Shown one piece after another: positions 1 through 64,000 of a stretch of DNA of 64,000 nt (positions are counted from its first letter, which is position 1; every line of letters begins with the position of its first letter). The stretch comes from Dehalococcoidia bacterium (lineage in GTDB: Bacteria > Chloroflexota > Dehalococcoidia > GIF9 > AB-539-J10). The stretch lies in contig JAUWYX010000006.1 in assembly GCA_030615625.1 (NCBI GenBank), forward strand, positions 1-64,000, in the 5' to 3' direction. Under the pieces are notes generated by a model. The model was not told where the DNA came from. It saw nothing but the letters and a program-made list of their open reading frames with translations, and searched no databases. The translations under genes were made by a program, and so were the position numbers.

Positions 1-2019
1 TTAGCCGAGTTGGGGACAGAAAACGCCGGTGTGGTGGATATTGGTGATGGTCTGGCTGTGGTGATGAAGATTGAGTCGCATAATCACCCGTCGGCGATTG
101 AACCCTACCACGGGGCAGCCAGCGGGTTGGGGGGTGTGGCAAGGGATATTCTGACCATGGGGGCTCGGCCTATCGCCGGTATTGATTCCTTGCGTTTTGG
201 TCCGTTAGCTGATTCTCGTACCCAATATCTGTTTAGTAATGCAGTGGCTGGTTTTACTGACTACGGGAATAAACTTGGTGTCCCCAATATGGCTGGGGAG
301 TCCTATTTTTCCAGTTCATATGCAACCAATCCATTGGTTAATGCTATGTGTGTGGGAATCGTGGAGGTTAAGAAGTTAGTTCGGGCTAGAGCTAGCGGTG
401 TCGGCAACCTGCTGATGATAGTCGGTGCTGAAACCGGACGTGACGGAGTTCACGGTGCCTCGGGACTGGCATCAAGAACCTTTGAGGCTGAGCCTGAGCC
501 AAGTGCTGTGGTTCAAGCCAGTGACCCAGCTCTGGAAAAGCGGCTTATTGAGGCTTGCCTGGAGCTGGCTGACACCGACTGGATTGTCGGTATGCAGGAT
601 TTAGGCGCTGCCGGCTTAACCTCCTCCTCAGTTGAGATGGCGGCTAGAGCTGGCAACGGGATGGAGCTTGATGTGCTCAAGGTGCCTCGTCGGGAGGCAG
701 GGATAACCCCCTATGAGATTATGCTCTCTGAAACACAGGAGCGGATGCTGGTAATTGTCAAGGATGGGTATCAGGATAAGGTGGCAGACCTGTTTCAACG
801 CTGGGGGCTTGGCTGCGACATTATCGGCAGGGTTACTGATGATGGGCTGGCTAGGGTTAAAGAGGGCAGTGAGGTGGTAGCCGAAGCGCCAGTGAAACTA
901 CTCACTGAGCCGCCGATGTATAGTTATCGGGTGAGTAAGCCGGCATGGCTAAGACGAGTCCAGTCTCTTAACCTGAAGGCTATCCCCGACCTGACCCCAG
1001 AAAAAGCCAATTCGGTTTTCCTACAGTTGCTGGCATCAGCCAACATTTGCAGTCGGGGCTGGATATTCAAGCACGCTGATTATGCTAACCAGCCCGATGT
1101 TGTTGTTCCGCCAGGTGGCGATGCCGGGGTATTACGGGTAAAGGGTGGCAGGAAGGGTCTTTCGTTTACTGTTGATGGGAATGGGCGCTATTGTTATCTT
1201 GACCCCTATGCCGGTGCAGTTATAGCTGTGGCTGAGGCAGCCCGAAATCTGGTATGCACCGGAGCTAGACCCTTGGCGGTTACCGATTGCCTTAACCTGG
1301 GCAACCCGGAGAAAAAGGATGTTTACTACCAGCTTAAAGAGTGCATTCGTGGCATCGGTAGGGCGTGCCGTAGATTAAATATCCCGGTAATCAGTGGCAA
1401 TGTTAGCCTGTACAATGAGGGTAAGGAAGGGGCTATCTATCCGACGCCAATATGTGGCATGGTTGGTCTTATTGAGGATATAAGGCAGCGGTGCGACATG
1501 GGTTTTGTTGGTGAGGGTGACCAAATATTTTTGCTGGGTAGCGGCTTTGATGGCAGGGGGTTGGGGGGCAGTGAGTACCTTGAGCTGGTTCATGGCTTGG
1601 TTGGGGGTAGACCCTATATTGAACTTGACCTGGAGAAGAGGGTACAGTCTTGTTGCTTGAAGGCTATCAGGCAGGGGATTATTAGTTCAGCTCATGATTG
1701 CTCTGATGGTGGTCTAGCTATTACCTTGGCTGAGTGCTGCCTAGCTGGAGGCGTTGGTTTTAAGGGGGAGAGGTGGCAGTTTGACGGTAGGCTAGATGCT
1801 GCCTTGTTTGGCGAAGTGCAGTCCAGGATTATTGTTTCAGTAAGACCGGAGAAGGTCAAACAGTTAGAGGGAATAGCAGCTGCCGACCGCGTGCCATTAA
1901 CCAGATTAGGAGTGGTGGGAGGTAAGCGGTTTACTGTTGGAAGCTATATAGACCTGCCTCTGGAGCAGATTGAGCCGGTGTGGCGAGGGAGCTTGAGCAA
2001 GGCGTTTGGCAAGATATAA
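1..2019 (+). CDS. purL: Phosphoribosylformylglycinamidine synthase subunit PurL (5' end outside window)
   Basis: Catalyses the ATP- and ammonia-dependent conversion of FGAR to FGAM, step four of de novo purine synthesis. The reading frame is open from base 1, so the gene begins upstream. A TTG at position 10 is inside the conserved core and is not a real start. Visible motifs are the active-site stretch IESHNHPSAIEPYHGAA, the glycine-rich GDAGVLRVKGG and a C-terminal AHDCSDGGLAITLAE typical of the AIRS-like second domain. The length fits the small (separate-subunit) PurL, which needs PurQ and PurS; neither is visible here. It is convergent with the NYN gene, 24 bp downstream. Most other purine genes lie 12 kb away. 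Confidence 0.95.
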   Translation, partial: LAELGTENAGVVDIGDGLAVVMKIESHNHPSAIEPYHGAASGLGGVARDILTMGARPIAGIDSLRFGPLADSRTQYLFSNAVAGFTDYGNKLGVPNMAGESYFSSSYATNPLVNAMCVGIVEVKKLVRARASGVGNLLMIVGAETGRDGVHGASGLASRTFEAEPEPSAVVQASDPALEKRLIEACLELADTDWIVGMQDLGAAGLTSSSVEMAARAGNGMELDVLKVPRREAGITPYEIMLSETQERMLVIVKDGYQDKVADLFQRWGLGCDIIGRVTDDGLARVKEGSEVVAEAPVKLLTEPPMYSYRVSKPAWLRRVQSLNLKAIPDLTPEKANSVFLQLLASANICSRGWIFKHADYANQPDVVVPPGGDAGVLRVKGGRKGLSFTVDGNGRYCYLDPYAGAVIAVAEAARNLVCTGARPLAVTDCLNLGNPEKKDVYYQLKECIRGIGRACRRLNIPVISGNVSLYNEGKEGAIYPTPICGMVGLIEDIRQRCDMGFVGEGDQIFLLGSGFDGRGLGGSEYLELVHGLVGGRPYIELDLEKRVQSCCLKAIRQGIISSAHDCSDGGLAITLAECCLAGGVGFKGERWQFDGRLDAALFGEVQSRIIVSVRPEKVKQLEGIAAADRVPLTRLGVVGGKRFTVGSYIDLPLEQIEPVWRGSLSKAFGKI

Positions 2020-2043
2020 TTAGCTATAGTATTGGCTTGCCGT

Positions 2044-2583
2044 TTATTTCCAGCACTTGTTTAGCAGCCGCTTGTTTATATCTATTACTTTATCAGTTAC
2101 TTTCCTTAACTGCAGGGAAGTCCGCTCTTTGCCAAATAGGGCTACCTCTAAGTTCTTCCCGTTATCCTTTACCGCCTGGATGGCACCGACAAAGTCATTG
2201 TCGCCAGCAACCAGGATAGCCACATCATAATTGTTCTTAAAACTATGAGTTATCATATCGGTGGCCAGTAGAATATCAACTCCTTTTTCAAATGGCGGGC
2301 TATTCGGCCAATTGTTATAAACCAAACGCCCCAGACGCAGTTCACAGTATGGTATGGCAGTTATACCGGCGAAGAATTTTCCTTGGTCACGGTATCGCTC
2401 TGGCTCTTCCCTTTGTCCCACCCTGGCATTATAGTAATAGATTCTTATCAGTCGGCGCTTTTCCAGGAGCTTACTGGCAAACTTGCCCATGTCTATGTCA
2501 GTCCTCTTAAAAAAGTTTTTAAGAGAATGATATAGGTTACTCCCATCAATAAATATCATTACCCTATCTGTGCTATCCACCAT
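2044..2583 (-). CDS. NYN/LabA-like domain protein (PIN-fold putative ribonuclease)
   Basis: A 179-residue protein of the NYN (LabA/DUF88) group in the PIN-like nuclease fold. The acidic metal-site residues are visible: the N-terminal IFIDGSNLYHSL, then KGVDILLATDM near residue 100 and VAGDNDFVGAI near residue 128. These match the four-Asp pattern of the family. The substrate is unknown; NYN proteins are generally thought to act on RNA. It is the last gene of a minus-strand run that starts at nrdR. It lies 15 bp after the small membrane-protein gene, so it is probably co-transcribed. Confidence 0.8.
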   Translation of the reverse strand: MVDSTDRVMIFIDGSNLYHSLKNFFKRTDIDMGKFASKLLEKRRLIRIYYYNARVGQREEPERYRDQGKFFAGITAIPYCELRLGRLVYNNWPNSPPFEKGVDILLATDMITHSFKNNYDVAILVAGDNDFVGAIQAVKDNGKNLEVALFGKERTSLQLRKVTDKVIDINKRLLNKCWK

Positions 2584-2598
2584 GCCTCATTTTCCTCC

Positions 2599-2850
2599 TT
2601 ATGTGGATTTATCTCCGCGCATTGGTTCCTTCTTGGTTGATTCAAGTACCCTTTCGAGTATTTCCTCTGCCGTCATATGTGTCTTGACACGACCTTCAAA
2701 TTCAATACTACCGCTTGAGCAGGTTGCGGTGAAGTGATCACGCCCAGCTAGCCTCTTTCTTGAAAGTTTATGATACAACCACTGCGCAACTAGGCCACTC
2801 GGAATGCCCCCAAGCCAACCGAGCAGCACCGAGAACCAATTAAGTTCCAT
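2599..2850 (-). CDS. Small hypothetical protein with one N-terminal membrane segment
   Basis: 83 residues. Residues about 5-26 (WFSVLLGWLGGIPSGLVAQW) form one hydrophobic segment, followed by a basic stretch (HKLSRKRLAG) and a soluble tail rich in Glu and Thr. This predicts a single-pass inner-membrane protein with the tail in the cytoplasm. I do not recognise a family. It sits 11 bp after the DUF3467 gene and 15 bp before the NYN gene, so the three are likely translated from one message. The start ATG has only a weak AG-rich ribosome site. Confidence 0.55.
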   Translation of the reverse strand: MELNWFSVLLGWLGGIPSGLVAQWLYHKLSRKRLAGRDHFTATCSSGSIEFEGRVKTHMTAEEILERVLESTKKEPMRGDKST

Positions 2851-2861
2851 CTTTACTCTTC

Positions 2862-3164
2862 TTATGCTGGTGGAGGGTGGAAGCCGATTGTTGGTTTAGC
2901 AGGCTCGGCGGCTTCGGTCAGTTTACCAAACTTGGACTCGTATTTTCCCAGGTTTTCTCTGAGCGCAGAAACCATCCGTTTCATATGGCCGGGGCTAATA
3001 ACAACCCGTGCCGTTACCGAAGCCACAGGAGGCATGACCATCATGAAATCCAGGACAAACTCCTCCTTGCTATGAGCAACTAACATGTTATTAGAGTATA
3101 CACCACCCCTCAGATTCTCAGGAAAGACGACCTTCAGTTCTTTCTTGGCCGGCTGTTCACTCAT
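2862..3164 (-). CDS. DUF3467 family protein
   Basis: A 100-residue protein resembling DUF3467: an early VYSNNMLVAHSKEEFVLDF stretch, a MMPP segment, and a V-I-SPGHMKRMVSALRENL helix near residues 58-72. The family is widespread and of unknown function. The ATG is preceded by a strong AAGGAGGAGGGAAAG-type ribosome site. It follows nrdJ by 40 bp on the same strand. The C-terminal Pro-rich tail (about residues 88-100) looks disordered. Confidence 0.75.
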   Translation of the reverse strand: MSEQPAKKELKVVFPENLRGGVYSNNMLVAHSKEEFVLDFMMVMPPVASVTARVVISPGHMKRMVSALRENLGKYESKFGKLTEAAEPAKPTIGFHPPPA

Positions 3165-3204
3165 ACTTTCCCTCCTCCTTCTAGTTTATTTAGACCTTAT
3201 AATT

Positions 3205-5778
3205 TTAGCATTTCGTATACCCGCAACTGGGGCAGATGAAGCAGCCTTCCTGATAGACGAGCAGGTTGCCGCAGTCTGGGCACTGCCCGGCTAGGTTTTT
3301 GGCTGAGCCATAGTCCCCAGGCTTGGGTTCATTATCACTGCCACCTATATGTTTTTCCAGTACGCTGGCAATGGCATCGGCGCAGGAGAGCACCGCCTTG
3401 CCCTCTTCCCAGGCAATGGACGGGCAGCGGATGCCGCGGAGCTGCCTCACCACCGAGGCGACATCTACCCCAGACCTTAAAGCCAGAGAGATAAGCCGGC
3501 AGGTGGCTTCAAGTTGGGCGGTGGCACAGCCTCCAGCTTTGCCCAGCGTGGAGAAGACCTCACATATCCCCCGTTCATCGAAGTTCACGGTTATATACAT
3601 GTGGCCACAGCCCGTATTTACCCGCTTGGTGCGCCCTTCTGTCTCCTCTGGTCTCTTCCTGGGAGCACGCCCAGCGCCTTCAGCCTTCTCCACCTGAGCC
3701 GTGCTTAACGGTTGTGCCTCACGGCTCCTATCCCGGTAAATGGTTATCCCCTTTAGTCCTTCTTCATAAGCCATCATATATACCTTGGCTATGTCTTCTT
3801 CCGAAGCCCCTTGGGGGAAGTTGACCGTTTTGGAAACGGCGTTATGTGTAGACTTCTGGAAGGATGATTGCATCCTGACATGCCATTCCGGGCTTATCTC
3901 ATGGGCAGTGACAAATAGCCGTTTGATACTGTCAGGGATGTTTTCCACAGTGTGGAGTCGGGTACCGGAGGCTAGCTGTTGCATAAGCTCTTCAGAGTAG
4001 AAGCCTTCGCTTTTAGCTACTTCCTCAAAATAGGGGTTTACCTCCACTAGCTGGGCGCCATCTAGGATATTCCTTACATAGCTCAGGGCGAAGAGGGGCT
4101 CAATGCCACTGGAGCAACCAGCTATTATGCTCAGCGTACCAGTGGGAGCAATAGTGGTTCTGGTAGCATTTCTCACTTCGACCTTGGGATCATCGAGATC
4201 ATATTTGCTTCCCTTGAAAGCAGGAAATACCCCCCTTTCTTTTGCCAGTTCCTTAGAGGCATCCGTAGCATACTCTTGTATGTTGGCCATCACTTTCTCT
4301 GCCCTGTATAATGCCTCCTCCGAGTTATAAGGGATACCTAGCTGGATTAACATATCAGCAAATCCCATCACCCCCAGGCCTATTTTCCTGGTAGTTTTTG
4401 TCATCTTTGCAATCTCTGGCAGGGGAAAGTGATTGACATCAATAACGTTATCTAAAAACCTAACAGCAACTCTCACCGTCCGTGCCAGCTTATCCTCATC
4501 AACTTCAAGATTTCCATTCTTGGCTCGCAGCATCTTGCCTAGATTGATAGAACCCAGGTTACATGATTCATAGGGGAGAAGTGGCTGCTCGCCACAAGGG
4601 TTGGTGCTTTCTATTTTGCCCAAATGTTTAACAGGATTTTTGTCATTTATTCTGTCAATGAAGACGATACCTGGATCACCAGTTTTCCAAGCCATATCAA
4701 CCATCCTGTCAAACACTACCTTGGCGTTAAGCTTGCCAGCCACCTTTCCAGTTCGAGGATTTATCAAATCATAATCACTGTCCTTCTCTACAGCTTCCAT
4801 AAAATCGTCGCTCACGGCTACCGACAAATTGAAATTAGTCAAAGCCTCAGGATCCGCCTTGGCCTCAATGAACTTCAAAATATCGGGGTGGTCAACATTA
4901 AGAATAGCCATGTTCGCTCCACGGCGCATCCCGCCCTGTTTAATGACATCGGTAGCAGTGTCAAAGGCTTGCATGAAGGAAACCGGACCGCTGGCGATGC
5001 CACCTGTAGAGCCAACTCTGTCCCCCTCCGGCCTGAGTCGAGAAAAGGAAAAACCAGTACCGCCGCCACTTTTGTGAATTAAAGCAGTATATTTCACAGC
5101 GTCGAAAATGGATTCCATGGAATCATCAATGGGAATAACGAAGCAAGCTGACAGTTGCCCTAGCTCACGGCCGGCATTCATTAGAGTAGGGGAATTAGGT
5201 AAGAAATCCAGGTTTGCCATTAACTGGTAGAATTCTTCTTCCCTAGCCGTAACATCTGCCTTAGGGTTGTTGTAGATTAATTCTTCGGCAGAGGCAATCG
5301 CCTGAGCAACACGACGGAACATTCTACTGGGCGTCTCTATGACATGCCCATGGTCGTCTTTCTTTAGATATCTTCTTTTAAGGACGCGCATGGCATTTTC
5401 GGTAAGGGTTATATCAGTGGTAAGCTGAAACTCTGGCTCGGCTGGAATAACAGGCATCTCTTTAGTCTGAGTTTCCATTTCGGGCTTAACCTCCTCTGGC
5501 TTAGTTGGCTCTTCAGCAGCCAAGATTTCTTTTACCGCAGTTCGGATTTCAGACTCAGCGAATGGGCGCCTCTCTCGATGGTATTTTGGCATTAGATGCT
5601 CCATTCCAGGTAAGATTCGCTGCCGTTCCAAACGTTCAATTACCTGAGTTGTGAGTTGTTCTATCTTGTTTCTATCACGTATTCCAATTGACTCAGCATC
5701 AGCAACAACGGCCTTGAGAACTTCAGTACGATTAAGAAACCTTTTACCATGGTTTCCTTGATGACTATTATTTGGCAT
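3205..5778 (-). CDS. nrdJ: Adenosylcobalamin-dependent (class II) ribonucleoside-diphosphate reductase
   Basis: Reduces ribonucleotides to deoxyribonucleotides using a radical generated from adenosylcobalamin, without oxygen. The core motifs are present: QLSACFVIPIDDSM (first redox Cys), the nucleotide-binding KSGGGTGFSFSRLRP, the NPCGEQPLLPYESCNLGSIN active loop, and a P-loop-like APTGTLS. A C-terminal CPDCG...CPSCGYTKC zinc-ribbon tail closes the protein. I chose the ATG at 5778. A TTG at 5826 would add 16 residues and overlap the upstream gene by 11 bp with no ribosome site. It lies downstream of nrdR on the same strand and is probably under NrdR control. The corrinoid operon at 24-28 kb would supply its cofactor. 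Confidence 0.93.
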   Translation of the reverse strand: MPNNSHQGNHGKRFLNRTEVLKAVVADAESIGIRDRNKIEQLTTQVIERLERQRILPGMEHLMPKYHRERRPFAESEIRTAVKEILAAEEPTKPEEVKPEMETQTKEMPVIPAEPEFQLTTDITLTENAMRVLKRRYLKKDDHGHVIETPSRMFRRVAQAIASAEELIYNNPKADVTAREEEFYQLMANLDFLPNSPTLMNAGRELGQLSACFVIPIDDSMESIFDAVKYTALIHKSGGGTGFSFSRLRPEGDRVGSTGGIASGPVSFMQAFDTATDVIKQGGMRRGANMAILNVDHPDILKFIEAKADPEALTNFNLSVAVSDDFMEAVEKDSDYDLINPRTGKVAGKLNAKVVFDRMVDMAWKTGDPGIVFIDRINDKNPVKHLGKIESTNPCGEQPLLPYESCNLGSINLGKMLRAKNGNLEVDEDKLARTVRVAVRFLDNVIDVNHFPLPEIAKMTKTTRKIGLGVMGFADMLIQLGIPYNSEEALYRAEKVMANIQEYATDASKELAKERGVFPAFKGSKYDLDDPKVEVRNATRTTIAPTGTLSIIAGCSSGIEPLFALSYVRNILDGAQLVEVNPYFEEVAKSEGFYSEELMQQLASGTRLHTVENIPDSIKRLFVTAHEISPEWHVRMQSSFQKSTHNAVSKTVNFPQGASEEDIAKVYMMAYEEGLKGITIYRDRSREAQPLSTAQVEKAEGAGRAPRKRPEETEGRTKRVNTGCGHMYITVNFDERGICEVFSTLGKAGGCATAQLEATCRLISLALRSGVDVASVVRQLRGIRCPSIAWEEGKAVLSCADAIASVLEKHIGGSDNEPKPGDYGSAKNLAGQCPDCGNLLVYQEGCFICPSCGYTKC

Positions 5779-5815
5779 GGTATATCCCAAATCTAGGTAT
5801 TCCCTTTTCTTTAGT

Positions 5816-6658
5816 TCACTTCCCAAGTAAAGCTAGAGAGATAACATATCTCGTTTCCTCGCGTCCAAAGCCTTTGGATTCCATAGGACAACGCCTGGTA
5901 ACAGTACCAAGCCTAAAAAGTTTCGAGGACTTAACATAATTCTCACTTTGGTACGCTTTATACAATGCCGAGGTATGCCCAGCAATTGTATGCACTGGCA
6001 TGTAATTAGCTTTGACCCTTGATTTTCCTCCTGGCGGCACACACCACGCCAGGCGAAGCGACTTGGACTTGGTTCCTGTCTGTGAACGCCATTTGAGGGC
6101 AAGGCAAGGCTGCACGTTAAGCTCAGCAATTCGAATAGCAGCAGACTGCACCGAAACCTTGAAGATATTAGCCAATTGCTCAAGCGATTTAATAGAGACG
6201 TCAAACCCTGACAGATATTTCTTGAAAACTGATTCTGGCATGAGAAGTTCTGTAGCAGCGGCATCACATAGGCGCTCTCTAGGGCTTTGTCGATCTTTTG
6301 CCTGACTCTGTGGATTGAACGTCTGGAACTCAACATCCTCCATTAAGGGCTCTAGTTCTAACTCACCGAGTAAGATGTGCCCGATCTCATGAGCGCAAGA
6401 AAAGCGCTGTCTGGCCAAATTCTGGTTCTGGTTCGCCTTAATGACATAACCGTCACGAAATCTGAGCAGGACAGCACCTGCATCTGCACGATCATGTCCA
6501 AGATCCGCCTTCTCAATTCTTTTGATACCTGCCAAACGAGCATATTCTTCAGGTAAAAACGGTGGTTTATCGTGTCCTCTGTCCTCAACCAATAGGCTCA
6601 CAAGTCGTGTAGCTCGCTCAATAATAAGGGTGGTAGCTTGTTCCAAATTGACAAACAT
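5816..6658 (-). CDS. ImmA/IrrE-family metallopeptidase
   Basis: 280 residues with the zinc-protease motif HEIGHILLGE (residues about 91-100) inside FSCAHEIGH, typical of the ImmA/IrrE (DUF955) family. A downstream acidic helix (DAAATELLMPE) carries the likely third ligand. Known members cleave DNA-bound repressors: ImmA cleaves ImmR and IrrE cleaves DdrO. The N-terminus lacks the helix-turn-helix often fused to this family, and residues after about 180 form an unassigned C-terminal part. The start is supported by a GGGAGG site 9 nt upstream. It lies between nrdR and nrdJ on the same strand. Its target is not known from sequence. Confidence 0.85.
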   Translation of the reverse strand: MFVNLEQATTLIIERATRLVSLLVEDRGHDKPPFLPEEYARLAGIKRIEKADLGHDRADAGAVLLRFRDGYVIKANQNQNLARQRFSCAHEIGHILLGELELEPLMEDVEFQTFNPQSQAKDRQSPRERLCDAAATELLMPESVFKKYLSGFDVSIKSLEQLANIFKVSVQSAAIRIAELNVQPCLALKWRSQTGTKSKSLRLAWCVPPGGKSRVKANYMPVHTIAGHTSALYKAYQSENYVKSSKLFRLGTVTRRCPMESKGFGREETRYVISLALLGK

Positions 6659-6724
6659 GGCGATACCTCCCGTCCTATGCTCCCACCAGAAATATGGGCT
6701 CGTTAATCATGCCTATAATTCCAG

Positions 6725-7060
6725 CTAGTACTTATATAGATCATGAAGCCTTTCGGCAGGAGTCAGTCGTGAAAAGATTTTCCGTAGTTGTTCATCTGGT
6801 GGTATTAAGTCACCTAAGTTAGCCAGACTGATAATTCTCATAGCTTCCGGTGCGGATAGGTTCATAAAGAGATTTCTGCGTTGCTCGTAGTCTGTGATAT
6901 AGGTTGGTATACGCAGCACATTGTGCAGTATGTTTTTGTTAGAAGGCGATAGATTCTCGTAATTTTCTTCCGTGAACCCCCACTCCCGCCACTTCTTCAA
7001 CCACCGGTAAACCTCTTGCTCATTCGGTTCTATGTTCTCACCTTTCGATATTCTCGTCAT
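6725..7060 (-). CDS. Hypothetical 111-residue protein in the nrdR-nrdJ run
   Basis: Soluble, charged, mostly helical by composition. It begins MTRISKGENIEPNEQEVYRW and has a repeated-looking hydrophobic/acidic pattern (SAPEAMRIISLANLGDLIPP). I do not recognise the family. A longer in-frame start at 7108 exists, but a strong GGAGGGAAAA site immediately precedes the ATG at 7060, which decides the start. It sits 48 bp after nrdR and 66 bp before the ImmA-like gene. It may be a partner or substrate of that peptidase; this is inference from position only. Confidence 0.6.
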   Translation of the reverse strand: MTRISKGENIEPNEQEVYRWLKKWREWGFTEENYENLSPSNKNILHNVLRIPTYITDYEQRRNLFMNLSAPEAMRIISLANLGDLIPPDEQLRKIFSRLTPAERLHDLYKY

Positions 7061-7108
7061 TTTTCCCTCCGCCTGATGTTTTTGTTGCCTTATCGGGATT
7101 GGCCGCAT

Positions 7109-7630
7109 TCATCTCTGACACTTGATCAGCCTCCCCACTTGCCCCCCAGGAAGCAGTGGTAATTGATTTGCCGATGTTGGAGTTTGACCTTCAGCTAAAT
7201 CATCCAGTGCCTCCTTTAAGTCACCGAGGTCGGCAAATTTTCGGTAAACACTGGCAAAGCGAATGTAAGCAATATGGTCTAGTTTTCTTAATCCTTCCAT
7301 GACCAAATCACCAATATAAGAACTGGAGACCTCGCTTTTGCCTACCTTGTAAAGCTCAGCCTCGAGGTTGTCCACAAACTTGTCAATCGCGCCTGTGGGT
7401 AACGGGCGTTTCTCACAAGCTTTGCGTATACCCGAAGAGAGCTTGTCCCGGCTGAATTCCTCGCGCCGCCCATCCTTCTTAATAACGAATATGTCATGCA
7501 GGTGTATGCGCTCATAGGTGGTGAAGCGAGCCCCGCAGGCGAGGCATCTCCTGCGTCGCCTCACCACATCATCTAAGCTCCGGGAGTCTATCACCCCTAG
7601 TTCCTGGCCGCCGCAGTTAGGACAATTCAC
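7109..7630 (-). CDS. nrdR: Transcriptional repressor NrdR
   Basis: ATP/dATP-sensing repressor of ribonucleotide reductase genes. The N-terminal zinc ribbon is clear (CPNCGG...CLACGARFTTYER), followed by an ATP-cone domain (VIKKDGRREEFSRDKLSSGI onward). A start at 7759 would add 43 residues unlike the family. The GTG at 7630 gives the normal VNCPNCGG beginning and has a GGGGGAAG ribosome site. The length of 173 residues is slightly long; the excess is a C-terminal tail after residue 150. It heads the minus-strand run that contains nrdJ and has its own promoter with NrdR-box-like sequences. Confidence 0.93.
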   Translation of the reverse strand: MNCPNCGGQELGVIDSRSLDDVVRRRRRCLACGARFTTYERIHLHDIFVIKKDGRREEFSRDKLSSGIRKACEKRPLPTGAIDKFVDNLEAELYKVGKSEVSSSYIGDLVMEGLRKLDHIAYIRFASVYRKFADLGDLKEALDDLAEGQTPTSANQLPLLPGGQVGRLIKCQR

Positions 7631-7661
7631 CGACTTCCCCCAAAGATTGTGGTATGGAAGT

Positions 7662-7690
7662 ATTTTACCACTAAATGTAGTAAAATGCAA
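7662..7690 (-). promoter_or_regulatory. nrdR promoter with NrdR-box-like operator
   Basis: On the minus strand a TTGCAT (-35, 7685-7690) and TAAAAT (-10, 7662-7667) are separated by exactly 17 bp. The spacer holds CTACATTTAG (7671-7680), which matches 8 of 10 core positions of the NrdR-box consensus CTATATATAG. A weaker second match (core 7640-7649) has its centre 31 bp away, the spacing usual for paired NrdR boxes, and overlaps the region just ahead of the GTG. This suggests that nrdR, and possibly the genes down to nrdJ, are autoregulated. Confidence 0.6.
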
Positions 7691-7927
7691 TACCTCCGTG
7701 GAAAAAAAAGGCTCGATGGTAGATGCAAGAATATGAATCTGGCTGAAGCCACTTCTCAAACTAAAAACACGAGAGGAAACATTCGAGACCCTTCATCACC
7801 AGGCCTATATTGCTAATCCGTGGGAGAGTGGCTATTTGGAGAAGGACGTGGCGAGCGTTAGTGGACAATTCTAGGAAAATATGCTAGGTTTGAATTAACA
7901 TAGGACTAGCGTGATTAAGATTGCACT

Positions 7928-8914
7928 ATGTTCGAGGAAATCTTACCAAGTCTTTATAGAATTAAAGTTCCTCTCCCTGGAAGTCCTCTAAAAGCCACCA
8001 ACTCTTACGTTATAAAGGGAGCAGAGCGGCCTTTAATTATTGATACTGGATGGAATCGAGAAGATTGTATGGCGGCACTAGTTTCCGGCTTAAACGAATG
8101 TGGCGTGGACTTCAGGCAAGCTGATTTCTTCATCACGCACATGCATGCAGACCACTCGGGTTTAGTATCAACTCTCGCCGGGGAAGGGGCGAGAATCTAC
8201 TTTGGCTGGGCAGATGCGGAAATTATTAGGTCTACTGCGCCTGAGCATTGGGAGGAGCAGATTAATTTCGCTCGTAAATGCGGCTTTCCTGGAGAGGAAC
8301 TTGAAAAGGCTATCGGAAGCCACCCCGGTCGCCGATATAGCCCAAGTACTTCCTTGAACTTGTGTGTCTCAAAGGACGGCGATACGATAAGCATCGGGGA
8401 TTACCTGTTTGAATGTATTGAAACCCCAGGACATACTGCGGGTCACATTTGTCTTTACGAGCCCAGCAAGAAAGTATTCATATGTGGTGACCATATCCTT
8501 GTTGATATAACTCCAAATATCACCCTCTCCTCCGAGGAGCGGAATCCATTAAAAGAATATCTGATGAGCCTGGACAAGGTTTATGATTTGGATGTTGAAC
8601 TTGTATTGCCTGGTCATAGAAGTATCTTCAGGGATCAAAAGGAGAGAATTCGAGAACTGAAGCAGCACCACCAAACAAGGCTCAAGGAGGTCATCTCTAT
8701 TCTGGGAAAAGGTAAACAAAACGTCTTCCAGGTCGCATCACAAATGACCTGGGATATAGGTTACAAGTCCTGGGATTTATTTCCTCCGACACAAAAGTTG
8801 TTTGCTTTTGGGGAAGCTCTGGCTCACCTGAAATATCTTGAGGAGGAAGGGAAGGTGGGGAGAGAAACGGAAGGACAAGGGATAGTGTTTTTCACGGGGG
8901 TATCAAATGCCTGA
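7928..8914 (+). CDS. MBL-fold metallo-hydrolase
   Basis: 328 residues of the metallo-beta-lactamase superfamily. The metal motif THMHADHSG lies near residues 70-78, a second His is in ETPGHTAGHICLY near 170, CGDHILVD holds the bridging Asp, and LPGHRSIF supplies the last His. The C-terminal 90 residues resemble the small winged-helix-like tail of LACTB2-type hydrolases. The substrate cannot be read from sequence. It overlaps mtnP by 8 bp and so is translationally coupled to a methylthioadenosine operon. A paralogue of similar layout lies at 49063-50058. Confidence 0.85.
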   Translation: MFEEILPSLYRIKVPLPGSPLKATNSYVIKGAERPLIIDTGWNREDCMAALVSGLNECGVDFRQADFFITHMHADHSGLVSTLAGEGARIYFGWADAEIIRSTAPEHWEEQINFARKCGFPGEELEKAIGSHPGRRYSPSTSLNLCVSKDGDTISIGDYLFECIETPGHTAGHICLYEPSKKVFICGDHILVDITPNITLSSEERNPLKEYLMSLDKVYDLDVELVLPGHRSIFRDQKERIRELKQHHQTRLKEVISILGKGKQNVFQVASQMTWDIGYKSWDLFPPTQKLFAFGEALAHLKYLEEEGKVGRETEGQGIVFFTGVSNA

Positions 8915-9788
8915 AGCAAAAGTTGGCATCATTGGCGGAAGCGGGCTTTATAACATGGAAGGGATGGCAGAAGTGGAGAAAGTAAAGGTAAGCACGCCCT
9001 TTGGCGAGCCCAGCGGCGCTATCATCTTGGGCAATCTAGAAAGAGTAAGGGTTGCCTTTCTTCCCAGACATGGCGAGGGACATCGAATAGGCCCCAGTGA
9101 ATTACCGGCGAAAGCCAATATCTATGCCTTGAAATCTCTGGGGGTGGAAAGGATTATCTCTGTAAGCGCTGTGGGCAGTCTCAAGGAAGAGATAGAACCT
9201 CTGGATGTAGTCATTCCTGACCAGCTAATTGATGCCACCAAAGGAAGAGCCAGCACCTTCTTCACCGATGGGATAGTGGGGCATGTCTCTCTCGCTGAAC
9301 CTTTCTGTCCTGTCTTGAGTCAACTCTCGTTTGAGGCAAGCACTAAGGTTGGGGCTAAGGTGCATAAAGGTGGTACTTATCTAGTCATGGAAGGTCCACA
9401 GTTCTCCACCAAGGCTGAGTCGCAGCTTTACCGCTCTTGGGGTGCCGACATTATTGCAATGACAGCTTTGCCTGAAGCTAAGTTAGCCAGAGAAGCGGAA
9501 ATATGCTATGCCATAATTGCCCTTGTAACCGATTATGATTGCTGGCATCCGAGTTGCGAATCGGTGACTACGGAGATGATTTTAATCAACCTGCGGAAGG
9601 GTATTGATACTGTCAAGAGCATCCTGAAATTACTACTACCTTCAATACCACAGAAACGAGATTGTGCCTGTGCTAGCGCCCTTGAATATGCTATAGCCAC
9701 TGAGGCGAAATACATACCAGAGAAAAAAAGGAAAGAGCTAGGGCTGCTAATTGGCAAGTATTTAGGTAAGGAAGAAGATGTCAGCTAA
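8907..9788 (+). CDS. mtnP: S-methyl-5'-thioadenosine phosphorylase
   Basis: Phosphorolyses methylthioadenosine (or a related nucleoside) to adenine and methylthioribose-1-phosphate. Family motifs: IGGSGLY at the N-terminus, LPRHGEGHRIGPSELPAKAN (phosphate and substrate binding), SAVGSL, MEGPQFSTKAES and TDYDCWHPSCE. The length of 293 residues is normal for the bacterial/archaeal MTAP group. Motifs separate it from purine nucleoside phosphorylases less surely than a tree would, so a role on other purine nucleosides is possible. It overlaps both neighbours, making a three-gene operon. Confidence 0.88.
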   Translation: MPEAKVGIIGGSGLYNMEGMAEVEKVKVSTPFGEPSGAIILGNLERVRVAFLPRHGEGHRIGPSELPAKANIYALKSLGVERIISVSAVGSLKEEIEPLDVVIPDQLIDATKGRASTFFTDGIVGHVSLAEPFCPVLSQLSFEASTKVGAKVHKGGTYLVMEGPQFSTKAESQLYRSWGADIIAMTALPEAKLAREAEICYAIIALVTDYDCWHPSCESVTTEMILINLRKGIDTVKSILKLLLPSIPQKRDCACASALEYAIATEAKYIPEKKRKELGLLIGKYLGKEEDVS

Positions 9789-10806
9789 GCTTGAGTTTGG
9801 ATGTTTGCCCACTGCTATCGGCAGCATGCCTCACACGAATCCCGGAGAGGCTTGTTCCATTATTATGAAATATCTTCCTGACATTCCCATCTGGCCACAA
9901 TTACCGATGCGCTCTCCTAGAGAAAACATGATTATCCAATTCAGCGAAGGTTTTCCGGGGGTGGTTATAGATGGGGACAAAATTCACATCGAGCCATCGG
10001 CTAATTTTGAGAGCGAGCTAGAGCAAATCTATATTGATTGTGAGCAAGATAATGCCCGTGAATATGGTATTTCGACCGAATATGCTGCCGGGCTTTATGC
10101 TTTCCTCTCCAAAGCAACAGGTAGTAAAATAGTCAAGGGGCAAGTAACAGGTCCCGTTACCTGGGGCCTGGCGGTTACCAGTCAGGATGGTCTGGGCATC
10201 CTCTATGATGATACTTTAGCTGAAACCGCGGCTAAGTTCCTGCGGCTAAAAGCTTCGTGGCAGGAAAATATCTTGAGGGAAATATCGCCTAACACTATTA
10301 TCTTTGTTGACGAGCCTTATTTAGTTTCTTTAGGCTCGGTGTTTACTCCTATTCCTGAGGAAAAAGTGCCTGTTCTGCTAGAAGAGGTGTTCAGGGGAAT
10401 TAAAGGGATAAAGGGATTACACTGCTGCGGAAACACTAACTGGTCAGTCATTCTAGACACCAAAATTGATATTCTCAGCTTTGATGCCTATAATTATGCC
10501 TCTTCTCTAAGCACTCACTCGGGTAAGGTGAAATCCTTTCTTGAGCGTGGTGGCAGCATTGCCTGGGGGATAGTTCCGAACGAGGAAGAGGCTTTAGCTA
10601 AAGAATCTTTGCCCAGTCTTCGTGACCGCCTTGAGGAAGCTATGGCTCCATTTACCAGGGATGGTGTTAAGTTCAAGCAGATTATAGCTCAAGGGCTGAT
10701 AACTCCTTCTTGTACGCTGGCAAGCTTGTCGCTGGAAGCGGCAAATCAGGCTCTGGAATTAACGGCTAAGTTGTCCCATGACTTAAGAAGTCGATATGTG
10801 GTCTGA
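9778..10806 (+). CDS. UROD/MetE-like superfamily protein (methionine-synthase-like)
   Basis: 342 residues resembling the C-terminal catalytic barrel of cobalamin-independent methionine synthase. Motifs are LPTAIGSMPHTNP at the start, KGQVTGPVTW near 121, FVDEPYL near 178 and the zinc-binding-type LHCCGNTNW near 214. It lacks the N-terminal half of MetE, like the short archaeal-type proteins that use a corrinoid or other methyl carrier. The exact methyl donor is unknown. The ATG overlaps the end of mtnP by 11 bp, suggesting a role in handling the methylthio or methionine pool. Confidence 0.75.
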   Translation: MSAKLEFGCLPTAIGSMPHTNPGEACSIIMKYLPDIPIWPQLPMRSPRENMIIQFSEGFPGVVIDGDKIHIEPSANFESELEQIYIDCEQDNAREYGISTEYAAGLYAFLSKATGSKIVKGQVTGPVTWGLAVTSQDGLGILYDDTLAETAAKFLRLKASWQENILREISPNTIIFVDEPYLVSLGSVFTPIPEEKVPVLLEEVFRGIKGIKGLHCCGNTNWSVILDTKIDILSFDAYNYASSLSTHSGKVKSFLERGGSIAWGIVPNEEEALAKESLPSLRDRLEEAMAPFTRDGVKFKQIIAQGLITPSCTLASLSLEAANQALELTAKLSHDLRSRYVV

Positions 10807-10856
10807 CCTGGCGAAATAACTGCCCCTCAGGTTGTATCCCTTAAGAGCCAAGGCTA

Positions 10857-11309
10857 TTATTCTGGGGAGTCTCCTTCCAAAGCTCTTATTTTATTCACCC
10901 TTTGTACATGTCTGCCGCCTTCAAAATCCGTGGCTAAGAAAGTTTTGACGATTTCCAAAGCTGACTTGGTAGCTATATCCTCTCCCCCGAGGCACAAGAC
11001 GTTGGCATCGTTGTGCTGGCGAGCTCGTTGTGCTGCAAATGAGTTGTGGCATAAAGCTGCCCTTATACCCTTTATTTTGTTGGCAGCTATGCTCATGCCT
11101 ATGCCCGTGTTGCATATTAGAATGCCTTGTTCAAAATTGCCTGATGCTACTGCCTCCCCAACTTTCTGGGCGATGTCAGGATAATCCACAGGGTCAGTGC
11201 TGTAGCAACCAAAATCTTGATAGCTATGACCCGCGTTTTGCAGAAATGGCATAATTAGCTCCTTTAAAGCAAAGCCCCGGTGGTCACAGCCTATAGCAAT
11301 GTGCCTCAT
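10857..11309 (-). CDS. rpiB: Ribose-5-phosphate isomerase B
   Basis: Interconverts ribose-5-phosphate and ribulose-5-phosphate. Residues 1-15 (MRHIAIGCDHRGFAL) and the CNTGIGMSIAANK loop with the catalytic Cys near residue 66 are diagnostic of RpiB. The length of 150 is normal. The start codon lies inside the end of tsaC (26 bp overlap) with a GGAGCTAAATA ribosome site in the upstream gene, so the two are coupled. Confidence 0.94.
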   Translation of the reverse strand: MRHIAIGCDHRGFALKELIMPFLQNAGHSYQDFGCYSTDPVDYPDIAQKVGEAVASGNFEQGILICNTGIGMSIAANKIKGIRAALCHNSFAAQRARQHNDANVLCLGGEDIATKSALEIVKTFLATDFEGGRHVQRVNKIRALEGDSPE

Positions 11310-11928
11310 TATTTAGCTCCAAGTATTCCTTATAAGCTTTGTCAATCTCGTGCGAAGGTATGATGCCCTGACGCAAAATTACCGGCGCTTCATGGGTAAC
11401 ATCCACTACCGTGGATTCCTTTCCGCCGGGACATTTGCCCCCATTGATAATAAGGTCGATTTTTCCTCCCAATTGTTGTCCAACTTCCTCGGCAGTTAAG
11501 GCAGTTGGTTGGCCACTAATATTGGCGCTGGTTCCGATTATGGGATTCCCTAGGTGTTGAATGAGAGCCAGACAAACAGGGTGATTAGGAACGCGTACTG
11601 CCATGGTGGGTCCTGAGGCTAGATAGACAGGCAGCGAATCTGTTTTTGATAAAACCAGCGTTAACCCGCCGGGCCAAAACCGCCTTGCCAAAAACCAGGC
11701 AATTTCTGGTATTGGCTCGGCCAGAATGGTCAATCGCTCTACATCAGCGATAAGCAAGGGAAGTTGCCGATGCTTGGGTCGGTTTTTTATCTCATAAATC
11801 CTTTCCACGGCCGTGGAATTGAAGGCGTCAGCCCCCAGGCCATAGACCGTATCGGTGGGGAAGGCAATCACGCCACCCTTTTGGAGGATTTTAACACCCT
11901 TCTCGATTTCTCGTTGTAAAACACCCAT
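11284..11928 (-). CDS. tsaC: L-threonylcarbamoyladenylate synthase (Sua5/YrdC/YciO family)
   Basis: Makes threonylcarbamoyl-AMP for the t6A37 modification of tRNA. The YrdC signature is clear: GGVIAFPTDTVYGLGADAF, the KNRPKHRQLPLL basic segment and SANISGQPT. At 214 residues it is the short, single-domain form without a Sua5 C-terminal domain. Interestingly mtaB (35471-36748), which acts on t6A37, is also in this window. It is in an operon with rpiB. Confidence 0.92.
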   Translation of the reverse strand: MGVLQREIEKGVKILQKGGVIAFPTDTVYGLGADAFNSTAVERIYEIKNRPKHRQLPLLIADVERLTILAEPIPEIAWFLARRFWPGGLTLVLSKTDSLPVYLASGPTMAVRVPNHPVCLALIQHLGNPIIGTSANISGQPTALTAEEVGQQLGGKIDLIINGGKCPGGKESTVVDVTHEAPVILRQGIIPSHEIDKAYKEYLELNNEAHCYRL

Positions 11929-12118
11929 CTTTTTCTGCCGTTAGTATAGCATGGTGGCATCCGGGGTAGAAATTTATCCTTTCCACATGCAAGAGCGCGG
12001 GAAGGCTTTAACCACAAGAGAGAGGCCTTGCTAGATAGGGAAAAGGCTCAACCTTTCTCGGGTTGATAATAGTTCAGGACAGTGATAAGCTAAATGTATT
12101 CACCACCGTAAATCTGCA

Positions 12119-13783
12119 ATGAAAAAGAAGTCAGAAAGCCACAGAATTGCTGCCAGCGATGATATCGAAGTCTCCACTTATCTGGAGCTGGCCAAGGAGT
12201 TACGCGGCGAGCAACCTGTAGTTGAGCCTAAGCTACCACCAAGCGAGCGTGAAACTATAGTGGTGCTCGACTTTGGCTCTCAATATAGCATGCTCATTGC
12301 CAGGCGGGTGCGGGAATGCCAAGTCTATTGTGAACTTGTGCCTCATGACACGCCTTGGGAGAAAATAGCTTCCCTTAACCCACGAGGATTTATCCTCTCG
12401 GGGGGTCCAGCTAGCGTTTATGATTCTGGGGCTCCTTTGCCTTTACCCTACATTTACGAAAGCCGTCTACCTGTGATGGGCATTTGCTATGGAATGTTTG
12501 CTATCGCTTACCACTTGGGTGGCCAGGTAACTCGGGGAACAAAGCGCGAATATGGGCACACAATCCTGCACATAAGTGCTGAAGACTGCCCCCTTTTCGC
12601 TGGCCTTCCTTCTTCTCTCCCCGTGTGGATGAGCCATGGTGACCAAGTAATGAAGATGCCGCCTGGCTTCAAGACCCTGGCTTACACTGAAAATTCGCCG
12701 TTCGCTGTTATAGGTAACGATAGTGGCATTTACGGACTGCAGTTTCACCCTGAAGTGGTTCACACACCTCAAGGGAAAACCATATTTCAGAATTTTGTAC
12801 TTCAAATATGCGGCTGCCAGGGCAACTGGACGCCAGCTAATTTCATAGCTGAGAACGTAGATAAGATTAAAGAGCAAGTGGGCGGCGGAAGAGTGGTCTG
12901 TGCTCTTTCTGGAGGCGTCGATTCGGCAGTAACTGCTACCCTTATTGACCGTGCTATTGGCAATAAGTTAACTTGCATCTTTATCAACAATGGCTTATTG
13001 CGTCGTGATGAACCTGAAAGGGTGCTTAGTACCTTCAAGCGTAACCTCAAAATGGATATAGTTTACATAGACGCTACCGATAGATTCTTAGAACGACTTA
13101 AAGGGATTAGCGATCCGGAAAAGAAGCGGCATTTGGTAGGAAACGAGTTTATCCAAATTTTTGAAGAAGAAGCGGCCACATTAGGTAAGATTGATTTTCT
13201 GGCCCAAGGCACTCTTTATCCCGATGTTATTGAAAGCACCTCCGCGGAAACCAAAGCTGCGGCTAAAATAAAGAGCCATCATAATGTCGGCGGATTACCG
13301 GCTAAAATGAGTTTCACTCTTATCGAGCCACTGAGGTATTTGTTTAAGGATGAGGTTCGACAAGTGGGGTTAGCTCTAGGCCTGCCTGAGGATATGGTCT
13401 GGCGGCAACCATTTCCCGGACCGGGGCTAGCCATTCGCATCATTGGTGAAGTGACCAGGGAGAAGCTGGAGATACTCCGGGCTGCTGATTGGATTTTGAT
13501 GAATGAAATCAAAAAAGCCAAGCTTTATCACCAGCTATGGCAAAGCTTTGCTGTACTTACTGATGTCAAGAGCGTTGGCGTCATGGGCGACTACAGAACT
13601 TATGGCTACTTGGTAGCAGTCAGAGCAGTAACTAGTGAAGATGCCATGACTGCTGATTGGGCTCGCCTGCCCCATGATCTTCTTGCTAGAATATCTGACC
13701 GCATAGTTAATGAGATTCCCAATGTCAACAGGGTAGTTTATGATGTCACCAGTAAGCCGCCGGCAACTATAGAATGGGAATAG
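12119..13783 (+). CDS. guaA: GMP synthase (glutamine-hydrolysing)
   Basis: Aminates XMP to GMP. The order is: class I glutamine amidotransferase domain (catalytic Cys in [12 protein letters not shown], His in [12 protein letters not shown]), PP-loop ATPase ([10 protein letters not shown] near residue 263) and the C-terminal dimerisation domain ending [12 protein letters not shown]. About 44 residues precede the usual [16 protein letters not shown] beginning. No Shine-Dalgarno is seen before the ATG at 12119, so the true start may be internal. The oxyanion neighbour after Cys-Tyr-Gly-Met is Phe rather than the commoner Gln. It stands alone, 190 bp after divergent tsaC. Confidence 0.95.
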
Positions 13784-13897
13784 CTGCTCAGCTTAATGTC
13801 ATTTTTGAGAGAGGGCTTCAACTTCACTCGAGGTGACAAGGAATAATCAAACACTTGCAACTGCGAGTAAAGTTAAAATTAAAAAGGAGGAGAAAAG

Positions 13898-14155
13898 ATG
13901 AGTTATTCTTCTGAAGAAATGAACGACGAACAGCTAGCTATACTAGACGATTTAGAGATGCTCCGCGAGGATTTGATAGGCGAGTTGCAGGCCATTAACC
14001 AGTATGAAGACCATATATTAAACCTGGAGAATGAGGGGGCTGTGACTACACTGGAACATATTATTGAAGAAGAGAAGGAGCATGTCGCAGAGTTACTGAA
14101 ACTAATTCAAAATCTCGACCCCGTTCAGGCTGAGAAATTCAAGGAGATTTTATAA
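13898..14155 (+). CDS. Small ferritin-like domain protein (encapsulated-ferritin type)
   Basis: 85 residues, two predicted helices. Helix one has GELQAINQYEDH and helix two has EEEKEHVAELLKLI. The E...Y and ExxH pattern is that of half-ferritins that must dimerise to build a di-iron site, as in encapsulated ferritins and short rubrerythrin-like proteins. No encapsulin shell gene is in the window. A strong AAAAAGGAGGAGAAAAG ribosome site precedes the ATG. Likely role: iron binding or oxidation. Family membership is by pattern only. Confidence 0.65.
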   Translation: MSYSSEEMNDEQLAILDDLEMLREDLIGELQAINQYEDHILNLENEGAVTTLEHIIEEEKEHVAELLKLIQNLDPVQAEKFKEIL

Positions 14156-14159
14156 TGCC

Positions 14160-14228
14160 ATGGCAAACAGAGTGAAACTAAAAGGGGTGAAGAAGAATAG
14201 AGGGAAGCACAAGAAGAGGAAGCAGTAG
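14160..14228 (+). CDS. Possible 22-residue highly basic microprotein
   Basis: An ATG 4 nt after the ferritin-like stop opens a 22-codon frame with about half Lys/Arg (ending GKHKKRKQ). Its composition recalls small ribosome-associated peptides, but the frame is short. The only ribosome-site candidate (AAGGAG) is inside the preceding gene and about 13 nt away. It could be chance. Confidence 0.2.
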   Translation: MANRVKLKGVKKNRGKHKKRKQ

Positions 14229-14378
14229 GTATTTTCCGAGGCCAAGATCGGCTGTTCCTAGTGGTAACCCTCATCAGCATTCCCAATGCCATTTTTCAAA
14301 AAAACTGGCGTTGAAAAATCCAGAAAATGGAGGACATAGTACGGCTATACCGTGAAGACTGACACGCGAGAGTGAAAT

Positions 14379-15662
14379 TTGAAGATACTAGTCGTTGGTG
14401 GTGGGGGGAGGGAACACACCTTAGTCTGGAAGATTGTCCAGAGTCCCAGGGTGGAAAGAGTTTTCGCTGCCCCGGGGAATGCCGGCACAGCGGCCATCGC
14501 GGAAAATCTGAATTTGCGCCCCACCGATATAGAAGGGCTGGGCAAGGCGGCTAAAGAGAAAGGCATTGACCTTGCCGTAGTTGGTCCTGAGGCTCCGCTA
14601 GCTTCGGGCATAATGGACTACTTTGATAGTCTGGGTATTCCTATTTTCGGTCCCACTAAAGCAGCCACCCAGGTAGAATCGAGCAAGGTTTTTGCCCGAA
14701 ATTTGATGGAAAAATATGATATCCCCTGTCCTAAAGGCGCCATTTTCTCTTCTTATCCTGAGGCTCGCGAATACCTTCAAGAACAGCGTCCGCCTGTCGT
14801 CATCAAGGCCGATGGGTTAGCTGCTGGCAAAGGTGTGATTATCGCCGGTTCTTTGGCGGAAGCCCACAAAGCCCTCGGCGACATCATGGAAGCAAAGATT
14901 TTTGGCTCCGCTGGAGATAGGGTAGTAATTGACGGATATCTTAGCGGTCGGGAGGTAAGCCTCATAGCCTTTACCGATGGCAAGACGGTCTCACCTATGG
15001 TGCCAGCTTGCGACTATAAGAAAATCGGTGATAATGACCGGGGCCCCAACACTGGAGGTATGGGAAGTTACAGCCCACCGGGTTTTTTCTCCGCCGGGAT
15101 GACAAAAAAGGTAACCAAGGATATTTTATTGCCGGCTGTGAAGGCCATGGCTAAGGAGGGCATGCCTTATAAGGGAGTGCTCTATGCGGGGGTAATGATT
15201 GTTAATGGAGAGCCTGTGGTGTTGGAATTCAATGCTCGCTTTGGTGACCCGGAAACTCAGGTCGTTTTGCCTCTTCTCAAAGCCGACCTGGTGGATATAC
15301 TTATGGCAGTAGTCCAGGGCAATCTCGACCGGGTGAAAATAGAGTGGAGTTCCGAGGCCTGCGTTGGAGTGGTTATGGCTTCGGATGGCTATCCTGGTAG
15401 CTATAAAACCGGCTTTCCCATACAAGGGATAGATAGTGTGGATAAGGATGTGCTGGTTTTTCATGCTGGAACTAAGTTGGGAAATGATGGCATAATTTAT
15501 ACCGACGGCGGGCGAGTGCTCACCGTAGTAGGTGTGGGCAAAGACATGGCTGAAGCTCGGGAAAAGGTTTACCGCAACATTCCTAATATTTACTTTGAAG
15601 GTTGTCATTATCGTAAGGACATTGCTTTGAGGGAGGTGGATAGGATAAACTCTAAACCCTAA
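14379..15662 (+). CDS. purD: Phosphoribosylamine-glycine ligase
   Basis: ATP-grasp enzyme joining phosphoribosylamine and glycine (purine step two). Motifs: ILVVGGGGREH at the start, KADGLAAGKGVIIA in the ATP-grasp, GPNTGGMGSYSP near residue 225 and LEFNARFGDPETQ near 287. The length of 427 is standard. The start is a TTG with no clear ribosome site, but the reading from Met-Lys-Ile-Leu matches the family exactly. It is followed by an AT-rich repeat, then purE. Confidence 0.95.
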   Translation: MKILVVGGGGREHTLVWKIVQSPRVERVFAAPGNAGTAAIAENLNLRPTDIEGLGKAAKEKGIDLAVVGPEAPLASGIMDYFDSLGIPIFGPTKAATQVESSKVFARNLMEKYDIPCPKGAIFSSYPEAREYLQEQRPPVVIKADGLAAGKGVIIAGSLAEAHKALGDIMEAKIFGSAGDRVVIDGYLSGREVSLIAFTDGKTVSPMVPACDYKKIGDNDRGPNTGGMGSYSPPGFFSAGMTKKVTKDILLPAVKAMAKEGMPYKGVLYAGVMIVNGEPVVLEFNARFGDPETQVVLPLLKADLVDILMAVVQGNLDRVKIEWSSEACVGVVMASDGYPGSYKTGFPIQGIDSVDKDVLVFHAGTKLGNDGIIYTDGGRVLTVVGVGKDMAEAREKVYRNIPNIYFEGCHYRKDIALREVDRINSKP

Positions 15663-15845
15663 GCCCCAAATACTAAAAGAAAATCAAAAGGCAAAAGTAA
15701 AAATGCAAAATGACAGGGCGACAGTAAATAAAAAAGTAAAATGTAAAAAGCAAAGATACAAGCAAGGGTATAAGCATTTTTAAGTTTTGATTTTTGGATT
15801 GTCACTTTGATTTTTGATATTTGACTTTTGATATTTGTGGGGATT
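15663..15845. repeat. AT-rich imperfect inverted-repeat element (copy 1)
   Basis: The left part is A-rich (AAATACTAAAAGAAAATCAA onward) and the right part T-rich (TTGATTTTTGATATTTGACT type), forming a long imperfect inverted repeat between purD and purE. The same left arm, including AATGCAAAATGACAGGGC, recurs in reverse orientation at about 25965-26035. It is therefore a dispersed element, not random low complexity. The right end supplies the purE ribosome-site region. Confidence 0.65.
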
Positions 15846-15848
15846 TAC

Positions 15849-16313
15849 ATGGCAATGGCATTAGTGGGCATAGTCATAGGCAGCAAGACAGACACCGAGC
15901 TGATACAGCCAGCGCTGGACGTGCTAAAGCAATTAGGCATTGATTATGAACTTTGCGTTATCTCAGCCCATAGAAATCCCGAAGGACTAAGGGAGTATGG
16001 CTTGGAGGCAGAGAAGAGAGGGCTCAAAGTTATCATCGCCGCTGCTGGTTACGCCGCTCACCTTCCCGGCGTCTTAGCTAGCTGGACAATCTTGCCTGTA
16101 ATCGGTGTGCCCTTACCCACTAGCGAGTTAAAAGGCATAGATGCTTTGCTCTCCATAAGCCAGATGCCTGGGGGAGTGCCGGTAGCCTGTATGGGCATTG
16201 GCGAAAGCGGGGCAAAGAATGCTGCCTTGCTCGCCGCCCAGATTTTAGGCACTGAACATAAAGAGATAAGAGAAGCCTATCGTAAGCATAAACAAGAATT
16301 AGCAAGGGGATAA
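15849..16313 (+). CDS. purE: 5-(carboxyamino)imidazole ribonucleotide mutase / AIR carboxylase
   Basis: Carboxylation step of purine synthesis. Motifs: GIVIGSKTDTELIQPA (the usual GS-x-SD reads GSKTD here), CVISAHRNPEGL, AAAGYAAHLPGVLAS and SISQMPGGVPVACMGIG. The start at 15849 is preferred to an ATG 21 bp upstream because TGTGGGGATTTAC provides a ribosome site and the family begins here. No purK is seen, so whether it uses N5-CAIR or AIR plus CO2 is open. It ends 1 bp before purB. Confidence 0.92.
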   Translation: MAMALVGIVIGSKTDTELIQPALDVLKQLGIDYELCVISAHRNPEGLREYGLEAEKRGLKVIIAAAGYAAHLPGVLASWTILPVIGVPLPTSELKGIDALLSISQMPGGVPVACMGIGESGAKNAALLAAQILGTEHKEIREAYRKHKQELARG

Positions 16314-16314
16314 T

Positions 16315-17670
16315 ATGATTGAACGGTATTCCAGACCTCAGATGAAGAAAATCTGGGCTGAGGAGAATAAGTTTGACCAGTGGCTTAAGGTAGAGATAGC
16401 CGTTTGTGAAGCCTGGGCTGAGCTGGGTGAAATCCCCCAAAAAGAGATAGTTAAGATAAGGAAAGCCAGCTGCAACTTGAAGCGTATTGCCGAGTTTCTG
16501 AAGGTGACTCACCATGACATGACTGCTTTTCTTAACTCGGTGGCTGAAAGCCTGGGCACAGAGTCACGCTTCGTACATCTTGGTCTCACCTCTTCGGATG
16601 TTATGGATACCGCTCTTGGCTTGCAGTTGACCCAGGCGGCAGATATCTTGGCAAAAGATGTGGCCGAGCTTATATCCGTACTGGAGAGTAAAGCTATAGA
16701 GCACGAATACACCATTATGATGGGGCGGACTCATGGTGTTCACGCTGAGCCGACTACCTTTGGTTTAAAGATAGCCCTGTGGACTGAAGAAATGAAGCGT
16801 AATGCTCAAAGGCTGGCCGGAGCTAGGAAAAATATCTCTGTAGGCAAAATATCCGGAGCAGTAGGCACTTATGCTACTGTACCTCCTCAGGTTGAAAAAA
16901 TAGCTTGCGCCAAGTTAGAGCTCGCTCCAGCTCCGATATCAAGCCAGATAGTCCAGCGTGACCGCCATGCCCAATTCCTGACCACTTTGGCTATTATCGC
17001 CAGCTCCTTGGAGAAATTTGCCACTGAGATCAGGAGCCTCCAGCGAACAGAGATCCTGGAGGTTGAAGAGCCTTTTGAAGAGGGGCAAACGGGCTCCTCG
17101 GCGATGCCTCATAAAAGAAATCCCGAGCTTTGTGAGCGTATCTGCGGACTGGCCAGATTAATAAGAGGTCATGCTTTGACTTCTCTGGAGAACATTGCCT
17201 TATGGCATGAACGTGACATCAGCCACTCCTCTACAGAGCGAATTATCTTACCTGACTCCTGTCTGGCAGTTGATTACATGCTATCCATATTTACCTTGAT
17301 AATGAAAGGACTCAAGGTTTATCCGGAAAACATGCGTCGTAACATCGAGCTTACCCAGGGGCTAATCTTCTCCCAGAGAGTACTCCTCGCTTTAATAAAT
17401 AAAGGTCTGATACGAGAAGAAGCTTACAAAATGGTCCAAGATAATGCTATGGAAGCGTGGCGGGGCAAGAAAAGCTTTTTAGCTCTGCTTCTGATGGATA
17501 AGCGAATAACAAATTACCTGACTGAAGGCGAGCTAAAGTCTCTTTTTGACTACAGTTACTATCTGAAATACGTAGATACTGTCTTTGAACGGTTGGGGCT
17601 AACTAAAACCAAACGGGGGAATAAAGCTGGCAAAGCTGGGTCAACTGAGTTGGCTCCTAGGGCAGTATAG
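16315..17670 (+). CDS. purB: Adenylosuccinate lyase
   Basis: Cleaves SAICAR and adenylosuccinate, releasing fumarate. The fumarase/aspartase-superfamily signature GSSAMPHKRNPELCERICGL is near residue 262, and MMGRTHGVHAEPTTFG and SSDVMDTALG are also present. 451 residues, normal. The ATG begins 2 nt after the purE stop, with a GGGGATAAT site, so the two are coupled. The final 15 residues (KTKRGNKAGKAGSTE region) are basic and probably disordered. Confidence 0.95.
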   Translation: MIERYSRPQMKKIWAEENKFDQWLKVEIAVCEAWAELGEIPQKEIVKIRKASCNLKRIAEFLKVTHHDMTAFLNSVAESLGTESRFVHLGLTSSDVMDTALGLQLTQAADILAKDVAELISVLESKAIEHEYTIMMGRTHGVHAEPTTFGLKIALWTEEMKRNAQRLAGARKNISVGKISGAVGTYATVPPQVEKIACAKLELAPAPISSQIVQRDRHAQFLTTLAIIASSLEKFATEIRSLQRTEILEVEEPFEEGQTGSSAMPHKRNPELCERICGLARLIRGHALTSLENIALWHERDISHSSTERIILPDSCLAVDYMLSIFTLIMKGLKVYPENMRRNIELTQGLIFSQRVLLALINKGLIREEAYKMVQDNAMEAWRGKKSFLALLLMDKRITNYLTEGELKSLFDYSYYLKYVDTVFERLGLTKTKRGNKAGKAGSTELAPRAV

Positions 17671-17728
17671 TGATGGGGCATTGACTTCGAAGTTTTTGCC
17701 TTAGCGTATAACGGAGGGAAATAGAAAG

Positions 17729-19180
17729 ATGAAGACTGCGCAAGAATACCTTGATAGCATGAAGAAAATGCATTTTGAACTCTACATGTTTGGAGAGCGG
17801 GTTACCAATCATGTAGATAATCTTATTATCAAACCGACAAGGAATTGTATAGCTGCTACTTATGAACTTGCCGAAGAGTCCAAATTTCCACAATTCCAGA
17901 AGGTTATGACAGCCACCTCTCATCTAACGGGAAAGAAGATAAATCGTTTCTGTCACATTCATCAGAGTACCGAAGACCTGGTCAACAAGTCAAAAATGGG
18001 TAGAGGATTGGGTGCTTATACGGGCTCTTGCTTTCAGCGTTGCGTTGAGATGGACGCCTTGAATGCTTTGTCGATGGTAACTTATGACATTGACCAGAAG
18101 TATGGGACCGAATACAACAAGCGTTTCCTGAAATACTTGAGATACGTACAGGATGAAGACCTGGTTTGTTGTGGTGCCATGACGGATGCCAAGGGCGATA
18201 GAAGTCGCCATCCAGCCGAGCAAGCCGATATTGACCAATACCTTCACGTAGTGGAAGAGAAGTCGGATGGCATTGTAGTTCGTGGGAGCAAGTTGCACCA
18301 GACAGGAGCTGTAAATTCGCATGAAATCATCTGCATGCCAACCAGGGCTATGCGTGAAGAAGATAAAGAGTATGCTATTTCTTTTGCCTTGCCCAGCGAC
18401 ACTGAAGGGATTATATACATCTATGGGAGGCAACCATGCGACACAAGGAAAATAGACAGCCCGAATATGGATGTAGGTAACATTCTTTACGGGGGACAGG
18501 AATGCATGGTTGTTTTTGACGACGTGTTTGTTCCCTGGGAACGAGTCTTTATGTACAAGGAATATGACTTTGCCGGCGACTTGGTAGAAAAGTTTGCTGC
18601 CTATCACCGCCAGAGTTATGCCTGCAAGTCAGGCATGGGCGATATCTTGATTGGCGCCAGTCAATTAATTGCTGAATATCAAGGCACTGCAAAAGCTTCT
18701 CATATTAAGGACAAAATCATTGACATGATTCAGCTCAATGAAACCATGATGTCTTGCAGTCTTGCCTGTGCTTACGAAGGTCACAGAGAAGCTTCCGGGA
18801 CTTACCTTGTAGACACTCTAAGAGCCAATGTATCTAAACTAAACGTGACGAAATTCCCTTATGACATAGCCAGACTGGCCCAGGACATCGCTGGCGGCTT
18901 AATAGTAACTATGCCTTCTGAAAAAGACCTTAAGCATCCCACGATAGGCAAATATGTTGCTAAATATCTGAAGGGTGTTGATGGTATTGCGGTGGAAAAT
19001 CGCATTCATGTACTACGACTGATTGAGAATCTAACGGTAGGTTTAGGAGCCGCATGTTATCTGGCGGAATCGATGCATGGTGCCGGATCACCTATGGCTC
19101 AGAAGATTATGATTGGCAGACTGGCCAATATAGAGCGAATGAAAAGTAGTGCGAAGAGGTTGTGTGGCATTGAACCCTAG
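17729..19180 (+). CDS. 4-hydroxybutyryl-CoA dehydratase / vinylacetyl-CoA isomerase family protein
   Basis: A 483-residue flavin and [4Fe-4S] enzyme family converting 4-hydroxybutyryl-CoA to crotonyl-CoA. By my recall of the Clostridium AbfD sequence, similarity runs end to end: MKGDR-type loop, VVRGSKLHQTGAVNSHE, YGRQPCDTRK, FDDVFVPWERVF, EYDFAGDLVE and SMHGAGSPMAQ. Cluster ligands: Cys101 and Cys105 in GSCFQRCVEMDA, His293 in AAYHRQSYACKSG, and Cys299. The His-to-Cys gap is one residue shorter than in the characterised enzyme. It lies between purB and purC with its own GGAGGG ribosome site. Other HpaB/AbfD-family substrates are possible. Confidence 0.82.
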   Translation: MKTAQEYLDSMKKMHFELYMFGERVTNHVDNLIIKPTRNCIAATYELAEESKFPQFQKVMTATSHLTGKKINRFCHIHQSTEDLVNKSKMGRGLGAYTGSCFQRCVEMDALNALSMVTYDIDQKYGTEYNKRFLKYLRYVQDEDLVCCGAMTDAKGDRSRHPAEQADIDQYLHVVEEKSDGIVVRGSKLHQTGAVNSHEIICMPTRAMREEDKEYAISFALPSDTEGIIYIYGRQPCDTRKIDSPNMDVGNILYGGQECMVVFDDVFVPWERVFMYKEYDFAGDLVEKFAAYHRQSYACKSGMGDILIGASQLIAEYQGTAKASHIKDKIIDMIQLNETMMSCSLACAYEGHREASGTYLVDTLRANVSKLNVTKFPYDIARLAQDIAGGLIVTMPSEKDLKHPTIGKYVAKYLKGVDGIAVENRIHVLRLIENLTVGLGAACYLAESMHGAGSPMAQKIMIGRLANIERMKSSAKRLCGIEP

Positions 19181-19185
19181 TTACT

Positions 19186-19213
19186 GGTTTAAAGAGAAGC
19201 GACTTCTTAAACC
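19186..19213 (+). other. Stem-loop between abfD-like gene and purC
   Basis: GGTTTAA (19186-19192) pairs with TTAAACC (19207-19213), enclosing GAAG-CGA-CTTC with a 3-nt bulge. No T-tract follows, so it is not a classical terminator. It may be an mRNA processing or stability element separating the AbfD-like gene from purC. Confidence 0.4.
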
Positions 19214-19249
19214 GTTACCGGGAGCATCGTAGTCTGGGCCGAGGAAACT

Positions 19250-20197
19250 ATGAGTAGCAGCCCAACAGTTTGGATTAATACAAACTTATCGCTACCTTTA
19301 TTTCGGCGCGGCAAGGTAAGAGACGTTTATGGTTTAGGTGATAAATTACTCATCGTGTCCACCGACCGCATCTCTGCCTTCGATGTTGTCTTGCCCTGCG
19401 GCATCCCTGACAAAGGAAAGGTTCTTAACCAGCTTTCTGCCTTCTGGTTCGAGAAAACAGCCCATATCCTACCTAATCATCTTATCAAGGTAATCGATAG
19501 CGTGGATATACTTCGGGATGTCATTGCGAGGGCTGAAAGCCCGAAGCAATCTCAATGGAAAGGAGATTCCTCGCTTACACCTGAAATAAGCCTTATTGGC
19601 CGCTCTATGCTTGTGGCTAAGGCCGAGCGCATACCTATGGAATGCGTTGTTCGGGGCTATCTATCTGGCTCGGCATGGGCGGAGTATAAAGAGACTGGAA
19701 AAATTGGCCGCATCCATTTGCCCTCGGGAGTGAAGGAAAGCCAGGAATTGTCCCAACCTATCTTTACCCCCACTACTAAGGGCGAAACAGAGCATGACCG
19801 CCCTTTAACCAATCAAGACATAAAAAACCTTGGCATTGAAAACATTTTTGAGGAATTGGAACAAAAAAGCCTGCTTATCTACTGCTATGCTCGGGATTAC
19901 GCTAAAACCAGGGGCATAATAATTGCCGATACTAAATTTGAGTTTGGTTTCATCAATGGTCAATTAGCCCTTATCGACGAGCTATTGACGCCAGACTCAA
20001 GTCGCTTCTGGGATGCCAGCCAATATGAGGTTGGCCATTCGCAACCCAGCTTTGATAAACAGCCAGTCCGTGATTGGCTATCAGCTTCAGGATGGGATAA
20101 AGAACCCCCAGCGCCTATGTTGCCACCGGAGATAATCGAGAGAACATCGAAAAGATATCGTGAGGTGTACAGCAAATTAACCGGGGGCGTTCTCTGA
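19250..20197 (+). CDS. purC: Phosphoribosylaminoimidazole-succinocarboxamide synthase with in-frame repeat insertion
   Basis: SAICAR synthase, purine step seven. It begins with LPLFRRGKVRDVYGLGDKLL and continues with STDRISAFDVVLP, ECVVRGYLSGSAWAEY and ESQELSQPIFTPTTKGE. 315 residues, longer than typical. The excess lies at residues about 91-110 (DVIARAESPKQSQWKGDSS), which is exactly the translation of the dispersed palindromic repeat at 19520-19554, so the repeat is read through. The frame stays open and flanking motifs are intact, so the enzyme is probably functional. Last gene of the purD-purC block. Confidence 0.93.
   Translation: MSSSPTVWINTNLSLPLFRRGKVRDVYGLGDKLLIVSTDRISAFDVVLPCGIPDKGKVLNQLSAFWFEKTAHILPNHLIKVIDSVDILRDVIARAESPKQSQWKGDSSLTPEISLIGRSMLVAKAERIPMECVVRGYLSGSAWAEYKETGKIGRIHLPSGVKESQELSQPIFTPTTKGETEHDRPLTNQDIKNLGIENIFEELEQKSLLIYCYARDYAKTRGIIIADTKFEFGFINGQLALIDELLTPDSSRFWDASQYEVGHSQPSFDKQPVRDWLSASGWDKEPPAPMLPPEIIERTSKRYREVYSKLTGGVL
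19520..19554. repeat. Dispersed palindromic repeat inside purC
   Basis: GTCATTGCGAGGGCTGAAAG followed by CCCGAAGCAATCTC. Outer arms ATTGCGAG and GAAGCAAT and inner arms GGGCT/AGCCC form a hairpin. The same family occurs at 22656, 22835, 26693, 28464, 31990, 36829, 47275 and 51399. Here it is in frame within a coding sequence. Confidence 0.8.
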
Positions 20198-20292
20198 AGA
20201 AAACAAGACGGAGATTGTCAAGATACGATTATTTCCTTGCGGTTTGCTGTTGCAAGCCCATTATTTTGTCTGTGGAGTGCTTTGTCACGTTC

Positions 20293-21261
20293 CTATCCGG
20301 CCAGTACCTTGACCAACCGTAACAAGTTGCTATCCAATTCCTTCCTCTTCTCCCAGGTTTCCCTCAGAGGAGTGAAGGCTATATCTCCTTTCAACTCCCC
20401 CACCATGTAACCTGTCATGCCGTTAACCAGAGCATCCACAGCCGCCGCTCCTAACTTGCTGGCGAGGACTCTATCCCTGGCTGTAGGTGAACCACCTCTT
20501 TGGACATGTCCCAGCACACAAATTCGGTACTCCAGCCTTAATCTCTTCCATACTTGTTGACCAATTGAAAACGCACCGCCTGCCTCATCTCCTTCAGCAA
20601 CTATTACGATAGAAGATTTCTTACCTCTCCTGATGCTGCGCCTTATATCAAGGCAAAGCTGTTCTATTTTTGTCTCTGATTCCGGAATCAAGATGTCTTC
20701 GGCTCCGCCAGCAATTCCTACCTCCAGGGCAATAAATCCCCTACTCCTTCCCATGACCTCGATGAAAAAGAGGCGTTGTAGCGACCCCGCAGTATCTCTA
20801 ATCTTATCTATGGCATCCAAAGCTGTATTTATGGCGGTATCGAAGCCAATAGCAGTGTCAGTGCCATAGACATCGTTATCTATGGTGCCTGGAATACCAA
20901 TCACCTTTACATTTCCAGCTTCGGCCAGGGCTAATGCACCGCGAAAGGTGCCATCCCCGCCTATAGTTATCAATCCCTCGATGCCTTCCCGTTGGAGAAT
21001 TCCATTTGCCTTCTTTATGCCTTCCTCGGTCTTCATTTCCTCACAGCGAGCTGTTTCTAAGAAAGTGCCCCCACGGTAGATAATATTTGCTACCGACCTG
21101 CTGCCTAACTTTACAAAGTCCTCCTCCAATATACCGCAGTAACCTCGGCGAATTCCCACGACCTCCAGCTTACGGCTAACCCCACAGCGGACGATAGCCC
21201 TGATGCAGGCATTCATTCCTGGAGCATCACCGCCGCTGGTTAAGACGCCAATCTTTTTCAT
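20293..21261 (-). CDS. pfkA: ATP-dependent 6-phosphofructokinase
   Basis: Phosphorylates fructose-6-phosphate. Start MKKIGVLTSGGDAPGMNACI, then GGDGTFRGA near residue 100 and PGTIDNDVYGTDTAIGFDTA near 122. Gly at the positions where PPi-dependent enzymes carry Asp and Lys (GGDG and PGTIDND) points to ATP as the phosphoryl donor. 322 residues, the short allosteric-type length. It stands alone on the minus strand, convergent with purC. gap and eno are elsewhere in the window, so glycolytic genes are scattered. Confidence 0.94.
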   Translation of the reverse strand: MKKIGVLTSGGDAPGMNACIRAIVRCGVSRKLEVVGIRRGYCGILEEDFVKLGSRSVANIIYRGGTFLETARCEEMKTEEGIKKANGILQREGIEGLITIGGDGTFRGALALAEAGNVKVIGIPGTIDNDVYGTDTAIGFDTAINTALDAIDKIRDTAGSLQRLFFIEVMGRSRGFIALEVGIAGGAEDILIPESETKIEQLCLDIRRSIRRGKKSSIVIVAEGDEAGGAFSIGQQVWKRLRLEYRICVLGHVQRGGSPTARDRVLASKLGAAAVDALVNGMTGYMVGELKGDIAFTPLRETWEKRKELDSNLLRLVKVLAG

Positions 21262-21397
21262 AATACTTTCCGGTTTAGCTTCTATTCTACCATGAACTGT
21301 AAAGCTATTCTACGGACTTTACAGAAAGCCGGCGGCACCCAAGTTGCCAGGGCGGGAAAAGTCCTCGATACTCTTAATGCCTGGCTTCCTGGCTCCC

Positions 21398-21934
21398 TCA
21401 AACCTTGTAGCTATCTCGATAATACACTAGCAAGTATAGCTCTCTAAGCAGGTCAGACTCGTTGTGCTTTATGATTTGCTGCAAATAGTTATCATCCTCT
21501 GTGTAAAGGAATCTTTGCCATAGCAAAGGGACGTCTCTGCCGCTTATCACTGGCTCGTTAAAATAGTGCTCCGCGTGAGAAAACAGCTCGTCCAACTTAG
21601 GCCACTTGAGGTAAAGTGCCTCGGCCTTTTCCTTCCAGGGCTGGAATAAGTCTACCCCTTCTATATCAATCCCTTTAGCTTGAAGAAATCCCTTCTCGAA
21701 GGAGAGATTATAGGCGTAAAATGGCTTAGGGAGCGTCGGAATGAGTTCAGCAAGCTGGACGATAAACGGCGCTTCTTCTTTCGAACTCCGGCAAATTATC
21801 TCAAGGCGGCTCCCTTGAATATAGCCAAAAAGCACTATTTCATCTTGGCCCATATCAAGGCCAGTGGTCTCTAGGTCAATCAAGGTTCCTTGGGGGATAC
21901 CTAACATTAACTCTCGGCTGTATGAGGTAATCAT
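21398..21934 (-). CDS. RNase H-like (YprB-type) exonuclease domain protein
   Basis: DEDD-type nuclease pattern: IDLETTGLD (first acidic pair), YAYNLSFEKGFLQ (third) and HNESDLLRELYLL (fourth). This matches the YprB ribonuclease-H-like family in a short, single-domain form. A TTG at 21985 would add 17 residues. I prefer the ATG at 21934 because a TATAAT (21961-21966, minus) lies between them and looks like the -10 of its promoter. Substrate unknown. Confidence 0.72.
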   Translation of the reverse strand: MITSYSRELMLGIPQGTLIDLETTGLDMGQDEIVLFGYIQGSRLEIICRSSKEEAPFIVQLAELIPTLPKPFYAYNLSFEKGFLQAKGIDIEGVDLFQPWKEKAEALYLKWPKLDELFSHAEHYFNEPVISGRDVPLLWQRFLYTEDDNYLQQIIKHNESDLLRELYLLVYYRDSYKV

Positions 21935-22026
21935 GCCTGCATTTTCTTGTTTTTTGCCAGTATTATACAAGGCAAATTGCACCAAAGATAGCCTAATAAG
22001 GTAAAATTGGTACTAAGTGGCTTAGC

Positions 22027-22254
22027 ATGGATTTTCAAGGTATAGGCAAGATTCTAATCCTCGGCGGAGTTTTTCTCGCCTTCCTTGGTTTGCTATTGGT
22101 CTTCTGGCAGCGAATTCCTTTCTTAGGAAAGCTTCCCGGCGATATATTTCTGCAAAAAGGAAGCTTTCAGTTCTTCTTCCCCATAGTAACCTGCATCATA
22201 ATTAGCATTGTGCTCACCATCATTCTGAACTTCGTCTTTCGTCTATTCAGATAA
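22027..22254 (+). CDS. DUF2905 family small membrane protein
   Basis: 75 residues with two hydrophobic segments (about 7-26 and 50-70) flanking the family hallmark WQRIPFLGKLPGDIF, which precedes a short polar turn. This is the DUF2905 pattern, small two-pass inner-membrane proteins of unknown function. It reads divergently from the YprB-like gene and away from the ncRNA candidate, whose terminator lies just beyond its stop. Confidence 0.82.
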   Translation: MDFQGIGKILILGGVFLAFLGLLLVFWQRIPFLGKLPGDIFLQKGSFQFFFPIVTCIIISIVLTIILNFVFRLFR

Positions 22255-22274
22255 ATGCCAAAGCGGCATAACAG

Positions 22275-22313
22275 ATAATAAGAAGAGCGAGCTCCAAATT
22301 TTGAAGCTCGCTC
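22275..22313 (-). terminator. Intrinsic terminator of the 22.3-22.6 kb transcript
   Basis: A 9-bp perfect stem, GAGCGAGCT (22285-22293) with AGCTCGCTC (22305-22313), extends into the loop by A-T pairs. On the minus strand it is followed by TTCTTATTAT. The plus-strand side has no T-run, so it stops minus-strand transcription. Confidence 0.8.
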
Positions 22314-22580
22314 CTGAATATCGCTATTCAGTTTTAGATCACCCCTACTCTTCCACTTCAGCTTCCGGCTGAACTGCCGTTGCCCCTTCTTGGGAGCCTA
22401 GCCTTACAGACGAAGAGCTCGGGGCTTCCATGTGCTCTCAAGCAACGCACCTTAACTATCGAAGTCAATTCCTACTTACGTTGCCGGAGAGCTCCGATAG
22501 GGAAACATCCATCGGCATAACCAAGCCTCTCTTCGTGTCATGCCCACCTCCTTGTTAGGCATTAACCATTCTTGCCTAGC
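22281..22580 (-). ncRNA. Candidate structured RNA of about 300 nt (unassigned)
   Basis: A minus-strand unit bounded by a sigma70-like promoter (22587-22616) and an intrinsic terminator (22275-22313). Helices seen by eye: TAGGCA/TGCCTA (22556-22578); CCGAT/ATCGG (22494-22515); a 12-bp two-part helix 22434-22447 with 22479-22492 carrying a 2x2 internal loop; GCCCC/GGGGC (22382-22425); CGGC/GCCG (22366-22379). I do not see the signature sequences of tmRNA, RNase P, 6S or SRP RNA. It also contains two small ORFs. One is 21 codons (22476-22541) behind a full AAGGAGGTG ribosome site; the other is 28 codons (22345-22431). It may therefore be an RNA, a small-protein mRNA, or both. Confidence 0.6.
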
Positions 22581-22586
22581 AGATAT

Positions 22587-22616
22587 ATTTTAGCACAATG
22601 CAGGGGACTATGTCAA
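22587..22616 (-). promoter_or_regulatory. Promoter of the unassigned 22.3-22.6 kb transcript
   Basis: Minus strand: TTGACA (22611-22616) and TAAAAT (22587-22592) with an 18-bp spacer. The predicted transcription start is near 22580, just ahead of the first hairpin. Confidence 0.7.
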
Positions 22617-22655
22617 AAATTTATCCCCGCTCAGTACCCTAGTGTCACTTCTTTT

Positions 22656-22743
22656 TGTCATTGCGAGGAGCCCCGATGAATCGGGGCGACGAAGCAATCT
22701 CTGTGGGTGTGGAGGCGGGGATGAACCCCGCCTAAGCAATGAC
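22656..22743. repeat. Dispersed palindromic repeat, compound copy
   Basis: Begins TGTCATTGCGAGGAGCCCCG and ends AAGCAATGAC, with two inner hairpins (CCCCGATGAATCGGGG and GGCGGGGATGAACCCCGCC). Outer arms GTCATTGC and GCAATGAC pair. It lies in the gap between the ncRNA candidate and the asparagine-synthase-like gene. Confidence 0.75.
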
Positions 22744-22868
22744 AAATGACAAAGCTCCAATGTCAAGTCAAGTTCAAAAGCCAAATGACAAAAAGCAATG
22801 GTTTTGGCATTTAAGTATTTGGATCTTAGCCTATGGGATTGCCACGCCTTCGGCTCGCAATGACACGG
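22744..22868. repeat. AT-rich arm plus second palindromic repeat fragment
   Basis: Bases 22744-22830 carry CAAATGACAAA and TTTGGCATTTAAGTATTTGG-type arms related to the AT-rich elements at 15663 and 25850. Bases 22835-22865 are a half copy (GATTGCCACGCC...GGCTCGCAATGAC) of the palindromic family. Together with the preceding copy, the gap 22617-22938 is almost entirely repeat sequence. Confidence 0.6.
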
Positions 22869-22938
22869 AAGGTTATTACCCAATGTTACAAACATATAAA
22901 GTGTCACTAATCTATCTGAACTAGCTCAAAATACGAGC

Positions 22939-23946
22939 GTGGAACTTTTAATGGTCAAAAATCTGAGAGGTGGGGAAAATGTTATTATAGGCGCAAAAGG
23001 ACCCGTCAATATGGACCTTTGTGAACAGTTAAGGAGTAAGCTTAGGGAAGCTGTGGAGAGGAGCAGAGCCGATGGCATACTCTTATCAGGAGGGGTCGAT
23101 ACTGGCATTTTGGCTTTTGTAGCCAGGCCGAGCACAGGCTTCACAGTGGCGTTAAAAGACTCCCAGGCACCTGACATTGTTTATTCAGAAAAGATTTCCA
23201 AATTCCTGGGAATAGAGCACAAGAAAATAGAATTCACTACAGAAGAGGCGCTTGCCACTCTTCCCGAGGTTATAGGAATACTGAAAACCTTTGACCTCGC
23301 CATGCCTAATGACCTTTCCATATATTTTGCCCTTAGACTTGCTAGGGAAAATAGAATTAGTTCCGTAATGACCGGTGACGGAGCCGATGAGCTCTTCGCC
23401 GGCTACTCTTATATGGTGGAGCTTCCTCCCAAAGACCTGGAAAGATATATAAGAAGACTTTCACAAAACTGGCACTTCTCATCCGGCTATCTTGGCAGGG
23501 CTTTGGGCGTTGAAGTAAGGCAACCCTTCCTCGATGAGGATTTCGTTCGCTTTGCCCTGGAGATAAGCCCGGAGCTCAAGGTCAAAGATGGTGTAGGGAA
23601 GTATATCCTGAGAAAGAGCTTTGAGGATTTGATTCCGACGGAGATAGTGTGGCGGAGAAAGGAGCCCATAGAGTACGGCTCAGGCTCCACCAAGCTGCAC
23701 GAAATAATAAATAGTATGGTCACAGATGAAGAATTCCAATCAGCAAGAAAGGAAGTTGACATAAAGTTCATAAACAAAGAGCACTTCTTTTACTGGCGCA
23801 TCTACAACGAAGTTGTAGGGGAGATACCCAGGGCCAAAGATAATGAGATTAAATGTCCCTGCTGCGGAGCGGCAATAGGCACATACCATTGCCGCACCTG
23901 CGGCTTTTCCCGTCCCTTGAAGGAATCATATCAGCTCGTTCCATGA
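22939..23946 (+). CDS. Asparagine-synthase-like PP-loop protein with C-terminal zinc ribbon
   Basis: 335 residues. A PP-loop (ILLSGGVDTGILAF near residue 47) and MTGDGADELFAGYSYM near 148 match the synthetase half of asparagine synthase B, but there is no N-terminal glutaminase domain. Residues about 303-323 hold CPCCGAAIGTYHCRTCGF, a zinc ribbon not found in AsnB. It may use free ammonia or another protein's amine, with the ribbon binding a partner; the product is unknown. The start is GTG 22939 or ATG 22951. It is convergent with the ABC ATPase gene, overlapping by 16 bp. Confidence 0.75.
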   Translation: MELLMVKNLRGGENVIIGAKGPVNMDLCEQLRSKLREAVERSRADGILLSGGVDTGILAFVARPSTGFTVALKDSQAPDIVYSEKISKFLGIEHKKIEFTTEEALATLPEVIGILKTFDLAMPNDLSIYFALRLARENRISSVMTGDGADELFAGYSYMVELPPKDLERYIRRLSQNWHFSSGYLGRALGVEVRQPFLDEDFVRFALEISPELKVKDGVGKYILRKSFEDLIPTEIVWRRKEPIEYGSGSTKLHEIINSMVTDEEFQSARKEVDIKFINKEHFFYWRIYNEVVGEIPRAKDNEIKCPCCGAAIGTYHCRTCGFSRPLKESYQLVP

Positions 23947-24722
23947 CTCCCGCCTGCTGTGATAAGAGTGGTGGGCAGCTTATTAATAGGGTGGGGATAA
24001 ACACATACTTCGGCTCCGTAAACCTTCTTGATATTCGGCGCTGTGAGTATGTCGAGTGGCGTGCCTTCAGCGTAAACTTTCCCTCCATTTAGCATGACCA
24101 TCCAATCGCAGTATTGAGCAGCTAAGTTCAAATCGTGTAAAGCGATAATGACGGTCAAACTTTGCTCCAGGCAAAGGCTCTTGACCAGATTGAGAATCTC
24201 GACTTGATGGTTTATATCCAGATTGGCAGTTGGCTCGTCAAGGAGCATCGCCCTTGGCTGCTGGGTTAGTGCCCGAGCGATAATCAGCCTCTGTCTCTCT
24301 CCTCCTGAGAGTTCACTTACTCTGCGCTCAGCGAAGAATTGGGTATGCGTTGCCTCCATCGCTTGCCAGGCGATGGCCAGGTCTTTTCCTCCCTCGTAGC
24401 GAAGAAGGCCGAGGTGAGGCGTTCGTCCCATAAGCACCACTTCAAAAGCCGTGAAAGCCCCGGGCAGGGCAGGGCTTTGCGGCACCGTGGCAACAAGGCG
24501 AGCCAGTTCGTCTCGCTTAATAGTTCTTATATCACGACCGTCAATTAAGATACGCCCGGAGAATAGGTCTATTACCCGGGTCATTCCCTTGATTAATGTT
24601 GACTTGCCCGAGCCATTGGGGCCGACCAGCCCCAGTATTTGGCCGGGCCCGGCCTTCATACTTACATTATGCAAGATGGCCCGATGGTCGTAGCCCAGGC
24701 TAACATTATCCAGCTCAATCAT
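23931..24722 (-). CDS. ABC transporter ATP-binding protein, corrinoid/iron-siderophore type
   Basis: 263 residues. Walker A GLVGPNGSGKST near 35, Q-loop TVPQSPALPG, ABC signature VSELSGGERQRLIIARAL near 140, Walker B AMLLDEPTANLD and H-loop IIALHDLNLAAQYCD. This is the FecE/BtuD class partnering FecCD permeases. It is the last gene of the operon starting at 28345. The neighbouring cobO makes corrinoid the more likely substrate, though iron-siderophore transport cannot be excluded. Confidence 0.9.
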   Translation of the reverse strand: MIELDNVSLGYDHRAILHNVSMKAGPGQILGLVGPNGSGKSTLIKGMTRVIDLFSGRILIDGRDIRTIKRDELARLVATVPQSPALPGAFTAFEVVLMGRTPHLGLLRYEGGKDLAIAWQAMEATHTQFFAERRVSELSGGERQRLIIARALTQQPRAMLLDEPTANLDINHQVEILNLVKSLCLEQSLTVIIALHDLNLAAQYCDWMVMLNGGKVYAEGTPLDILTAPNIKKVYGAEVCVYPHPINKLPTTLITAGGSHGTS

Positions 24723-24736
24723 GGGGTCTTATCCTT

Positions 24737-25849
24737 TCAGAAGAAAGCAAGCCCTTTTCTTCTCCGCAATAGATAAAGAAAGAAAGGTGCTCCACAGAAA
24801 GCAGTAATTATTCCTACCGGAATCTCCGTAGGAGGAATTATGGTACGGGCTAAAGTGTCGGCCAGGATGAGGAAGATGGCGCCAACCAGCGTGGATAGAG
24901 GGAGCAAAAACCGGTAATCTGGCCCCCAAATAAGCCTCACTGCATGAGGGATGAGTATGCCGACGAAACCGATAAGGCCAGTGAAGCAAACCACTGAGGA
25001 GGTAATGAGGGTAGCAGCAGCCAGTAATATGAGCTTGACCCTTTCCACATTGATGCCCAGTTGTTGGGCCTGCTCTTCGTCAAGCTGCATTACATTGAGC
25101 GGTCGGGCATGAATCCAGATGACTACAAGGCCCGCTAATACGCAAGGGAGGACCGTCCACACCTCAGACCATTTAGTCAGGTAAAGTCCACCCAGCAGCC
25201 AAAATACAATCCCACGTAGTTCTGCACCGGAAATGGTCATGAGATAGGAGGTGATGGAGGCCAGAAGAGCACTTAGAGCTACTCCAGCCAGGATAAGCGT
25301 GGTGGCTGGCAGGGTTTTGCCGACACGAGCGAGCAAATAGACCACAGTGACGGCGCCTATGGCACCAATGAAGGCAAATAATGGCACGGCCCCAAAAGCC
25401 ATCCAGGCTAACGTGAAAGGAGTAAGCATGGCAATGGTCGCCCCCAGTCCCGCTCCTGAGGCTACACCTAAAAGATAGGGGTCAGCCAGAGGATTGCGAA
25501 ACAGTCCTTGATAAGTAGCTCCGGCTACTGCCAGGGCTGCTCCTACTAGACCGGCCAGAAGGATGCGTGGCAGCCGGATATCCAGGATTATCGTTTTTAG
25601 AATTTCCAGGCTCAACGGCGCCCCGAAAATTTCGGGAGAAGAAGGGGTTATATGAACGAAGGGCAATTGAGAGAGGAGGACTTGAAAAGTAGTGGTAAAG
25701 GGTATATGAACGCTTCCCAAAGCAGTGGCAAACACGGCTACCACTACCAGCAATGCAGCAAGCCCCAGTAATGAGTAAACTCTACTTTGCCAGCGAATGG
25801 CAAAAGGGATAACGGGCTCGCTAAATACCTCAGCTACAGTACGTGCCAT
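24737..25849 (-). CDS. FecCD/BtuC-family ABC transporter permease
   Basis: 370 residues with about ten hydrophobic segments, starting near residue 28. Family motifs: LRLPR-type (LDIRLPRILLAGLVGAALAVAG), GATYQGLFRNPLADPYLLG, SGAGLGA, and the C-terminal LIGFVGILIPHAVRLIWGPD. The last forms the coupling-helix region contacting the ATPase. Forms the inner-membrane channel for a corrinoid or ferric siderophore. 14 bp from the ATPase gene. The N-terminal 25 residues are hydrophilic. Confidence 0.92.
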   Translation of the reverse strand: MARTVAEVFSEPVIPFAIRWQSRVYSLLGLAALLVVVAVFATALGSVHIPFTTTFQVLLSQLPFVHITPSSPEIFGAPLSLEILKTIILDIRLPRILLAGLVGAALAVAGATYQGLFRNPLADPYLLGVASGAGLGATIAMLTPFTLAWMAFGAVPLFAFIGAIGAVTVVYLLARVGKTLPATTLILAGVALSALLASITSYLMTISGAELRGIVFWLLGGLYLTKWSEVWTVLPCVLAGLVVIWIHARPLNVMQLDEEQAQQLGINVERVKLILLAAATLITSSVVCFTGLIGFVGILIPHAVRLIWGPDYRFLLPLSTLVGAIFLILADTLARTIIPPTEIPVGIITAFCGAPFFLYLLRRRKGLAFF

Positions 25850-26096
25850 CGTTAAATTCTAAATCCGAAATTTCAGGCTCTAAACAATCTCTAACAAATA
25901 TTAAAAATTAAAGATTAAAAATTAAAATTACAATTCAAAATGCAAAAAGGCCTTACTAAACTGATTTTTGAATTTTGCCCTGTCATTTTGCATTTTCACT
26001 TTTTCCTTTTGATTTTCTCTTAGTATTTGGTGCTCAAGATTTTTCATCTAATATATCCGCAGTGTTTCATACTCAAGCGCTTCACCTTCCTAAAGT
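25850..26096. repeat. AT-rich imperfect inverted-repeat element (copy 2)
   Basis: The gap between the permease gene and cobO is nearly all A-rich then T-rich arms (AATTAAAATTACAATTCAAA; TTTTGCCCTGTCATTTTGCA). Bases about 25965-26035 are the reverse complement of the left arm of the element after purD. The operon seems to continue through it, as no terminator with a T-run on the minus strand is clear. Confidence 0.6.
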
Positions 26097-26627
26097 CTAG
26101 TATTCAATGCCTTCCCGGCTTTTTATTCCCTGACTATAAGGATGCTTCACTTCCCTCACCTCACTGACCAAATCTGCCTTTTCTATAATCTTTTCTGTAA
26201 CGCCCCGACCGGTTAGGACAAGCTCTAACTTTTCTGGCTTTGTTTCCAGAAGAGAGAGAACCTCTTCTTCTTTCAGAAAGCCGTCGCGCACGGCAATGTT
26301 TATCTCATCCAGGACCAGCATATCCCAGGATTGGTCCTGAAAAAGCTCCTTAATGAATTCCAGTCCCCTGGAGCATTCCTGGCGGACATCGTCAGGATTC
26401 AGTTCCTTGTAGAAATGAGGATGTTTTTTAGCGAAAAGGAAAGTCTTTATCCCCAGCTTTTCCAGGGATTTATATTCACCATACCCGAATGCCTCAGGGT
26501 CTTTAAAGAAGGTGACGAGGCCGACCTTAAGACCATGCCCGGCGGCGCGAACTGCCTGACCGATAGCGGCAGTGGACTTTCCTTTGCCGTCCCCGGTATA
26601 AACTTGAATTAAGCCTTTCTCTTTCAT
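26097..26627 (-). CDS. cobO: Cob(I)yrinic acid a,c-diamide adenosyltransferase (CobA/CobO type)
   Basis: Transfers adenosyl from ATP to cob(I)alamin-type corrinoids, giving the cofactor form used by NrdJ. 176 residues: GLIQVYTGDGKGKSTAAIGQ (P-loop), VTFFKDP, MLVLDEINIAVRDGFL near 112 and LVLTGRGVTEKIIEKADLVSEV. The C-terminus KHPYSQGIKSREGIEY matches the family end. Its place inside a binding protein/permease/ATPase operon supports corrinoid salvage rather than iron uptake as the operon's role. Confidence 0.93.
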   Translation of the reverse strand: MKEKGLIQVYTGDGKGKSTAAIGQAVRAAGHGLKVGLVTFFKDPEAFGYGEYKSLEKLGIKTFLFAKKHPHFYKELNPDDVRQECSRGLEFIKELFQDQSWDMLVLDEINIAVRDGFLKEEEVLSLLETKPEKLELVLTGRGVTEKIIEKADLVSEVREVKHPYSQGIKSREGIEY

Positions 26628-26692
26628 CTCAGTCCTCCTGCAGTCCTTAATTTGCCACCCCTCATCTTGCTGTCATTCCAGCCCTTCGCTCC

Positions 26693-26769
26693 TGTCATTG
26701 CGAGCGAAGCGTGGCAATCTTACTCTTACCTCTCTGAGATTGCTTCGGGGCTTCGCCCCTCGCAATGAC
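26693..26769. repeat. Dispersed palindromic repeat at end of the Dph6-like gene
   Basis: TGTCATTGCGAGCGAAGCGT through CCTCGCAATGACC: outer arms GTCATTGCGAG/CTCGCAATGAC, with AGCGAAGC and GGGGCTTCGCCCC inner parts. The 3' end of the PP-loop gene, including its stop codon, lies within it, so about the last 24 codons are repeat-derived. Confidence 0.75.
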
Positions 26770-27405
26770 CTTGGTTGAGATTTCCCAGAACCATACGTTG
26801 TCTATTTTTTTACTTTCACCCTTGGTAACCTTGAGTGCTTTTCTGAAAATGGGCCCCTCGGTGACGAAGGTGTGATATTCGCCATTTTCACCACAGGGAT
26901 GGGAGCCAAGTTTGCTAATTTGCCTTACCAGAGCTTTGTCCAGAACTTTTCCCAGGAAATCCTCGTCTAATCTGGTGGCGACCACTATAGCTTTGAATTT
27001 CAATTTAAGGAATTCCTCAATTAGCTCTTCTGCCTTCATCCCCCAAAGGGGCAAAAACGCCTTTATCCCTACCTCGCTACATACCCTCTCTGCCCATTCC
27101 CGATGCTCTTCTAAATCCATATCGCCGAATACACCGCCTTCGATACCCTTGTCCTGGAGTCCCTTGACAGCCTTCTTAAAGTTATCTTCATAATTTTCCC
27201 ATGACGTCTTCACTTGGATAAGAGGGATGCCGATGGCTTGTGCTTGCAGAGCTAAAACACTGGCTTTAGTCCCGTGAGACCTCGACCTTTCACCATCTTC
27301 GGAGATAAAGTTAAGCAGATATAGGACTTCTTGCCCTTGGGAAATTGCCTTATATGTCGCCAGGGCACATTCCTTACCCCCGCTCCAGGAGGAAAAAACC
27401 TTCAC
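26695..27405 (-). CDS. Dph6/MJ0570-type PP-loop ATPase
   Basis: 236 residues. The PP-loop FSSWSGGKECALATYKA at the N-terminus, EDGERSRSHGTK, GGVFGDMDLEEHREW and NGEYHTFVTEGPIF identify the diphthine-ammonia-ligase-like family. Bacteria lack diphthamide, so its substrate is different. Position between a corrinoid-type binding protein and cobO suggests an amidation of a corrinoid side chain or lower-ligand processing (inference). About the last 24 residues (VIARGEAPKQSQRG onward) are translated dispersed repeat and probably not functional. Confidence 0.75.
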   Translation of the reverse strand: MKVFSSWSGGKECALATYKAISQGQEVLYLLNFISEDGERSRSHGTKASVLALQAQAIGIPLIQVKTSWENYEDNFKKAVKGLQDKGIEGGVFGDMDLEEHREWAERVCSEVGIKAFLPLWGMKAEELIEEFLKLKFKAIVVATRLDEDFLGKVLDKALVRQISKLGSHPCGENGEYHTFVTEGPIFRKALKVTKGESKKIDNVWFWEISTKVIARGEAPKQSQRGKSKIATLRSQ

Positions 27406-27409
27406 TTAG

Positions 27410-28345
27410 CTAACCCTCAGGCTCCTCGAATATCTCGGGGTGAATGAAATAGGCAAACCACTCTAAGCCCTCGACCAGTCTGGGACCCGGGCGTTGAGCC
27501 AAGTCATCATCGAGTGTATAGATTCTACCCGTTTGACTGGCGTTGGTACTCGCAAGCTCACTCGCATTTATCGCCCAGTCATATGACCATTCGCTGGTGA
27601 TAATTATTTCAGGATTGCGGGCAAGAACATACTCAATTGAGATTTCTGAATAACCTGTGATATTTTGGCAGGTGTTCACCCCTCCTCCCTTTTCAATTAG
27701 CTCGTGGATGAAAGTCCCTTGGCCAGCAGTCCACAACGACGGCTCATGACCGACGATATAAAAGACTCTTGGCCTTTGTTCCAATCCCGAGGTTTCATCA
27801 GTTACTGCTTTAATCCCTACTGCCATTTCCGATGTAAGTACTTGGGCCTCCACCTCCTTATCGGTTATTTCCCCTACTGTTCTAATATCATTAAGCACGT
27901 CATCTAAATCAGTAGTCTTTATACCAAATACTGTAAGCCCTAGCCCTACCATGGTATTGATAACCTCCATGGGAGTGCCATACGCAACTAGTATGAGGTC
28001 AGGGTTAAGAGCGACTATCTTCTCTATATCCGGTGTGACATATCCCCCCACCTTTTCCTTCTCCGGAGCTTCCGGAGGATAATTGCACCAATCTGTCACT
28101 CCCACTACTTTGTCACCCAGACCGAGGGCAAACAAAATCTCGGTGTTGGAGGGAGCCAGAGAGACAATTCGTTGGGGTGTTCCGTTAATGGCGACCAGCC
28201 TTCCCAGGTCATCAAATACATAATCTACTGGTGTCTGCTCGGTAGGGTTGCAGGCTGTCAGGGCAAGAGCTAGGGTCAAAAGCACCAGGAACCAGTTTAT
28301 CCCCCGGGCAAAGATTTGCTTACAGGACCTTTTCATACGGCTCAC
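27410..28345 (-). CDS. ABC transporter substrate-binding lipoprotein, BtuF/FecB type
   Basis: 311 residues. Signal sequence followed by a lipobox (LALTAC, Cys at about 31), then a PBP-type domain: PQRIVSLAPSNTEILFALG, GDKVVGVTDWCNYPPEA, VGGYVTPDIEKIVALNPDLI. A helical-backbone (class III) binding protein for corrinoid or siderophore, anchored outside the membrane. Start GTG 28345 is set by a GGAGG site 6 nt upstream. First gene of the operon, with its own consensus promoter and operator-like repeats. Lgt, which lipidates such proteins, is at 38622-39467. Confidence 0.9.
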   Translation of the reverse strand: MSRMKRSCKQIFARGINWFLVLLTLALALTACNPTEQTPVDYVFDDLGRLVAINGTPQRIVSLAPSNTEILFALGLGDKVVGVTDWCNYPPEAPEKEKVGGYVTPDIEKIVALNPDLILVAYGTPMEVINTMVGLGLTVFGIKTTDLDDVLNDIRTVGEITDKEVEAQVLTSEMAVGIKAVTDETSGLEQRPRVFYIVGHEPSLWTAGQGTFIHELIEKGGGVNTCQNITGYSEISIEYVLARNPEIIITSEWSYDWAINASELASTNASQTGRIYTLDDDLAQRPGPRLVEGLEWFAYFIHPEIFEEPEG

Positions 28346-28355
28346 TTTTGCCTCC

Positions 28356-28390
28356 TTTTACACAAAATTACTTTATTTTACACAAGTGTA
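28356..28390 (-). promoter_or_regulatory. Operator-like tandem repeat in leader of the corrinoid-type operon
   Basis: Two exact copies of TTTTACACAA (plus strand) start at 28356 and 28376, a 20-bp period (two helical turns). The second merges into the palindrome TACACAAGTGTA (28379-28390). They lie between the -10 element and the ribosome site of the binding-protein gene, a position suited to repression. The winged-helix protein encoded just upstream is the natural candidate binder. Confidence 0.55.
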
Positions 28391-28404
28391 GTTGATTAAG
28401 TCCT

Positions 28405-28433
28405 ATTATAAAATGCCGCAAAACGGATGTCAA
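28405..28433 (-). promoter_or_regulatory. Consensus sigma70 promoter of the corrinoid-type operon
   Basis: Minus strand: TTGACA (28428-28433), 17-bp spacer, TATAAT (28405-28410). Both hexamers are perfect consensus matches. It drives the genes from 28345 to 23931. Confidence 0.85.
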
Positions 28434-28463
28434 GGCTTTTTGTTTGGAGCGTTTAGTAATGTC

Positions 28464-28531
28464 AGGAGATGGCTTCGGCGACTTCGTCAGCCTCGCAATG
28501 ACAGGAATGAGGGATGCCTCACAGTGACAGG
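28464..28531. repeat. Dispersed palindromic repeat copy between regulator and operon
   Basis: GGAGATGGCTTCGGCGACTT through CTCGCAATGACAGG, then a tail GAGGGATGCCTCACAGTGACAGG. The same kind of tail (GGGAGGTGCCTCGCAGTGAC) follows the copy at 31990. It occupies most of the space between the regulator stop and the operon promoter. Confidence 0.65.
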
Positions 28532-28534
28532 CGT

Positions 28535-29353
28535 CTAGCTAGTAGACACTCTGGGGAAATTTTGACGTAAGTCAATAATCTGGTAGCCCAGGTTCTCCTC
28601 TTCCAATCTCTGCACCAAAATTGAAACCTTGTCCTCACTACAGACAACCAGGGAGGACAGGCCACAGTAAGCTGCCTCTATGGCTGCTTCTCGGACGCCA
28701 TGAACGTAATCAGGCTTTACACCAAGCTGCATCAATGCTACCAGGGCTTCCGTGCCCAGTGCTCCCACCAGCTTCGCTTCTTTTACCTCCCTTTTCAATC
28801 GGGCAAGGTCAGTGCTCCTGGAACCTCCACCCTGCACATTGGGTATTTTGCCTATCGTTAGTTCGGCTGGCTTGAGTTTTATTACTCCTTCAATGTTGCG
28901 TATGCCGACATCCTGTCCTTTTTTAGCCTCAGTTACGGCTATTCCTTTAGCCCCTTTAGCACTAATGGCATCGGAGGCGAAGAGCAAGCCATCCTTCATA
29001 TATAGCGATGCTGGTTGACCAACGGATAAGTCGTTATCAGCTATGGCAGTGGTGGTTGATATATCAGCCACGGCTTTGCTCACAAACCAGGCGTAACTAT
29101 GTAACTGCCGGGACATCTGCAAAATCCAATCTACGCCCTCCCTGGTTACCTTATATCGGGAGCGACCCTCGGAGCTCAGCCAGCCGTCCTTTATCAACTC
29201 TCTTATGTATTCGGAAACCGCCTGTGAAGTGATGCCTAATCTTGGGGCGATGTCTTTCTGCTGTATGGTAGGCTGATGTGCAGCTATTTCCACCATTATC
29301 TGAAACTTGGTGGCCAGATTTTTGCTCTTTAGTATTTGCGCCATACTAACCAT
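28535..29353 (-). CDS. Winged-helix transcriptional regulator with large C-terminal domain
   Basis: 272 residues. Residues about 20-75 form a wHTH: QKDIAPRLGITSQAVSEYIRELIKDGWLS-type recognition region, followed by a wing SEGRSRYKVTREG. Residues 90-272 are an uncharacterised domain (I associate it with DUF7839-type archaeal and Chloroflexota regulators). It has a PASLYMKDGLLFASD core and a Rossmann-like end that may bind a ligand. Its gene immediately precedes the corrinoid-type operon on the same strand, so it probably controls it. Start at 29353 or, two codons on, 29344. Confidence 0.75.
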   Translation of the reverse strand: MVSMAQILKSKNLATKFQIMVEIAAHQPTIQQKDIAPRLGITSQAVSEYIRELIKDGWLSSEGRSRYKVTREGVDWILQMSRQLHSYAWFVSKAVADISTTTAIADNDLSVGQPASLYMKDGLLFASDAISAKGAKGIAVTEAKKGQDVGIRNIEGVIKLKPAELTIGKIPNVQGGGSRSTDLARLKREVKEAKLVGALGTEALVALMQLGVKPDYVHGVREAAIEAAYCGLSSLVVCSEDKVSILVQRLEEENLGYQIIDLRQNFPRVSTS

Positions 29354-29378
29354 TATATCATTTGCTAACCGGGCTAAA

Positions 29379-30125
29379 TTAGCAAAGCGAGCTGGGGCAG
29401 ATGACTCTCAATATGCACCTGTTGCAGCGGGGCTGCCGGGCGTGGCATATCCGCCTGCCATGCTCTATCATATGGATGTGGAATTGATATACCTTTGAGG
29501 GCGGAGTTTGCTCCTGAAGCAAGCTATGTGCCTTCTCTACGGACACTCTGGAATCAATTAGTCCCAATCGTTTGGCTACCCGAAAAACGTGGGTATCCAC
29601 GGGCAGGGCTGGCTTCCCCAGGGAAAAAAGCAGCACACAGCTAGCTGTCTTATGTCCTACTCCCGGCAGACGCATTAAGTAGTCTTCAGCTTTGGCCATG
29701 TTCATCGATTTGAGGAAATCAAGGCTGATACGACCCTGTTCCTTTTCAATTTGCTCCAGTACCTGCTTTATTCTAGCGGCCTTGATTTGGGATAACCCCC
29801 CGGACTGAATGACCTGAGCGATATGCTCTGCTGGAGCCGAAGCTACAGCTTCCCAGCTATCGAAGCTAGCTTTAAGAGAGGCAAAAGCTCTTCCCGAATT
29901 GGCGTCCGAGGTATTTTGGGACAGTATGGTTCCTATAAGCACATCAATAGGGTCCCTGTCTGGCTGCCACTGGCAGGGGCCATATTCCTGTTCTAAGAGC
30001 TCAATGACTTCTTCAATAGCCACTAGCTCAAAAATATCATGTTGGCGCCTCTTGATGCAAAGGTGAATGCTGCCCGATAGCATTTGCGGCAACCTGGGTG
30101 AATCAGATAAGATAAGCATCTCCAA
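29379..30125 (-). CDS. nth: Endonuclease III-type DNA glycosylase/AP lyase
   Basis: Base-excision repair glycosylase for oxidised pyrimidines. HhH motif LPGVGHKTASCVLL with catalytic Lys (near residue 155), IGTILSQNTSDANS near 67, VDTHVFRVAKRLGLI with the catalytic Asp, and a C-terminal iron-sulfur loop C-x6-C-x2-C-x5-C (CHARQPRCNRCILRVIC). The first 35 residues are not family-like. An internal GTG at 30020 would give the usual length. Since the aconitase-type gene starts 14 bp away on the other strand, an internal start would also leave room for its promoter. Confidence 0.9.
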   Translation of the reverse strand: MEMLILSDSPRLPQMLSGSIHLCIKRRQHDIFELVAIEEVIELLEQEYGPCQWQPDRDPIDVLIGTILSQNTSDANSGRAFASLKASFDSWEAVASAPAEHIAQVIQSGGLSQIKAARIKQVLEQIEKEQGRISLDFLKSMNMAKAEDYLMRLPGVGHKTASCVLLFSLGKPALPVDTHVFRVAKRLGLIDSRVSVEKAHSLLQEQTPPSKVYQFHIHMIEHGRRICHARQPRCNRCILRVICPSSLC

Positions 30126-30139
30126 AACGGGAGACGAAT

Positions 30140-31408
30140 ATGACTCTTGTAGAGAAGATATTAGCTAAAAAAGCTGGGAAGAAAGTTGTGAGGCCGGACG
30201 AGCTTGTCGAGGTCTCTGTGGACCGGGCTATGATACACGATGCGTTAGGTGCGCATACGATTGCCAGGTTCAGAGAACTGGGCGTTAAAAAGGTCTGGGA
30301 TCCAGCGAGAATCGTAGTGGTGCTGGACCACTATGTGCCCAATAAGGACATCGATACTGCCAAGAAGTGTCTCAATATAAAGAGATTTGTCATTGAACAA
30401 GGCATAGAAAACTACTACGAAGTCGGGAAGGGGGGCATAGCCCACCAGGTGCTTGTAGAGAAAGGTCATGTGCTGCCAGGAACTACTCTTGTTGGTGTGG
30501 ATAGTCATACCACGACATCGGGTGTAGTCGGAGCTTTTGCGACCGGGATTGGTGTTGATGAGATGGCTGTGGTCTTCAAGACAGGAAGGCTATGGGAGCG
30601 GGTCCCGGGCACCATCAGGATAAATGTTGAAGGCAAGCTGCGGCCTCCGATTGCGTCGAAGGACTTGATGCTTTTCATACTGAAGAGGTTAGGGGTAAGC
30701 GGCGCCCTGTTTAAGTCTCTTCAATATACAGGCTCGACCATAAGCCAAATGAGCTTCGAGAGCCGCATGGTATTAACCAATATGGCAATAGAGTCAGGTG
30801 CCACTAATGGAATCATTGAGCCCGACCGGAAGGTAGTGGATTTTATCAGGGCAAGGACTAACCACTCTTTCGAGGTTATTCAGAGCGACCCGGATGCGGA
30901 GTATGCGGAAACACTTGAGTTTCATGCTGGTGATATTAAGGAGCCCATGGTTGCCGTGCCCCCGAAGCCGTCTAATGGTGTGGGAGTTACTGAAGTTGAA
31001 GGCACCAAGATTGACCAGGCGTTCATAGGCTCGTGCACCAATGGACGTCTAGAAGACCTCAGGATTGCCGCCAGAATACTTAAAGGTCGGAAGGTAGATA
31101 AGTTTACCAAGGTTATCGTCATACCAGCCTCGCAGGAAGTCCTTAAAGCCGCTCTGGCAGAGGGATTAATAGCAACATTTGTGGAGGCTGGAGCTGTGGT
31201 CGGTCCACCTACCTGTGGTCCGTGTATGGAAGCGCATATGGGCATACTGGGACCGGGCGAGGTTTGTATAAGTACGGCAAATCGTAACTTTCAGGGCCGG
31301 GTAGGAGATGCGACTGCCAAAATATATCTGGCATCACCAGCGACCGTGGCAGCCTCGGCGTTGAAAGGGAAAATAAGTGACCCACGGGAGTTTTTCCGGG
31401 AGGCATAG
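30140..31408 (+). CDS. Aconitase-family dehydratase large subunit (LeuC/HacA type)
   Basis: 422 residues, the archaeal-type length of 3-isopropylmalate dehydratase or homoaconitase large subunits. Motifs: VVVLDHYVPNKDI, VGVDSHTTTSGVVGAFATGIG, FIGSCTNGRLEDL (first cluster Cys), PPTCGPCMEAH (other two) and STANRNFQGRVG. It holds a [4Fe-4S] cluster and isomerises or dehydrates a hydroxyacid. No leuA or leuB is nearby, so leucine synthesis is not established. Good GGGAG ribosome site. It abuts the small-subunit gene with no gap. Confidence 0.85.
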   Translation: MTLVEKILAKKAGKKVVRPDELVEVSVDRAMIHDALGAHTIARFRELGVKKVWDPARIVVVLDHYVPNKDIDTAKKCLNIKRFVIEQGIENYYEVGKGGIAHQVLVEKGHVLPGTTLVGVDSHTTTSGVVGAFATGIGVDEMAVVFKTGRLWERVPGTIRINVEGKLRPPIASKDLMLFILKRLGVSGALFKSLQYTGSTISQMSFESRMVLTNMAIESGATNGIIEPDRKVVDFIRARTNHSFEVIQSDPDAEYAETLEFHAGDIKEPMVAVPPKPSNGVGVTEVEGTKIDQAFIGSCTNGRLEDLRIAARILKGRKVDKFTKVIVIPASQEVLKAALAEGLIATFVEAGAVVGPPTCGPCMEAHMGILGPGEVCISTANRNFQGRVGDATAKIYLASPATVAASALKGKISDPREFFREA

Positions 31409-31942
31409 ATGGAACTCAAAGGCCGAGTCTGGAAGTTTGGTAAGGATGTTGACACTGATGAACTCTTTGCCGGAAGGTTTATCATGGGTGGTGATGAAAC
31501 GAGCAAGAGCCAATATCAAGAGTTCATCGCAAGAAGCGGGCTAAGCGATGTCGGGCATCGTGAGAATATCCCCGGGGATTTTCTCACCAAGGTTGAGAAG
31601 GGAGACATTATAGTTGCCGAAGAGAACTTTGGCATTGGTTCAAGCCGGCAACAGGCTGCGGAAACTCTGAACTTTAAGGGTGTCCAGGCTGTAGTTGCCG
31701 ACTCAATCCACAGGATATTCTTCAGGAACTTTTGGAACCTTGGCTGCCCGGCCATAGATTTGCCGGGAATTTCTGCTGAATTTGAGACCGGGCAGGAGAT
31801 AGTGATAAACCTGAGGCAAGGGACTATCAAGAACCTCAGTACGGGGAAGGATTTTGAGTTTCGCCTGATAATTCCAACATGGTTTATAGACATGGTGGAA
31901 GCCGGGGGTCTAATTCCATACCACAAATCTCTGAAATCTTAA
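31409..31942 (+). CDS. Aconitase-family dehydratase small subunit (LeuD-like, unusual loop)
   Basis: 177 residues. VWKFGKDVDTDELFAGRF and VAEENFGIGSSRQQAAETL mark the swivelling small subunit. Two deviations: the substrate loop, normally beginning with an ARYL-type motif, reads GRFIMGGDETSKSQ. The usual GSSREHA reads GSSRQQA. These residues govern substrate choice in the family, so isopropylmalate is doubtful. Alternatives include methylmalate- or dimethylmalate-type acids. ATG overlaps nothing; it follows the large-subunit TAG directly. Confidence 0.8.
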   Translation: MELKGRVWKFGKDVDTDELFAGRFIMGGDETSKSQYQEFIARSGLSDVGHRENIPGDFLTKVEKGDIIVAEENFGIGSSRQQAAETLNFKGVQAVVADSIHRIFFRNFWNLGCPAIDLPGISAEFETGQEIVINLRQGTIKNLSTGKDFEFRLIIPTWFIDMVEAGGLIPYHKSLKS

Positions 31943-31989
31943 ATTCTGGAGCTAAAGTCAAATATACGGAGCTAAGAGGCTATTCTACC

Positions 31990-32066
31990 TGTCATTGCGA
32001 GCGAAGCGTGGCAATCTCGTATAATTCCCCTGAGATTGCTTCGTCGCTATGCTCCTCGCAATGACA
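31990..32066. repeat. Dispersed palindromic repeat, full-length copy
   Basis: TGTCATTGCGAGCGAAGCGT, GGCAATCTC, a short centre, GAGATTGCTTCGTCGCTATG and CTCCTCGCAATGACAG. Nested arms (TCATTGCGAG/CTCGCAATGA; GCAATCTC/GAGATTGC) give a long double-hairpin. The clearest complete copy of the family, in the 216-bp gap before the nucleoside hydrolase gene. Confidence 0.85.
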
Positions 32067-32161
32067 GAAGGGAGGTGCCTCGCAGTGACTTTTGTATCGC
32101 GCTTTCTGTAAATCACTTTATACTCCTCCGAAATTTATGATAGTGTATCCCGTAGGATTTG

Positions 32162-33082
32162 ATGCAGAAAGTAGTTTGGGATATGGATCCCGGCATCGAT
32201 GATGCCCTGGCTTTAATTCTGGCGTTAAAATCGCCTGAAGTCCAGGTTCTGGGCATCACCACAGTGGCAGGCAATGCTCCTCTGGAGATAACGAGTGCCA
32301 ATGCTCGCCGGGTATTGGAATACCTGGACGCAGGCAGTATCCCGGTAGCGATGGGGGCAGCAAACCCTTTGAATCACCCTTTAGAAGATGCCTTAAGCTA
32401 CCATGGCCCGGATGGGCTGGGAGAGTGCGGCTTGCCGTCGCCCCTGACTCCACTATCCCCGGCAAAAGCATGGGATTTCCTAGCCCGGTCGGTTTTGGAT
32501 GCTCCCGGTGAAGTTACTCTTGTAGCCACGGGACCCCTAACCAATGTGGCTTATGCTTTTGAGCTTCATCCCGAACTGCCTGGACTTTTAGCCGGGCTGG
32601 TTCTCATGGGGGGTGCTTATAGTCTTACGCCCTACGGCAAGGGGAATCAAACTCCCTTTGCCGAGTTCAATATCTGGCAGGACCCTGAGGCTGCTCACAT
32701 AGTATTCAACTCCGGGGCGGACATCTTTGCTGTGGGGCTGGATGTATCTATGGATCCTGCGGCTTGTCTGAATAGCCAGCATCTGGAGCAGATTAAGACC
32801 AGGCATACACCGGCTGCACATCTGGTAGCCCAACTGGTAGAATACGAGGTAAAATACCACGGATGCTGTAGAATGCATGACCCGCTAGCTTTGGCAGTGT
32901 TGCTGGATGCTTCTCTGTTCGATTTTATATCAACAAGGGTGGAAGTGGTTAAGGGAAATGACTGGGATAGAGGAGTTACTCGTATCTTGTCCTCTGGCAG
33001 CTCTCAGTTAATACACGTAGCCTCTGCCGTGGATGGGCCTCGCTTTGTAAAGTTATTTCTATCGCGTATACTGGAGGAATAA
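32162..33082 (+). CDS. Nucleoside hydrolase (inosine/uridine-preferring family)
   Basis: Hydrolyses the N-glycosidic bond of ribonucleosides. N-terminal VVWDMDPGIDDALALILAL carries the calcium-binding Asp cluster. TTVAGNAPLEITSANARRVL, VATGPLTNVAYAFE and MGGAYSLTPYGKGNQTPFAEFNIWQDPEAA follow, and MHDPLALAV closes the site. 306 residues, normal. ATG 32162 has a GGA site; a TTG codon precedes it. It forms a cassette with a PfkB kinase and a gate-domain membrane protein, 1 bp and 18 bp apart. The freed ribose would be phosphorylated by the kinase. Confidence 0.92.
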   Translation: MQKVVWDMDPGIDDALALILALKSPEVQVLGITTVAGNAPLEITSANARRVLEYLDAGSIPVAMGAANPLNHPLEDALSYHGPDGLGECGLPSPLTPLSPAKAWDFLARSVLDAPGEVTLVATGPLTNVAYAFELHPELPGLLAGLVLMGGAYSLTPYGKGNQTPFAEFNIWQDPEAAHIVFNSGADIFAVGLDVSMDPAACLNSQHLEQIKTRHTPAAHLVAQLVEYEVKYHGCCRMHDPLALAVLLDASLFDFISTRVEVVKGNDWDRGVTRILSSGSSQLIHVASAVDGPRFVKLFLSRILEE

Positions 33083-33083
33083 G

Positions 33084-34076
33084 ATGGCTAGCTTGGTAGT
33101 ATGTGGCGCCATAAACTGGGATATTAGCTGCTTCGTAGAGCGGCTGCCGGTGCCCGGTGAAGAAGTTATCATAAAACACATCACTCGAGTATCCGGAGGG
33201 ACAGGGGGCAACGTTGCTGTGGCGGCAGCACGGATTTTGGGGGCTGAAGAAGTTGCCCTGATAGGCGCTCTGGGGAAGGATGACATTGCTCGCCAGCAAA
33301 TTGCCGCCCTCGAGGACGAAGGAGTCATCACTGAGGACATCGACCGCATTGCGGGAGAAGAATCGGGGCAGGCTTATATTCTGGTTGACCAAGCAGGACA
33401 AAACGTTATTGCCAGTCATCTGGGGGCGAATGCCAGGCTGAGTCTGGAACACCTGAACAAAGCAGAGCTTAAGCAGCAGCTACAGGAATGTCGAGGCATA
33501 GTCCTCACCGATCCGCCTTTAGAGGTAGCAGAGGAGCTAATAAACCTGGCAAAGCAGCGTGCTGTCCCCGTGTTGTGGGACCCGGGAATTTTGATAGGCC
33601 CAAATCCGGAAGCATTGCAGTCTCTTGCCAGACAGGCAGAAGTCCTCTTCTTAAATGAGACAGAGGCGGGTGCTCTACTGGGAACAAGTGAATTGAACAT
33701 GAACTTGCAGCGATTACAGAAACTAGGATTCAGCAATCACATGGTGCTCAAACTTGGTGCTCAGGGGGCAGCCATGCTTGAACCGGCTAGTGGTATGGTG
33801 ACACAAATCCCAGCCTTGCCTCTCAAGAAGCTGGGTCTAAATGTGGTTAACACGGTGGGTTGTGGAGATGTCTTCGCTGGCGTCTTTGCTGCCTATCATG
33901 TTCTGGGTGCCGATCTACGAAAGTCGCTTGTCATGGCCAGTACTGCGGCGAGTCTTAACGCCACCAAATCTGAGACACGAGGTAGCCCCGACCGAGCAAC
34001 ATTAGAGGCGATAGAGGAACAGTTCCGCGATCTTGGCTTCACAATTCAGGAATACAGGAGCTCCAGAGGCTGCTGA
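33084..34076 (+). CDS. PfkB-family carbohydrate kinase (ribokinase-like)
   Basis: 330 residues. GGTGGNVAVAAARILG near 40 is the first PfkB signature; NTVGCGDVFAGVFAAYHVLG near 258 is the second, with the catalytic Asp. The usual GAGDAF reads GCGDVF. Ribokinase is the likeliest activity because of the adjacent nucleoside hydrolase, but adenosine-kinase-type nucleoside phosphorylation is also possible. It starts 1 bp after the hydrolase stop. Confidence 0.85.
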   Translation: MASLVVCGAINWDISCFVERLPVPGEEVIIKHITRVSGGTGGNVAVAAARILGAEEVALIGALGKDDIARQQIAALEDEGVITEDIDRIAGEESGQAYILVDQAGQNVIASHLGANARLSLEHLNKAELKQQLQECRGIVLTDPPLEVAEELINLAKQRAVPVLWDPGILIGPNPEALQSLARQAEVLFLNETEAGALLGTSELNMNLQRLQKLGFSNHMVLKLGAQGAAMLEPASGMVTQIPALPLKKLGLNVVNTVGCGDVFAGVFAAYHVLGADLRKSLVMASTAASLNATKSETRGSPDRATLEAIEEQFRDLGFTIQEYRSSRGC

Positions 34077-34094
34077 GTCACTATTTCCGATAAG

Positions 34095-35033
34095 ATGTCT
34101 GAATTCCGGACTCAATTAAAAATAGGCCTCCACACGGGAATCAAAAAGGGGTGGAGTAGTTTTGTCTGGATATGCAAAATCATCGTCCCTGTCTCCTTTG
34201 TTGCAGCTCTTATTCAGTGGACTGGTTGGCTAAGTCAACTAGATTTCTTGCTACACCCCTTAATGAGCGTGATCAATCTGCCTGCCGCAGCAGCATTACC
34301 AATCGTCGTCGCAATAACAGTAAGCTTTTACGCGGGGATCGCCATCATTGTGGTACTTCCTTTTTCCATTCAACAAATTATCTTGATCGCCTTGTTCATA
34401 ACCATTGCCCACATGCTCATTGCCGAAGGCATAGTCCAGCATAAATCTGGTTTAAATGTCATCAAAGCAACCCTGGTTCGTATTGGCGCAGCTGCTTTGT
34501 CTGTGTTCGTTGTGTCTCAAATTTTCACTGATACCAGCCAGAGCATTAGTTTGCCAGCCAGCCTTGCAAGTCAGACTCCGTTTATTGAGGTTCTGAAGGG
34601 CTGGGCTATTGACACACTACGCCTATGTGGCAGGATTTTCCTAATCATTATGCTGGTTATGACGGCGCTCTCTGCCTCAGAGTCTCTAGGATGGATCAAA
34701 TATCTGGTCAAGTTTTTCAGGCCGTTGATGAAAATCCTCGGACTTTCGGATCGGGCAGCAACGATGTGGGTAATGGGCGCTGGGTTTGGCCTGCTATATG
34801 GGAGCGCCGTTATTATGGAGGAAGCTAAGAAGGAAGATCTAACAAAGGAAGAACTGGAACATCTGCAGATTTCTATTGGCATCAACCACAGTATAGTGGA
34901 AGAAACTGGCTTATTCTTGGCGTTAGGAGTAAATCCTTTGTGGTTATTGATACCCCGGTTTGTCGCAGCCACGATAGCAGTTCACGGTCTCCGCGCCATA
35001 CAGTATCTTAAGAGCAAGTTATTTCCTAAGTGA
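34095..35033 (+). CDS. Nucleoside-recognition (gate) domain membrane protein
   Basis: 312 residues with about eight membrane segments in two similar halves. The first half has WSSFVWICKIIVPVSFVAALIQWTGW and the second GWAIDTLRLCGRIFLIIMLVMTALSASES, the pattern of duplicated gate domains as in SpmA/SpmB and nucleoside transporters. Known gate proteins are poorly characterised. Its place after a nucleoside hydrolase and a sugar kinase suggests nucleoside import or export. Last gene of the cassette. Confidence 0.75.
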   Translation: MSEFRTQLKIGLHTGIKKGWSSFVWICKIIVPVSFVAALIQWTGWLSQLDFLLHPLMSVINLPAAAALPIVVAITVSFYAGIAIIVVLPFSIQQIILIALFITIAHMLIAEGIVQHKSGLNVIKATLVRIGAAALSVFVVSQIFTDTSQSISLPASLASQTPFIEVLKGWAIDTLRLCGRIFLIIMLVMTALSASESLGWIKYLVKFFRPLMKILGLSDRAATMWVMGAGFGLLYGSAVIMEEAKKEDLTKEELEHLQISIGINHSIVEETGLFLALGVNPLWLLIPRFVAATIAVHGLRAIQYLKSKLFPK

Positions 35034-35265
35034 CTCCTCATAGCATGGCCAGGGTAGATCAGTGCTTTAAGTCCGAATTTGACAGCCCCAACCAGGCTCA
35101 TTTAGAGGAAGTGGTGAAGCACAGCCGTCAATTTGGATTCAAGACTCAGAAACACAAACTCTCTTCAGAATACCAGACTACCCCGGTTAGAGCAAAGATT
35201 CACACTCTGTGTCGATTCCCATTCAGCTGCTTTGGGTAAGTGCAGCGAGGTTCCATCTCGCTATA
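35034..35265. other. Intergenic stretch, no gene recognised
   Basis: A 69-codon frame (GTG 35030) crosses it but shows no family or ribosome site and is probably chance. Near its end AGCGAG (35244-35249) pairs with CTCGCT (35257-35262), a stem without a T-run that may mark the convergent ends of the gate-protein and DUF167 genes. Confidence 0.4.
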
Positions 35266-35490
35266 CTACTCTTGCACAACCTCCATGACTTTATTTCTGC
35301 TTCTAAAGCCGCTGAGAATCCTGACCTGGCTCTGGGGAACGCCGAAATGCTCTGCCAGTAATTTGATGACTGCCTGGTTGGCCTTGCCCTCTTTCGGCGG
35401 CTCTTTAACCTTGATTATGAAGCTATCCCCTTCCCGGCTAAGCTCTTCGGTCTTGGAACTGGGCTTTACCTTAACCTGGATTTTCATCAA
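35266..35490 (-). CDS. DUF167 (YggU) family protein
   Basis: 74 residues. KIQVKVKPSSKTEEL, FIIKVKEPPKEGKANQAVIK and VRILSGFRSRNKVMEV are the family pattern (YggU/DUF167, small alpha/beta fold). Function unknown. It overlaps the mtaB stop by 20 bp, so it is translated from the same message. Confidence 0.88.
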   Translation of the reverse strand: MMKIQVKVKPSSKTEELSREGDSFIIKVKEPPKEGKANQAVIKLLAEHFGVPQSQVRILSGFRSRNKVMEVVQE

Positions 35491-36748
35491 TCACCTCTCC
35501 CCATATTCCCTGGTTATGAAATCCTACGAGCTTAACAGGTGTTATCTCATTGTTCAGGGACTTTTCGCTGTGGGTAAATACCCTGATATAGTTGCTGGTC
35601 AGCCCTGAGTATATGCTGCTTCCGGGACTGGTTTCCTTCTCCCACAGAACCGCCATAGTTTGCCCCAAGAACTGCTCACAGAAGCTGCGCCGGGAGTTTC
35701 GAGATAGCTCTAGCATCCGCTGGTTGCGCTCTTGTTTAACTTTGTCTTTTATCTGCTCGGGCATCCTGGCTGCTGCTGTCTCAGGGCGGGGCGAGAAGGG
35801 GAAGACATGGATGTTGGCAAAGCCAGCTTGCTGGCAAAAAGAGTAGCTCTGTTCAAATTCTTCAGCGCTTTCCCCGGGGAGACCAACCATGATATCTGTG
35901 GTGATAGCCACCTCTGGTATCTTCTCTTTAATCAAATTTATTGTTCTCTGATATTGGTCCAGAGAGTAGCTTCTGCTCATCCTTTTAAGCACGGTCTCGC
36001 TTCCACTTTGTAGCGCTAAGTGGAAATGCCGACAAAGCCTTTCATCCTGCCACAAGGCAAGAAACTCAGAGGATATTTCCGAAGGCTGTAAAGACGATAG
36101 ACGTAATCTCTCGATGTCTGTGTTGCGGAGAATACGCTGAACCAAATCCCTGAGGTCAGTACTACCATCTCTATAGGAGCCGACCTTTGTCCCTGTGAGG
36201 ACAAGTTCTTTGTAACCGAGGGTCACCTTTTGCTTAACTTCGTCAATTATCTGGGAAGCGGGCAAGGAATATTCGTGGGGTCTTACTTTGGGCACAATGC
36301 AATATGTGCAGGGGCTATGACAGCCATCCTGAATCTTTATCAGGCTACGAGTCCTAATGGTGACAGCGAGCATCTGGGATTGCTTTGTTTCACCCTCACC
36401 CAGTCCTCTCCTTTCGAGGGAGAGGGTTTGGGTAAGGGCAAGCAGGTGCTCTTTCTCTTTGTTATCAACTACGAGGTCAGCAAGCCGAGCTAGCTCTTGA
36501 CGATTTCTTTGGGCATAGCAGCCGGTGGCGATAATTAGGGCCTGGGGATTTCTTCGCCTTGCCAGCCTGAGCCAGTGGCGTGACTTGCGGTCGGCAATAT
36601 GGGTGACTGTGCAAGTATTGGCAATATAAATATCTGCCTCTTCACCGGGAGTAACAAGTTGAAATCCGGCTTTGCTAAAACGATTAGCCAGAGATTCCGT
36701 CTCGGCCTGATTGAGCTTACACCCTAATGTATAGAAAGCCACCCTCAT
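35471..36748 (-). CDS. mtaB: tRNA t6A37 methylthiotransferase MtaB, with in-frame repeat
   Basis: Radical-SAM enzyme converting t6A37 to ms2t6A37. N-terminal methylthiotransferase domain (FYTLGCKLNQAETE; cluster Cys also in NTCTVTH and ATGCYAQ), radical-SAM CHSPCTYCIVPKVR near 143, and TTDIMVGLPGESAEEFEQS. C-terminal TRAM-like part. Residues about 105-124 (SLERRGLGEGETKQSQM) come from a dispersed repeat (36377-36437) read in frame at the linker before the radical-SAM domain. tsaC, which helps make t6A, is at 11284-11928. Confidence 0.92.
   Translation of the reverse strand: MRVAFYTLGCKLNQAETESLANRFSKAGFQLVTPGEEADIYIANTCTVTHIADRKSRHWLRLARRRNPQALIIATGCYAQRNRQELARLADLVVDNKEKEHLLALTQTLSLERRGLGEGETKQSQMLAVTIRTRSLIKIQDGCHSPCTYCIVPKVRPHEYSLPASQIIDEVKQKVTLGYKELVLTGTKVGSYRDGSTDLRDLVQRILRNTDIERLRLSSLQPSEISSEFLALWQDERLCRHFHLALQSGSETVLKRMSRSYSLDQYQRTINLIKEKIPEVAITTDIMVGLPGESAEEFEQSYSFCQQAGFANIHVFPFSPRPETAAARMPEQIKDKVKQERNQRMLELSRNSRRSFCEQFLGQTMAVLWEKETSPGSSIYSGLTSNYIRVFTHSEKSLNNEITPVKLVGFHNQGIWGEVIDENPG
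36377..36437. repeat. Second-type dispersed repeat inside mtaB
   Basis: CACCCTCACCCAGTCCTCTC then CTTTCGAGGGAGAGGGTTTG: CCTCTCC/GGGAGAGG hairpin with CACCC/GGGTaaGGG flanks. The adjoining GGGATTGCTTTG resembles the edge of the main palindromic family. It keeps the mtaB frame open. Confidence 0.65.
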
Positions 36749-36828
36749 TTATATGGATTATATTTATTGCTTGGCTGAGTGGTCAAATTACTCTTAATCC
36801 GTGGTTTTGCCGATCAGGAAGCCCTACC

Positions 36829-36906
36829 TGTCATTGCGAGGAGCCGCAGGCGACGTGGCAATCTCTAAAAAGGATGTGAGATTGCTTCGCTTCGCTCGCA
36901 AAGACA
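36829..36906. repeat. Dispersed palindromic repeat upstream of recJ
   Basis: TGTCATTGCGAGGAGCCGCA, GGCAATCTC, GAGATTGCTTCGCTTCGCTC, GCAAAGACA. Nested inverted arms as in the copy at 31990. Occupies the divergent gap between mtaB and recJ, so it may lie within a 5' leader. Confidence 0.8.
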
Positions 36907-36967
36907 TTTTGTTAAAGCCTTTTCTGTGATATAGTTAGCGATTCTAGCCAAGGCATTAAACTGAGGT

Positions 36968-38659
36968 GTGAAATTGAATCAACGGACTCGATGGAAAATC
37001 CGGCCTCCAGTGCCTGATGAGTACTTAAATGCTTCTGACCTTTCTCCTCTAGTTGCTCAACTTCTCTACAATCGTGGTGTTAAACTGGAAGACATCGACC
37101 TTTTTTTGTCTGTTGACCGTAGGCTGGAGGGTAATCCTTTCCTCCTTCCTGATATATCACAGGCTGTAAGCAGGGTCTATAAAGCCGTGCTTTCCCGGGA
37201 AAAGATTGCCGTCTATGGTGACTTTGATGTTGACGGCGTCACAGCCATAGTTATTCTTGTTGAGGGGCTGTCAAGGCTTGGTGCTGAAGTTATTCCCTAT
37301 ATTCCTGACCGCGTCAACGAAGGCCACGGATTAAAGATTTCGGCTCTGGAGAAGCTTCGTGCCCAGGGAGCTAATTTGGTCATTACTGTTGATTGTGGCG
37401 TAACTGACCTCAAAGAGGTAAAACAAACTCAAGACATGGGGATGGATATGATTATCACCGACCATCACATCCCGCTAAGAAGCCTACCTCGAGCCATAGC
37501 TGTGATTGACCCGAAACGAAAGGATTCAGTTTATCCATATCCGGATCTGGCCGGTGCAGGTGTTGCCTTCAAGCTTCTGCAAGCGCTGTTTCACAAAGAT
37601 GACAGGGAGAAATGGCTAACCAGATTGCTGGACCTAGTAGTTTTGGCCACTGTTACCGATTTAGTTACCCTCGTTGGCGAGAATCGTTACCTGGTAAAGG
37701 AAGGGCTGAGAGAGCTTAATAATAGCTCCCGCGTGGGAATTCAGGAAATGGTTAAATTGGCCGGGCTGAAGCCAGGTGAACTTGATGCTGAAGATATCTC
37801 CTGGGTACTGGGGCCTCGCCTCAATGCTGCAGGCAGGATGAACAATGCCTCCACCAGTTACCAGCTGCTCACCACTCAGTCATCAGAGGAAGCTCGCCTC
37901 CTGGCCCTGGAACTAGGGGAAAAGAATGCCGAGCGGCAAAAATTAACCAAGGAAGTATTAAGCCGAGCGAGGGAGAAACTAGCCACCAAACTACACCTGC
38001 CGGTGCTTATAGAGGGCGACGAAAGCTACTCCATCGGTGTTATCGGGCTTGTTGCCGGCAAGCTCGCAGATGAATTTTATAAGCCTGCTATCATCATCAA
38101 CCTGGGTCCGGAGTCATGTCAAGGTAGCTGTCGCAGCATAGCTGAGTTCGATATTGTGTCTGCTTTAGCAGAATGTCATGACTTACTTACCGCCTTTGGT
38201 GGCCATCCCTTAGCTGCTGGCTTCACCGTAATGCGCCAAAATTTGGCTCAGCTAGAGGAACGGATTACCGGACTAGCTATGGACCAATTAGGTCGTCTTG
38301 ACCTTTGCCCGGAACTAGCGATTGATGCCGAGCTTCCCTTAGCTACTTTTAGTGGAGAGGCCTTTAATCTTATCCAAAAGTTGAGCCCTTTTGGTCGGGG
38401 CAATCCACAGCCGACCTTTCTCACTCGACAGGTTGAGGTAATTGAGTGTCGTAACTTCGGCAACCAGGGCGAATGGCTGAGACTAAAACTCAAACAGGGA
38501 AATGTAACCTGGCAAGCTGTCGATTTTGAGTCGCAGAGAAAACAGGAGGAAATTCCGTCTCACATGGATATTGTGTATAACCTGGAAAAAAGCCGCTGGA
38601 ATGGAGAAGAGGTGCTAAGCCTTAATCTTCTTGATTTTGCTCCGACTCAGCTCCGCTAG
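36968..38659 (+). CDS. recJ: Single-stranded-DNA-specific exonuclease RecJ
   Basis: 5'-3' ssDNA exonuclease in recombination and repair. DHH-family motifs: AVYGDFDVDGVTAIVILVEG near 78, VITVDCGVTD, MIITDHHIPL and LAGAGVAFKL; the DHHA1 motif GGHPLAAGFTV is near 416. 563 residues, normal for the core. The start is GTG 36968 (or TTG 36974) with a poor ribosome site. Its 3' end overlaps convergent lgt by 38 bp. Confidence 0.93.
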   Translation: MKLNQRTRWKIRPPVPDEYLNASDLSPLVAQLLYNRGVKLEDIDLFLSVDRRLEGNPFLLPDISQAVSRVYKAVLSREKIAVYGDFDVDGVTAIVILVEGLSRLGAEVIPYIPDRVNEGHGLKISALEKLRAQGANLVITVDCGVTDLKEVKQTQDMGMDMIITDHHIPLRSLPRAIAVIDPKRKDSVYPYPDLAGAGVAFKLLQALFHKDDREKWLTRLLDLVVLATVTDLVTLVGENRYLVKEGLRELNNSSRVGIQEMVKLAGLKPGELDAEDISWVLGPRLNAAGRMNNASTSYQLLTTQSSEEARLLALELGEKNAERQKLTKEVLSRAREKLATKLHLPVLIEGDESYSIGVIGLVAGKLADEFYKPAIIINLGPESCQGSCRSIAEFDIVSALAECHDLLTAFGGHPLAAGFTVMRQNLAQLEERITGLAMDQLGRLDLCPELAIDAELPLATFSGEAFNLIQKLSPFGRGNPQPTFLTRQVEVIECRNFGNQGEWLRLKLKQGNVTWQAVDFESQRKQEEIPSHMDIVYNLEKSRWNGEEVLSLNLLDFAPTQLR

Positions 38660-39467
38660 CAAGCTCGGCCACCAAAGCCTGTTTCTTGAATTGGCGCAGC
38701 TTGATAATAAGCCAGGGCAAAAATATCACCAACATGGCTAAGTCAATAAGTTGAGCGTTATCAAGCCACAAGAACAAAGGTTCGCGGCCAGCACGGAGAA
38801 ACCTCAAGCTAAGATCACCGATGGCATAAATACAAAAGAAAAAGAACAAGAGGCCGCCTTCGGGCTTAAATTTTCCTCGAAGTCGCCACACTATAGCAAA
38901 AACTATCAGGTTCCATAATACATGGTAAATCTGAGTGGGGTATAGTGGCACCCCCCAATATTCAGGAGGCATGGTATTCCGAGGGGTATAGATTACTGCC
39001 AACGGGAAAAACTGAAATGGGCTGGGCTGGCCGTTGCAGCAGCCGTTTAGTGTGCAACCAATCCTGCCTATGGCTAGGGCTAAAGGCGCCCCCACAGCAA
39101 AGGCATCGCCTATACCAAGTAGGGCGGAGAAGCGCATTCTCGTCACCCCCATATAGATCAACGCTGCCACAATGATGCCAATAATCATCCCCATTTGAGC
39201 AAGGCCGGCAAAGCCGATAATCTCTCGGGGGTTGGCCATGAAATGCTCCCAATAATAGATTACATATGCCAGCCGGCCTCCGATAAGGCCGCCAATAATA
39301 CCCCAAAAGGCAAGGCTGTAAATATCACGGGTGATGCCTAGCTTTTTTGCTTCCCTGAGCATAATGACTAACAGCGACGCAACCCCTACAGCTGCCATAA
39401 TCCCATACCACCGTATCGTTAGGGAGCCAATGGTAAAAGCAACGGGGTCTATGCTGATAGTGAGCAT
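38622..39467 (-). CDS. lgt: Prolipoprotein diacylglyceryl transferase
   Basis: Transfers diacylglycerol from phosphatidylglycerol to the lipobox Cys of prolipoproteins. 281 residues, seven membrane segments. IRWYGIMAAVGV near 20, GGLIGGRLAYVIYYW near 57, ALAIGRIGCTLNGCCNGQ near 132 (the usual GRIGNFxNGE variant), YPTQIYHVLWNLIVF, and FCIYAIGDLSLRFLRAG. Acts on proteins such as the lipoprotein at 27410-28345. Preceded by ftsY on the same strand (18 bp). Confidence 0.93.
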   Translation of the reverse strand: MLTISIDPVAFTIGSLTIRWYGIMAAVGVASLLVIMLREAKKLGITRDIYSLAFWGIIGGLIGGRLAYVIYYWEHFMANPREIIGFAGLAQMGMIIGIIVAALIYMGVTRMRFSALLGIGDAFAVGAPLALAIGRIGCTLNGCCNGQPSPFQFFPLAVIYTPRNTMPPEYWGVPLYPTQIYHVLWNLIVFAIVWRLRGKFKPEGGLLFFFFCIYAIGDLSLRFLRAGREPLFLWLDNAQLIDLAMLVIFLPWLIIKLRQFKKQALVAELASGAESEQNQED

Positions 39468-39485
39468 TTATCTTTTCCTTTCGGT

Positions 39486-40526
39486 TTAAGAGAAAATAGC
39501 ATTGACAAAGACCTCAGCATCAAAGGGAGCCATGTCCTGTAATTTTTCACCAGTACCAATATAAGAAATTGGTATATTTAACTGGTCGCAGATGGCAAAT
39601 ACTATGCCGCCTCTGGCTGTGCCATCCAGCTTGGCTAGGAAAATATCGGTGACGTCCACAGCTTCGGTGAAATGTTTGGCCTGGGCCAGTCCATTTTGCC
39701 CTGTGGTAGCGTCCATTACTAGCAAAACTTGATGAGGGGCTGAAGCATCGTGCTTAGCTACCACTCTCTTTATCTTCTTGAGTTCTTCCATAAGATTAAA
39801 CTTGGTATGAAGGCGACCAGCAGTATCGATAATCACCAATTGAGCATGGCGGCTATAGCCGGCCTGAACGGCATCATAGGCAACTGCTCCGGGGTCGCCA
39901 CCGGGTTGATGGGCGATGACTTCGGCACCTACTTTCCCTCCCCAGTGTTTAAGCTGCTCAATAGCTGCTGCCCGGAAGGTATCCGCTGCCGCCAGGATAA
40001 CTCGCTTTCCCTGCGAAGTGAAACCATAAGCCAGCTTGGCAATGCTTGTCGTCTTGCCCGAGCCGTTCACGCCGACCACAAGGATAACCTGAGGAGATTC
40101 TGCCCCTTCACTCAGCCTGCCCTGAGTATTGTAAGATTCCTCGCGAAGATTATCTTGAGCGAGATTAGATTCTTCGCTTCGCTCAGAATGACAGGAGGCG
40201 AGGGACTCAGAATGACTGGATGTTACTCCGAGCGAAGCGAGAGGTCTCGATGGAGGGACGCTTAGTAAGTTTATCATCTCCTCTTTCAAAGCTTCCCGTA
40301 TCTGTGATACCTCTGAAAGCCTGTCTGTTTTCACCTGCTGTTTGACTTTGCTCAGGAGTTTGCTCGTAGTCTCTACACCAACATCAGCCGAGGCAAGCAA
40401 CCCTTCTAATTCCTCCCAGACCTCATCCCCGAAGGCGTCCCGGTTAAAAATATTAGCTATCTTGCCAAACCAGGTTTCTTTGCTTCTTTTTACTCCTGGT
40501 TCAGTCTTTTTTAACAAATCAAGCAA
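39486..40526 (-). CDS. ftsY: Signal recognition particle receptor FtsY, with in-frame repeat insertion
   Basis: GTPase receptor that docks SRP-ribosome complexes at the membrane. GTPase motifs: VGVNGSGKTTSIAKLAYG (G1), LAAADTFRAAAIEQLKHWG, VIIDTAGRLHTKFNLMEEL (G3), LAKLDGTARGG (G4). Short, without a long acidic A domain. Between the N and G domains about 50 extra residues (including ESLASCHSERSEESNLAQ) come from a dispersed repeat at 40133-40250. The start at TTG 40526 is favoured by a GATGGAGGCGGC ribosome site; a GTG 40565 adds 13 residues. Confidence 0.92.
   Translation of the reverse strand: MLDLLKKTEPGVKRSKETWFGKIANIFNRDAFGDEVWEELEGLLASADVGVETTSKLLSKVKQQVKTDRLSEVSQIREALKEEMINLLSVPPSRPLASLGVTSSHSESLASCHSERSEESNLAQDNLREESYNTQGRLSEGAESPQVILVVGVNGSGKTTSIAKLAYGFTSQGKRVILAAADTFRAAAIEQLKHWGGKVGAEVIAHQPGGDPGAVAYDAVQAGYSRHAQLVIIDTAGRLHTKFNLMEELKKIKRVVAKHDASAPHQVLLVMDATTGQNGLAQAKHFTEAVDVTDIFLAKLDGTARGGIVFAICDQLNIPISYIGTGEKLQDMAPFDAEVFVNAIFS
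40133..40250. repeat. Dispersed repeat inside ftsY
   Basis: Contains AAGATTCCTCGCGAAG, GAGATTAGATTCTTCGCTTC, GCTCAGAATGACAGG and ACTCCGAGCGAAGCGAGAGG. Translated on the minus strand it gives the CHSERSEES-type peptide often seen as a spurious annotation in other genomes; here it sits in frame within a conserved gene. Confidence 0.75.
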
Positions 40527-40581
40527 GCCGCCTCCATCATCAAGGGTACCCGTATATAATAGCACAAGTGCAGACGACTTT

Positions 40582-41211
40582 CTAGCTGGCGGTTTTCCGT
40601 CTTTCTGGCAAAGGTAGCTCCGGCTCCTTCCCCAGGAATAAAAGGGGATATACGATGTCGCTCATGCAGCAAGGAATCCAGACTGCCAGAAATAAAATCA
40701 AGAAGATAAAAGGAAGCAAAGGAATCCAATCAGCAGCTATTCCAAATGCCATGATATAGAATAAGGATGCCCAGGTACTTAACAATACGTGTCCAAAGTG
40801 TGGGATTCTGGTTGTTTGTTTCCAATAGCCGATGGCAATGCCAGCCAACGCAAAGAGATTTATCCACCATTCCTCGATAAAGGGCACATGAAACTCCATT
40901 TGGACATGGAGCAAGTTTCCTCCAAGATAAGGAATCATGGCATCGCTTATCGTGGCTATACCAAGCGATCCTGTCCAGCCAATCAAAATCACAGCCCAGA
41001 TTTTGCCTTTCTTGTATCTCATATACATAGAAGTGGTTACAAGTGCGCTCAATAACACATGGACTGGGTGTAAGGTGTAAAAAATAATGTCAGAAATATG
41101 GTGAGGAACATTGCCTAAAACTACTATAACCGTGATGATAATGCCCGTGAGAGCGCCAAGAGCTGTGAAAGGGATATGCTCTTTGAGTTCTTTTGTTATT
41201 CGCCTGAGCAT
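40582..41211 (-). CDS. Multi-pass membrane protein next to Fur-family gene
   Basis: 209 residues, about six hydrophobic segments. Histidines and acidic residues fall at membrane edges (HHISD near 37, HPVHVLLS near 49, HVQMEFHVPF near 110). I do not recognise the family. It follows the fur-type gene by 20 bp, so it may be a metal-related transporter or sensor under that regulator (inference). Confidence 0.65.
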   Translation of the reverse strand: MLRRITKELKEHIPFTALGALTGIIITVIVVLGNVPHHISDIIFYTLHPVHVLLSALVTTSMYMRYKKGKIWAVILIGWTGSLGIATISDAMIPYLGGNLLHVQMEFHVPFIEEWWINLFALAGIAIGYWKQTTRIPHFGHVLLSTWASLFYIMAFGIAADWIPLLPFIFLILFLAVWIPCCMSDIVYPLLFLGKEPELPLPERRKTAS

Positions 41212-41231
41212 TTCTTATTTTGCTAAGGGGG

Positions 41232-41654
41232 CTATTTTTTATAACACCGGGAGCAGAGTCCAGAAAATTCGGAAAGATGATGTTCGGTATGAAAGCCAAA
41301 ATTCTGGGCGAAGTCGTTTTCCTCTTGGCATAATTCTTTGTCAGCAAATTCTCGAATGGCTCCGCAGTGCTGGCAGACCATGAAGCGGTGGCAGCCTTCT
41401 GTAGCATCTAGGCTACACTTCACAAATCCACCGCTGGATAGCATTTTGTGAGCTAGATTGAGGCTGCAAAGCAAATCAAGTATGCGATAGATGGTAACGT
41501 GGTTTAGATATTTGCCTCTGGTGTGCAAAATCCCCTGTATGTCGTAAGGGGAAAGTGGGTTTTCAATTTCTCCGAGCACCTCGAGCACCAGCTTCCGCGG
41601 CCTGGTTGCCTTGTGCCCCTGAGCTTGCAAAATTCGAATTGAGTCTCGAACCAT
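41232..41654 (-). CDS. Fur-family metal-responsive regulator
   Basis: 140 residues. Winged helix with GHKATRPRKLVLEVL and LNHVTIYRILDLLCSLNL (recognition helix near 55), HRFMVCQHCGAIREF with a CxxC pair near 93, and a C-terminal CSRC pair. The two pairs make the structural zinc site common in Zur and PerR branches. Which metal it senses cannot be read from sequence. Co-directional with the membrane protein. Its promoter sits so close that the mRNA may be leaderless. Confidence 0.9.
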   Translation of the reverse strand: MVRDSIRILQAQGHKATRPRKLVLEVLGEIENPLSPYDIQGILHTRGKYLNHVTIYRILDLLCSLNLAHKMLSSGGFVKCSLDATEGCHRFMVCQHCGAIREFADKELCQEENDFAQNFGFHTEHHLSEFSGLCSRCYKK

Positions 41655-41660
41655 GGCAAT

Positions 41661-41689
41661 ATTATAATGAAACCAAGGGCTAAATGCAA
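41661..41689 (-). promoter_or_regulatory. Promoter of the Fur-family gene, predicted leaderless
   Basis: Minus strand: TTGCAT (41684-41689), 17-bp spacer, TATAAT (41661-41666). The -10 ends only 6 bp before the ATG, placing the start of transcription at about the initiation codon. A partly palindromic TTGTAATAATGTTGCA overlaps the -35 and may be an operator for the protein itself. Confidence 0.6.
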
Positions 41690-41886
41690 CATTATTACAA
41701 TTAGCTCTGAGAATAATCGCTTATCCGTCTTGAAAAAAAGCAGCTTAAACAGCCTAGGACGATGTATCCCAAGTGTTGCTATGAAATACATGAATTACCA
41801 GCGAAGGTATAAGAGCTTGATTACTTTACGAAGATCGTTTACAGGCGGTACAACCATTTTGGGGCGTGAAGTCTATACCCTGCACC

Positions 41887-43089
41887 CTACGGTAACGCTC
41901 TCCCCCAGTCCACTTCTATGGCGTGTTTGATACATTTGCTAAAGATCTCATAGTCAAGACAAGGACATGCAATATTATTTCTGTCTAAAATCTCCCCCGC
42001 TTTTGTGTCATCAAATATCCTGTCATCATGAAAATTTGGCTCGTATGTATTAATGAACGAATCAAACAAAATTTCTAGAGCATTTCTGGGCTGATTGACA
42101 AAATCCTCAGCTAGCACAGATTTGTAACCCGTGGCATTAAAGAATTTTTCCCCAAATAGAATGAGCTCGTCGAGCGTGTTTGGCTTTCTACTCACCAAAT
42201 GAAAAATACCGCCGTCTAAGCAATTCTCCATAATTGCCATACACCCGTCAACCGTAAAATCGATAGGAACCAAATTGAATGAACTTCCAGCGATTTTTCC
42301 GATTCGGATAGGCATATAAATTTTGCCATCGTCAGTCTTTCTAGCACCCATCTTTTCAGCCTGCAACCCCTCATTTTCTTCGATATCCCTTTCAAAGAGC
42401 TTCTTCAAGTAATGTCCCGCCCTGAAAGGAACGTAGAAGGCCTTGAAGCTCAGGCTCTTTCCTGTTCTTGAATCCCCGTAGATTATCGAAGGACGGTATA
42501 TATTCACTCTTATCTTCTCTCTACCACAAGTTTCGAGCACGTGGCCTTCAGCTATATGTTTAGTTTCTTCGTAAACGTTGTAGAATTGCCGCTGAGGTAC
42601 ATATTTTTCCATACACCTTCCATGAACTTTCCCCGCGACATATGCACTGCTCATATGATGAAATAAATAACATTTGCTCTCTGCTGCTAGCCTTAACACG
42701 TTGAGCGTGCCCTGAACATTTACCTTTTCCGCTTGCGTTCTTTTCCTTTCCGGAAATGACGTATCGGCGGCACAATGCCATATTTCGTCAACGTTTTCCA
42801 ATAGATACGTGTACACCTCATCATCTAAGCCTAACCGGGGTTCATCTACCTGTCCACTCACTACCTTGAAGTTTTTGTTGTAAGGAAGTCCATGCCACTC
42901 CAGCACTTTTTGAATCCTTTCGTACGCACCTAGATTGTGCTTCGGCCGACATAGTAGGACAACGAAGTAGCCTCTCTTCAATAGCTCTACTGCAATATGA
43001 CTTCCTGTAAAACCGGTGCCCCCGGTTAGAAATATCAAGCTTTCGGCGGTCTTTCTCTTTTCAACGATATAATCTACAGAGCTTCTCAT
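41887..43089 (-). CDS. Extended-SDR / fatty-acyl reductase-like NAD(P) protein
   Basis: 400 residues. Rossmann motif LIFLTGGTGFTGSHIAVELL near 20, HMSSAYVAGKVHG, catalytic YNVYEETKHIAEG (Tyr and Lys near 170-174), YRPSIIYGDSRTG. This is the NAD_binding_4 (male-sterility/thioester reductase) branch that reduces thioester-bound acyl groups or acts on related carbonyls. No carrier-protein domain is fused. In an operon behind an FAD-linked oxidase and a 66-residue ORF. Confidence 0.8.
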   Translation of the reverse strand: MRSSVDYIVEKRKTAESLIFLTGGTGFTGSHIAVELLKRGYFVVLLCRPKHNLGAYERIQKVLEWHGLPYNKNFKVVSGQVDEPRLGLDDEVYTYLLENVDEIWHCAADTSFPERKRTQAEKVNVQGTLNVLRLAAESKCYLFHHMSSAYVAGKVHGRCMEKYVPQRQFYNVYEETKHIAEGHVLETCGREKIRVNIYRPSIIYGDSRTGKSLSFKAFYVPFRAGHYLKKLFERDIEENEGLQAEKMGARKTDDGKIYMPIRIGKIAGSSFNLVPIDFTVDGCMAIMENCLDGGIFHLVSRKPNTLDELILFGEKFFNATGYKSVLAEDFVNQPRNALEILFDSFINTYEPNFHDDRIFDDTKAGEILDRNNIACPCLDYEIFSKCIKHAIEVDWGRALP

Positions 43090-43286
43090 TTAGTCTCCTC
43101 ATTAGCAAGGTCCCTCAGGTCCGATTCTTTATTCGCCACGGAGATTCTGACACCCCGGAATGTATTGGATATCGTTAGCTCTTTGTTTAATAAGGACTTA
43201 TGACCCTCTAACCTCGTCACCACAGATGCACAATTTTCTATCTGATAGGGTATGCCTACGTATATAGCAAATTCTCGCTTCTGCAT
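43086..43286 (-). CDS. Hypothetical 66-residue protein, overlapping both neighbours
   Basis: Starts within the end of the FAD-oxidase gene (31-bp overlap) and ends in an ATGA overlap with the reductase start, an arrangement typical of coupled translation. Soluble and mixed in composition; no family recognised. It could be a small subunit, or the remnant of a longer gene. The overlap geometry is the main reason to accept it. Confidence 0.4.
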   Translation of the reverse strand: MQKREFAIYVGIPYQIENCASVVTRLEGHKSLLNKELTISNTFRGVRISVANKESDLRDLANEETK

Positions 43287-45181
43287 AGCCCTTGAAATAC
43301 TATGGAAACAAGCGCGGGGGCCTTCATTTCCTGCGTGAATGCGTTTACCTTGTTCATCGATTCTATCAGGGCATTAGCTGCATTTTCCCTTTCCTGATTA
43401 TTTGTCTGGTCAAAGTAATAGACATGTTCTATCTGGGCCCGCTTGCCAAAGTCCAGTGGATTTATAACTCCTAAACCGCTCCTCAAGTCATATTTGTCAC
43501 CGATTGATTTCAGCATATCACATATTTCAACCACTTTATCCAGGTTATCTAAGGAAACGAAGGCAAGGCTTGGAGCATATGCGTAGTTTCTGCCTATTCT
43601 GCTTGAGAGAATCCTGTACATATTTAGCCAGACCAGGTCTGTCATTTCCGGCTTGGAATATAACTTCTTGAAGAAATCCTGCAAATCTTTGTCAACTACT
43701 GCGGCTATATTCTCAGGTGAAGGAGATAAGGCCATCTCTACTAAAGGCCTTGTTTCTTCCTTAAACAAGAGTTTGTAAGGCTTTTCAGCCCCTGAAAGTT
43801 GGCATAGTAGTTCCATCCCGTCATCGCTATAAAGTTTTGGTAAACCCAGCATAATTGTCCTGAACATCTCTTGGTCCACAGTAACGTCTGCCATTTCCTT
43901 TATTGTCCTTATCGTGGATTTATCCCCTACCACCATTAGCAGGTATTTCACTTCCATTTCTTCTGTGAAGAAACGCCTGAGTTCCTCTGACGCCTGGAAA
44001 GTTGGGGAAATGAACGGTGCAAAATATTCTAATCCCAGAATCGAATCGACTAAGCCTATCCTCCTTCTAGCTATCTCCCGCATCATCTCTAAGGCTTCAT
44101 GAAGGTCTGAGAAGGGAACCAAAATTCCCTCTTCATCTTCTACAATTGGGTAAAGTCTTACGGTAATCTGAGTACATATGCCAGGGAGAGGAGCAAGAGT
44201 ACCTGGGGGAGGCAAAGAATAGTTGAATACGTTCGGTGCATACTTGTCGTTTGTCCTGAATGGCTTCCCATCAAAAGCAACAATTTCTGCATCAACGTAA
44301 TTATCGCCCGCATATCCGTATGCATGGCAAAGAGTCCCATAAATACCCGTCATTACCATATTAGCGCAAACACATGCTGCCGGTTCTGCCACACTGGCCC
44401 TCATTTTGTGCTTGTTCGCTTCCTTCTGCATCTCAAACGAGGTCACTCCCGCTCCAACGGTGGCAGTCCAATTCTTGGGATCCACTTCAAGCGTTTTCAT
44501 TCTGCTCAGGTCAATAATGATTCCCTCTCCAAGGGTCAATCCATGGCTGTTCTGGCCGGTGCCTCTGGGCATAAATGGCACTTTGTGCTTGTTGGCTGCT
44601 TTAATAATCTCTGCAACCTCTCGGGTAGATCCAGGCATGACAACATATTCAGGCATATGTCGTAGGTGACATGGGCTTATATCTCTAGAGTAAGTGACTG
44701 GTCTTATATCTATAGAGTAGGTGACTAAGATTGCGGGATCGACTGGGCTTATATCTCTAGAGTAAGTGACTAAGATTGCGGGATCGTTCGTCGCCCATTC
44801 GCCGCCGACAATTCCTCTTAAATCGCGCAATACCTGGTCTTCCACCGGACTTTCAATTGGCTCATTTCTCTGCACAACGGCTTCAACATATTCTTTGAGT
44901 GCCTCCATGACTTTCATAGGTCGAAGTTCAGTCACGAAGTAACACTGCTTATCACATATTCCACACAAGGTACAGGACCTTGCTATGTCAATAAGCCTTT
45001 CAGTGACAGGTATCAGCTTGTTAGCTAGGGCATTAACAATCTCCATTCCTCCCTGGGGGTAGTAACCCGCATATTTATGTTTAATCCCGGAAGGGCAAAC
45101 GCCTGTCCCTAAGAAATCTATCTTACACATACCGAAATGGACACATTTCGCCGCTATGTTCTTAACTTCTTCTAATCCCAT
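43256..45181 (-). CDS. FAD-linked oxidase with N-terminal iron-sulfur-type cysteines and tandem duplication
   Basis: 641 residues. N-terminal Cys-rich part (CVHFGMC, CPSG, then SCTLCGICDKQC near 90) looks like an iron-sulfur module. An FAD_binding_4 (PCMH) domain follows: YVVMPGSTREVAEIIKAANK, PRGTGQNSHGLTLGEGIIID. A long C-terminal oxidase domain completes it. Between them residues about 132-170 carry DPAILVTYSRDISP almost three times, matching a DNA tandem repeat at 44673-44789. Substrate unknown; possibly a hydroxyacid or lipid alcohol, given the adjacent reductase. Heads a three-gene operon. Confidence 0.8.
   Translation of the reverse strand: MGLEEVKNIAAKCVHFGMCKIDFLGTGVCPSGIKHKYAGYYPQGGMEIVNALANKLIPVTERLIDIARSCTLCGICDKQCYFVTELRPMKVMEALKEYVEAVVQRNEPIESPVEDQVLRDLRGIVGGEWATNDPAILVTYSRDISPVDPAILVTYSIDIRPVTYSRDISPCHLRHMPEYVVMPGSTREVAEIIKAANKHKVPFMPRGTGQNSHGLTLGEGIIIDLSRMKTLEVDPKNWTATVGAGVTSFEMQKEANKHKMRASVAEPAACVCANMVMTGIYGTLCHAYGYAGDNYVDAEIVAFDGKPFRTNDKYAPNVFNYSLPPPGTLAPLPGICTQITVRLYPIVEDEEGILVPFSDLHEALEMMREIARRRIGLVDSILGLEYFAPFISPTFQASEELRRFFTEEMEVKYLLMVVGDKSTIRTIKEMADVTVDQEMFRTIMLGLPKLYSDDGMELLCQLSGAEKPYKLLFKEETRPLVEMALSPSPENIAAVVDKDLQDFFKKLYSKPEMTDLVWLNMYRILSSRIGRNYAYAPSLAFVSLDNLDKVVEICDMLKSIGDKYDLRSGLGVINPLDFGKRAQIEHVYYFDQTNNQERENAANALIESMNKVNAFTQEMKAPALVSIVFQGLCRSENLLYT
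44673..44789. repeat. 45-bp in-frame tandem repeat inside the FAD oxidase gene
   Basis: Two 45-bp copies (44700-44744 and 44745-44789) and a 27-bp partial copy (44673-44699), differing at a handful of bases. Each contains ATATCTCTAGAGTAAGTGACT or its variant. The repeat keeps the frame and adds about 24 residues relative to a single-copy form. Confidence 0.85.
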
Positions 45182-45380
45182 GGTTATAACCTCCTGTGCT
45201 GACCAAAAGTGTCTAAGCTAGTAACCTCAAGTCGTTACTAAATTTGCTCACTCCGCCTTACCTTTGAAATGAAAAGCCTTTGAATATCTGGAATATAAGA
45301 ATATCAAACAACCGCCGCCTACTTCTAAGATATCACCAAATCAGGCCGGGTTTTATTGTCAGATAATCGCCTTCCTTTAT

Positions 45381-47687
45381 TTATCTTACCAGTTCTCCAA
45401 CCAGTTCTTCAAGCAATACTATCGCAGCTTCCTTATCCAGGGGCTGGTTGTTGTTGCCGCACTTGGGCGATTGCACGCAGGAAGGGCAGCCGTCAGTGCA
45501 GGGACATGCCTCCACTGTTTTCAAAGTAGCCTGCCAGAGCTCGGTTATCATCTCAAATCCTTTTTCGGCGATACCGATGCCTCCGGGATGGGCATCGTAA
45601 ATAAAAATCTGCGCCTTGCCGGTGTCGGGATGAAAAGGAGTGGAAACACCGCCAATGTCATTGCGGTCGCAAAGGGCGAATAAGGGAAGTATGCCAATGG
45701 CAGCGTGTTCACAGGCATGTAAACCGCCGTGGAAGTCAAGCCCAGCGTCGGTTATTTTGTCAATCGCCTTCTGAGGCAAATCAAACCACAGGGCCTTGGT
45801 GGGAAAGTTTTGTGCTGGCAAATCAAGAGGCTCCTCTTCAATGACCTCTTCGGTGAATTGTTTTTTCCTCTTAAAGCCCACTACCGTGATAGTAACATCA
45901 ACATCTCCGAAGTAAACCTTCACACCGTGGCAATCTTTTTTCTCGAGCAGCCTCGTGACCCGGATGTCGTGTATTTCCATGGTCTGGGTATAGTAATCTA
46001 CAGACCGTGGTTCTGCCCAGGCAATGTGCCGGGCTAAATCAAGATCCTTTACAAGATATGATTCACCCTGGTGGAGATAGATAGCGCCGGGGTGTACTTG
46101 AAAAAAGGCAACGCTGGCTTCTACTGTCTCTAACAAGCAACCCTCCCGACCATCAATGACAGCATAATTTTGCCCCGATGTTGCCCTTATATTTATATCC
46201 TGAGCGGGATAGGAGATAGAAGGAGCGGGGTGCCATCTCTCATAGCGTTTTCTTAACCTCCCTTCTTGTTCCAGCTCAGCCAGCATGGTGCCGATGTTGG
46301 ACCCGAAGAATTCCTCGTCTTCGTCATTCAAGGGTTTCTCCCAGGCAGTGCAGAGGAGGTGAGGCTTCAGGATATAAGGATTGTCAGGATTGATTATGGC
46401 ATTGTCAAAGTTCTTGCTGAAAAAGAAATCTGGATTGCGCATCAAGTATTGGTCGAGCGGATTTCCCTGGGCGATAAGAAAGCTCAAGGAGCTATAAGTG
46501 CTTCGTCCGCTACGTCCTGCCTGCTGCCAGGCACTGGCTATGCTTCCGGGATAGCCGGTGAGCACAGTTGCGTCCAAATCGCCGATATTTATTCCCAGCT
46601 CCAGGGCTGTCGTGGCGACCAAACCGAGAAGCTCGCCGTCGAAGAATTGATGCTCAATTCGGCGTCTGTCTGCGGGAAGATACCCCGCCCGGTAAGGGCT
46701 GATTTTATCCCTCAGGGAGGGAGATAATTGTTCCTGGGTATAAATATAAATGAGTTCGGTAAGCTTACGAGTGCTAGCAAACACCAGACTACGAATCTCT
46801 TTCTGAACAAGCTCTTTGAGAAGGAAGGCTGCTTCACTGTTGGAACTGCGTCGGCTGGTCTTGGCCTCATCAATGACAGGCGGATTCCAAAAGGTGAAGT
46901 ATTTCTCGCCATGTGGTGAGCCATCTTCAACAATGGCCTCAAAAGGCAAGCCGACGATATTTTGAGCATGCTCCTGGGGATTGGCGATAGTGGCTGAGCA
47001 GCAAATAAACTGAGGTTTAGCGCCATAAAAAGCGCAAAGCCGCCGCAATCTCCGCACGACATTGGCTACGTGGGAGCCGAAAACACCTCGATAAATATGA
47101 GTTTCATCTATTACTACATATTTGAGATTGCGAAATAATCTAGACCACGATTGGTGGTTAGGCAAAATGCCCAAATGGAGCATGTCGGGGTTGGTGAGCA
47201 CTATCTTTGCCTGTTTTCTTATGGTGGCTCTCTCATTCTGCGGTGTATCGCCATCGAAAGTAGCCATAGCTTCTGGGGGGATTGCTTTGCCTCTGACTCG
47301 CAATGACAGGGGGTGAGCGATTTGTTTCAGGCTGCGTAGCTGGTCCTGAGCCAGGGCTTTCGTGGGGAAGATATAAAGAGCACGGCTGTCCTTGTCATGC
47401 AAAAGCGCATCGAGCGTGGCTAGGTGATAGCACAGGGTCTTGCCGCTGGCACTGGGCGTGGCTATCATCACATTTTTCCCAGCCAGGATGGCATTCAAGG
47501 CTTTTGCCTGGTGGCTGTAAAGAGCTGATATCCCCAGGGATTCCAAGCATGATTGAAGGTTAGGGAGGAGGGGGTTATCCAGTTTGCCAAAAATAGCGCC
47601 TTGATGAGGAATGTGTTCAACATGGACGACCTGCTGGCGATAATCAGGCAAGCTAACAAGGTGATGGAGAAAGGCAGCAGCATCCAT
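45381..47687 (-). CDS. DEAD/DEAH-box helicase with C-terminal cysteine motif (MrfA-like)
   Basis: 768 residues. Motif I ATPSASGKTLCYH near 76, Ia PTKALAQDQ, motif II VIDETHIYRG near 193 (DETH), SAT in CCSATIANP, and motif VI QQAGRSGRSTYSS near 392. The C-terminal DUF1998-like part ends with ACPCTDGCPSCVQSPKCG, a four-Cys metal site as in the MrfA mitomycin-repair helicase. A dispersed repeat at 47275-47313 is translated within it (RVRGKAIPPEA near 128-140). Likely role: DNA repair. Confidence 0.88.
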   Translation of the reverse strand: MDAAAFLHHLVSLPDYRQQVVHVEHIPHQGAIFGKLDNPLLPNLQSCLESLGISALYSHQAKALNAILAGKNVMIATPSASGKTLCYHLATLDALLHDKDSRALYIFPTKALAQDQLRSLKQIAHPLSLRVRGKAIPPEAMATFDGDTPQNERATIRKQAKIVLTNPDMLHLGILPNHQSWSRLFRNLKYVVIDETHIYRGVFGSHVANVVRRLRRLCAFYGAKPQFICCSATIANPQEHAQNIVGLPFEAIVEDGSPHGEKYFTFWNPPVIDEAKTSRRSSNSEAAFLLKELVQKEIRSLVFASTRKLTELIYIYTQEQLSPSLRDKISPYRAGYLPADRRRIEHQFFDGELLGLVATTALELGINIGDLDATVLTGYPGSIASAWQQAGRSGRSTYSSLSFLIAQGNPLDQYLMRNPDFFFSKNFDNAIINPDNPYILKPHLLCTAWEKPLNDEDEEFFGSNIGTMLAELEQEGRLRKRYERWHPAPSISYPAQDINIRATSGQNYAVIDGREGCLLETVEASVAFFQVHPGAIYLHQGESYLVKDLDLARHIAWAEPRSVDYYTQTMEIHDIRVTRLLEKKDCHGVKVYFGDVDVTITVVGFKRKKQFTEEVIEEEPLDLPAQNFPTKALWFDLPQKAIDKITDAGLDFHGGLHACEHAAIGILPLFALCDRNDIGGVSTPFHPDTGKAQIFIYDAHPGGIGIAEKGFEMITELWQATLKTVEACPCTDGCPSCVQSPKCGNNNQPLDKEAAIVLLEELVGELVR
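47275..47313. repeat. Dispersed palindromic repeat inside the helicase gene
   Basis: GGGGGGATTGCTTTGCCTCT, GACTCGCAATGACAGGGGG. Matches the edge sequences of the family at 19520 and 31990, in frame between motif Ia and the next conserved block. Confidence 0.7.
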
Positions 47688-47974
47688 CAGGGGAAAGTTT
47701 CTATTTCCGAACTCAATAACTCTACATCGGGGTAGTTCTGGACAATGAACTTTACGACATTGGAGAGAGTTTCATCGGCATGTCTTCTGTGGTTGCTAAC
47801 GCAGGCTATGCCTAAAGTAGCTAATTGCCATAAATTCTGATTATCCACCTCGGCTACGGAAACATTGAACTTATTTTGTAGCCGTGTAATGATGGACTTA
47901 ATTACCTGTCTCTTACCTTTAAGTGACTGGTTCTCAGGGAGGCGAAGCTCAATTTGGCACACACCGACGTGCAT
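47687..47974 (-). CDS. DUF503 (YlxP-like) family protein
   Basis: 95 residues. MHVGVCQIELRLPENQSLKGKRQVIKS-type start, then the basic helix and SVAEVDNQNLWQLATLGIACVSN are the DUF503 hallmark. In other bacteria it lies near rbfA and infB. Function unknown, thought to relate to ribosomes. It ends on the helicase start base, so the two are coupled. Confidence 0.88.
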   Translation of the reverse strand: MHVGVCQIELRLPENQSLKGKRQVIKSIITRLQNKFNVSVAEVDNQNLWQLATLGIACVSNHRRHADETLSNVVKFIVQNYPDVELLSSEIETFP

Positions 47975-48025
47975 TGTTTGTTTCCCTCCTTATTTCTCTC
48001 CCTTCGGGGAGAGCTTAGATGGGAG

Positions 48026-51401
<3,376 letters not shown>

Positions 51402-51429
<28 letters not shown>

Positions 51430-51905
51430 TAATTTTTGCGCCTCTTAGCCAAGGAAATTGCTTTACCCACCGCCTCGGTAGCACTCTGAACTCTGATTAT
51501 GGAATCATCCTCTCGCCCATTTCGTGACAGCGACCAGGTATTCAAACCAATGACGGGGATTTCACTCTTCAGAGCGTAAGCAATTTCGCTTAGCGTTCCA
51601 TAACTTCCGCCAATGGCAATCACTGCCTGAGCCGACTTTACCACCACTACATTTCTGGCCTCACCTATGCCAGTCACCACGGGAATATCTACCCAGGGGT
51701 TTGCCATGCTTGAATCTTGTCCAGGTAAAATGCCGATAGTCGAGCCACCTTTTGACTTAGCTCCGCGACAAACAGCTTCCATCACACCACCCAAGCCACC
51801 GCATACTACAATGGCACCCCGCTGGGCTAATAATTCACCCACGCTCTGAGCCAGCTTAGCTTCCTCTGGGGAGCAGGAGGAATCCCCGATAACAGAGATA
51901 ATCAT
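51402..51905 (-). CDS. TIGR00725-type LOG/Rossmann protein
   Basis: 167 residues. ISVIGDSSCSPEEAKLAQSVG, VVCGGLGGVMEAVCRGAKSKGG near 35 and AIGGSYGTLSEIAYAL near 98 belong to the lysine-decarboxylase-like (LOG) superfamily, TIGR00725 branch, probably nucleotide-binding. The cytokinin-LOG PGGxGT motif reads GGSYGT. C-terminal seven residues are repeat-derived. Upstream of eno on the same strand. Confidence 0.8.
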
Positions 51906-52063
51906 TTCGTAGCTTAGTATAGTATATTATCACACAGCCCTGAGTCCCTGCGAATTGCATTGTAGCACGATTTCATCCCGCAGAGGAAAACATGAAAGCT
52001 ATGAGGGATTATCGAACGAACCGCCCTTTTGTGCAGAGCTAGGCCGATGGTGGAGAAAAGACA

Positions 52064-52537
52064 CTATTGCCATACATAGGGCTTGTGCCTGTGTTCTACC
52101 CATTTATCTAGTCCAAACTTTTTGATCGTCCTTAAGTTCTGTCGGGGCGAATCACCGTGAATTGCTCTCAAAGCCTCAAATCTCCGGCAGCTTTCAAATT
52201 CAGCGCATTGCCAGCAACCGTCAAAGCCTTTCTTCAGGCAGCATTCTAGAATCCCACAAGAGAAAGTGGCGCACCCTCCACCTACTCGACAAGGACTGTT
52301 ACATTGTAGAGCGACTATCGCTTCTAGAACTTCACAACACTCCTCATAGTGCTCAAATTGCTTAACGGTGTCGAATTGCTTCGGCGAACTGCTTTTAATA
52401 GTGGCGTATTTACCGAATTCCATGTTGCGAAATTCGCTTAATAATTCTCTTGCCAGATCTGAGGCTCTGCTACGATAGCGAATGCAGTCACCACAATATA
52501 ATCCACAATATGCGGTTAGTTCAATTCCTTCAGTCAT
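52064..52537 (-). CDS. DUF3795 cysteine-rich protein
   Basis: About 157 residues with some thirteen Cys. AYCGLYCGDCIRYRS at the start and CLKKGFDGCWQCAEFESC near 110 match DUF3795. The Cys pairs probably bind metal. ATG 52537 is preferred over TTG 52543, with GGAGG 10 nt upstream. Function unknown. First gene of the accessory-looking block. Confidence 0.82.
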   Translation of the reverse strand: MTEGIELTAYCGLYCGDCIRYRSRASDLARELLSEFRNMEFGKYATIKSSSPKQFDTVKQFEHYEECCEVLEAIVALQCNSPCRVGGGCATFSCGILECCLKKGFDGCWQCAEFESCRRFEALRAIHGDSPRQNLRTIKKFGLDKWVEHRHKPYVWQ

Positions 52538-52691
52538 GTACAATGGACCTCCTATTTTAAGTTGAACAATAAATCTCTATGATCAACCATCGAACCTGAT
52601 ACCGCTGATGGTATTTTACAGGACATAGTTATGTGCTTGCCACCTCCAATTCAGTGCGCCTAGTGCTTGCCTGGGATGTTGCCAGGAAAGC

Positions 52692-52862
52692 CTACCAAAG
52701 ACCGTCAGTCATCTTCCCTATAAGCTTGCGGCCGAATACCGGACCAGCTCCACCGCTGTACTCAGCTACTTCGGCAATGAGTTCCGGTGTAACTTCCTTT
52801 TTGAGTAAATCACGAACCTCCTGCCTGAGTTTTTCTTCTTCCGGTGTGAATCCAAAATCCAT
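52692..52862 (-). pseudogene. Truncated acyl-CoA dehydrogenase (N-terminal remnant)
   Basis: An ATG with a GGGAGGAATGAT ribosome site opens a 56-codon frame starting MDFGFTPEEEKLRQEVRDLL, the standard N-terminus of acyl-CoA dehydrogenases, and reaching FGRKLIGKMTDGLW before a TAG. The normal continuation (GWPKEYGG-type motif) is absent in all frames after the stop, so the gene is cut off rather than merely frameshifted. Lies downstream of an enoyl-CoA hydratase gene on the same strand. Confidence 0.75.
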
Positions 52863-53015
52863 ATCATTCCTCCCGTGTTATGCCCGTATGTCATCAACGC
52901 GGAGCACTTCAGCCCGCATCCGAACATTCTTAAGCCTCTAATCTTCCATCACCACTTCACCTTAGAAACAAAGAGCATAATACAAAACGCCAATATTAGG
53001 TTTTTAAATCACGAC

Positions 53016-53798
53016 TTAGCTCCGGAAGGTAGGCTTACGCCTGTCTACAAAAGCCTGTATCCCTTCTTTTCCATCTGGGTGCTCCGCACAACTGCAAAGT
53101 CCAAATCGCTCTCGCTCAATTTGTGCTTCGAAGGCAGTATTGAATGAATCCGTAAGTAGTTGCTTCGACCACCCGAAGGAATTGAGCGAGCTATTGCTCA
53201 ATTCGTGAGCCATATTCACTGCTTCCTCCAGAGCATGCCCATCATCTACAACTCTGGTCACCAGTCCCCAGGTCAATGCCTTCTCAGAGGAAATGGGAGC
53301 ATCAAATCCAGCTATTTCCAAAGCGCGTGCCAAGCCCACAATCCTCGGAAGCGTGAAGGTGCCTCCACTATCGATGCAAAGCCCGTTTGATGTATAAGCT
53401 TGCCTCAGAGTAGCAGACCGAGCCATGATGCGAAAATCACAAGCCAGCGCCAACGAAAATCCACCACCGGCTGTGATCCCGTTAATGGCTGCTATAACCG
53501 GTTTAGGCATCCGGCGAATCTCTAGTATTGCCTGATGAAAACTCGCCGCCAACTTGTGAAAGGCAACAGAAGGACCAAGTGGGAACTCGGATACCCATTT
53601 AATGTCACCGCCGGCACAAAATCCTTTGCCCTCACCCGAGATTACCACGCCTCGTACGTTGTCATCGACGGCAAGCATAACAACGTGGCGTGCAAAATGC
53701 TCGATCATATCATGATCGAAAGCATTGAACACTGCCGGACGGTTTAGAATTAGCTTGGCTATCCCGTCATCCTGTGTAATTGTCATTGGGTCTGACAT
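53016..53798 (-). CDS. Enoyl-CoA hydratase/isomerase family protein
   Basis: About 260 residues of the crotonase fold. LNRPAVFNAFDHDMIEH, GEGKGFCAGGDIKW (oxyanion Gly), AINGITAGGGFSLALACDF, RQAYTSNGLCIDSGGTFTLPR. One catalytic Glu of true hydratases appears replaced in the GLCIDSGG region, so it may be an isomerase or another crotonase. ATG 53798 is chosen for AAGGAGG 8 nt upstream, over 53819. Neighbour of the dehydrogenase remnant. Confidence 0.88.
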   Translation of the reverse strand: MSDPMTITQDDGIAKLILNRPAVFNAFDHDMIEHFARHVVMLAVDDNVRGVVISGEGKGFCAGGDIKWVSEFPLGPSVAFHKLAASFHQAILEIRRMPKPVIAAINGITAGGGFSLALACDFRIMARSATLRQAYTSNGLCIDSGGTFTLPRIVGLARALEIAGFDAPISSEKALTWGLVTRVVDDGHALEEAVNMAHELSNSSLNSFGWSKQLLTDSFNTAFEAQIERERFGLCSCAEHPDGKEGIQAFVDRRKPTFRS

Positions 53799-53834
53799 AT
53801 TCTTAACCTCCTTTTTCACGTCTCTACTTTGCTG

Positions 53835-54338
53835 TCACCACTTGATTTTGAAAATAATTTCACAGGTCCCGTTGCAGTTACTGGTGTCTTTCTCGTTTAT
53901 CACCTCTCCATTGAGTCCCATAGCCTGGCACCAGGAATCGAACCTCAGCTTTGCCGCACACTGGTGAATGGCTGTGGTTCCCGCCTTACTCACCATCTTA
54001 TGGACATAGCATTCCAGTACATGTCCCACGAACGTGTTATTGTCCACTACCTTAAATTCATACTTGTGTTCTTCAGGGAAATAGAGAAGAGAGGCAATCT
54101 CCATCAATGCTTGTAGGTCCTTTATATTCCTGACCTCACCAAAGTCGGTCTCGGCCAACAGCTGTCTTATTTCCGTTCTGGCTATGGACTTGACTACGGC
54201 GACATTCAGTTTGGTGGCAGTATCGAAGCCAAATTGCTCCACTGATTTTACAAACCACCTGCCATCGTGTAGCAGCCATATATTGCGCAACAGTTTTTCT
54301 TTTTGCTCTGGTGCCAGCTTAATTTTCGTTGAACTCAT
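53835..54338 (-). CDS. DUF6125-like protein (paralogue 1)
   Basis: About 167 residues. KLAPEQKEKLLRNIWLLHDG, RWFVKSVEQFGFDTATKLN and SIARTEIRQLL follow the DUF6125 pattern. A long acidic and hydrophobic middle carries conserved-looking Cys/His (CYVHKM, HQCAAKL, SWCQAMG). It resembles its upstream neighbour throughout. A frame to 54419 exists, but the ATG at 54338 avoids overlap and starts at the family boundary. Function unknown; I believe some relatives are annotated as ATC hydrolase-like. Confidence 0.65.
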   Translation of the reverse strand: MSSTKIKLAPEQKEKLLRNIWLLHDGRWFVKSVEQFGFDTATKLNVAVVKSIARTEIRQLLAETDFGEVRNIKDLQALMEIASLLYFPEEHKYEFKVVDNNTFVGHVLECYVHKMVSKAGTTAIHQCAAKLRFDSWCQAMGLNGEVINEKDTSNCNGTCEIIFKIKW

Positions 54339-54375
54339 ATTCCAGCCACTTTTCCAGACAGTTGAATCTAAATCA

Positions 54376-54879
54376 CTATTTATCAAAATTAAACGTGAAC
54401 TCTCTGAAGCATTTCCCATCGGTGTGCATCATGCAGCCTGCCATGGGAGGAGAAACGCTGTATTTTATTCCGAGTCCATCGAACCACCCACAAACTCGCT
54501 CCATGATGCCGCATTGGTATCTGTCAAGGACACCAAGCTGCTTCACACCGTTGTAGGCAAAGCAATTTTTCCACTCGCCATGTAGAGCATTTTCTGAAGG
54601 AAAACTGTAGTTGAAATCCATAAAATCGCCTGTAAGTACGTTAAACGCTGTGTTTACAATTACCTTAAGGTCTTCAAATGTTTTCACCTTATCTATACCC
54701 ACGGCTTTTTGAATCCGCTTTATTTCTATCGCTGCCATAGACCTGATGGCAGCTTTATTGATTTTGTTCGTCCTCTCAATGCCGCATTCCTGCAGGCAGT
54801 GATAGAACCACATGGCGTCATGGCTCATCCAGTTCTTAATTAAGATTTCCTTCAATTCATCTTTCTTAAGTGACTTCAT
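54376..54879 (-). CDS. DUF6125-like protein (paralogue 2)
   Basis: About 167 residues, homologous to the next gene: KNWMSHDAMWFYHCLQECGI, RTNKINKAAIRSMAAIEIKR, then RYQCGIMERVCGWFDGLG and PPMAGCMMHTDGKCFREF with four Cys. ATG 54879 preferred (AAAGGAGAT 9 nt upstream) over GTG 54903. Same message as the TIGR04076-like gene upstream. Confidence 0.65.
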   Translation of the reverse strand: MKSLKKDELKEILIKNWMSHDAMWFYHCLQECGIERTNKINKAAIRSMAAIEIKRIQKAVGIDKVKTFEDLKVIVNTAFNVLTGDFMDFNYSFPSENALHGEWKNCFAYNGVKQLGVLDRYQCGIMERVCGWFDGLGIKYSVSPPMAGCMMHTDGKCFREFTFNFDK

Positions 54880-54924
54880 ATTCGGCGCATCTCCTTTCTG
54901 CACTAGCAGAACATCTGCAACTTA

Positions 54925-55353
54925 CTATTTCTTGCGTTCCTCCACCCGCAGTTCCATGACGATATGCCCCCAGCCGCCGCAGTTGACGCCAACATCAACA
55001 CAGCCTATCCGTTTAAACCGCATCTCATTAGGGTCCACACCGGCATAGAATAGCTCCTGTGCCGCATAAATCAATGTCGGCATGGAATGCAAGGCACCAA
55101 AACAGATTCTTTTGGGACAGAGCTTGGTTAAAATATTGCCGGCGCCATCAAAATAGAACTTATCCCCAACCTTATGCTGACTATTGCAGCCATGTGAGTC
55201 TACAATTTCTATAACAATGGTCTTATTCATTAATGCCGGCGCCTTGGAAATAACGTCCTCGTTTCTCGGATTTCCTCTGAACCTCTTCATTTCCTCATCA
55301 CTGTAACCTAGGTGCTGCTGATAGAATTTCCAGACATCTTCGCTGATTTTCAT
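54925..55353 (-). CDS. TIGR04076-like protein
   Basis: 142 residues. N-terminal helix (KISEDVWKFYQQHLGYSDEE), then VIEIVDSHGCNSQHKVGDKFYF, KLCPKRICFGALHSMPTLIYA and CVDVGVNCGGWGHIVMELRV. The Cys-containing IEIVDS-HGC, GDKF and CP motifs are those of the TIGR04076 family, unknown function. Good AAAGGAGGAAACGAA ribosome site. First gene of the operator-controlled minus operon with the two DUF6125-like genes. Confidence 0.7.
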   Translation of the reverse strand: MKISEDVWKFYQQHLGYSDEEMKRFRGNPRNEDVISKAPALMNKTIVIEIVDSHGCNSQHKVGDKFYFDGAGNILTKLCPKRICFGALHSMPTLIYAAQELFYAGVDPNEMRFKRIGCVDVGVNCGGWGHIVMELRVEERKK

Positions 55354-55368
55354 TTCGTTTCCTCCTTT

Positions 55369-55385
55369 AATAACGTTTTGTTATT
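55369..55385. promoter_or_regulatory. Operator palindrome 1
   Basis: AATAACGTTTTGTTATT: perfect 6-bp arms AATAAC/GTTATT with a 5-bp centre. Sits at the predicted transcription start of the minus operon, ahead of its ribosome site, a repression position. Confidence 0.7.
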
Positions 55386-55388
55386 AAC

Positions 55389-55417
55389 AGCATAACAAGG
55401 CATAGTAGGCTTGTCAA
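55389..55417 (-). promoter_or_regulatory. Promoter of the TIGR04076-DUF6125 operon
   Basis: Minus strand: TTGACA (55412-55417), 17-bp spacer, TATGCT (55389-55394). Flanked by the two operator palindromes. Confidence 0.65.
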
Positions 55418-55424
55418 TAAGATT

Positions 55425-55441
55425 TATAACAAATTGTTATA
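55425..55441. promoter_or_regulatory. Operator palindrome 2
   Basis: TATAACAAATTGTTATA: perfect 8-bp arms around one base, sharing the ATAAC...GTTAT half-sites with palindrome 1. Lies between the minus promoter and the XRE regulator gene. Confidence 0.7.
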
Positions 55442-55491
55442 CATCTCAAAATTTTTTCACTGGATATTACAAAATGTGATAAAGTACAGGA

Positions 55492-55743
55492 GTGGTCTAT
55501 TCTAGCATCGGCATGCAGATTCAGCAGGCCAGAGAGGAACTTGGCATCACTCAGCAGGAACTGGCAGCCAGATTAGGCTGCACGCAGGCAGCATTATCCA
55601 ACTACGAGCTAGGCAAGAGGCGACTTTATCTCGCCAATCTGGAACGAATCGCCAGCGCCTTGGGAAAACCTCTGAGCTACTTTACAGAACCAGCCGCCGA
55701 TGAAGACGATACCCAATACTGGGGTCGGTATCCTCTCCGCTAA
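55492..55743 (+). CDS. XRE-family helix-turn-helix regulator
   Basis: 83 residues, nearly all HTH: MQIQQAREELGITQQELAARLGCTQAALSNYELGKRRL, then LERIASALGKPLSYF. Start uncertain: GTG 55492 sits directly on a CAGGAG sequence and ATG 55513 has none. Divergent from the TIGR04076 operon across two operator palindromes, so it most likely represses that operon and itself. Confidence 0.85.
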   Translation: MVYSSIGMQIQQAREELGITQQELAARLGCTQAALSNYELGKRRLYLANLERIASALGKPLSYFTEPAADEDDTQYWGRYPLR

Positions 55744-55795
55744 AATGCAATGCGTTAAACAATTTGAGTAGAAGTCACCTTAACCAAGGCCAGAT

Positions 55796-56233
55796 TTATT
55801 TAACACGTTCAAAAATAAGCTTCCCCACTCTATTCTTTCCATCAAAGAGCACAGGTGCTGTAGTAATGGCCATCCGGTTAACGTCAAACTTGTAATATCT
55901 TATCTGCTCTCCGATCCAATTCGGTAGCCAGGCTCCCTTGACATGGAAAGTAAGTTTCCTATTGGTTTCATCTAGATCGAAAGTCCCGTAATATCCGATA
56001 TAGTTTTCAAAAGCCGTTTTTATTTCTTCGGATGTGCCTGCGCGCGGGTCAGGAATTTTGAAGGGCGGGCGTTTCATATTCATCACATGCACCGAAAAAT
56101 AACCCCTGGCATCAATCATAAGCAACCCGCCGACATCTTTTCCATACGGATAAGATATCGTGCCATCATCTGCCTCGGTGATGACGGAAATGAGATTCCA
56201 GATTCCGATTACTGACAAGTCCTCTCGGACCAT
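55796..56233 (-). CDS. Lipocalin-like domain protein
   Basis: 145 residues. IGIWNLISVITEADDGTISYPYGKD at the start, GGLLMIDARGYFSVHVMN, FENYIGYYGTFDLDETNRKLTFHV and LIFERVK at the end: the lipocalin-like (PF13924-type) barrel. No signal peptide. ATG 56233 with GGAG 7 nt upstream; an ATG at 56281 adds 16 unlike residues. Ligand unknown. Confidence 0.78.
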   Translation of the reverse strand: MVREDLSVIGIWNLISVITEADDGTISYPYGKDVGGLLMIDARGYFSVHVMNMKRPPFKIPDPRAGTSEEIKTAFENYIGYYGTFDLDETNRKLTFHVKGAWLPNWIGEQIRYYKFDVNRMAITTAPVLFDGKNRVGKLIFERVK

Positions 56234-56412
56234 ATCGCTGCTCCTTCTTCTGTTTTTTGAGTGAGATCCTATGAGACGCACTGTGATTATAAGCTATTAG
56301 AAGCAAAATGCCTACAGGCTCCGGCGTTGCCCAGTTTGTAGACTTGCGGAATTGCCAGTACCAACAACCAATTTGCCTGTCTTGAAATGTCTCCTTTTGA
56401 CTTTACAGCATC

Positions 56413-57051
56413 TTACTGGGCAGTTTTCCTCTTATGTAAAATCACCCTGGCTACTATCAAAGCTAATAAGCCTGAAATTAGAAGAGCCTTTCTGCCATCG
56501 GGCATAGGAGTCCAAAATTGTTGCTGCCAATAGTTCGTTAACTTGCCTAGACCAATGTCAGGAATCTGGAGTCGCCTCTCACCTGTTTCGGGGTCGTATT
56601 GGTAAAACTCGACTTGAGCATTCTCAATTGAGGTCTCCTGTTTACCCTCATAGTCTACCCAAATATGCAAGGGAGATGAACGAACTTGATAGGGAATATT
56701 TTTCGCTTCCAAAACAGAAGCTAAGACCAGAGCTCGGGCTTTGCAATCCCCCTCTCCTCGCTCCAGCACTTCCTCAATGGTAGGACAATACCAGGGCATG
56801 CTATAAAGCTCCCAATCGTAGCGATAAGGTATTCTAGCCAGGACCGCTTTCTCTATAGCTACAGGGTCAGAAGGAAAGTCATTCAGCATAAATTCAACAG
56901 CGCCAGGATCAACATCAAAGTTAAGAACCCTTTGGACACTAATGATTAAGTTTAGAGGATTGGGATATAACACAAAAAGTATCCACAGTATAAATATCAG
57001 GGGAAAATATCTCCGAAAAACTCTTCTAGATGTAACCACAACTTCGCTCAC
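56413..57051 (-). CDS. Membrane-anchored transglutaminase-like protein
   Basis: 212 residues. Membrane segment about 14-32, then a soluble transglutaminase-like core: GEGDCKARALVLASVLEAKN near 98 (catalytic Cys) and SSPLHIWVDYEGK near 125 (His, Asp), then a C-terminal membrane segment near 185-204 and basic tail. Bacterial members are mostly cysteine proteases or have unknown roles. The loop between the two membrane segments is probably extracytoplasmic. Stands alone. Confidence 0.75.
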   Translation of the reverse strand: MSEVVVTSRRVFRRYFPLIFILWILFVLYPNPLNLIISVQRVLNFDVDPGAVEFMLNDFPSDPVAIEKAVLARIPYRYDWELYSMPWYCPTIEEVLERGEGDCKARALVLASVLEAKNIPYQVRSSPLHIWVDYEGKQETSIENAQVEFYQYDPETGERRLQIPDIGLGKLTNYWQQQFWTPMPDGRKALLISGLLALIVARVILHKRKTAQ

Positions 57052-57150
57052 TTTGCTGGTAATATCGGTTCAGGTTTTTAACCTCCCGCATAATATGCTA
57101 CAAATACTATAAAATCCCTCTTCACGAGGAGGGTAAGGCCCCACATCTTT

Positions 57151-57200
57151 GTAGTTGCCTGATTCATCAGGCATAATTGCCCAATAAATTGGGCAACTAC
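57151..57200. repeat. Two-hairpin palindromic element
   Basis: Outer arms GTAGTTGCC (57151-57159) and GGCAACTAC (57192-57200) enclose two near-perfect hairpins: TGCCTGATTCATCAGGCA (57156-57173) and TTGCCCAATAAATTGGGCAA (57177-57196). Alternative outer or inner pairing is possible, a switch-like layout. Its right edge supplies the stop codon of the adjacent peptidase gene. Different in sequence from the GTCATTGCGAG family. Confidence 0.75.
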
Positions 57201-57580
57201 TTTTTGTTGTGTTTCTCACCCTCTATCTTCCGCAAAGTCTTTTCGTCGAGGCCGAAGTGATGGGCTATTTCATGGCGCACTACTTCCTCTATTTTTGATT
57301 CAATTTCATTGCCAAAGCGGCATTGCGCCTCTATGGGCTTTTGAAAGATACTTATCTTATCAGGCAAAACCAATCCGTACCCCCGGCCTCGCCTAGTTTG
57401 AGGCACACCCTGGTAAAGGCCAAGCAACTGGTTAGAATGATTTAGCTTAGCCTGCCTTAGTTGTCCTGGCGTGGGCCAATCTTCTACCACAATATCAACA
57501 TTTTCCAGCTTGCGCTGAAACTCCGGTGGCAAACTATCAATCGCCCTCACTACGAGAGCCTCAAATTTCTCCCTCTGCAT
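57197..57580 (-). CDS. Minimal zinc metallopeptidase family protein
   Basis: 127 residues. VVRHEIAHHFGLDEKTLRKIE near 100 gives the HExxH..(G)L..D motif of the PF06262/DUF1025 minimal zincins; VEDWPTPGQ and LGLYQGVPQT are also family pieces. Usually cytoplasmic, role unknown. Stop codon falls within the two-hairpin repeat. Confidence 0.85.
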   Translation of the reverse strand: MQREKFEALVVRAIDSLPPEFQRKLENVDIVVEDWPTPGQLRQAKLNHSNQLLGLYQGVPQTRRGRGYGLVLPDKISIFQKPIEAQCRFGNEIESKIEEVVRHEIAHHFGLDEKTLRKIEGEKHNKK

Positions 57581-57850
57581 ATCTAGAAATCACAGATATT
57601 GCCAACAAGTGCAAGAACACTTATTATCATCTTACCACCTGAGGCTGCTACCAAACAAGCGAATAACGAGTAATAGTATCATTAAAACCTAGCCCTTTAT
57701 ATTGGTTGAGCTGGGCTTAGCACAATAGCTACTTTTTGCTCACGAGACATAATTATGGTAGTTTATCCCGCTATCAAGGCGCGCTTTCTTGACGAAGGAT
57801 GAGAATTAGGGTAGGCTATTAGTTTAAATCTGAAAAGGGGAGAAGTTAAA
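57581..57850. other. Gap before aroH, no clear feature
   Basis: 270 bp between divergent genes. AT-rich, with no recognisable T-box, riboswitch or repeat. It presumably contains the promoter of the aroH-serA operon, but I cannot point to a convincing pair of hexamers. Confidence 0.3.
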
Positions 57851-58234
57851 TTGCAGTGCCGTGGCATCAGAGGTGCTATCACAGTTTCAGCAAATAATAA
57901 AGAGCGCATCCTAGCTGCAACTGAGGAGCTGCTTGTGGAAATGACACAGGCTAACAAAATTGAGATTAAGGACATAGCTGCCATTTTTTTCAGCACCACG
58001 CCTGACCTAAATGCTGAGTTTCCCGCTTCAGCAACACGAGAGCTAGGATGGCCATCCAATTTGGCTTTGCTTTGTGGACATGAAATGAACGTCCCCAACG
58101 ATCTACCCCGCTGCCTGAGAATTCTGATGCTTGTAAACACTGAAAAGGGACCTGAGGAAATCACACACGTTTACTTAGGAGAGGCAAAGAAGTTAAAGAA
58201 CAAACCGTCACTATCAATTGGAGGCAACACATGA
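57851..58234 (+). CDS. aroH: Monofunctional chorismate mutase, AroH class
   Basis: Converts chorismate to prephenate. 127 residues: CRGIRGAITV (catalytic Arg), TPDLNAEFPASATRELGW, LLCGHEMNVPNDLPRCLRILMLV (Cys, Glu and Arg of the active site) and ITHVYLGEAKKL. TTG start with GGGGAG about 9 nt upstream. Overlaps aroF by ATGA. Confidence 0.92.
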   Translation: MQCRGIRGAITVSANNKERILAATEELLVEMTQANKIEIKDIAAIFFSTTPDLNAEFPASATRELGWPSNLALLCGHEMNVPNDLPRCLRILMLVNTEKGPEEITHVYLGEAKKLKNKPSLSIGGNT

Positions 58235-59271
58235 TTGTAGTCATGAAAACCGGCTGCAGCCAAGATGAAATCAAGCGGGTCGCGAACAGAATCGAAGTCG
58301 TTGGTCTAAAGGCACACATATCACAGGGTATTGAACATACCGTTATCGGCGTACTGGGGCAAGCTTTCCCTGAACTTCGCGACACCTTGGAATTGCTCCC
58401 CGGCGTGGAACAGGTCATACCTGTGACCAAACCTTACAAACTTGCCAGTCGGGAGTTCCATCCCCAAGACACCATAGTCGAACTAAATGGCGTGACCATC
58501 GGTGGCAATGAAATAGTCGTTATGGCCGGACCCTGCGCTATAGAAAACGAGGAACAACTTTTTTCCACTGCTCGAGCGGTCAAAGCAGCCGGGGCCACTG
58601 TACTGCGCGGTGGTGCCTTTAAACCACGCACCTCGCCTTATCAATTTCGTGGACTGGGCGAAAGCGGGCTCAAAATACTGGCACAGGCAGGCAAGGAAAC
58701 TCAAATGCCCATAATCACCGAGGTTATGGCGCCAGACTATGTTGATTTAGTAGCCAAATATGCTGATATACTCCAGATTGGAGCTAGAAACATGCAGAAC
58801 TTTGTTTTACTCGACGAGGTGGGGAAGACAAAGAAACCGGTGTTGCTCAAACGTGGTTTGTCGTCCAACATACAAGAATGGTTATTGGCCGCTGAATATA
58901 TCTTAGCTCAGGGAAATGAGCAGGTTATTCTTTGCGAACGAGGTATCAGGACCTTTGAATCCTATACCCGTAATACTATGGATGTTAGTGCTATACCAAT
59001 TATCGAGAAAGTCAGCCATTTACCCATTATCGCCGACCCCAGTCATGCCACAGGTAAATGGTATCTGGTACCCCCGCTGGCATTAGCAGCAGTAGCTGCC
59101 GGGGCAGACGGACTTCTCATAGAAGTACATCCTAATCCTGACCTAGCGCTTGCCGATGGTCCTCAATCGCTCACCTTTGATAACTTTCGCCTCTTAATGT
59201 CCCAATTACTGCCCCTAGCCGAAGCTAGGAATAGAAAGCTAGCTACTCCAAGCGCGAAGATCAAACCCTGA
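58231..59271 (+). CDS. aroF: DAHP synthase (AroF/AroA type with N-terminal ferredoxin-like domain)
   Basis: First step of the shikimate pathway, from PEP and erythrose-4-phosphate. N-terminal 75-residue ferredoxin-like domain (MIVVMKTGCSQDEIKRV), then VMAGPCAIENEEQLF, LRGGAFKPRTSPYQFRGLGE, ITEVMAPDYVD, LQIGARNMQNF, PVLLKRG, LCERGIRTFE and PIIADPSHATGK. 346 residues. Coupled to aroH, the enzyme after chorismate. Confidence 0.95.
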   Translation: MIVVMKTGCSQDEIKRVANRIEVVGLKAHISQGIEHTVIGVLGQAFPELRDTLELLPGVEQVIPVTKPYKLASREFHPQDTIVELNGVTIGGNEIVVMAGPCAIENEEQLFSTARAVKAAGATVLRGGAFKPRTSPYQFRGLGESGLKILAQAGKETQMPIITEVMAPDYVDLVAKYADILQIGARNMQNFVLLDEVGKTKKPVLLKRGLSSNIQEWLLAAEYILAQGNEQVILCERGIRTFESYTRNTMDVSAIPIIEKVSHLPIIADPSHATGKWYLVPPLALAAVAAGADGLLIEVHPNPDLALADGPQSLTFDNFRLLMSQLLPLAEARNRKLATPSAKIKP

Positions 59272-59275
59272 GACC

Positions 59276-60205
59276 ATGGAAATCGAGCAAGAACTGGCCA
59301 GTATAACTCCCCAAGGGGAAACAGTCCTTACCATAGGTGTGTTTGATGGTGTCCACGCCGGACATCGCTACCTGCTGAAAAAATTGCAGCAGCGAGCAGC
59401 GGAGAAAAACTTGCTTAGCGGAGTAGTTACCTTTAGCCCTCATCCCCAATCGGTATTACATCCACATAATCAACTACCCTGGCTTAGCAACCTGGAGGAT
59501 AGGGTCAGAGCTTTTCGAGAATTAGGCATAAACATAGTCGCAGTGCTCACTTTCACTCCCAAGGTAGCCCAGCTAAGTGCCCAAGAGTTTATATCATTGG
59601 TTCAGAAACATCTCAGGATGCGTGGCATCATGGTGGGGCCCGACTTCGCCTTAGGAAGGGGCCGGGAAGGCAATATCAACCTGCTCCGCGCTCTGGGACG
59701 TGAAATGAAGCTCAGCGTGGAAGTTATCTCCCCCTATACAATCAATGGCGAAGTAGTGAGCAGCACTCTCATCCGCCGAGCATTAGTTCAAGGCGATATG
59801 AGAAGGGTAGAACGGCTGATGGGGCACTATTTCTACCTGAGAGGCAAAGTCATCACATCCGACAAACGTGGGCGCGTTCTAGGATTTCCCACCGCTAACT
59901 TGGATATACAGCCACAACAAGCATTACCAGGCAATGGCATCTATGCTACTATCGCTCAGGTAAATGGCAAGCAATTCCCTTCAGCAACTAATATTGGCAT
60001 CCGCCCCACCTTTGGAGAAGGAGAAAAAACGGTGGAAACTCACCTCTTAAACTATAAAGGTGATTTATATGGCAAAGAGATAAGAGTAGAATTTGTGCAA
60101 AAATTAAGGGATGAACAACGTTTTCCTTCTTCTGAAGAGCTAAAGGTACAAATCGAAAAAGATGTTCGGGAGGTAGAAGCAATTTTAGCTAAAGATTTAA
60201 AATGA
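59276..60205 (+). CDS. ribF: Bifunctional riboflavin kinase/FAD synthetase
   Basis: 309 residues. FAD synthetase half: TIGVFDGVHAGHRYLLKKL, GPDFALGRGREGN; kinase half: RGKVITSDKRGRVLGFPTANL, PGNGIYATIA, ATNIGIRPTF, EFVQKLRDEQRFPSSEEL. Makes FMN and FAD from riboflavin. Fifth base after aroF; overlaps tyrS by ATGA. Confidence 0.94.
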   Translation: MEIEQELASITPQGETVLTIGVFDGVHAGHRYLLKKLQQRAAEKNLLSGVVTFSPHPQSVLHPHNQLPWLSNLEDRVRAFRELGINIVAVLTFTPKVAQLSAQEFISLVQKHLRMRGIMVGPDFALGRGREGNINLLRALGREMKLSVEVISPYTINGEVVSSTLIRRALVQGDMRRVERLMGHYFYLRGKVITSDKRGRVLGFPTANLDIQPQQALPGNGIYATIAQVNGKQFPSATNIGIRPTFGEGEKTVETHLLNYKGDLYGKEIRVEFVQKLRDEQRFPSSEELKVQIEKDVREVEAILAKDLK

Positions 60206-61452
60206 CTGATACAAGGTTTGCCACCATATTAGAACGAGGAGTGGCTGAAATTATAACAGAGGCGGAACTACTAAGGCTGCTGAACTCGGGGAGAATTCTG
60301 ACCCTGAAGCAAGGCTTCGACCCCAGCGCTCCTGACATCCACCTGGGACATGTGGTGGGCCTAAGAAAGCTGCGTCAATTCCAAGAGCTAGGACATAAAG
60401 TCACTCTTATAGTCGGCGACTGGACAGCCCGAATTGGCGACCCCAGCGGTCAGTCAGCTACTCGCCATATGCTTTCCCCCAATGAAATAGAGAACAATGC
60501 TCAAACTTACTTGGAACAATTCTTCAAGGTAGTAGATAAGGATAAAACGGAGATAAGATGGCAAAGCGAATGGTTTTCCCAGTTCACTTTGGATGAAGTA
60601 ATTAGACTTACCAGCAAATTTACCATAGCGCAACTTCTAGCTAGAGAGGATTTCAACAAAAGGTATGGTTCTGGCAACCCTATATCTCTAACTGAAATGC
60701 TTTACCCTTTGCTTCAGGGCTATGACTCAATAGTTATCCAGGCCGATGTTGAATTCGGTGGCATTGACCAGAAATTCAATTGCCTTGTGGGCAGAGAGCT
60801 ACAGCAAAGCACGGGGCAGCCTCCCCAGCAAGTTTTCCTTGTTCCCCTCTTGATTGGTACTGATGGTCATCAGAAGATGAGCAAGAGCTTAAATAACCAA
60901 ATAGGCGTTGCTGAGCATCCCCGGGAAATATATGGCAAGGTAATGTCCATCCCCGACCCTCTTATCGTGGACTATTTTGAGCTAGTGACCGACGTTCCTG
61001 AAGAAGAAATCGCTGAGTTCAAGAAGCAACTGAAATCTCGCTCAGTTAACCTCATGAACCTTAAAAAGCGATTGGCTCATGAAATTGTCAGGCAGTTCCA
61101 CGGTAAACAGGCAGCGGATGAGGCACAAGAATATTTTACCCAAGTATTCCAGAAGAGGGAGATACCTAAAGAAACACGTACGGTCGAATTACATGGTGTC
61201 GTTGATATCAGCGGTAAGATCGAAGTTGAGGTTCAGAGAGACATTACAAGTTTAATAGTTGAGGCTGGTTTAGCAAAGAGCCGATCAGAGGCAAACCGCC
61301 TGCTAGCTCAAGGTGCTATCGAGGTCGACGGAGAGAAAGTCAGCGCCAGTCTAGTGAGTTTGAAGGACGGAAGTATTATCAAAGTAGGCAAACGGCGTTT
61401 TTTGAGAATGGTGGATAGTGCGAAAAGAAAGTGGGAAACCGCCAATTCATAA
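60202..61452 (+). CDS. tyrS: Tyrosyl-tRNA synthetase
   Basis: 416 residues. Class I HIGH motif as HLGHVVGLRKL near 49, tyrosine site GLRKLRQFQELGH, GDWTARIGDPSGQ, KMSKSLNNQ near 230, and a C-terminal S4 domain (GLAKSRSEANRLLAQGAIEVDG). TyrZ-like length. No upstream T-box in this operon context. Its end contains the ribosome site of the next gene. Confidence 0.95.
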   Translation: MTDTRFATILERGVAEIITEAELLRLLNSGRILTLKQGFDPSAPDIHLGHVVGLRKLRQFQELGHKVTLIVGDWTARIGDPSGQSATRHMLSPNEIENNAQTYLEQFFKVVDKDKTEIRWQSEWFSQFTLDEVIRLTSKFTIAQLLAREDFNKRYGSGNPISLTEMLYPLLQGYDSIVIQADVEFGGIDQKFNCLVGRELQQSTGQPPQQVFLVPLLIGTDGHQKMSKSLNNQIGVAEHPREIYGKVMSIPDPLIVDYFELVTDVPEEEIAEFKKQLKSRSVNLMNLKKRLAHEIVRQFHGKQAADEAQEYFTQVFQKREIPKETRTVELHGVVDISGKIEVEVQRDITSLIVEAGLAKSRSEANRLLAQGAIEVDGEKVSASLVSLKDGSIIKVGKRRFLRMVDSAKRKWETANS

Positions 61453-61468
61453 AAAGGAGTTGATAAAA

Positions 61469-62566
61469 ATGCAACTGCGTGTTCCAGGACCAACACCTTG
61501 CCCACCACAAGCTCTCGAGGCCATGGGGCGGCAAATGATAAACCATCGGGGAGAGGAATTTGGCAAAATTCTCAATTCAACAACAGAGAAATTAAAACAG
61601 ATATTTCAGACCAAAGGAGACGTTTTCCTGCTTACCGCTTCAGGCACCGGCGGCATGGAAGCAGCTATTGTCAATACCCTATCGCCGGGCGATAAGGTCT
61701 TATCCATCTCCAACGGAGCCTTCGGTGAGCGCTTTGCCGATATCGCCCAAGGATATGGTGCTGAAGTAATCCGCCTTAATTTTGAATGGGGGAAAGCAGT
61801 TGACCTTGATGCAGTAGAAAAGGTATTAAGGAAGCATGACAGTATCAAAGATGGCGATATTAAGGCAGTCCTGGCAACTCACAACGAAACATCCACAGGG
61901 ATGACTAACAAGCTCGGTGACATAAGCGCCGTGGTCAAGAAATTCGATAAACTTCTCTTGGTTGACGCTATCTCAAGCCTGGGCTGCATTAATTTGCCTA
62001 CCGATGACTGGCATTGTGATATAGTTGTCACTGGTTCCCAAAAAGGATGGATGGTGCCTCCCGGACTAGCCATGGTTAGTGTAAGTGAAAAGGCCTGGCA
62101 GGCTCATGCACAGGCCAAAATGCCACGCTATTATTGGGATTTTTCCAAAGCCAAAGATTTTCTCCAGAAAGGGCAAACTCCCTGGACACCAGCTATCTCC
62201 ATCTTCTACGCTCTAAATACCACTCTGGATTTAATGCTAAACGAGGGACTGGATAACATATTCGCCAGGCATGGTCGAATAGCCCAAATAGCGAGAAATG
62301 GAGTCAAATCGCTGGGATTCTCCCTTTTCCCTGAAGAAGATTATGCCTCCGACACGGTGACGGCAGTGAACGCCACGGACAAGATCGACGTCCCTAAATT
62401 GATTCAGGTGCTCAGGGAGGAGCATGACGTAGTCATTGCCGGAGGCCAGAGGAAGCTAGCAGGCAAAATATTCCGTATTGGCCATCTCGGCTCCGTGGAG
62501 GATGATGATATCAAGTCGGTACTGGAGGCGTTAAACAAAGCTCTACCCCGAGCGAAGAAGGGCTAA
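61469..62566 (+). CDS. Class V aminotransferase (serine-pyruvate/alanine-glyoxylate type)
   Basis: 365 residues. LRVPGPTPCPPQALEAM, LTASGTGGMEAAIVN, VDAISSLGCINLPTDDW, VTGSQKGWMVPPGLAMV with the PLP Lys near 189, RIGHLGSVEDDDI. With serA next door it probably forms the phosphoserine or serine-glyoxylate branch of serine metabolism. ATG 61469 with AAAAAGGAG is right; an ATG at 61418 lies inside tyrS. Confidence 0.88.
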   Translation: MQLRVPGPTPCPPQALEAMGRQMINHRGEEFGKILNSTTEKLKQIFQTKGDVFLLTASGTGGMEAAIVNTLSPGDKVLSISNGAFGERFADIAQGYGAEVIRLNFEWGKAVDLDAVEKVLRKHDSIKDGDIKAVLATHNETSTGMTNKLGDISAVVKKFDKLLLVDAISSLGCINLPTDDWHCDIVVTGSQKGWMVPPGLAMVSVSEKAWQAHAQAKMPRYYWDFSKAKDFLQKGQTPWTPAISIFYALNTTLDLMLNEGLDNIFARHGRIAQIARNGVKSLGFSLFPEEDYASDTVTAVNATDKIDVPKLIQVLREEHDVVIAGGQRKLAGKIFRIGHLGSVEDDDIKSVLEALNKALPRAKKG

Positions 62567-62573
62567 CCAAAAG

Positions 62574-64000
62574 ATGAAAATTTTAGTCGCTGACTCAATT
62601 GCTGAAGAAGGGATACAATCCCTGCGTAGCTACGCTCAAGTCGATATCCAGACCAAGCTGGAGCCTGAGAAGCTCAAGGTTATAATTGGCGATTACGATG
62701 CTTTGATTGTACGTAGTCAAACTCAAGTAGGGGCAGAGGTCATTAAATTGGGGAAGAAACTCAAGGTGATCGGCCGAGCCGGAGTGGGCACAGATAATAT
62801 CGATGTCGATGCTGCTACCAGGAAAGGTATTGTGGTAGTTAACGCCCCTACAGGCAATACTGTGGCTGCCGCAGAACATACCATCGCCCTCATGCTTGCC
62901 CTGGCACGTAACATACCACAAGCAAATAGCCGCCTTAAATCAGGTAAATGGCAAAGAGAGGAAATGGTTGGCAGCGAACTCAGAAATAAGATACTGGGCA
63001 TCATCGGTCTGGGTAATGTCGGCTCTGAAGTAGCCAAACGGGCCCAGGCCTTTGAGATGCGCGTGGTCGCCCACGACCCCTTTGTCTCTAAAGACTATGC
63101 CCGCAACCTCAAAGTAGACCTGGTGTCCCTGGACCAGCTTCTTAGAGAGGCTGATTTTATCACTCTCCACGTGCCTCTGACCGCGACCACCGAGAAATTA
63201 ATTGGAAGTAAGGCGTTAGCAAAATTAAAGCCCACAGCTCGGATTATCAATTGTGCCCGGGGCGGATTGATTGACGAGGAAGCAGTAGCCAAAGCAATTA
63301 AGACTGGGAAAATAGCTGGCGCCGCCTTTGATGTCTTTGATAAGGAGCCAGTAACAGATAGTCCTCTATTCAAAGAAGACAAGATAATCGTTACCCCTCA
63401 TCTAGGCGCTTCTACAATTGAAGCGCAGACCGGCATCGCCCAAGACATCGCTGAAGAAGTCATGGCGGTGCTTCAAGGACGATTTAGCAAATACGCCGTT
63501 AACGCTCCACACATAGCTCCTGAACTAGCACCATTTATGAGAGTAGCTGCAACTATCGGCAACCTTGCCAGTCAACTAATGGAGGGACAAATAAGCTCAA
63601 CACACATCAAGTATAGCGGCGGAGTAAGTAACTACGATTGCAACCCTATTAAGACGGCGCTCATCAGCGGGCTGTTGCAACAAGCAAGCGAGGAAAGAAT
63701 CAACCTGGTCAACGTTGGTTTTATCGCCACTCAGCGTGGCTTAAAGATCAGCGAAGAAAAAGAGGCGACCTGCCAGAATTACTCCAACTTGCTCACCCTA
63801 GAGGTCAATACCAATGTAGGAACCACTGCAATATCGGGCACAGTTAGAGATAGCGAGATCCACATCGTCCAGGTTAATGACTTCTGGATGGATATCGTGC
63901 CCACTGGGGGATATTTCCTTTTCTGCGACCATCTTGACCGACCTGGGCTTGTTGGCACCATCGGTAACATAACCGGTAAAGCCGATATTAATATCAGTTC
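62574..64000 (+). CDS. serA: D-3-phosphoglycerate dehydrogenase (3' end outside window)
   Basis: First step of serine synthesis. 475 codons are visible before the window ends. MKILVADSIAEEGIQSL start, GRAGVGTDNIDVDAATRKGI, LGIIGLGNVGSEVAKRA (NAD fold), INCARGGLIDEEAV (catalytic Arg), VTPHLGASTIEAQ (catalytic His), then the ASB domain from about 315 and the beginning of an ACT domain (DRPGLVGTIGN). 7 bp after the aminotransferase gene. Confidence 0.95.
   Translation, partial: MKILVADSIAEEGIQSLRSYAQVDIQTKLEPEKLKVIIGDYDALIVRSQTQVGAEVIKLGKKLKVIGRAGVGTDNIDVDAATRKGIVVVNAPTGNTVAAAEHTIALMLALARNIPQANSRLKSGKWQREEMVGSELRNKILGIIGLGNVGSEVAKRAQAFEMRVVAHDPFVSKDYARNLKVDLVSLDQLLREADFITLHVPLTATTEKLIGSKALAKLKPTARIINCARGGLIDEEAVAKAIKTGKIAGAAFDVFDKEPVTDSPLFKEDKIIVTPHLGASTIEAQTGIAQDIAEEVMAVLQGRFSKYAVNAPHIAPELAPFMRVAATIGNLASQLMEGQISSTHIKYSGGVSNYDCNPIKTALISGLLQQASEERINLVNVGFIATQRGLKISEEKEATCQNYSNLLTLEVNTNVGTTAISGTVRDSEIHIVQVNDFWMDIVPTGGYFLFCDHLDRPGLVGTIGNITGKADINIS

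Follow-up and report, generated by a model that had tools for sequence, protein, structure and literature searches.

A stand-alone transcription unit was located on the minus strand at positions 22273-22616 of the window, that is, the whole 64,000-nucleotide stretch of Dehalococcoidia DNA that was analysed. Its features are the following, listed in the direction of transcription:

22611-22616, minus strand: -35 hexamer TTGACA, from the promoter scan
22587-22597, minus strand: extended -10 element TGTGC-TAAAAT, with a TG before the -10 and the hexamer TAAAAT at 22592-22587
22554-22579, minus strand: P1, the 5' hairpin, where the transcript is expected to begin (84% of cells paired; 5 of 7 pairs changed on both sides)
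22547-22553, minus strand: Shine-Dalgarno sequence AAGGAGG, also visible in alignments of relatives
22476-22541, minus strand: 21-codon ORF encoding MTRREAWLCRWMFPYRSSPAT and a stop, supported by its recurrence among copies and by a codon test
22514-22544, minus strand: P2, a hairpin with the start codon (GGCAUGAC / GUUAUGCC; 98.7% of cells paired, changes mainly one-sided G-U)
22434-22492, minus strand: P3, a long hairpin with the 3' end of the ORF as its 5' strand (13 pairs, 10 changed on both sides across the class)
22345-22431, minus strand: second ORF of 28 codons, present in the window copy
22341-22425, minus strand: P4 domain (93.8% of cells paired; 9 of 13 pairs changed on both sides)
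22382-22398, minus strand: P5, a short hairpin within P4 (96.6% of cells paired in the family)
22357-22373, minus strand: P6, the hairpin UUCAGCCGGAAGCUGAA within P4 (3 of 6 pairs changed on both sides)
22273-22315, minus strand: intrinsic terminator stem and T-rich tail, found by scan (7 of 9 pairs changed on both sides in the family alignment)

The promoter (TTGACA, an 18-nt spacer and TAAAAT) matched 11 of the 12 consensus positions and ranked best of six within 4 kb in a promoter scan for which 3.9 promoter-like sites at ≥9/12 are expected by chance; transcription is inferred to start at about 22580. The terminator (22315-22283) was scored as 15 pairs with a 3-nt loop, followed by CTTATTATCT. 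By themselves the promoter and terminator scans of the window give numbers near chance, and both elements are credible because comparative data from relatives support them: -35/-10 pairs of ≥9/12 were present in 63 of 69 copies of the RNA, and a simple scan picked up terminators in 59 of the 69. The promoter and the terminator stem with U-tract that the original prediction had claimed therefore held, and the comparative evidence shows, in the absence of transcript data, that promoter and terminator both belong to the RNA itself. Directly upstream of the promoter (22650-22745) the sequence is of the type CATTGCGAGGAGC...GAAGCAATC; similar words also flank other copies, which looks like a dispersed repeat.

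The Shine-Dalgarno sequence lies 5 nt ahead of the ATG at 22541, an arrangement that had been predicted together with the 21-codon ORF and that was upheld, the ORF evolving in a codon-like manner. An ORF of 19-28 aa was recovered in 69 of 72 copies (L082, L124, L127 and L128 are divergent and doubtful), with a family peptide of 20-26 amino acids, its motif M-x-[KR]-x-Q-A-x-L-C-x-W-x-F-P and the core L-C-x-W-x-F-P. The invariant F-P is partly there by construction, since ORF picking demanded an in-frame TTYCC in addition to a Shine-Dalgarno-like motif. Residues outside these selection criteria were nevertheless conserved in the 59 distinct segments (L in 50, C in 42 and W in 54), the leucine being encoded by TTA, TTG, CTA, CTG and CTC, and the proline by all four of its codons. 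A codon test based on BLOSUM62 gave +1.13 per changed codon in the ORF frame, against -0.71 and -0.50 in the other frames and -0.51 ± 0.54 in column shuffles, of which 0/200 reached the ORF-frame score; the sequence pairs are not independent, so the shuffles serve as a guide and give no exact probability. The peptide of the window's genus contains W-L-C-x-W, the first Trp being Leu, Met or Val elsewhere, and in Dehalococcoides-like genomes the ORF begins with TTG, one of the predicted peptides being MEKLQALLCTWFFPCIGSSLVGVRGS. None of the peptides tried matched Pfam or NCBIfam above the cut-offs. Comparative evidence alone, with neither ribosome nor peptide data behind it, shows the first ORF to be evolving like a protein-coding sequence and to encode a conserved micropeptide. 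The second, 28-codon ORF, also part of the original prediction, exists in the window copy and was rejected as a gene, its start codon and frame being lost in close relatives.

The claim of strong structure was likewise borne out. The fold of 22580-22276 reached -123.9 kcal/mol, compared with -93.9 ± 5.5 for shuffles (z = -5.43), and 0 of 100 shuffles equalled it. Across 53 copies, 90.6% of the P3 and P4 cells were paired and 19 of 26 pairs had changes on both sides; cells changed on both sides numbered 202, whereas shuffles gave 61 ± 10 and slid versions never more than 53. The family alignment, covering P1-P6 and the terminator, gave 74 such cells versus 22 ± 4, with P1, P5, P6 and the terminator as added support. 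Because consensus folding and the alignment were used to draw the structure, the percentage of paired cells is biased upward, and the number of double changes is the more reliable figure. Evidence for P2 is weaker than for the other helices, as its register differs outside the family and it adds little in the family alignment. P4 is closed by GCCCC-GA-GCUCUUC / GAAGAGU-A-GGGGU, with a nearly invariant GAG/UA internal loop. These comparisons show that the RNA folds into a conserved structure comprising P1, P3 and P4. The GAG/UA loop was also considered as a sarcin-ricin/loop-E motif, an idea that was dropped because a covarying helix occupies the bases that loop-E needs.

When the interval was searched by blastn, 22 of 60 related genomes gave matches. 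R1, a sequence profile built from 23 copies, matched 37 of the 52 family genomes (14/16 of the high-quality ones), 52 of 84 of the order and 54 of 393 of the class, while R2, a structural model covering 219 positions and derived from 53 copies, matched 69 of the 393 sampled class genomes, nine of them weakly (E >1e-7) and to be held loosely. All 21 matching genomes in a phylum sample of 400 belong to the class, and the named contigs with copies are MAGs labelled Dehalococcoidia or Chloroflexi. One copy is typical and a few genomes have two; L126 is a tandem pair (G325:C15:127-355 and 507-734). No copy was detected in two near-complete genomes of the window's genus (G019, 99% complete, and G015), and most sampled class genomes are without a detectable copy, indicating that the RNA is not essential everywhere. 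The family may extend to cultured Dehalococcoides and Dehalogenimonas, a possibility that rests on the inferred identity of two single-contig genomes, which we take to be Dehalococcoides mccartyi (G176) and Dehalogenimonas (D. lykanthroporepellens; G200). The G176 copy (L111) lies at about 1395.0-1395.5 kb and would give a transcript of some 330 nt. A match to the P4 pattern in a viral contig (L108) was discarded as chance, as it sits within an ordinary 291-aa ORF, and those in contigs of Oscillospiraceae, Bacteroidetes and Burkholderiaceae are likely chance as well.

Searches of Rfam at gathering and relaxed thresholds yielded only chance microRNA- or snoRNA-like matches to the RNA. The original prediction had seen no signature of tmRNA, RNase P, 6S or SRP RNA, and this held: covariance models gave no match at the locus for 6S RNA (RF00013), which was undetected in the whole genome too, nor for tmRNA (RF00023), RNase P RNA (RF00010) or bacterial small SRP RNA (RF00169), found instead at G000:C17:5343-5681, on C5 and C11, and at C11:226868-226967, respectively. 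It had also been stated that a strong Rfam match, or absence of the interval from close relatives, would refute the prediction; no Rfam match was found and relatives do carry the interval, so neither came true. In the window's genome two RNase P RNA matches exceeded the cut-off (G000:C5:3267-3633 and C11:631-1014; 306 and 295 bits), where a single one is usual; the second may be a true duplication or reflect a mixed assembly. No account of the locus was found in the open-access literature searched on Dehalococcoides small RNAs. The RNA family, with its conserved micropeptide, is real, conserved and apparently undescribed, its expression and function being inferred.

The neighbourhood of the copies is variable. 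A manual count of the nearest downstream genes gave about 27 on the same strand and 41 on the opposite strand, of varied kinds, and no consistent same-strand downstream gene was seen among the copies examined, as an attenuator or uORF leader would require. Since the downstream genes vary in strand and kind, no gene is consistently controlled in cis and the RNA is not a leader. In the window the downstream gene is convergent and encodes 75 aa; we take it to be DUF2905-like. Elsewhere, with names taken from sequence reading, the convergent downstream gene of L111, L112 and L123 is one that we take to be SAM hydroxide adenosyltransferase-like; what we take to be secG comes next after it in L111 and L123, and lies directly downstream of the RNA in L118 and L121. 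A gene that we take to be rlmN-like lies back to back upstream in family f2. The tail-to-tail placement of the RNA with secG and/or the SAM hydroxide adenosyltransferase-like gene recurs in several families and is perhaps the ancestral site.

The 5' strand of P3 is the end of the ORF, so P3 cannot stay intact while a ribosome reaches the stop codon; the leader bearing the Shine-Dalgarno sequence can pair with the same strand, excluding P3. A partner-swap test was applied to 36 representative copies with composition effects removed, and P3 and P4, as positive controls, gave z of about -10. The duplex between leader and ORF end was favoured over swapped partners (z = -2.7; 5/2000 permutations, and 2/2000 within groups), whereas the control pairings of the leader with the 3' strand of P3 or the 5' strand of P4 gave no signal in these 36 copies. 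The signal is weak, about one seventh that of P3 in the same test, and several combinations were tried. Pairing of P3-3' with P4-5', a ribosome-driven switch, was rejected for lack of excess over swaps (400/2000), as was that of P3-5' with P4-3', borderline overall (30/2000) and fading within groups (161/2000). An earlier rank test of leader pairing was mixed (0.42 overall and 0.20 outside the order, chance being 0.5). In computed folds of the L070, L112, L116, L118 and L121 transcripts cut at the stop codon, the leader folds onto the ORF end; copies from the window's own genus form only a poor leader duplex, in competition with P1, and the full-length fold frees the ribosome site only modestly.

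These data suggest a mechanism in which the leader, with its Shine-Dalgarno sequence, would pair with the 3' end of the ORF in place of P3 and close translation. The RNA is inferred to alternate between this closed state (leader:ORF-end helix) and an open one in which P3 is formed and the ribosome site is freer. Peptide synthesis would be gated as the 3' P3/P4 domain folds, possibly together with a protein or ligand that it binds, and the RNA would itself be reshaped by ribosomes. We prefer a bound factor to antisense pairing, since the RNA positions of highest conservation are in helices. This specific gating model is a lead and not proof; it is weak in the window's genus, and on balance we hold it to be clearly more doubtful than credible.

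The original prediction had left open a structured RNA, a small-protein gene or a dual-function RNA, and the covariation and codon evidence together support the dual reading. We lean, by a modest margin, towards a stand-alone gene for a dual-function RNA, that is, the mRNA of a micropeptide whose ORF overlaps a conserved structure; both parts expected of such an RNA are present, namely a small ORF under peptide-level selection and a conserved RNA element apart from the coding region. There are no transcript, ribosome or peptide data, and the cellular action of either product is inferred. It remains possible that the peptide is the sole product of a micropeptide gene, with the structure serving mRNA stability or translation control, as the codon evidence and the retention of the Shine-Dalgarno sequence and short ORF would allow. 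Against this, P4 and its GAG/UA loop, about 50-135 nt past the stop codon, are conserved like the ORF and covary class-wide, and a stabiliser of mRNA need not be as specific as P4. The converse, a structured noncoding RNA with an ORF that is incidental or merely loads ribosomes, is favoured by the strong covariation and by the start codon being held in the P2 hairpin, and is unlikely given amino-acid conservation that uses four proline and five leucine codons, with negative scores in the other frames.

Two further alternatives find little support. The ORF, the overlapping hairpin and the terminator are the usual parts of a ribosome-mediated attenuator, and W-L-C-x-W in the window's genus would suit a leader peptide with Trp/Cys codons acting on a neighbouring gene. 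However, the gene downstream varies in kind and is convergently oriented both in the window and in the majority of the other copies, the first Trp is replaced elsewhere, and the unit ends at its terminator, all of which makes this reading very improbable. A divergent housekeeping RNA (6S, tmRNA, RNase P or SRP) would agree with one copy in most carriers, the wide spread and the undetected 6S of the window's genome, but can be almost discounted: the tmRNA, RNase P and SRP RNAs sit elsewhere, Rfam matches are no better than chance, and an ORF with tandem hairpins is unlike 6S. The missing 6S means little, because 6S was detected in just 4 of 393 class genomes, which is also too rare for complementarity between the RNA and 6S across the class to be judged.

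Under the preferred dual-function reading, a bolder version is conceivable, in which these are a class of sensor or trans-acting RNAs whose 3' domain controls its own 5'-encoded micropeptide through long-range helix exchange; if true, this would be a self-contained sensor with a peptide as output and no neighbouring gene under its control. It is uncommon for a structured RNA found across a bacterial class to lack an Rfam family, and rarer still for its structure to enclose an ORF that is selected at the protein level. The RNA would add a regulator to bacteria used in chlorinated-solvent clean-up, about whose regulatory RNAs little is known, and would offer a test case of folding-coupled translation outside leaders; its apparent presence in Dehalococcoides and Dehalogenimonas means that existing RNA-seq and proteome data could bear on it.

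Several known systems resemble this one in part. The uORF/sORF motifs of the GC-IGR pipeline (PMC8632094, PMC11109978) also combine a structured RNA with a conserved short ORF, but those uORFs precede a consistent main gene and the present RNA does not. That pipeline covers a Dehalococcoides genome and includes the rdhA motif from Dehalococcoides, so the locus may already be among its candidates; nothing like it is named in the relevant main-text sections of the two papers, and the unnamed candidates of their supplements were outside the search. The Dehalococcoides peptide of L109, MEKLQALLCTWFFPCTGSSLVEARGS, had sub-threshold matches to Tap, the leader peptide of the IncFII plasmid RepA (PF08048 and TIGR03475; E 0.013 and 0.0035, below curated cut-offs), and the other three peptides tried had none. 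Translation of Tap is also coupled to RNA folding, but no replication gene follows the present ORF. Functionally nearest, by analogy and with any sequence relation compared through Rfam only, are dual-function RNAs such as VcdRP of Vibrio cholerae, which encodes the 29-aa VcdP and whose RNA part works via base pairing (PMC8672173). VcdRP and SgrS/SgrT share with the present unit a stand-alone small transcript, an encoded small protein and a conserved RNA part; unlike in VcdRP, the conserved RNA part here consists of covarying structure overlapping with the ORF.
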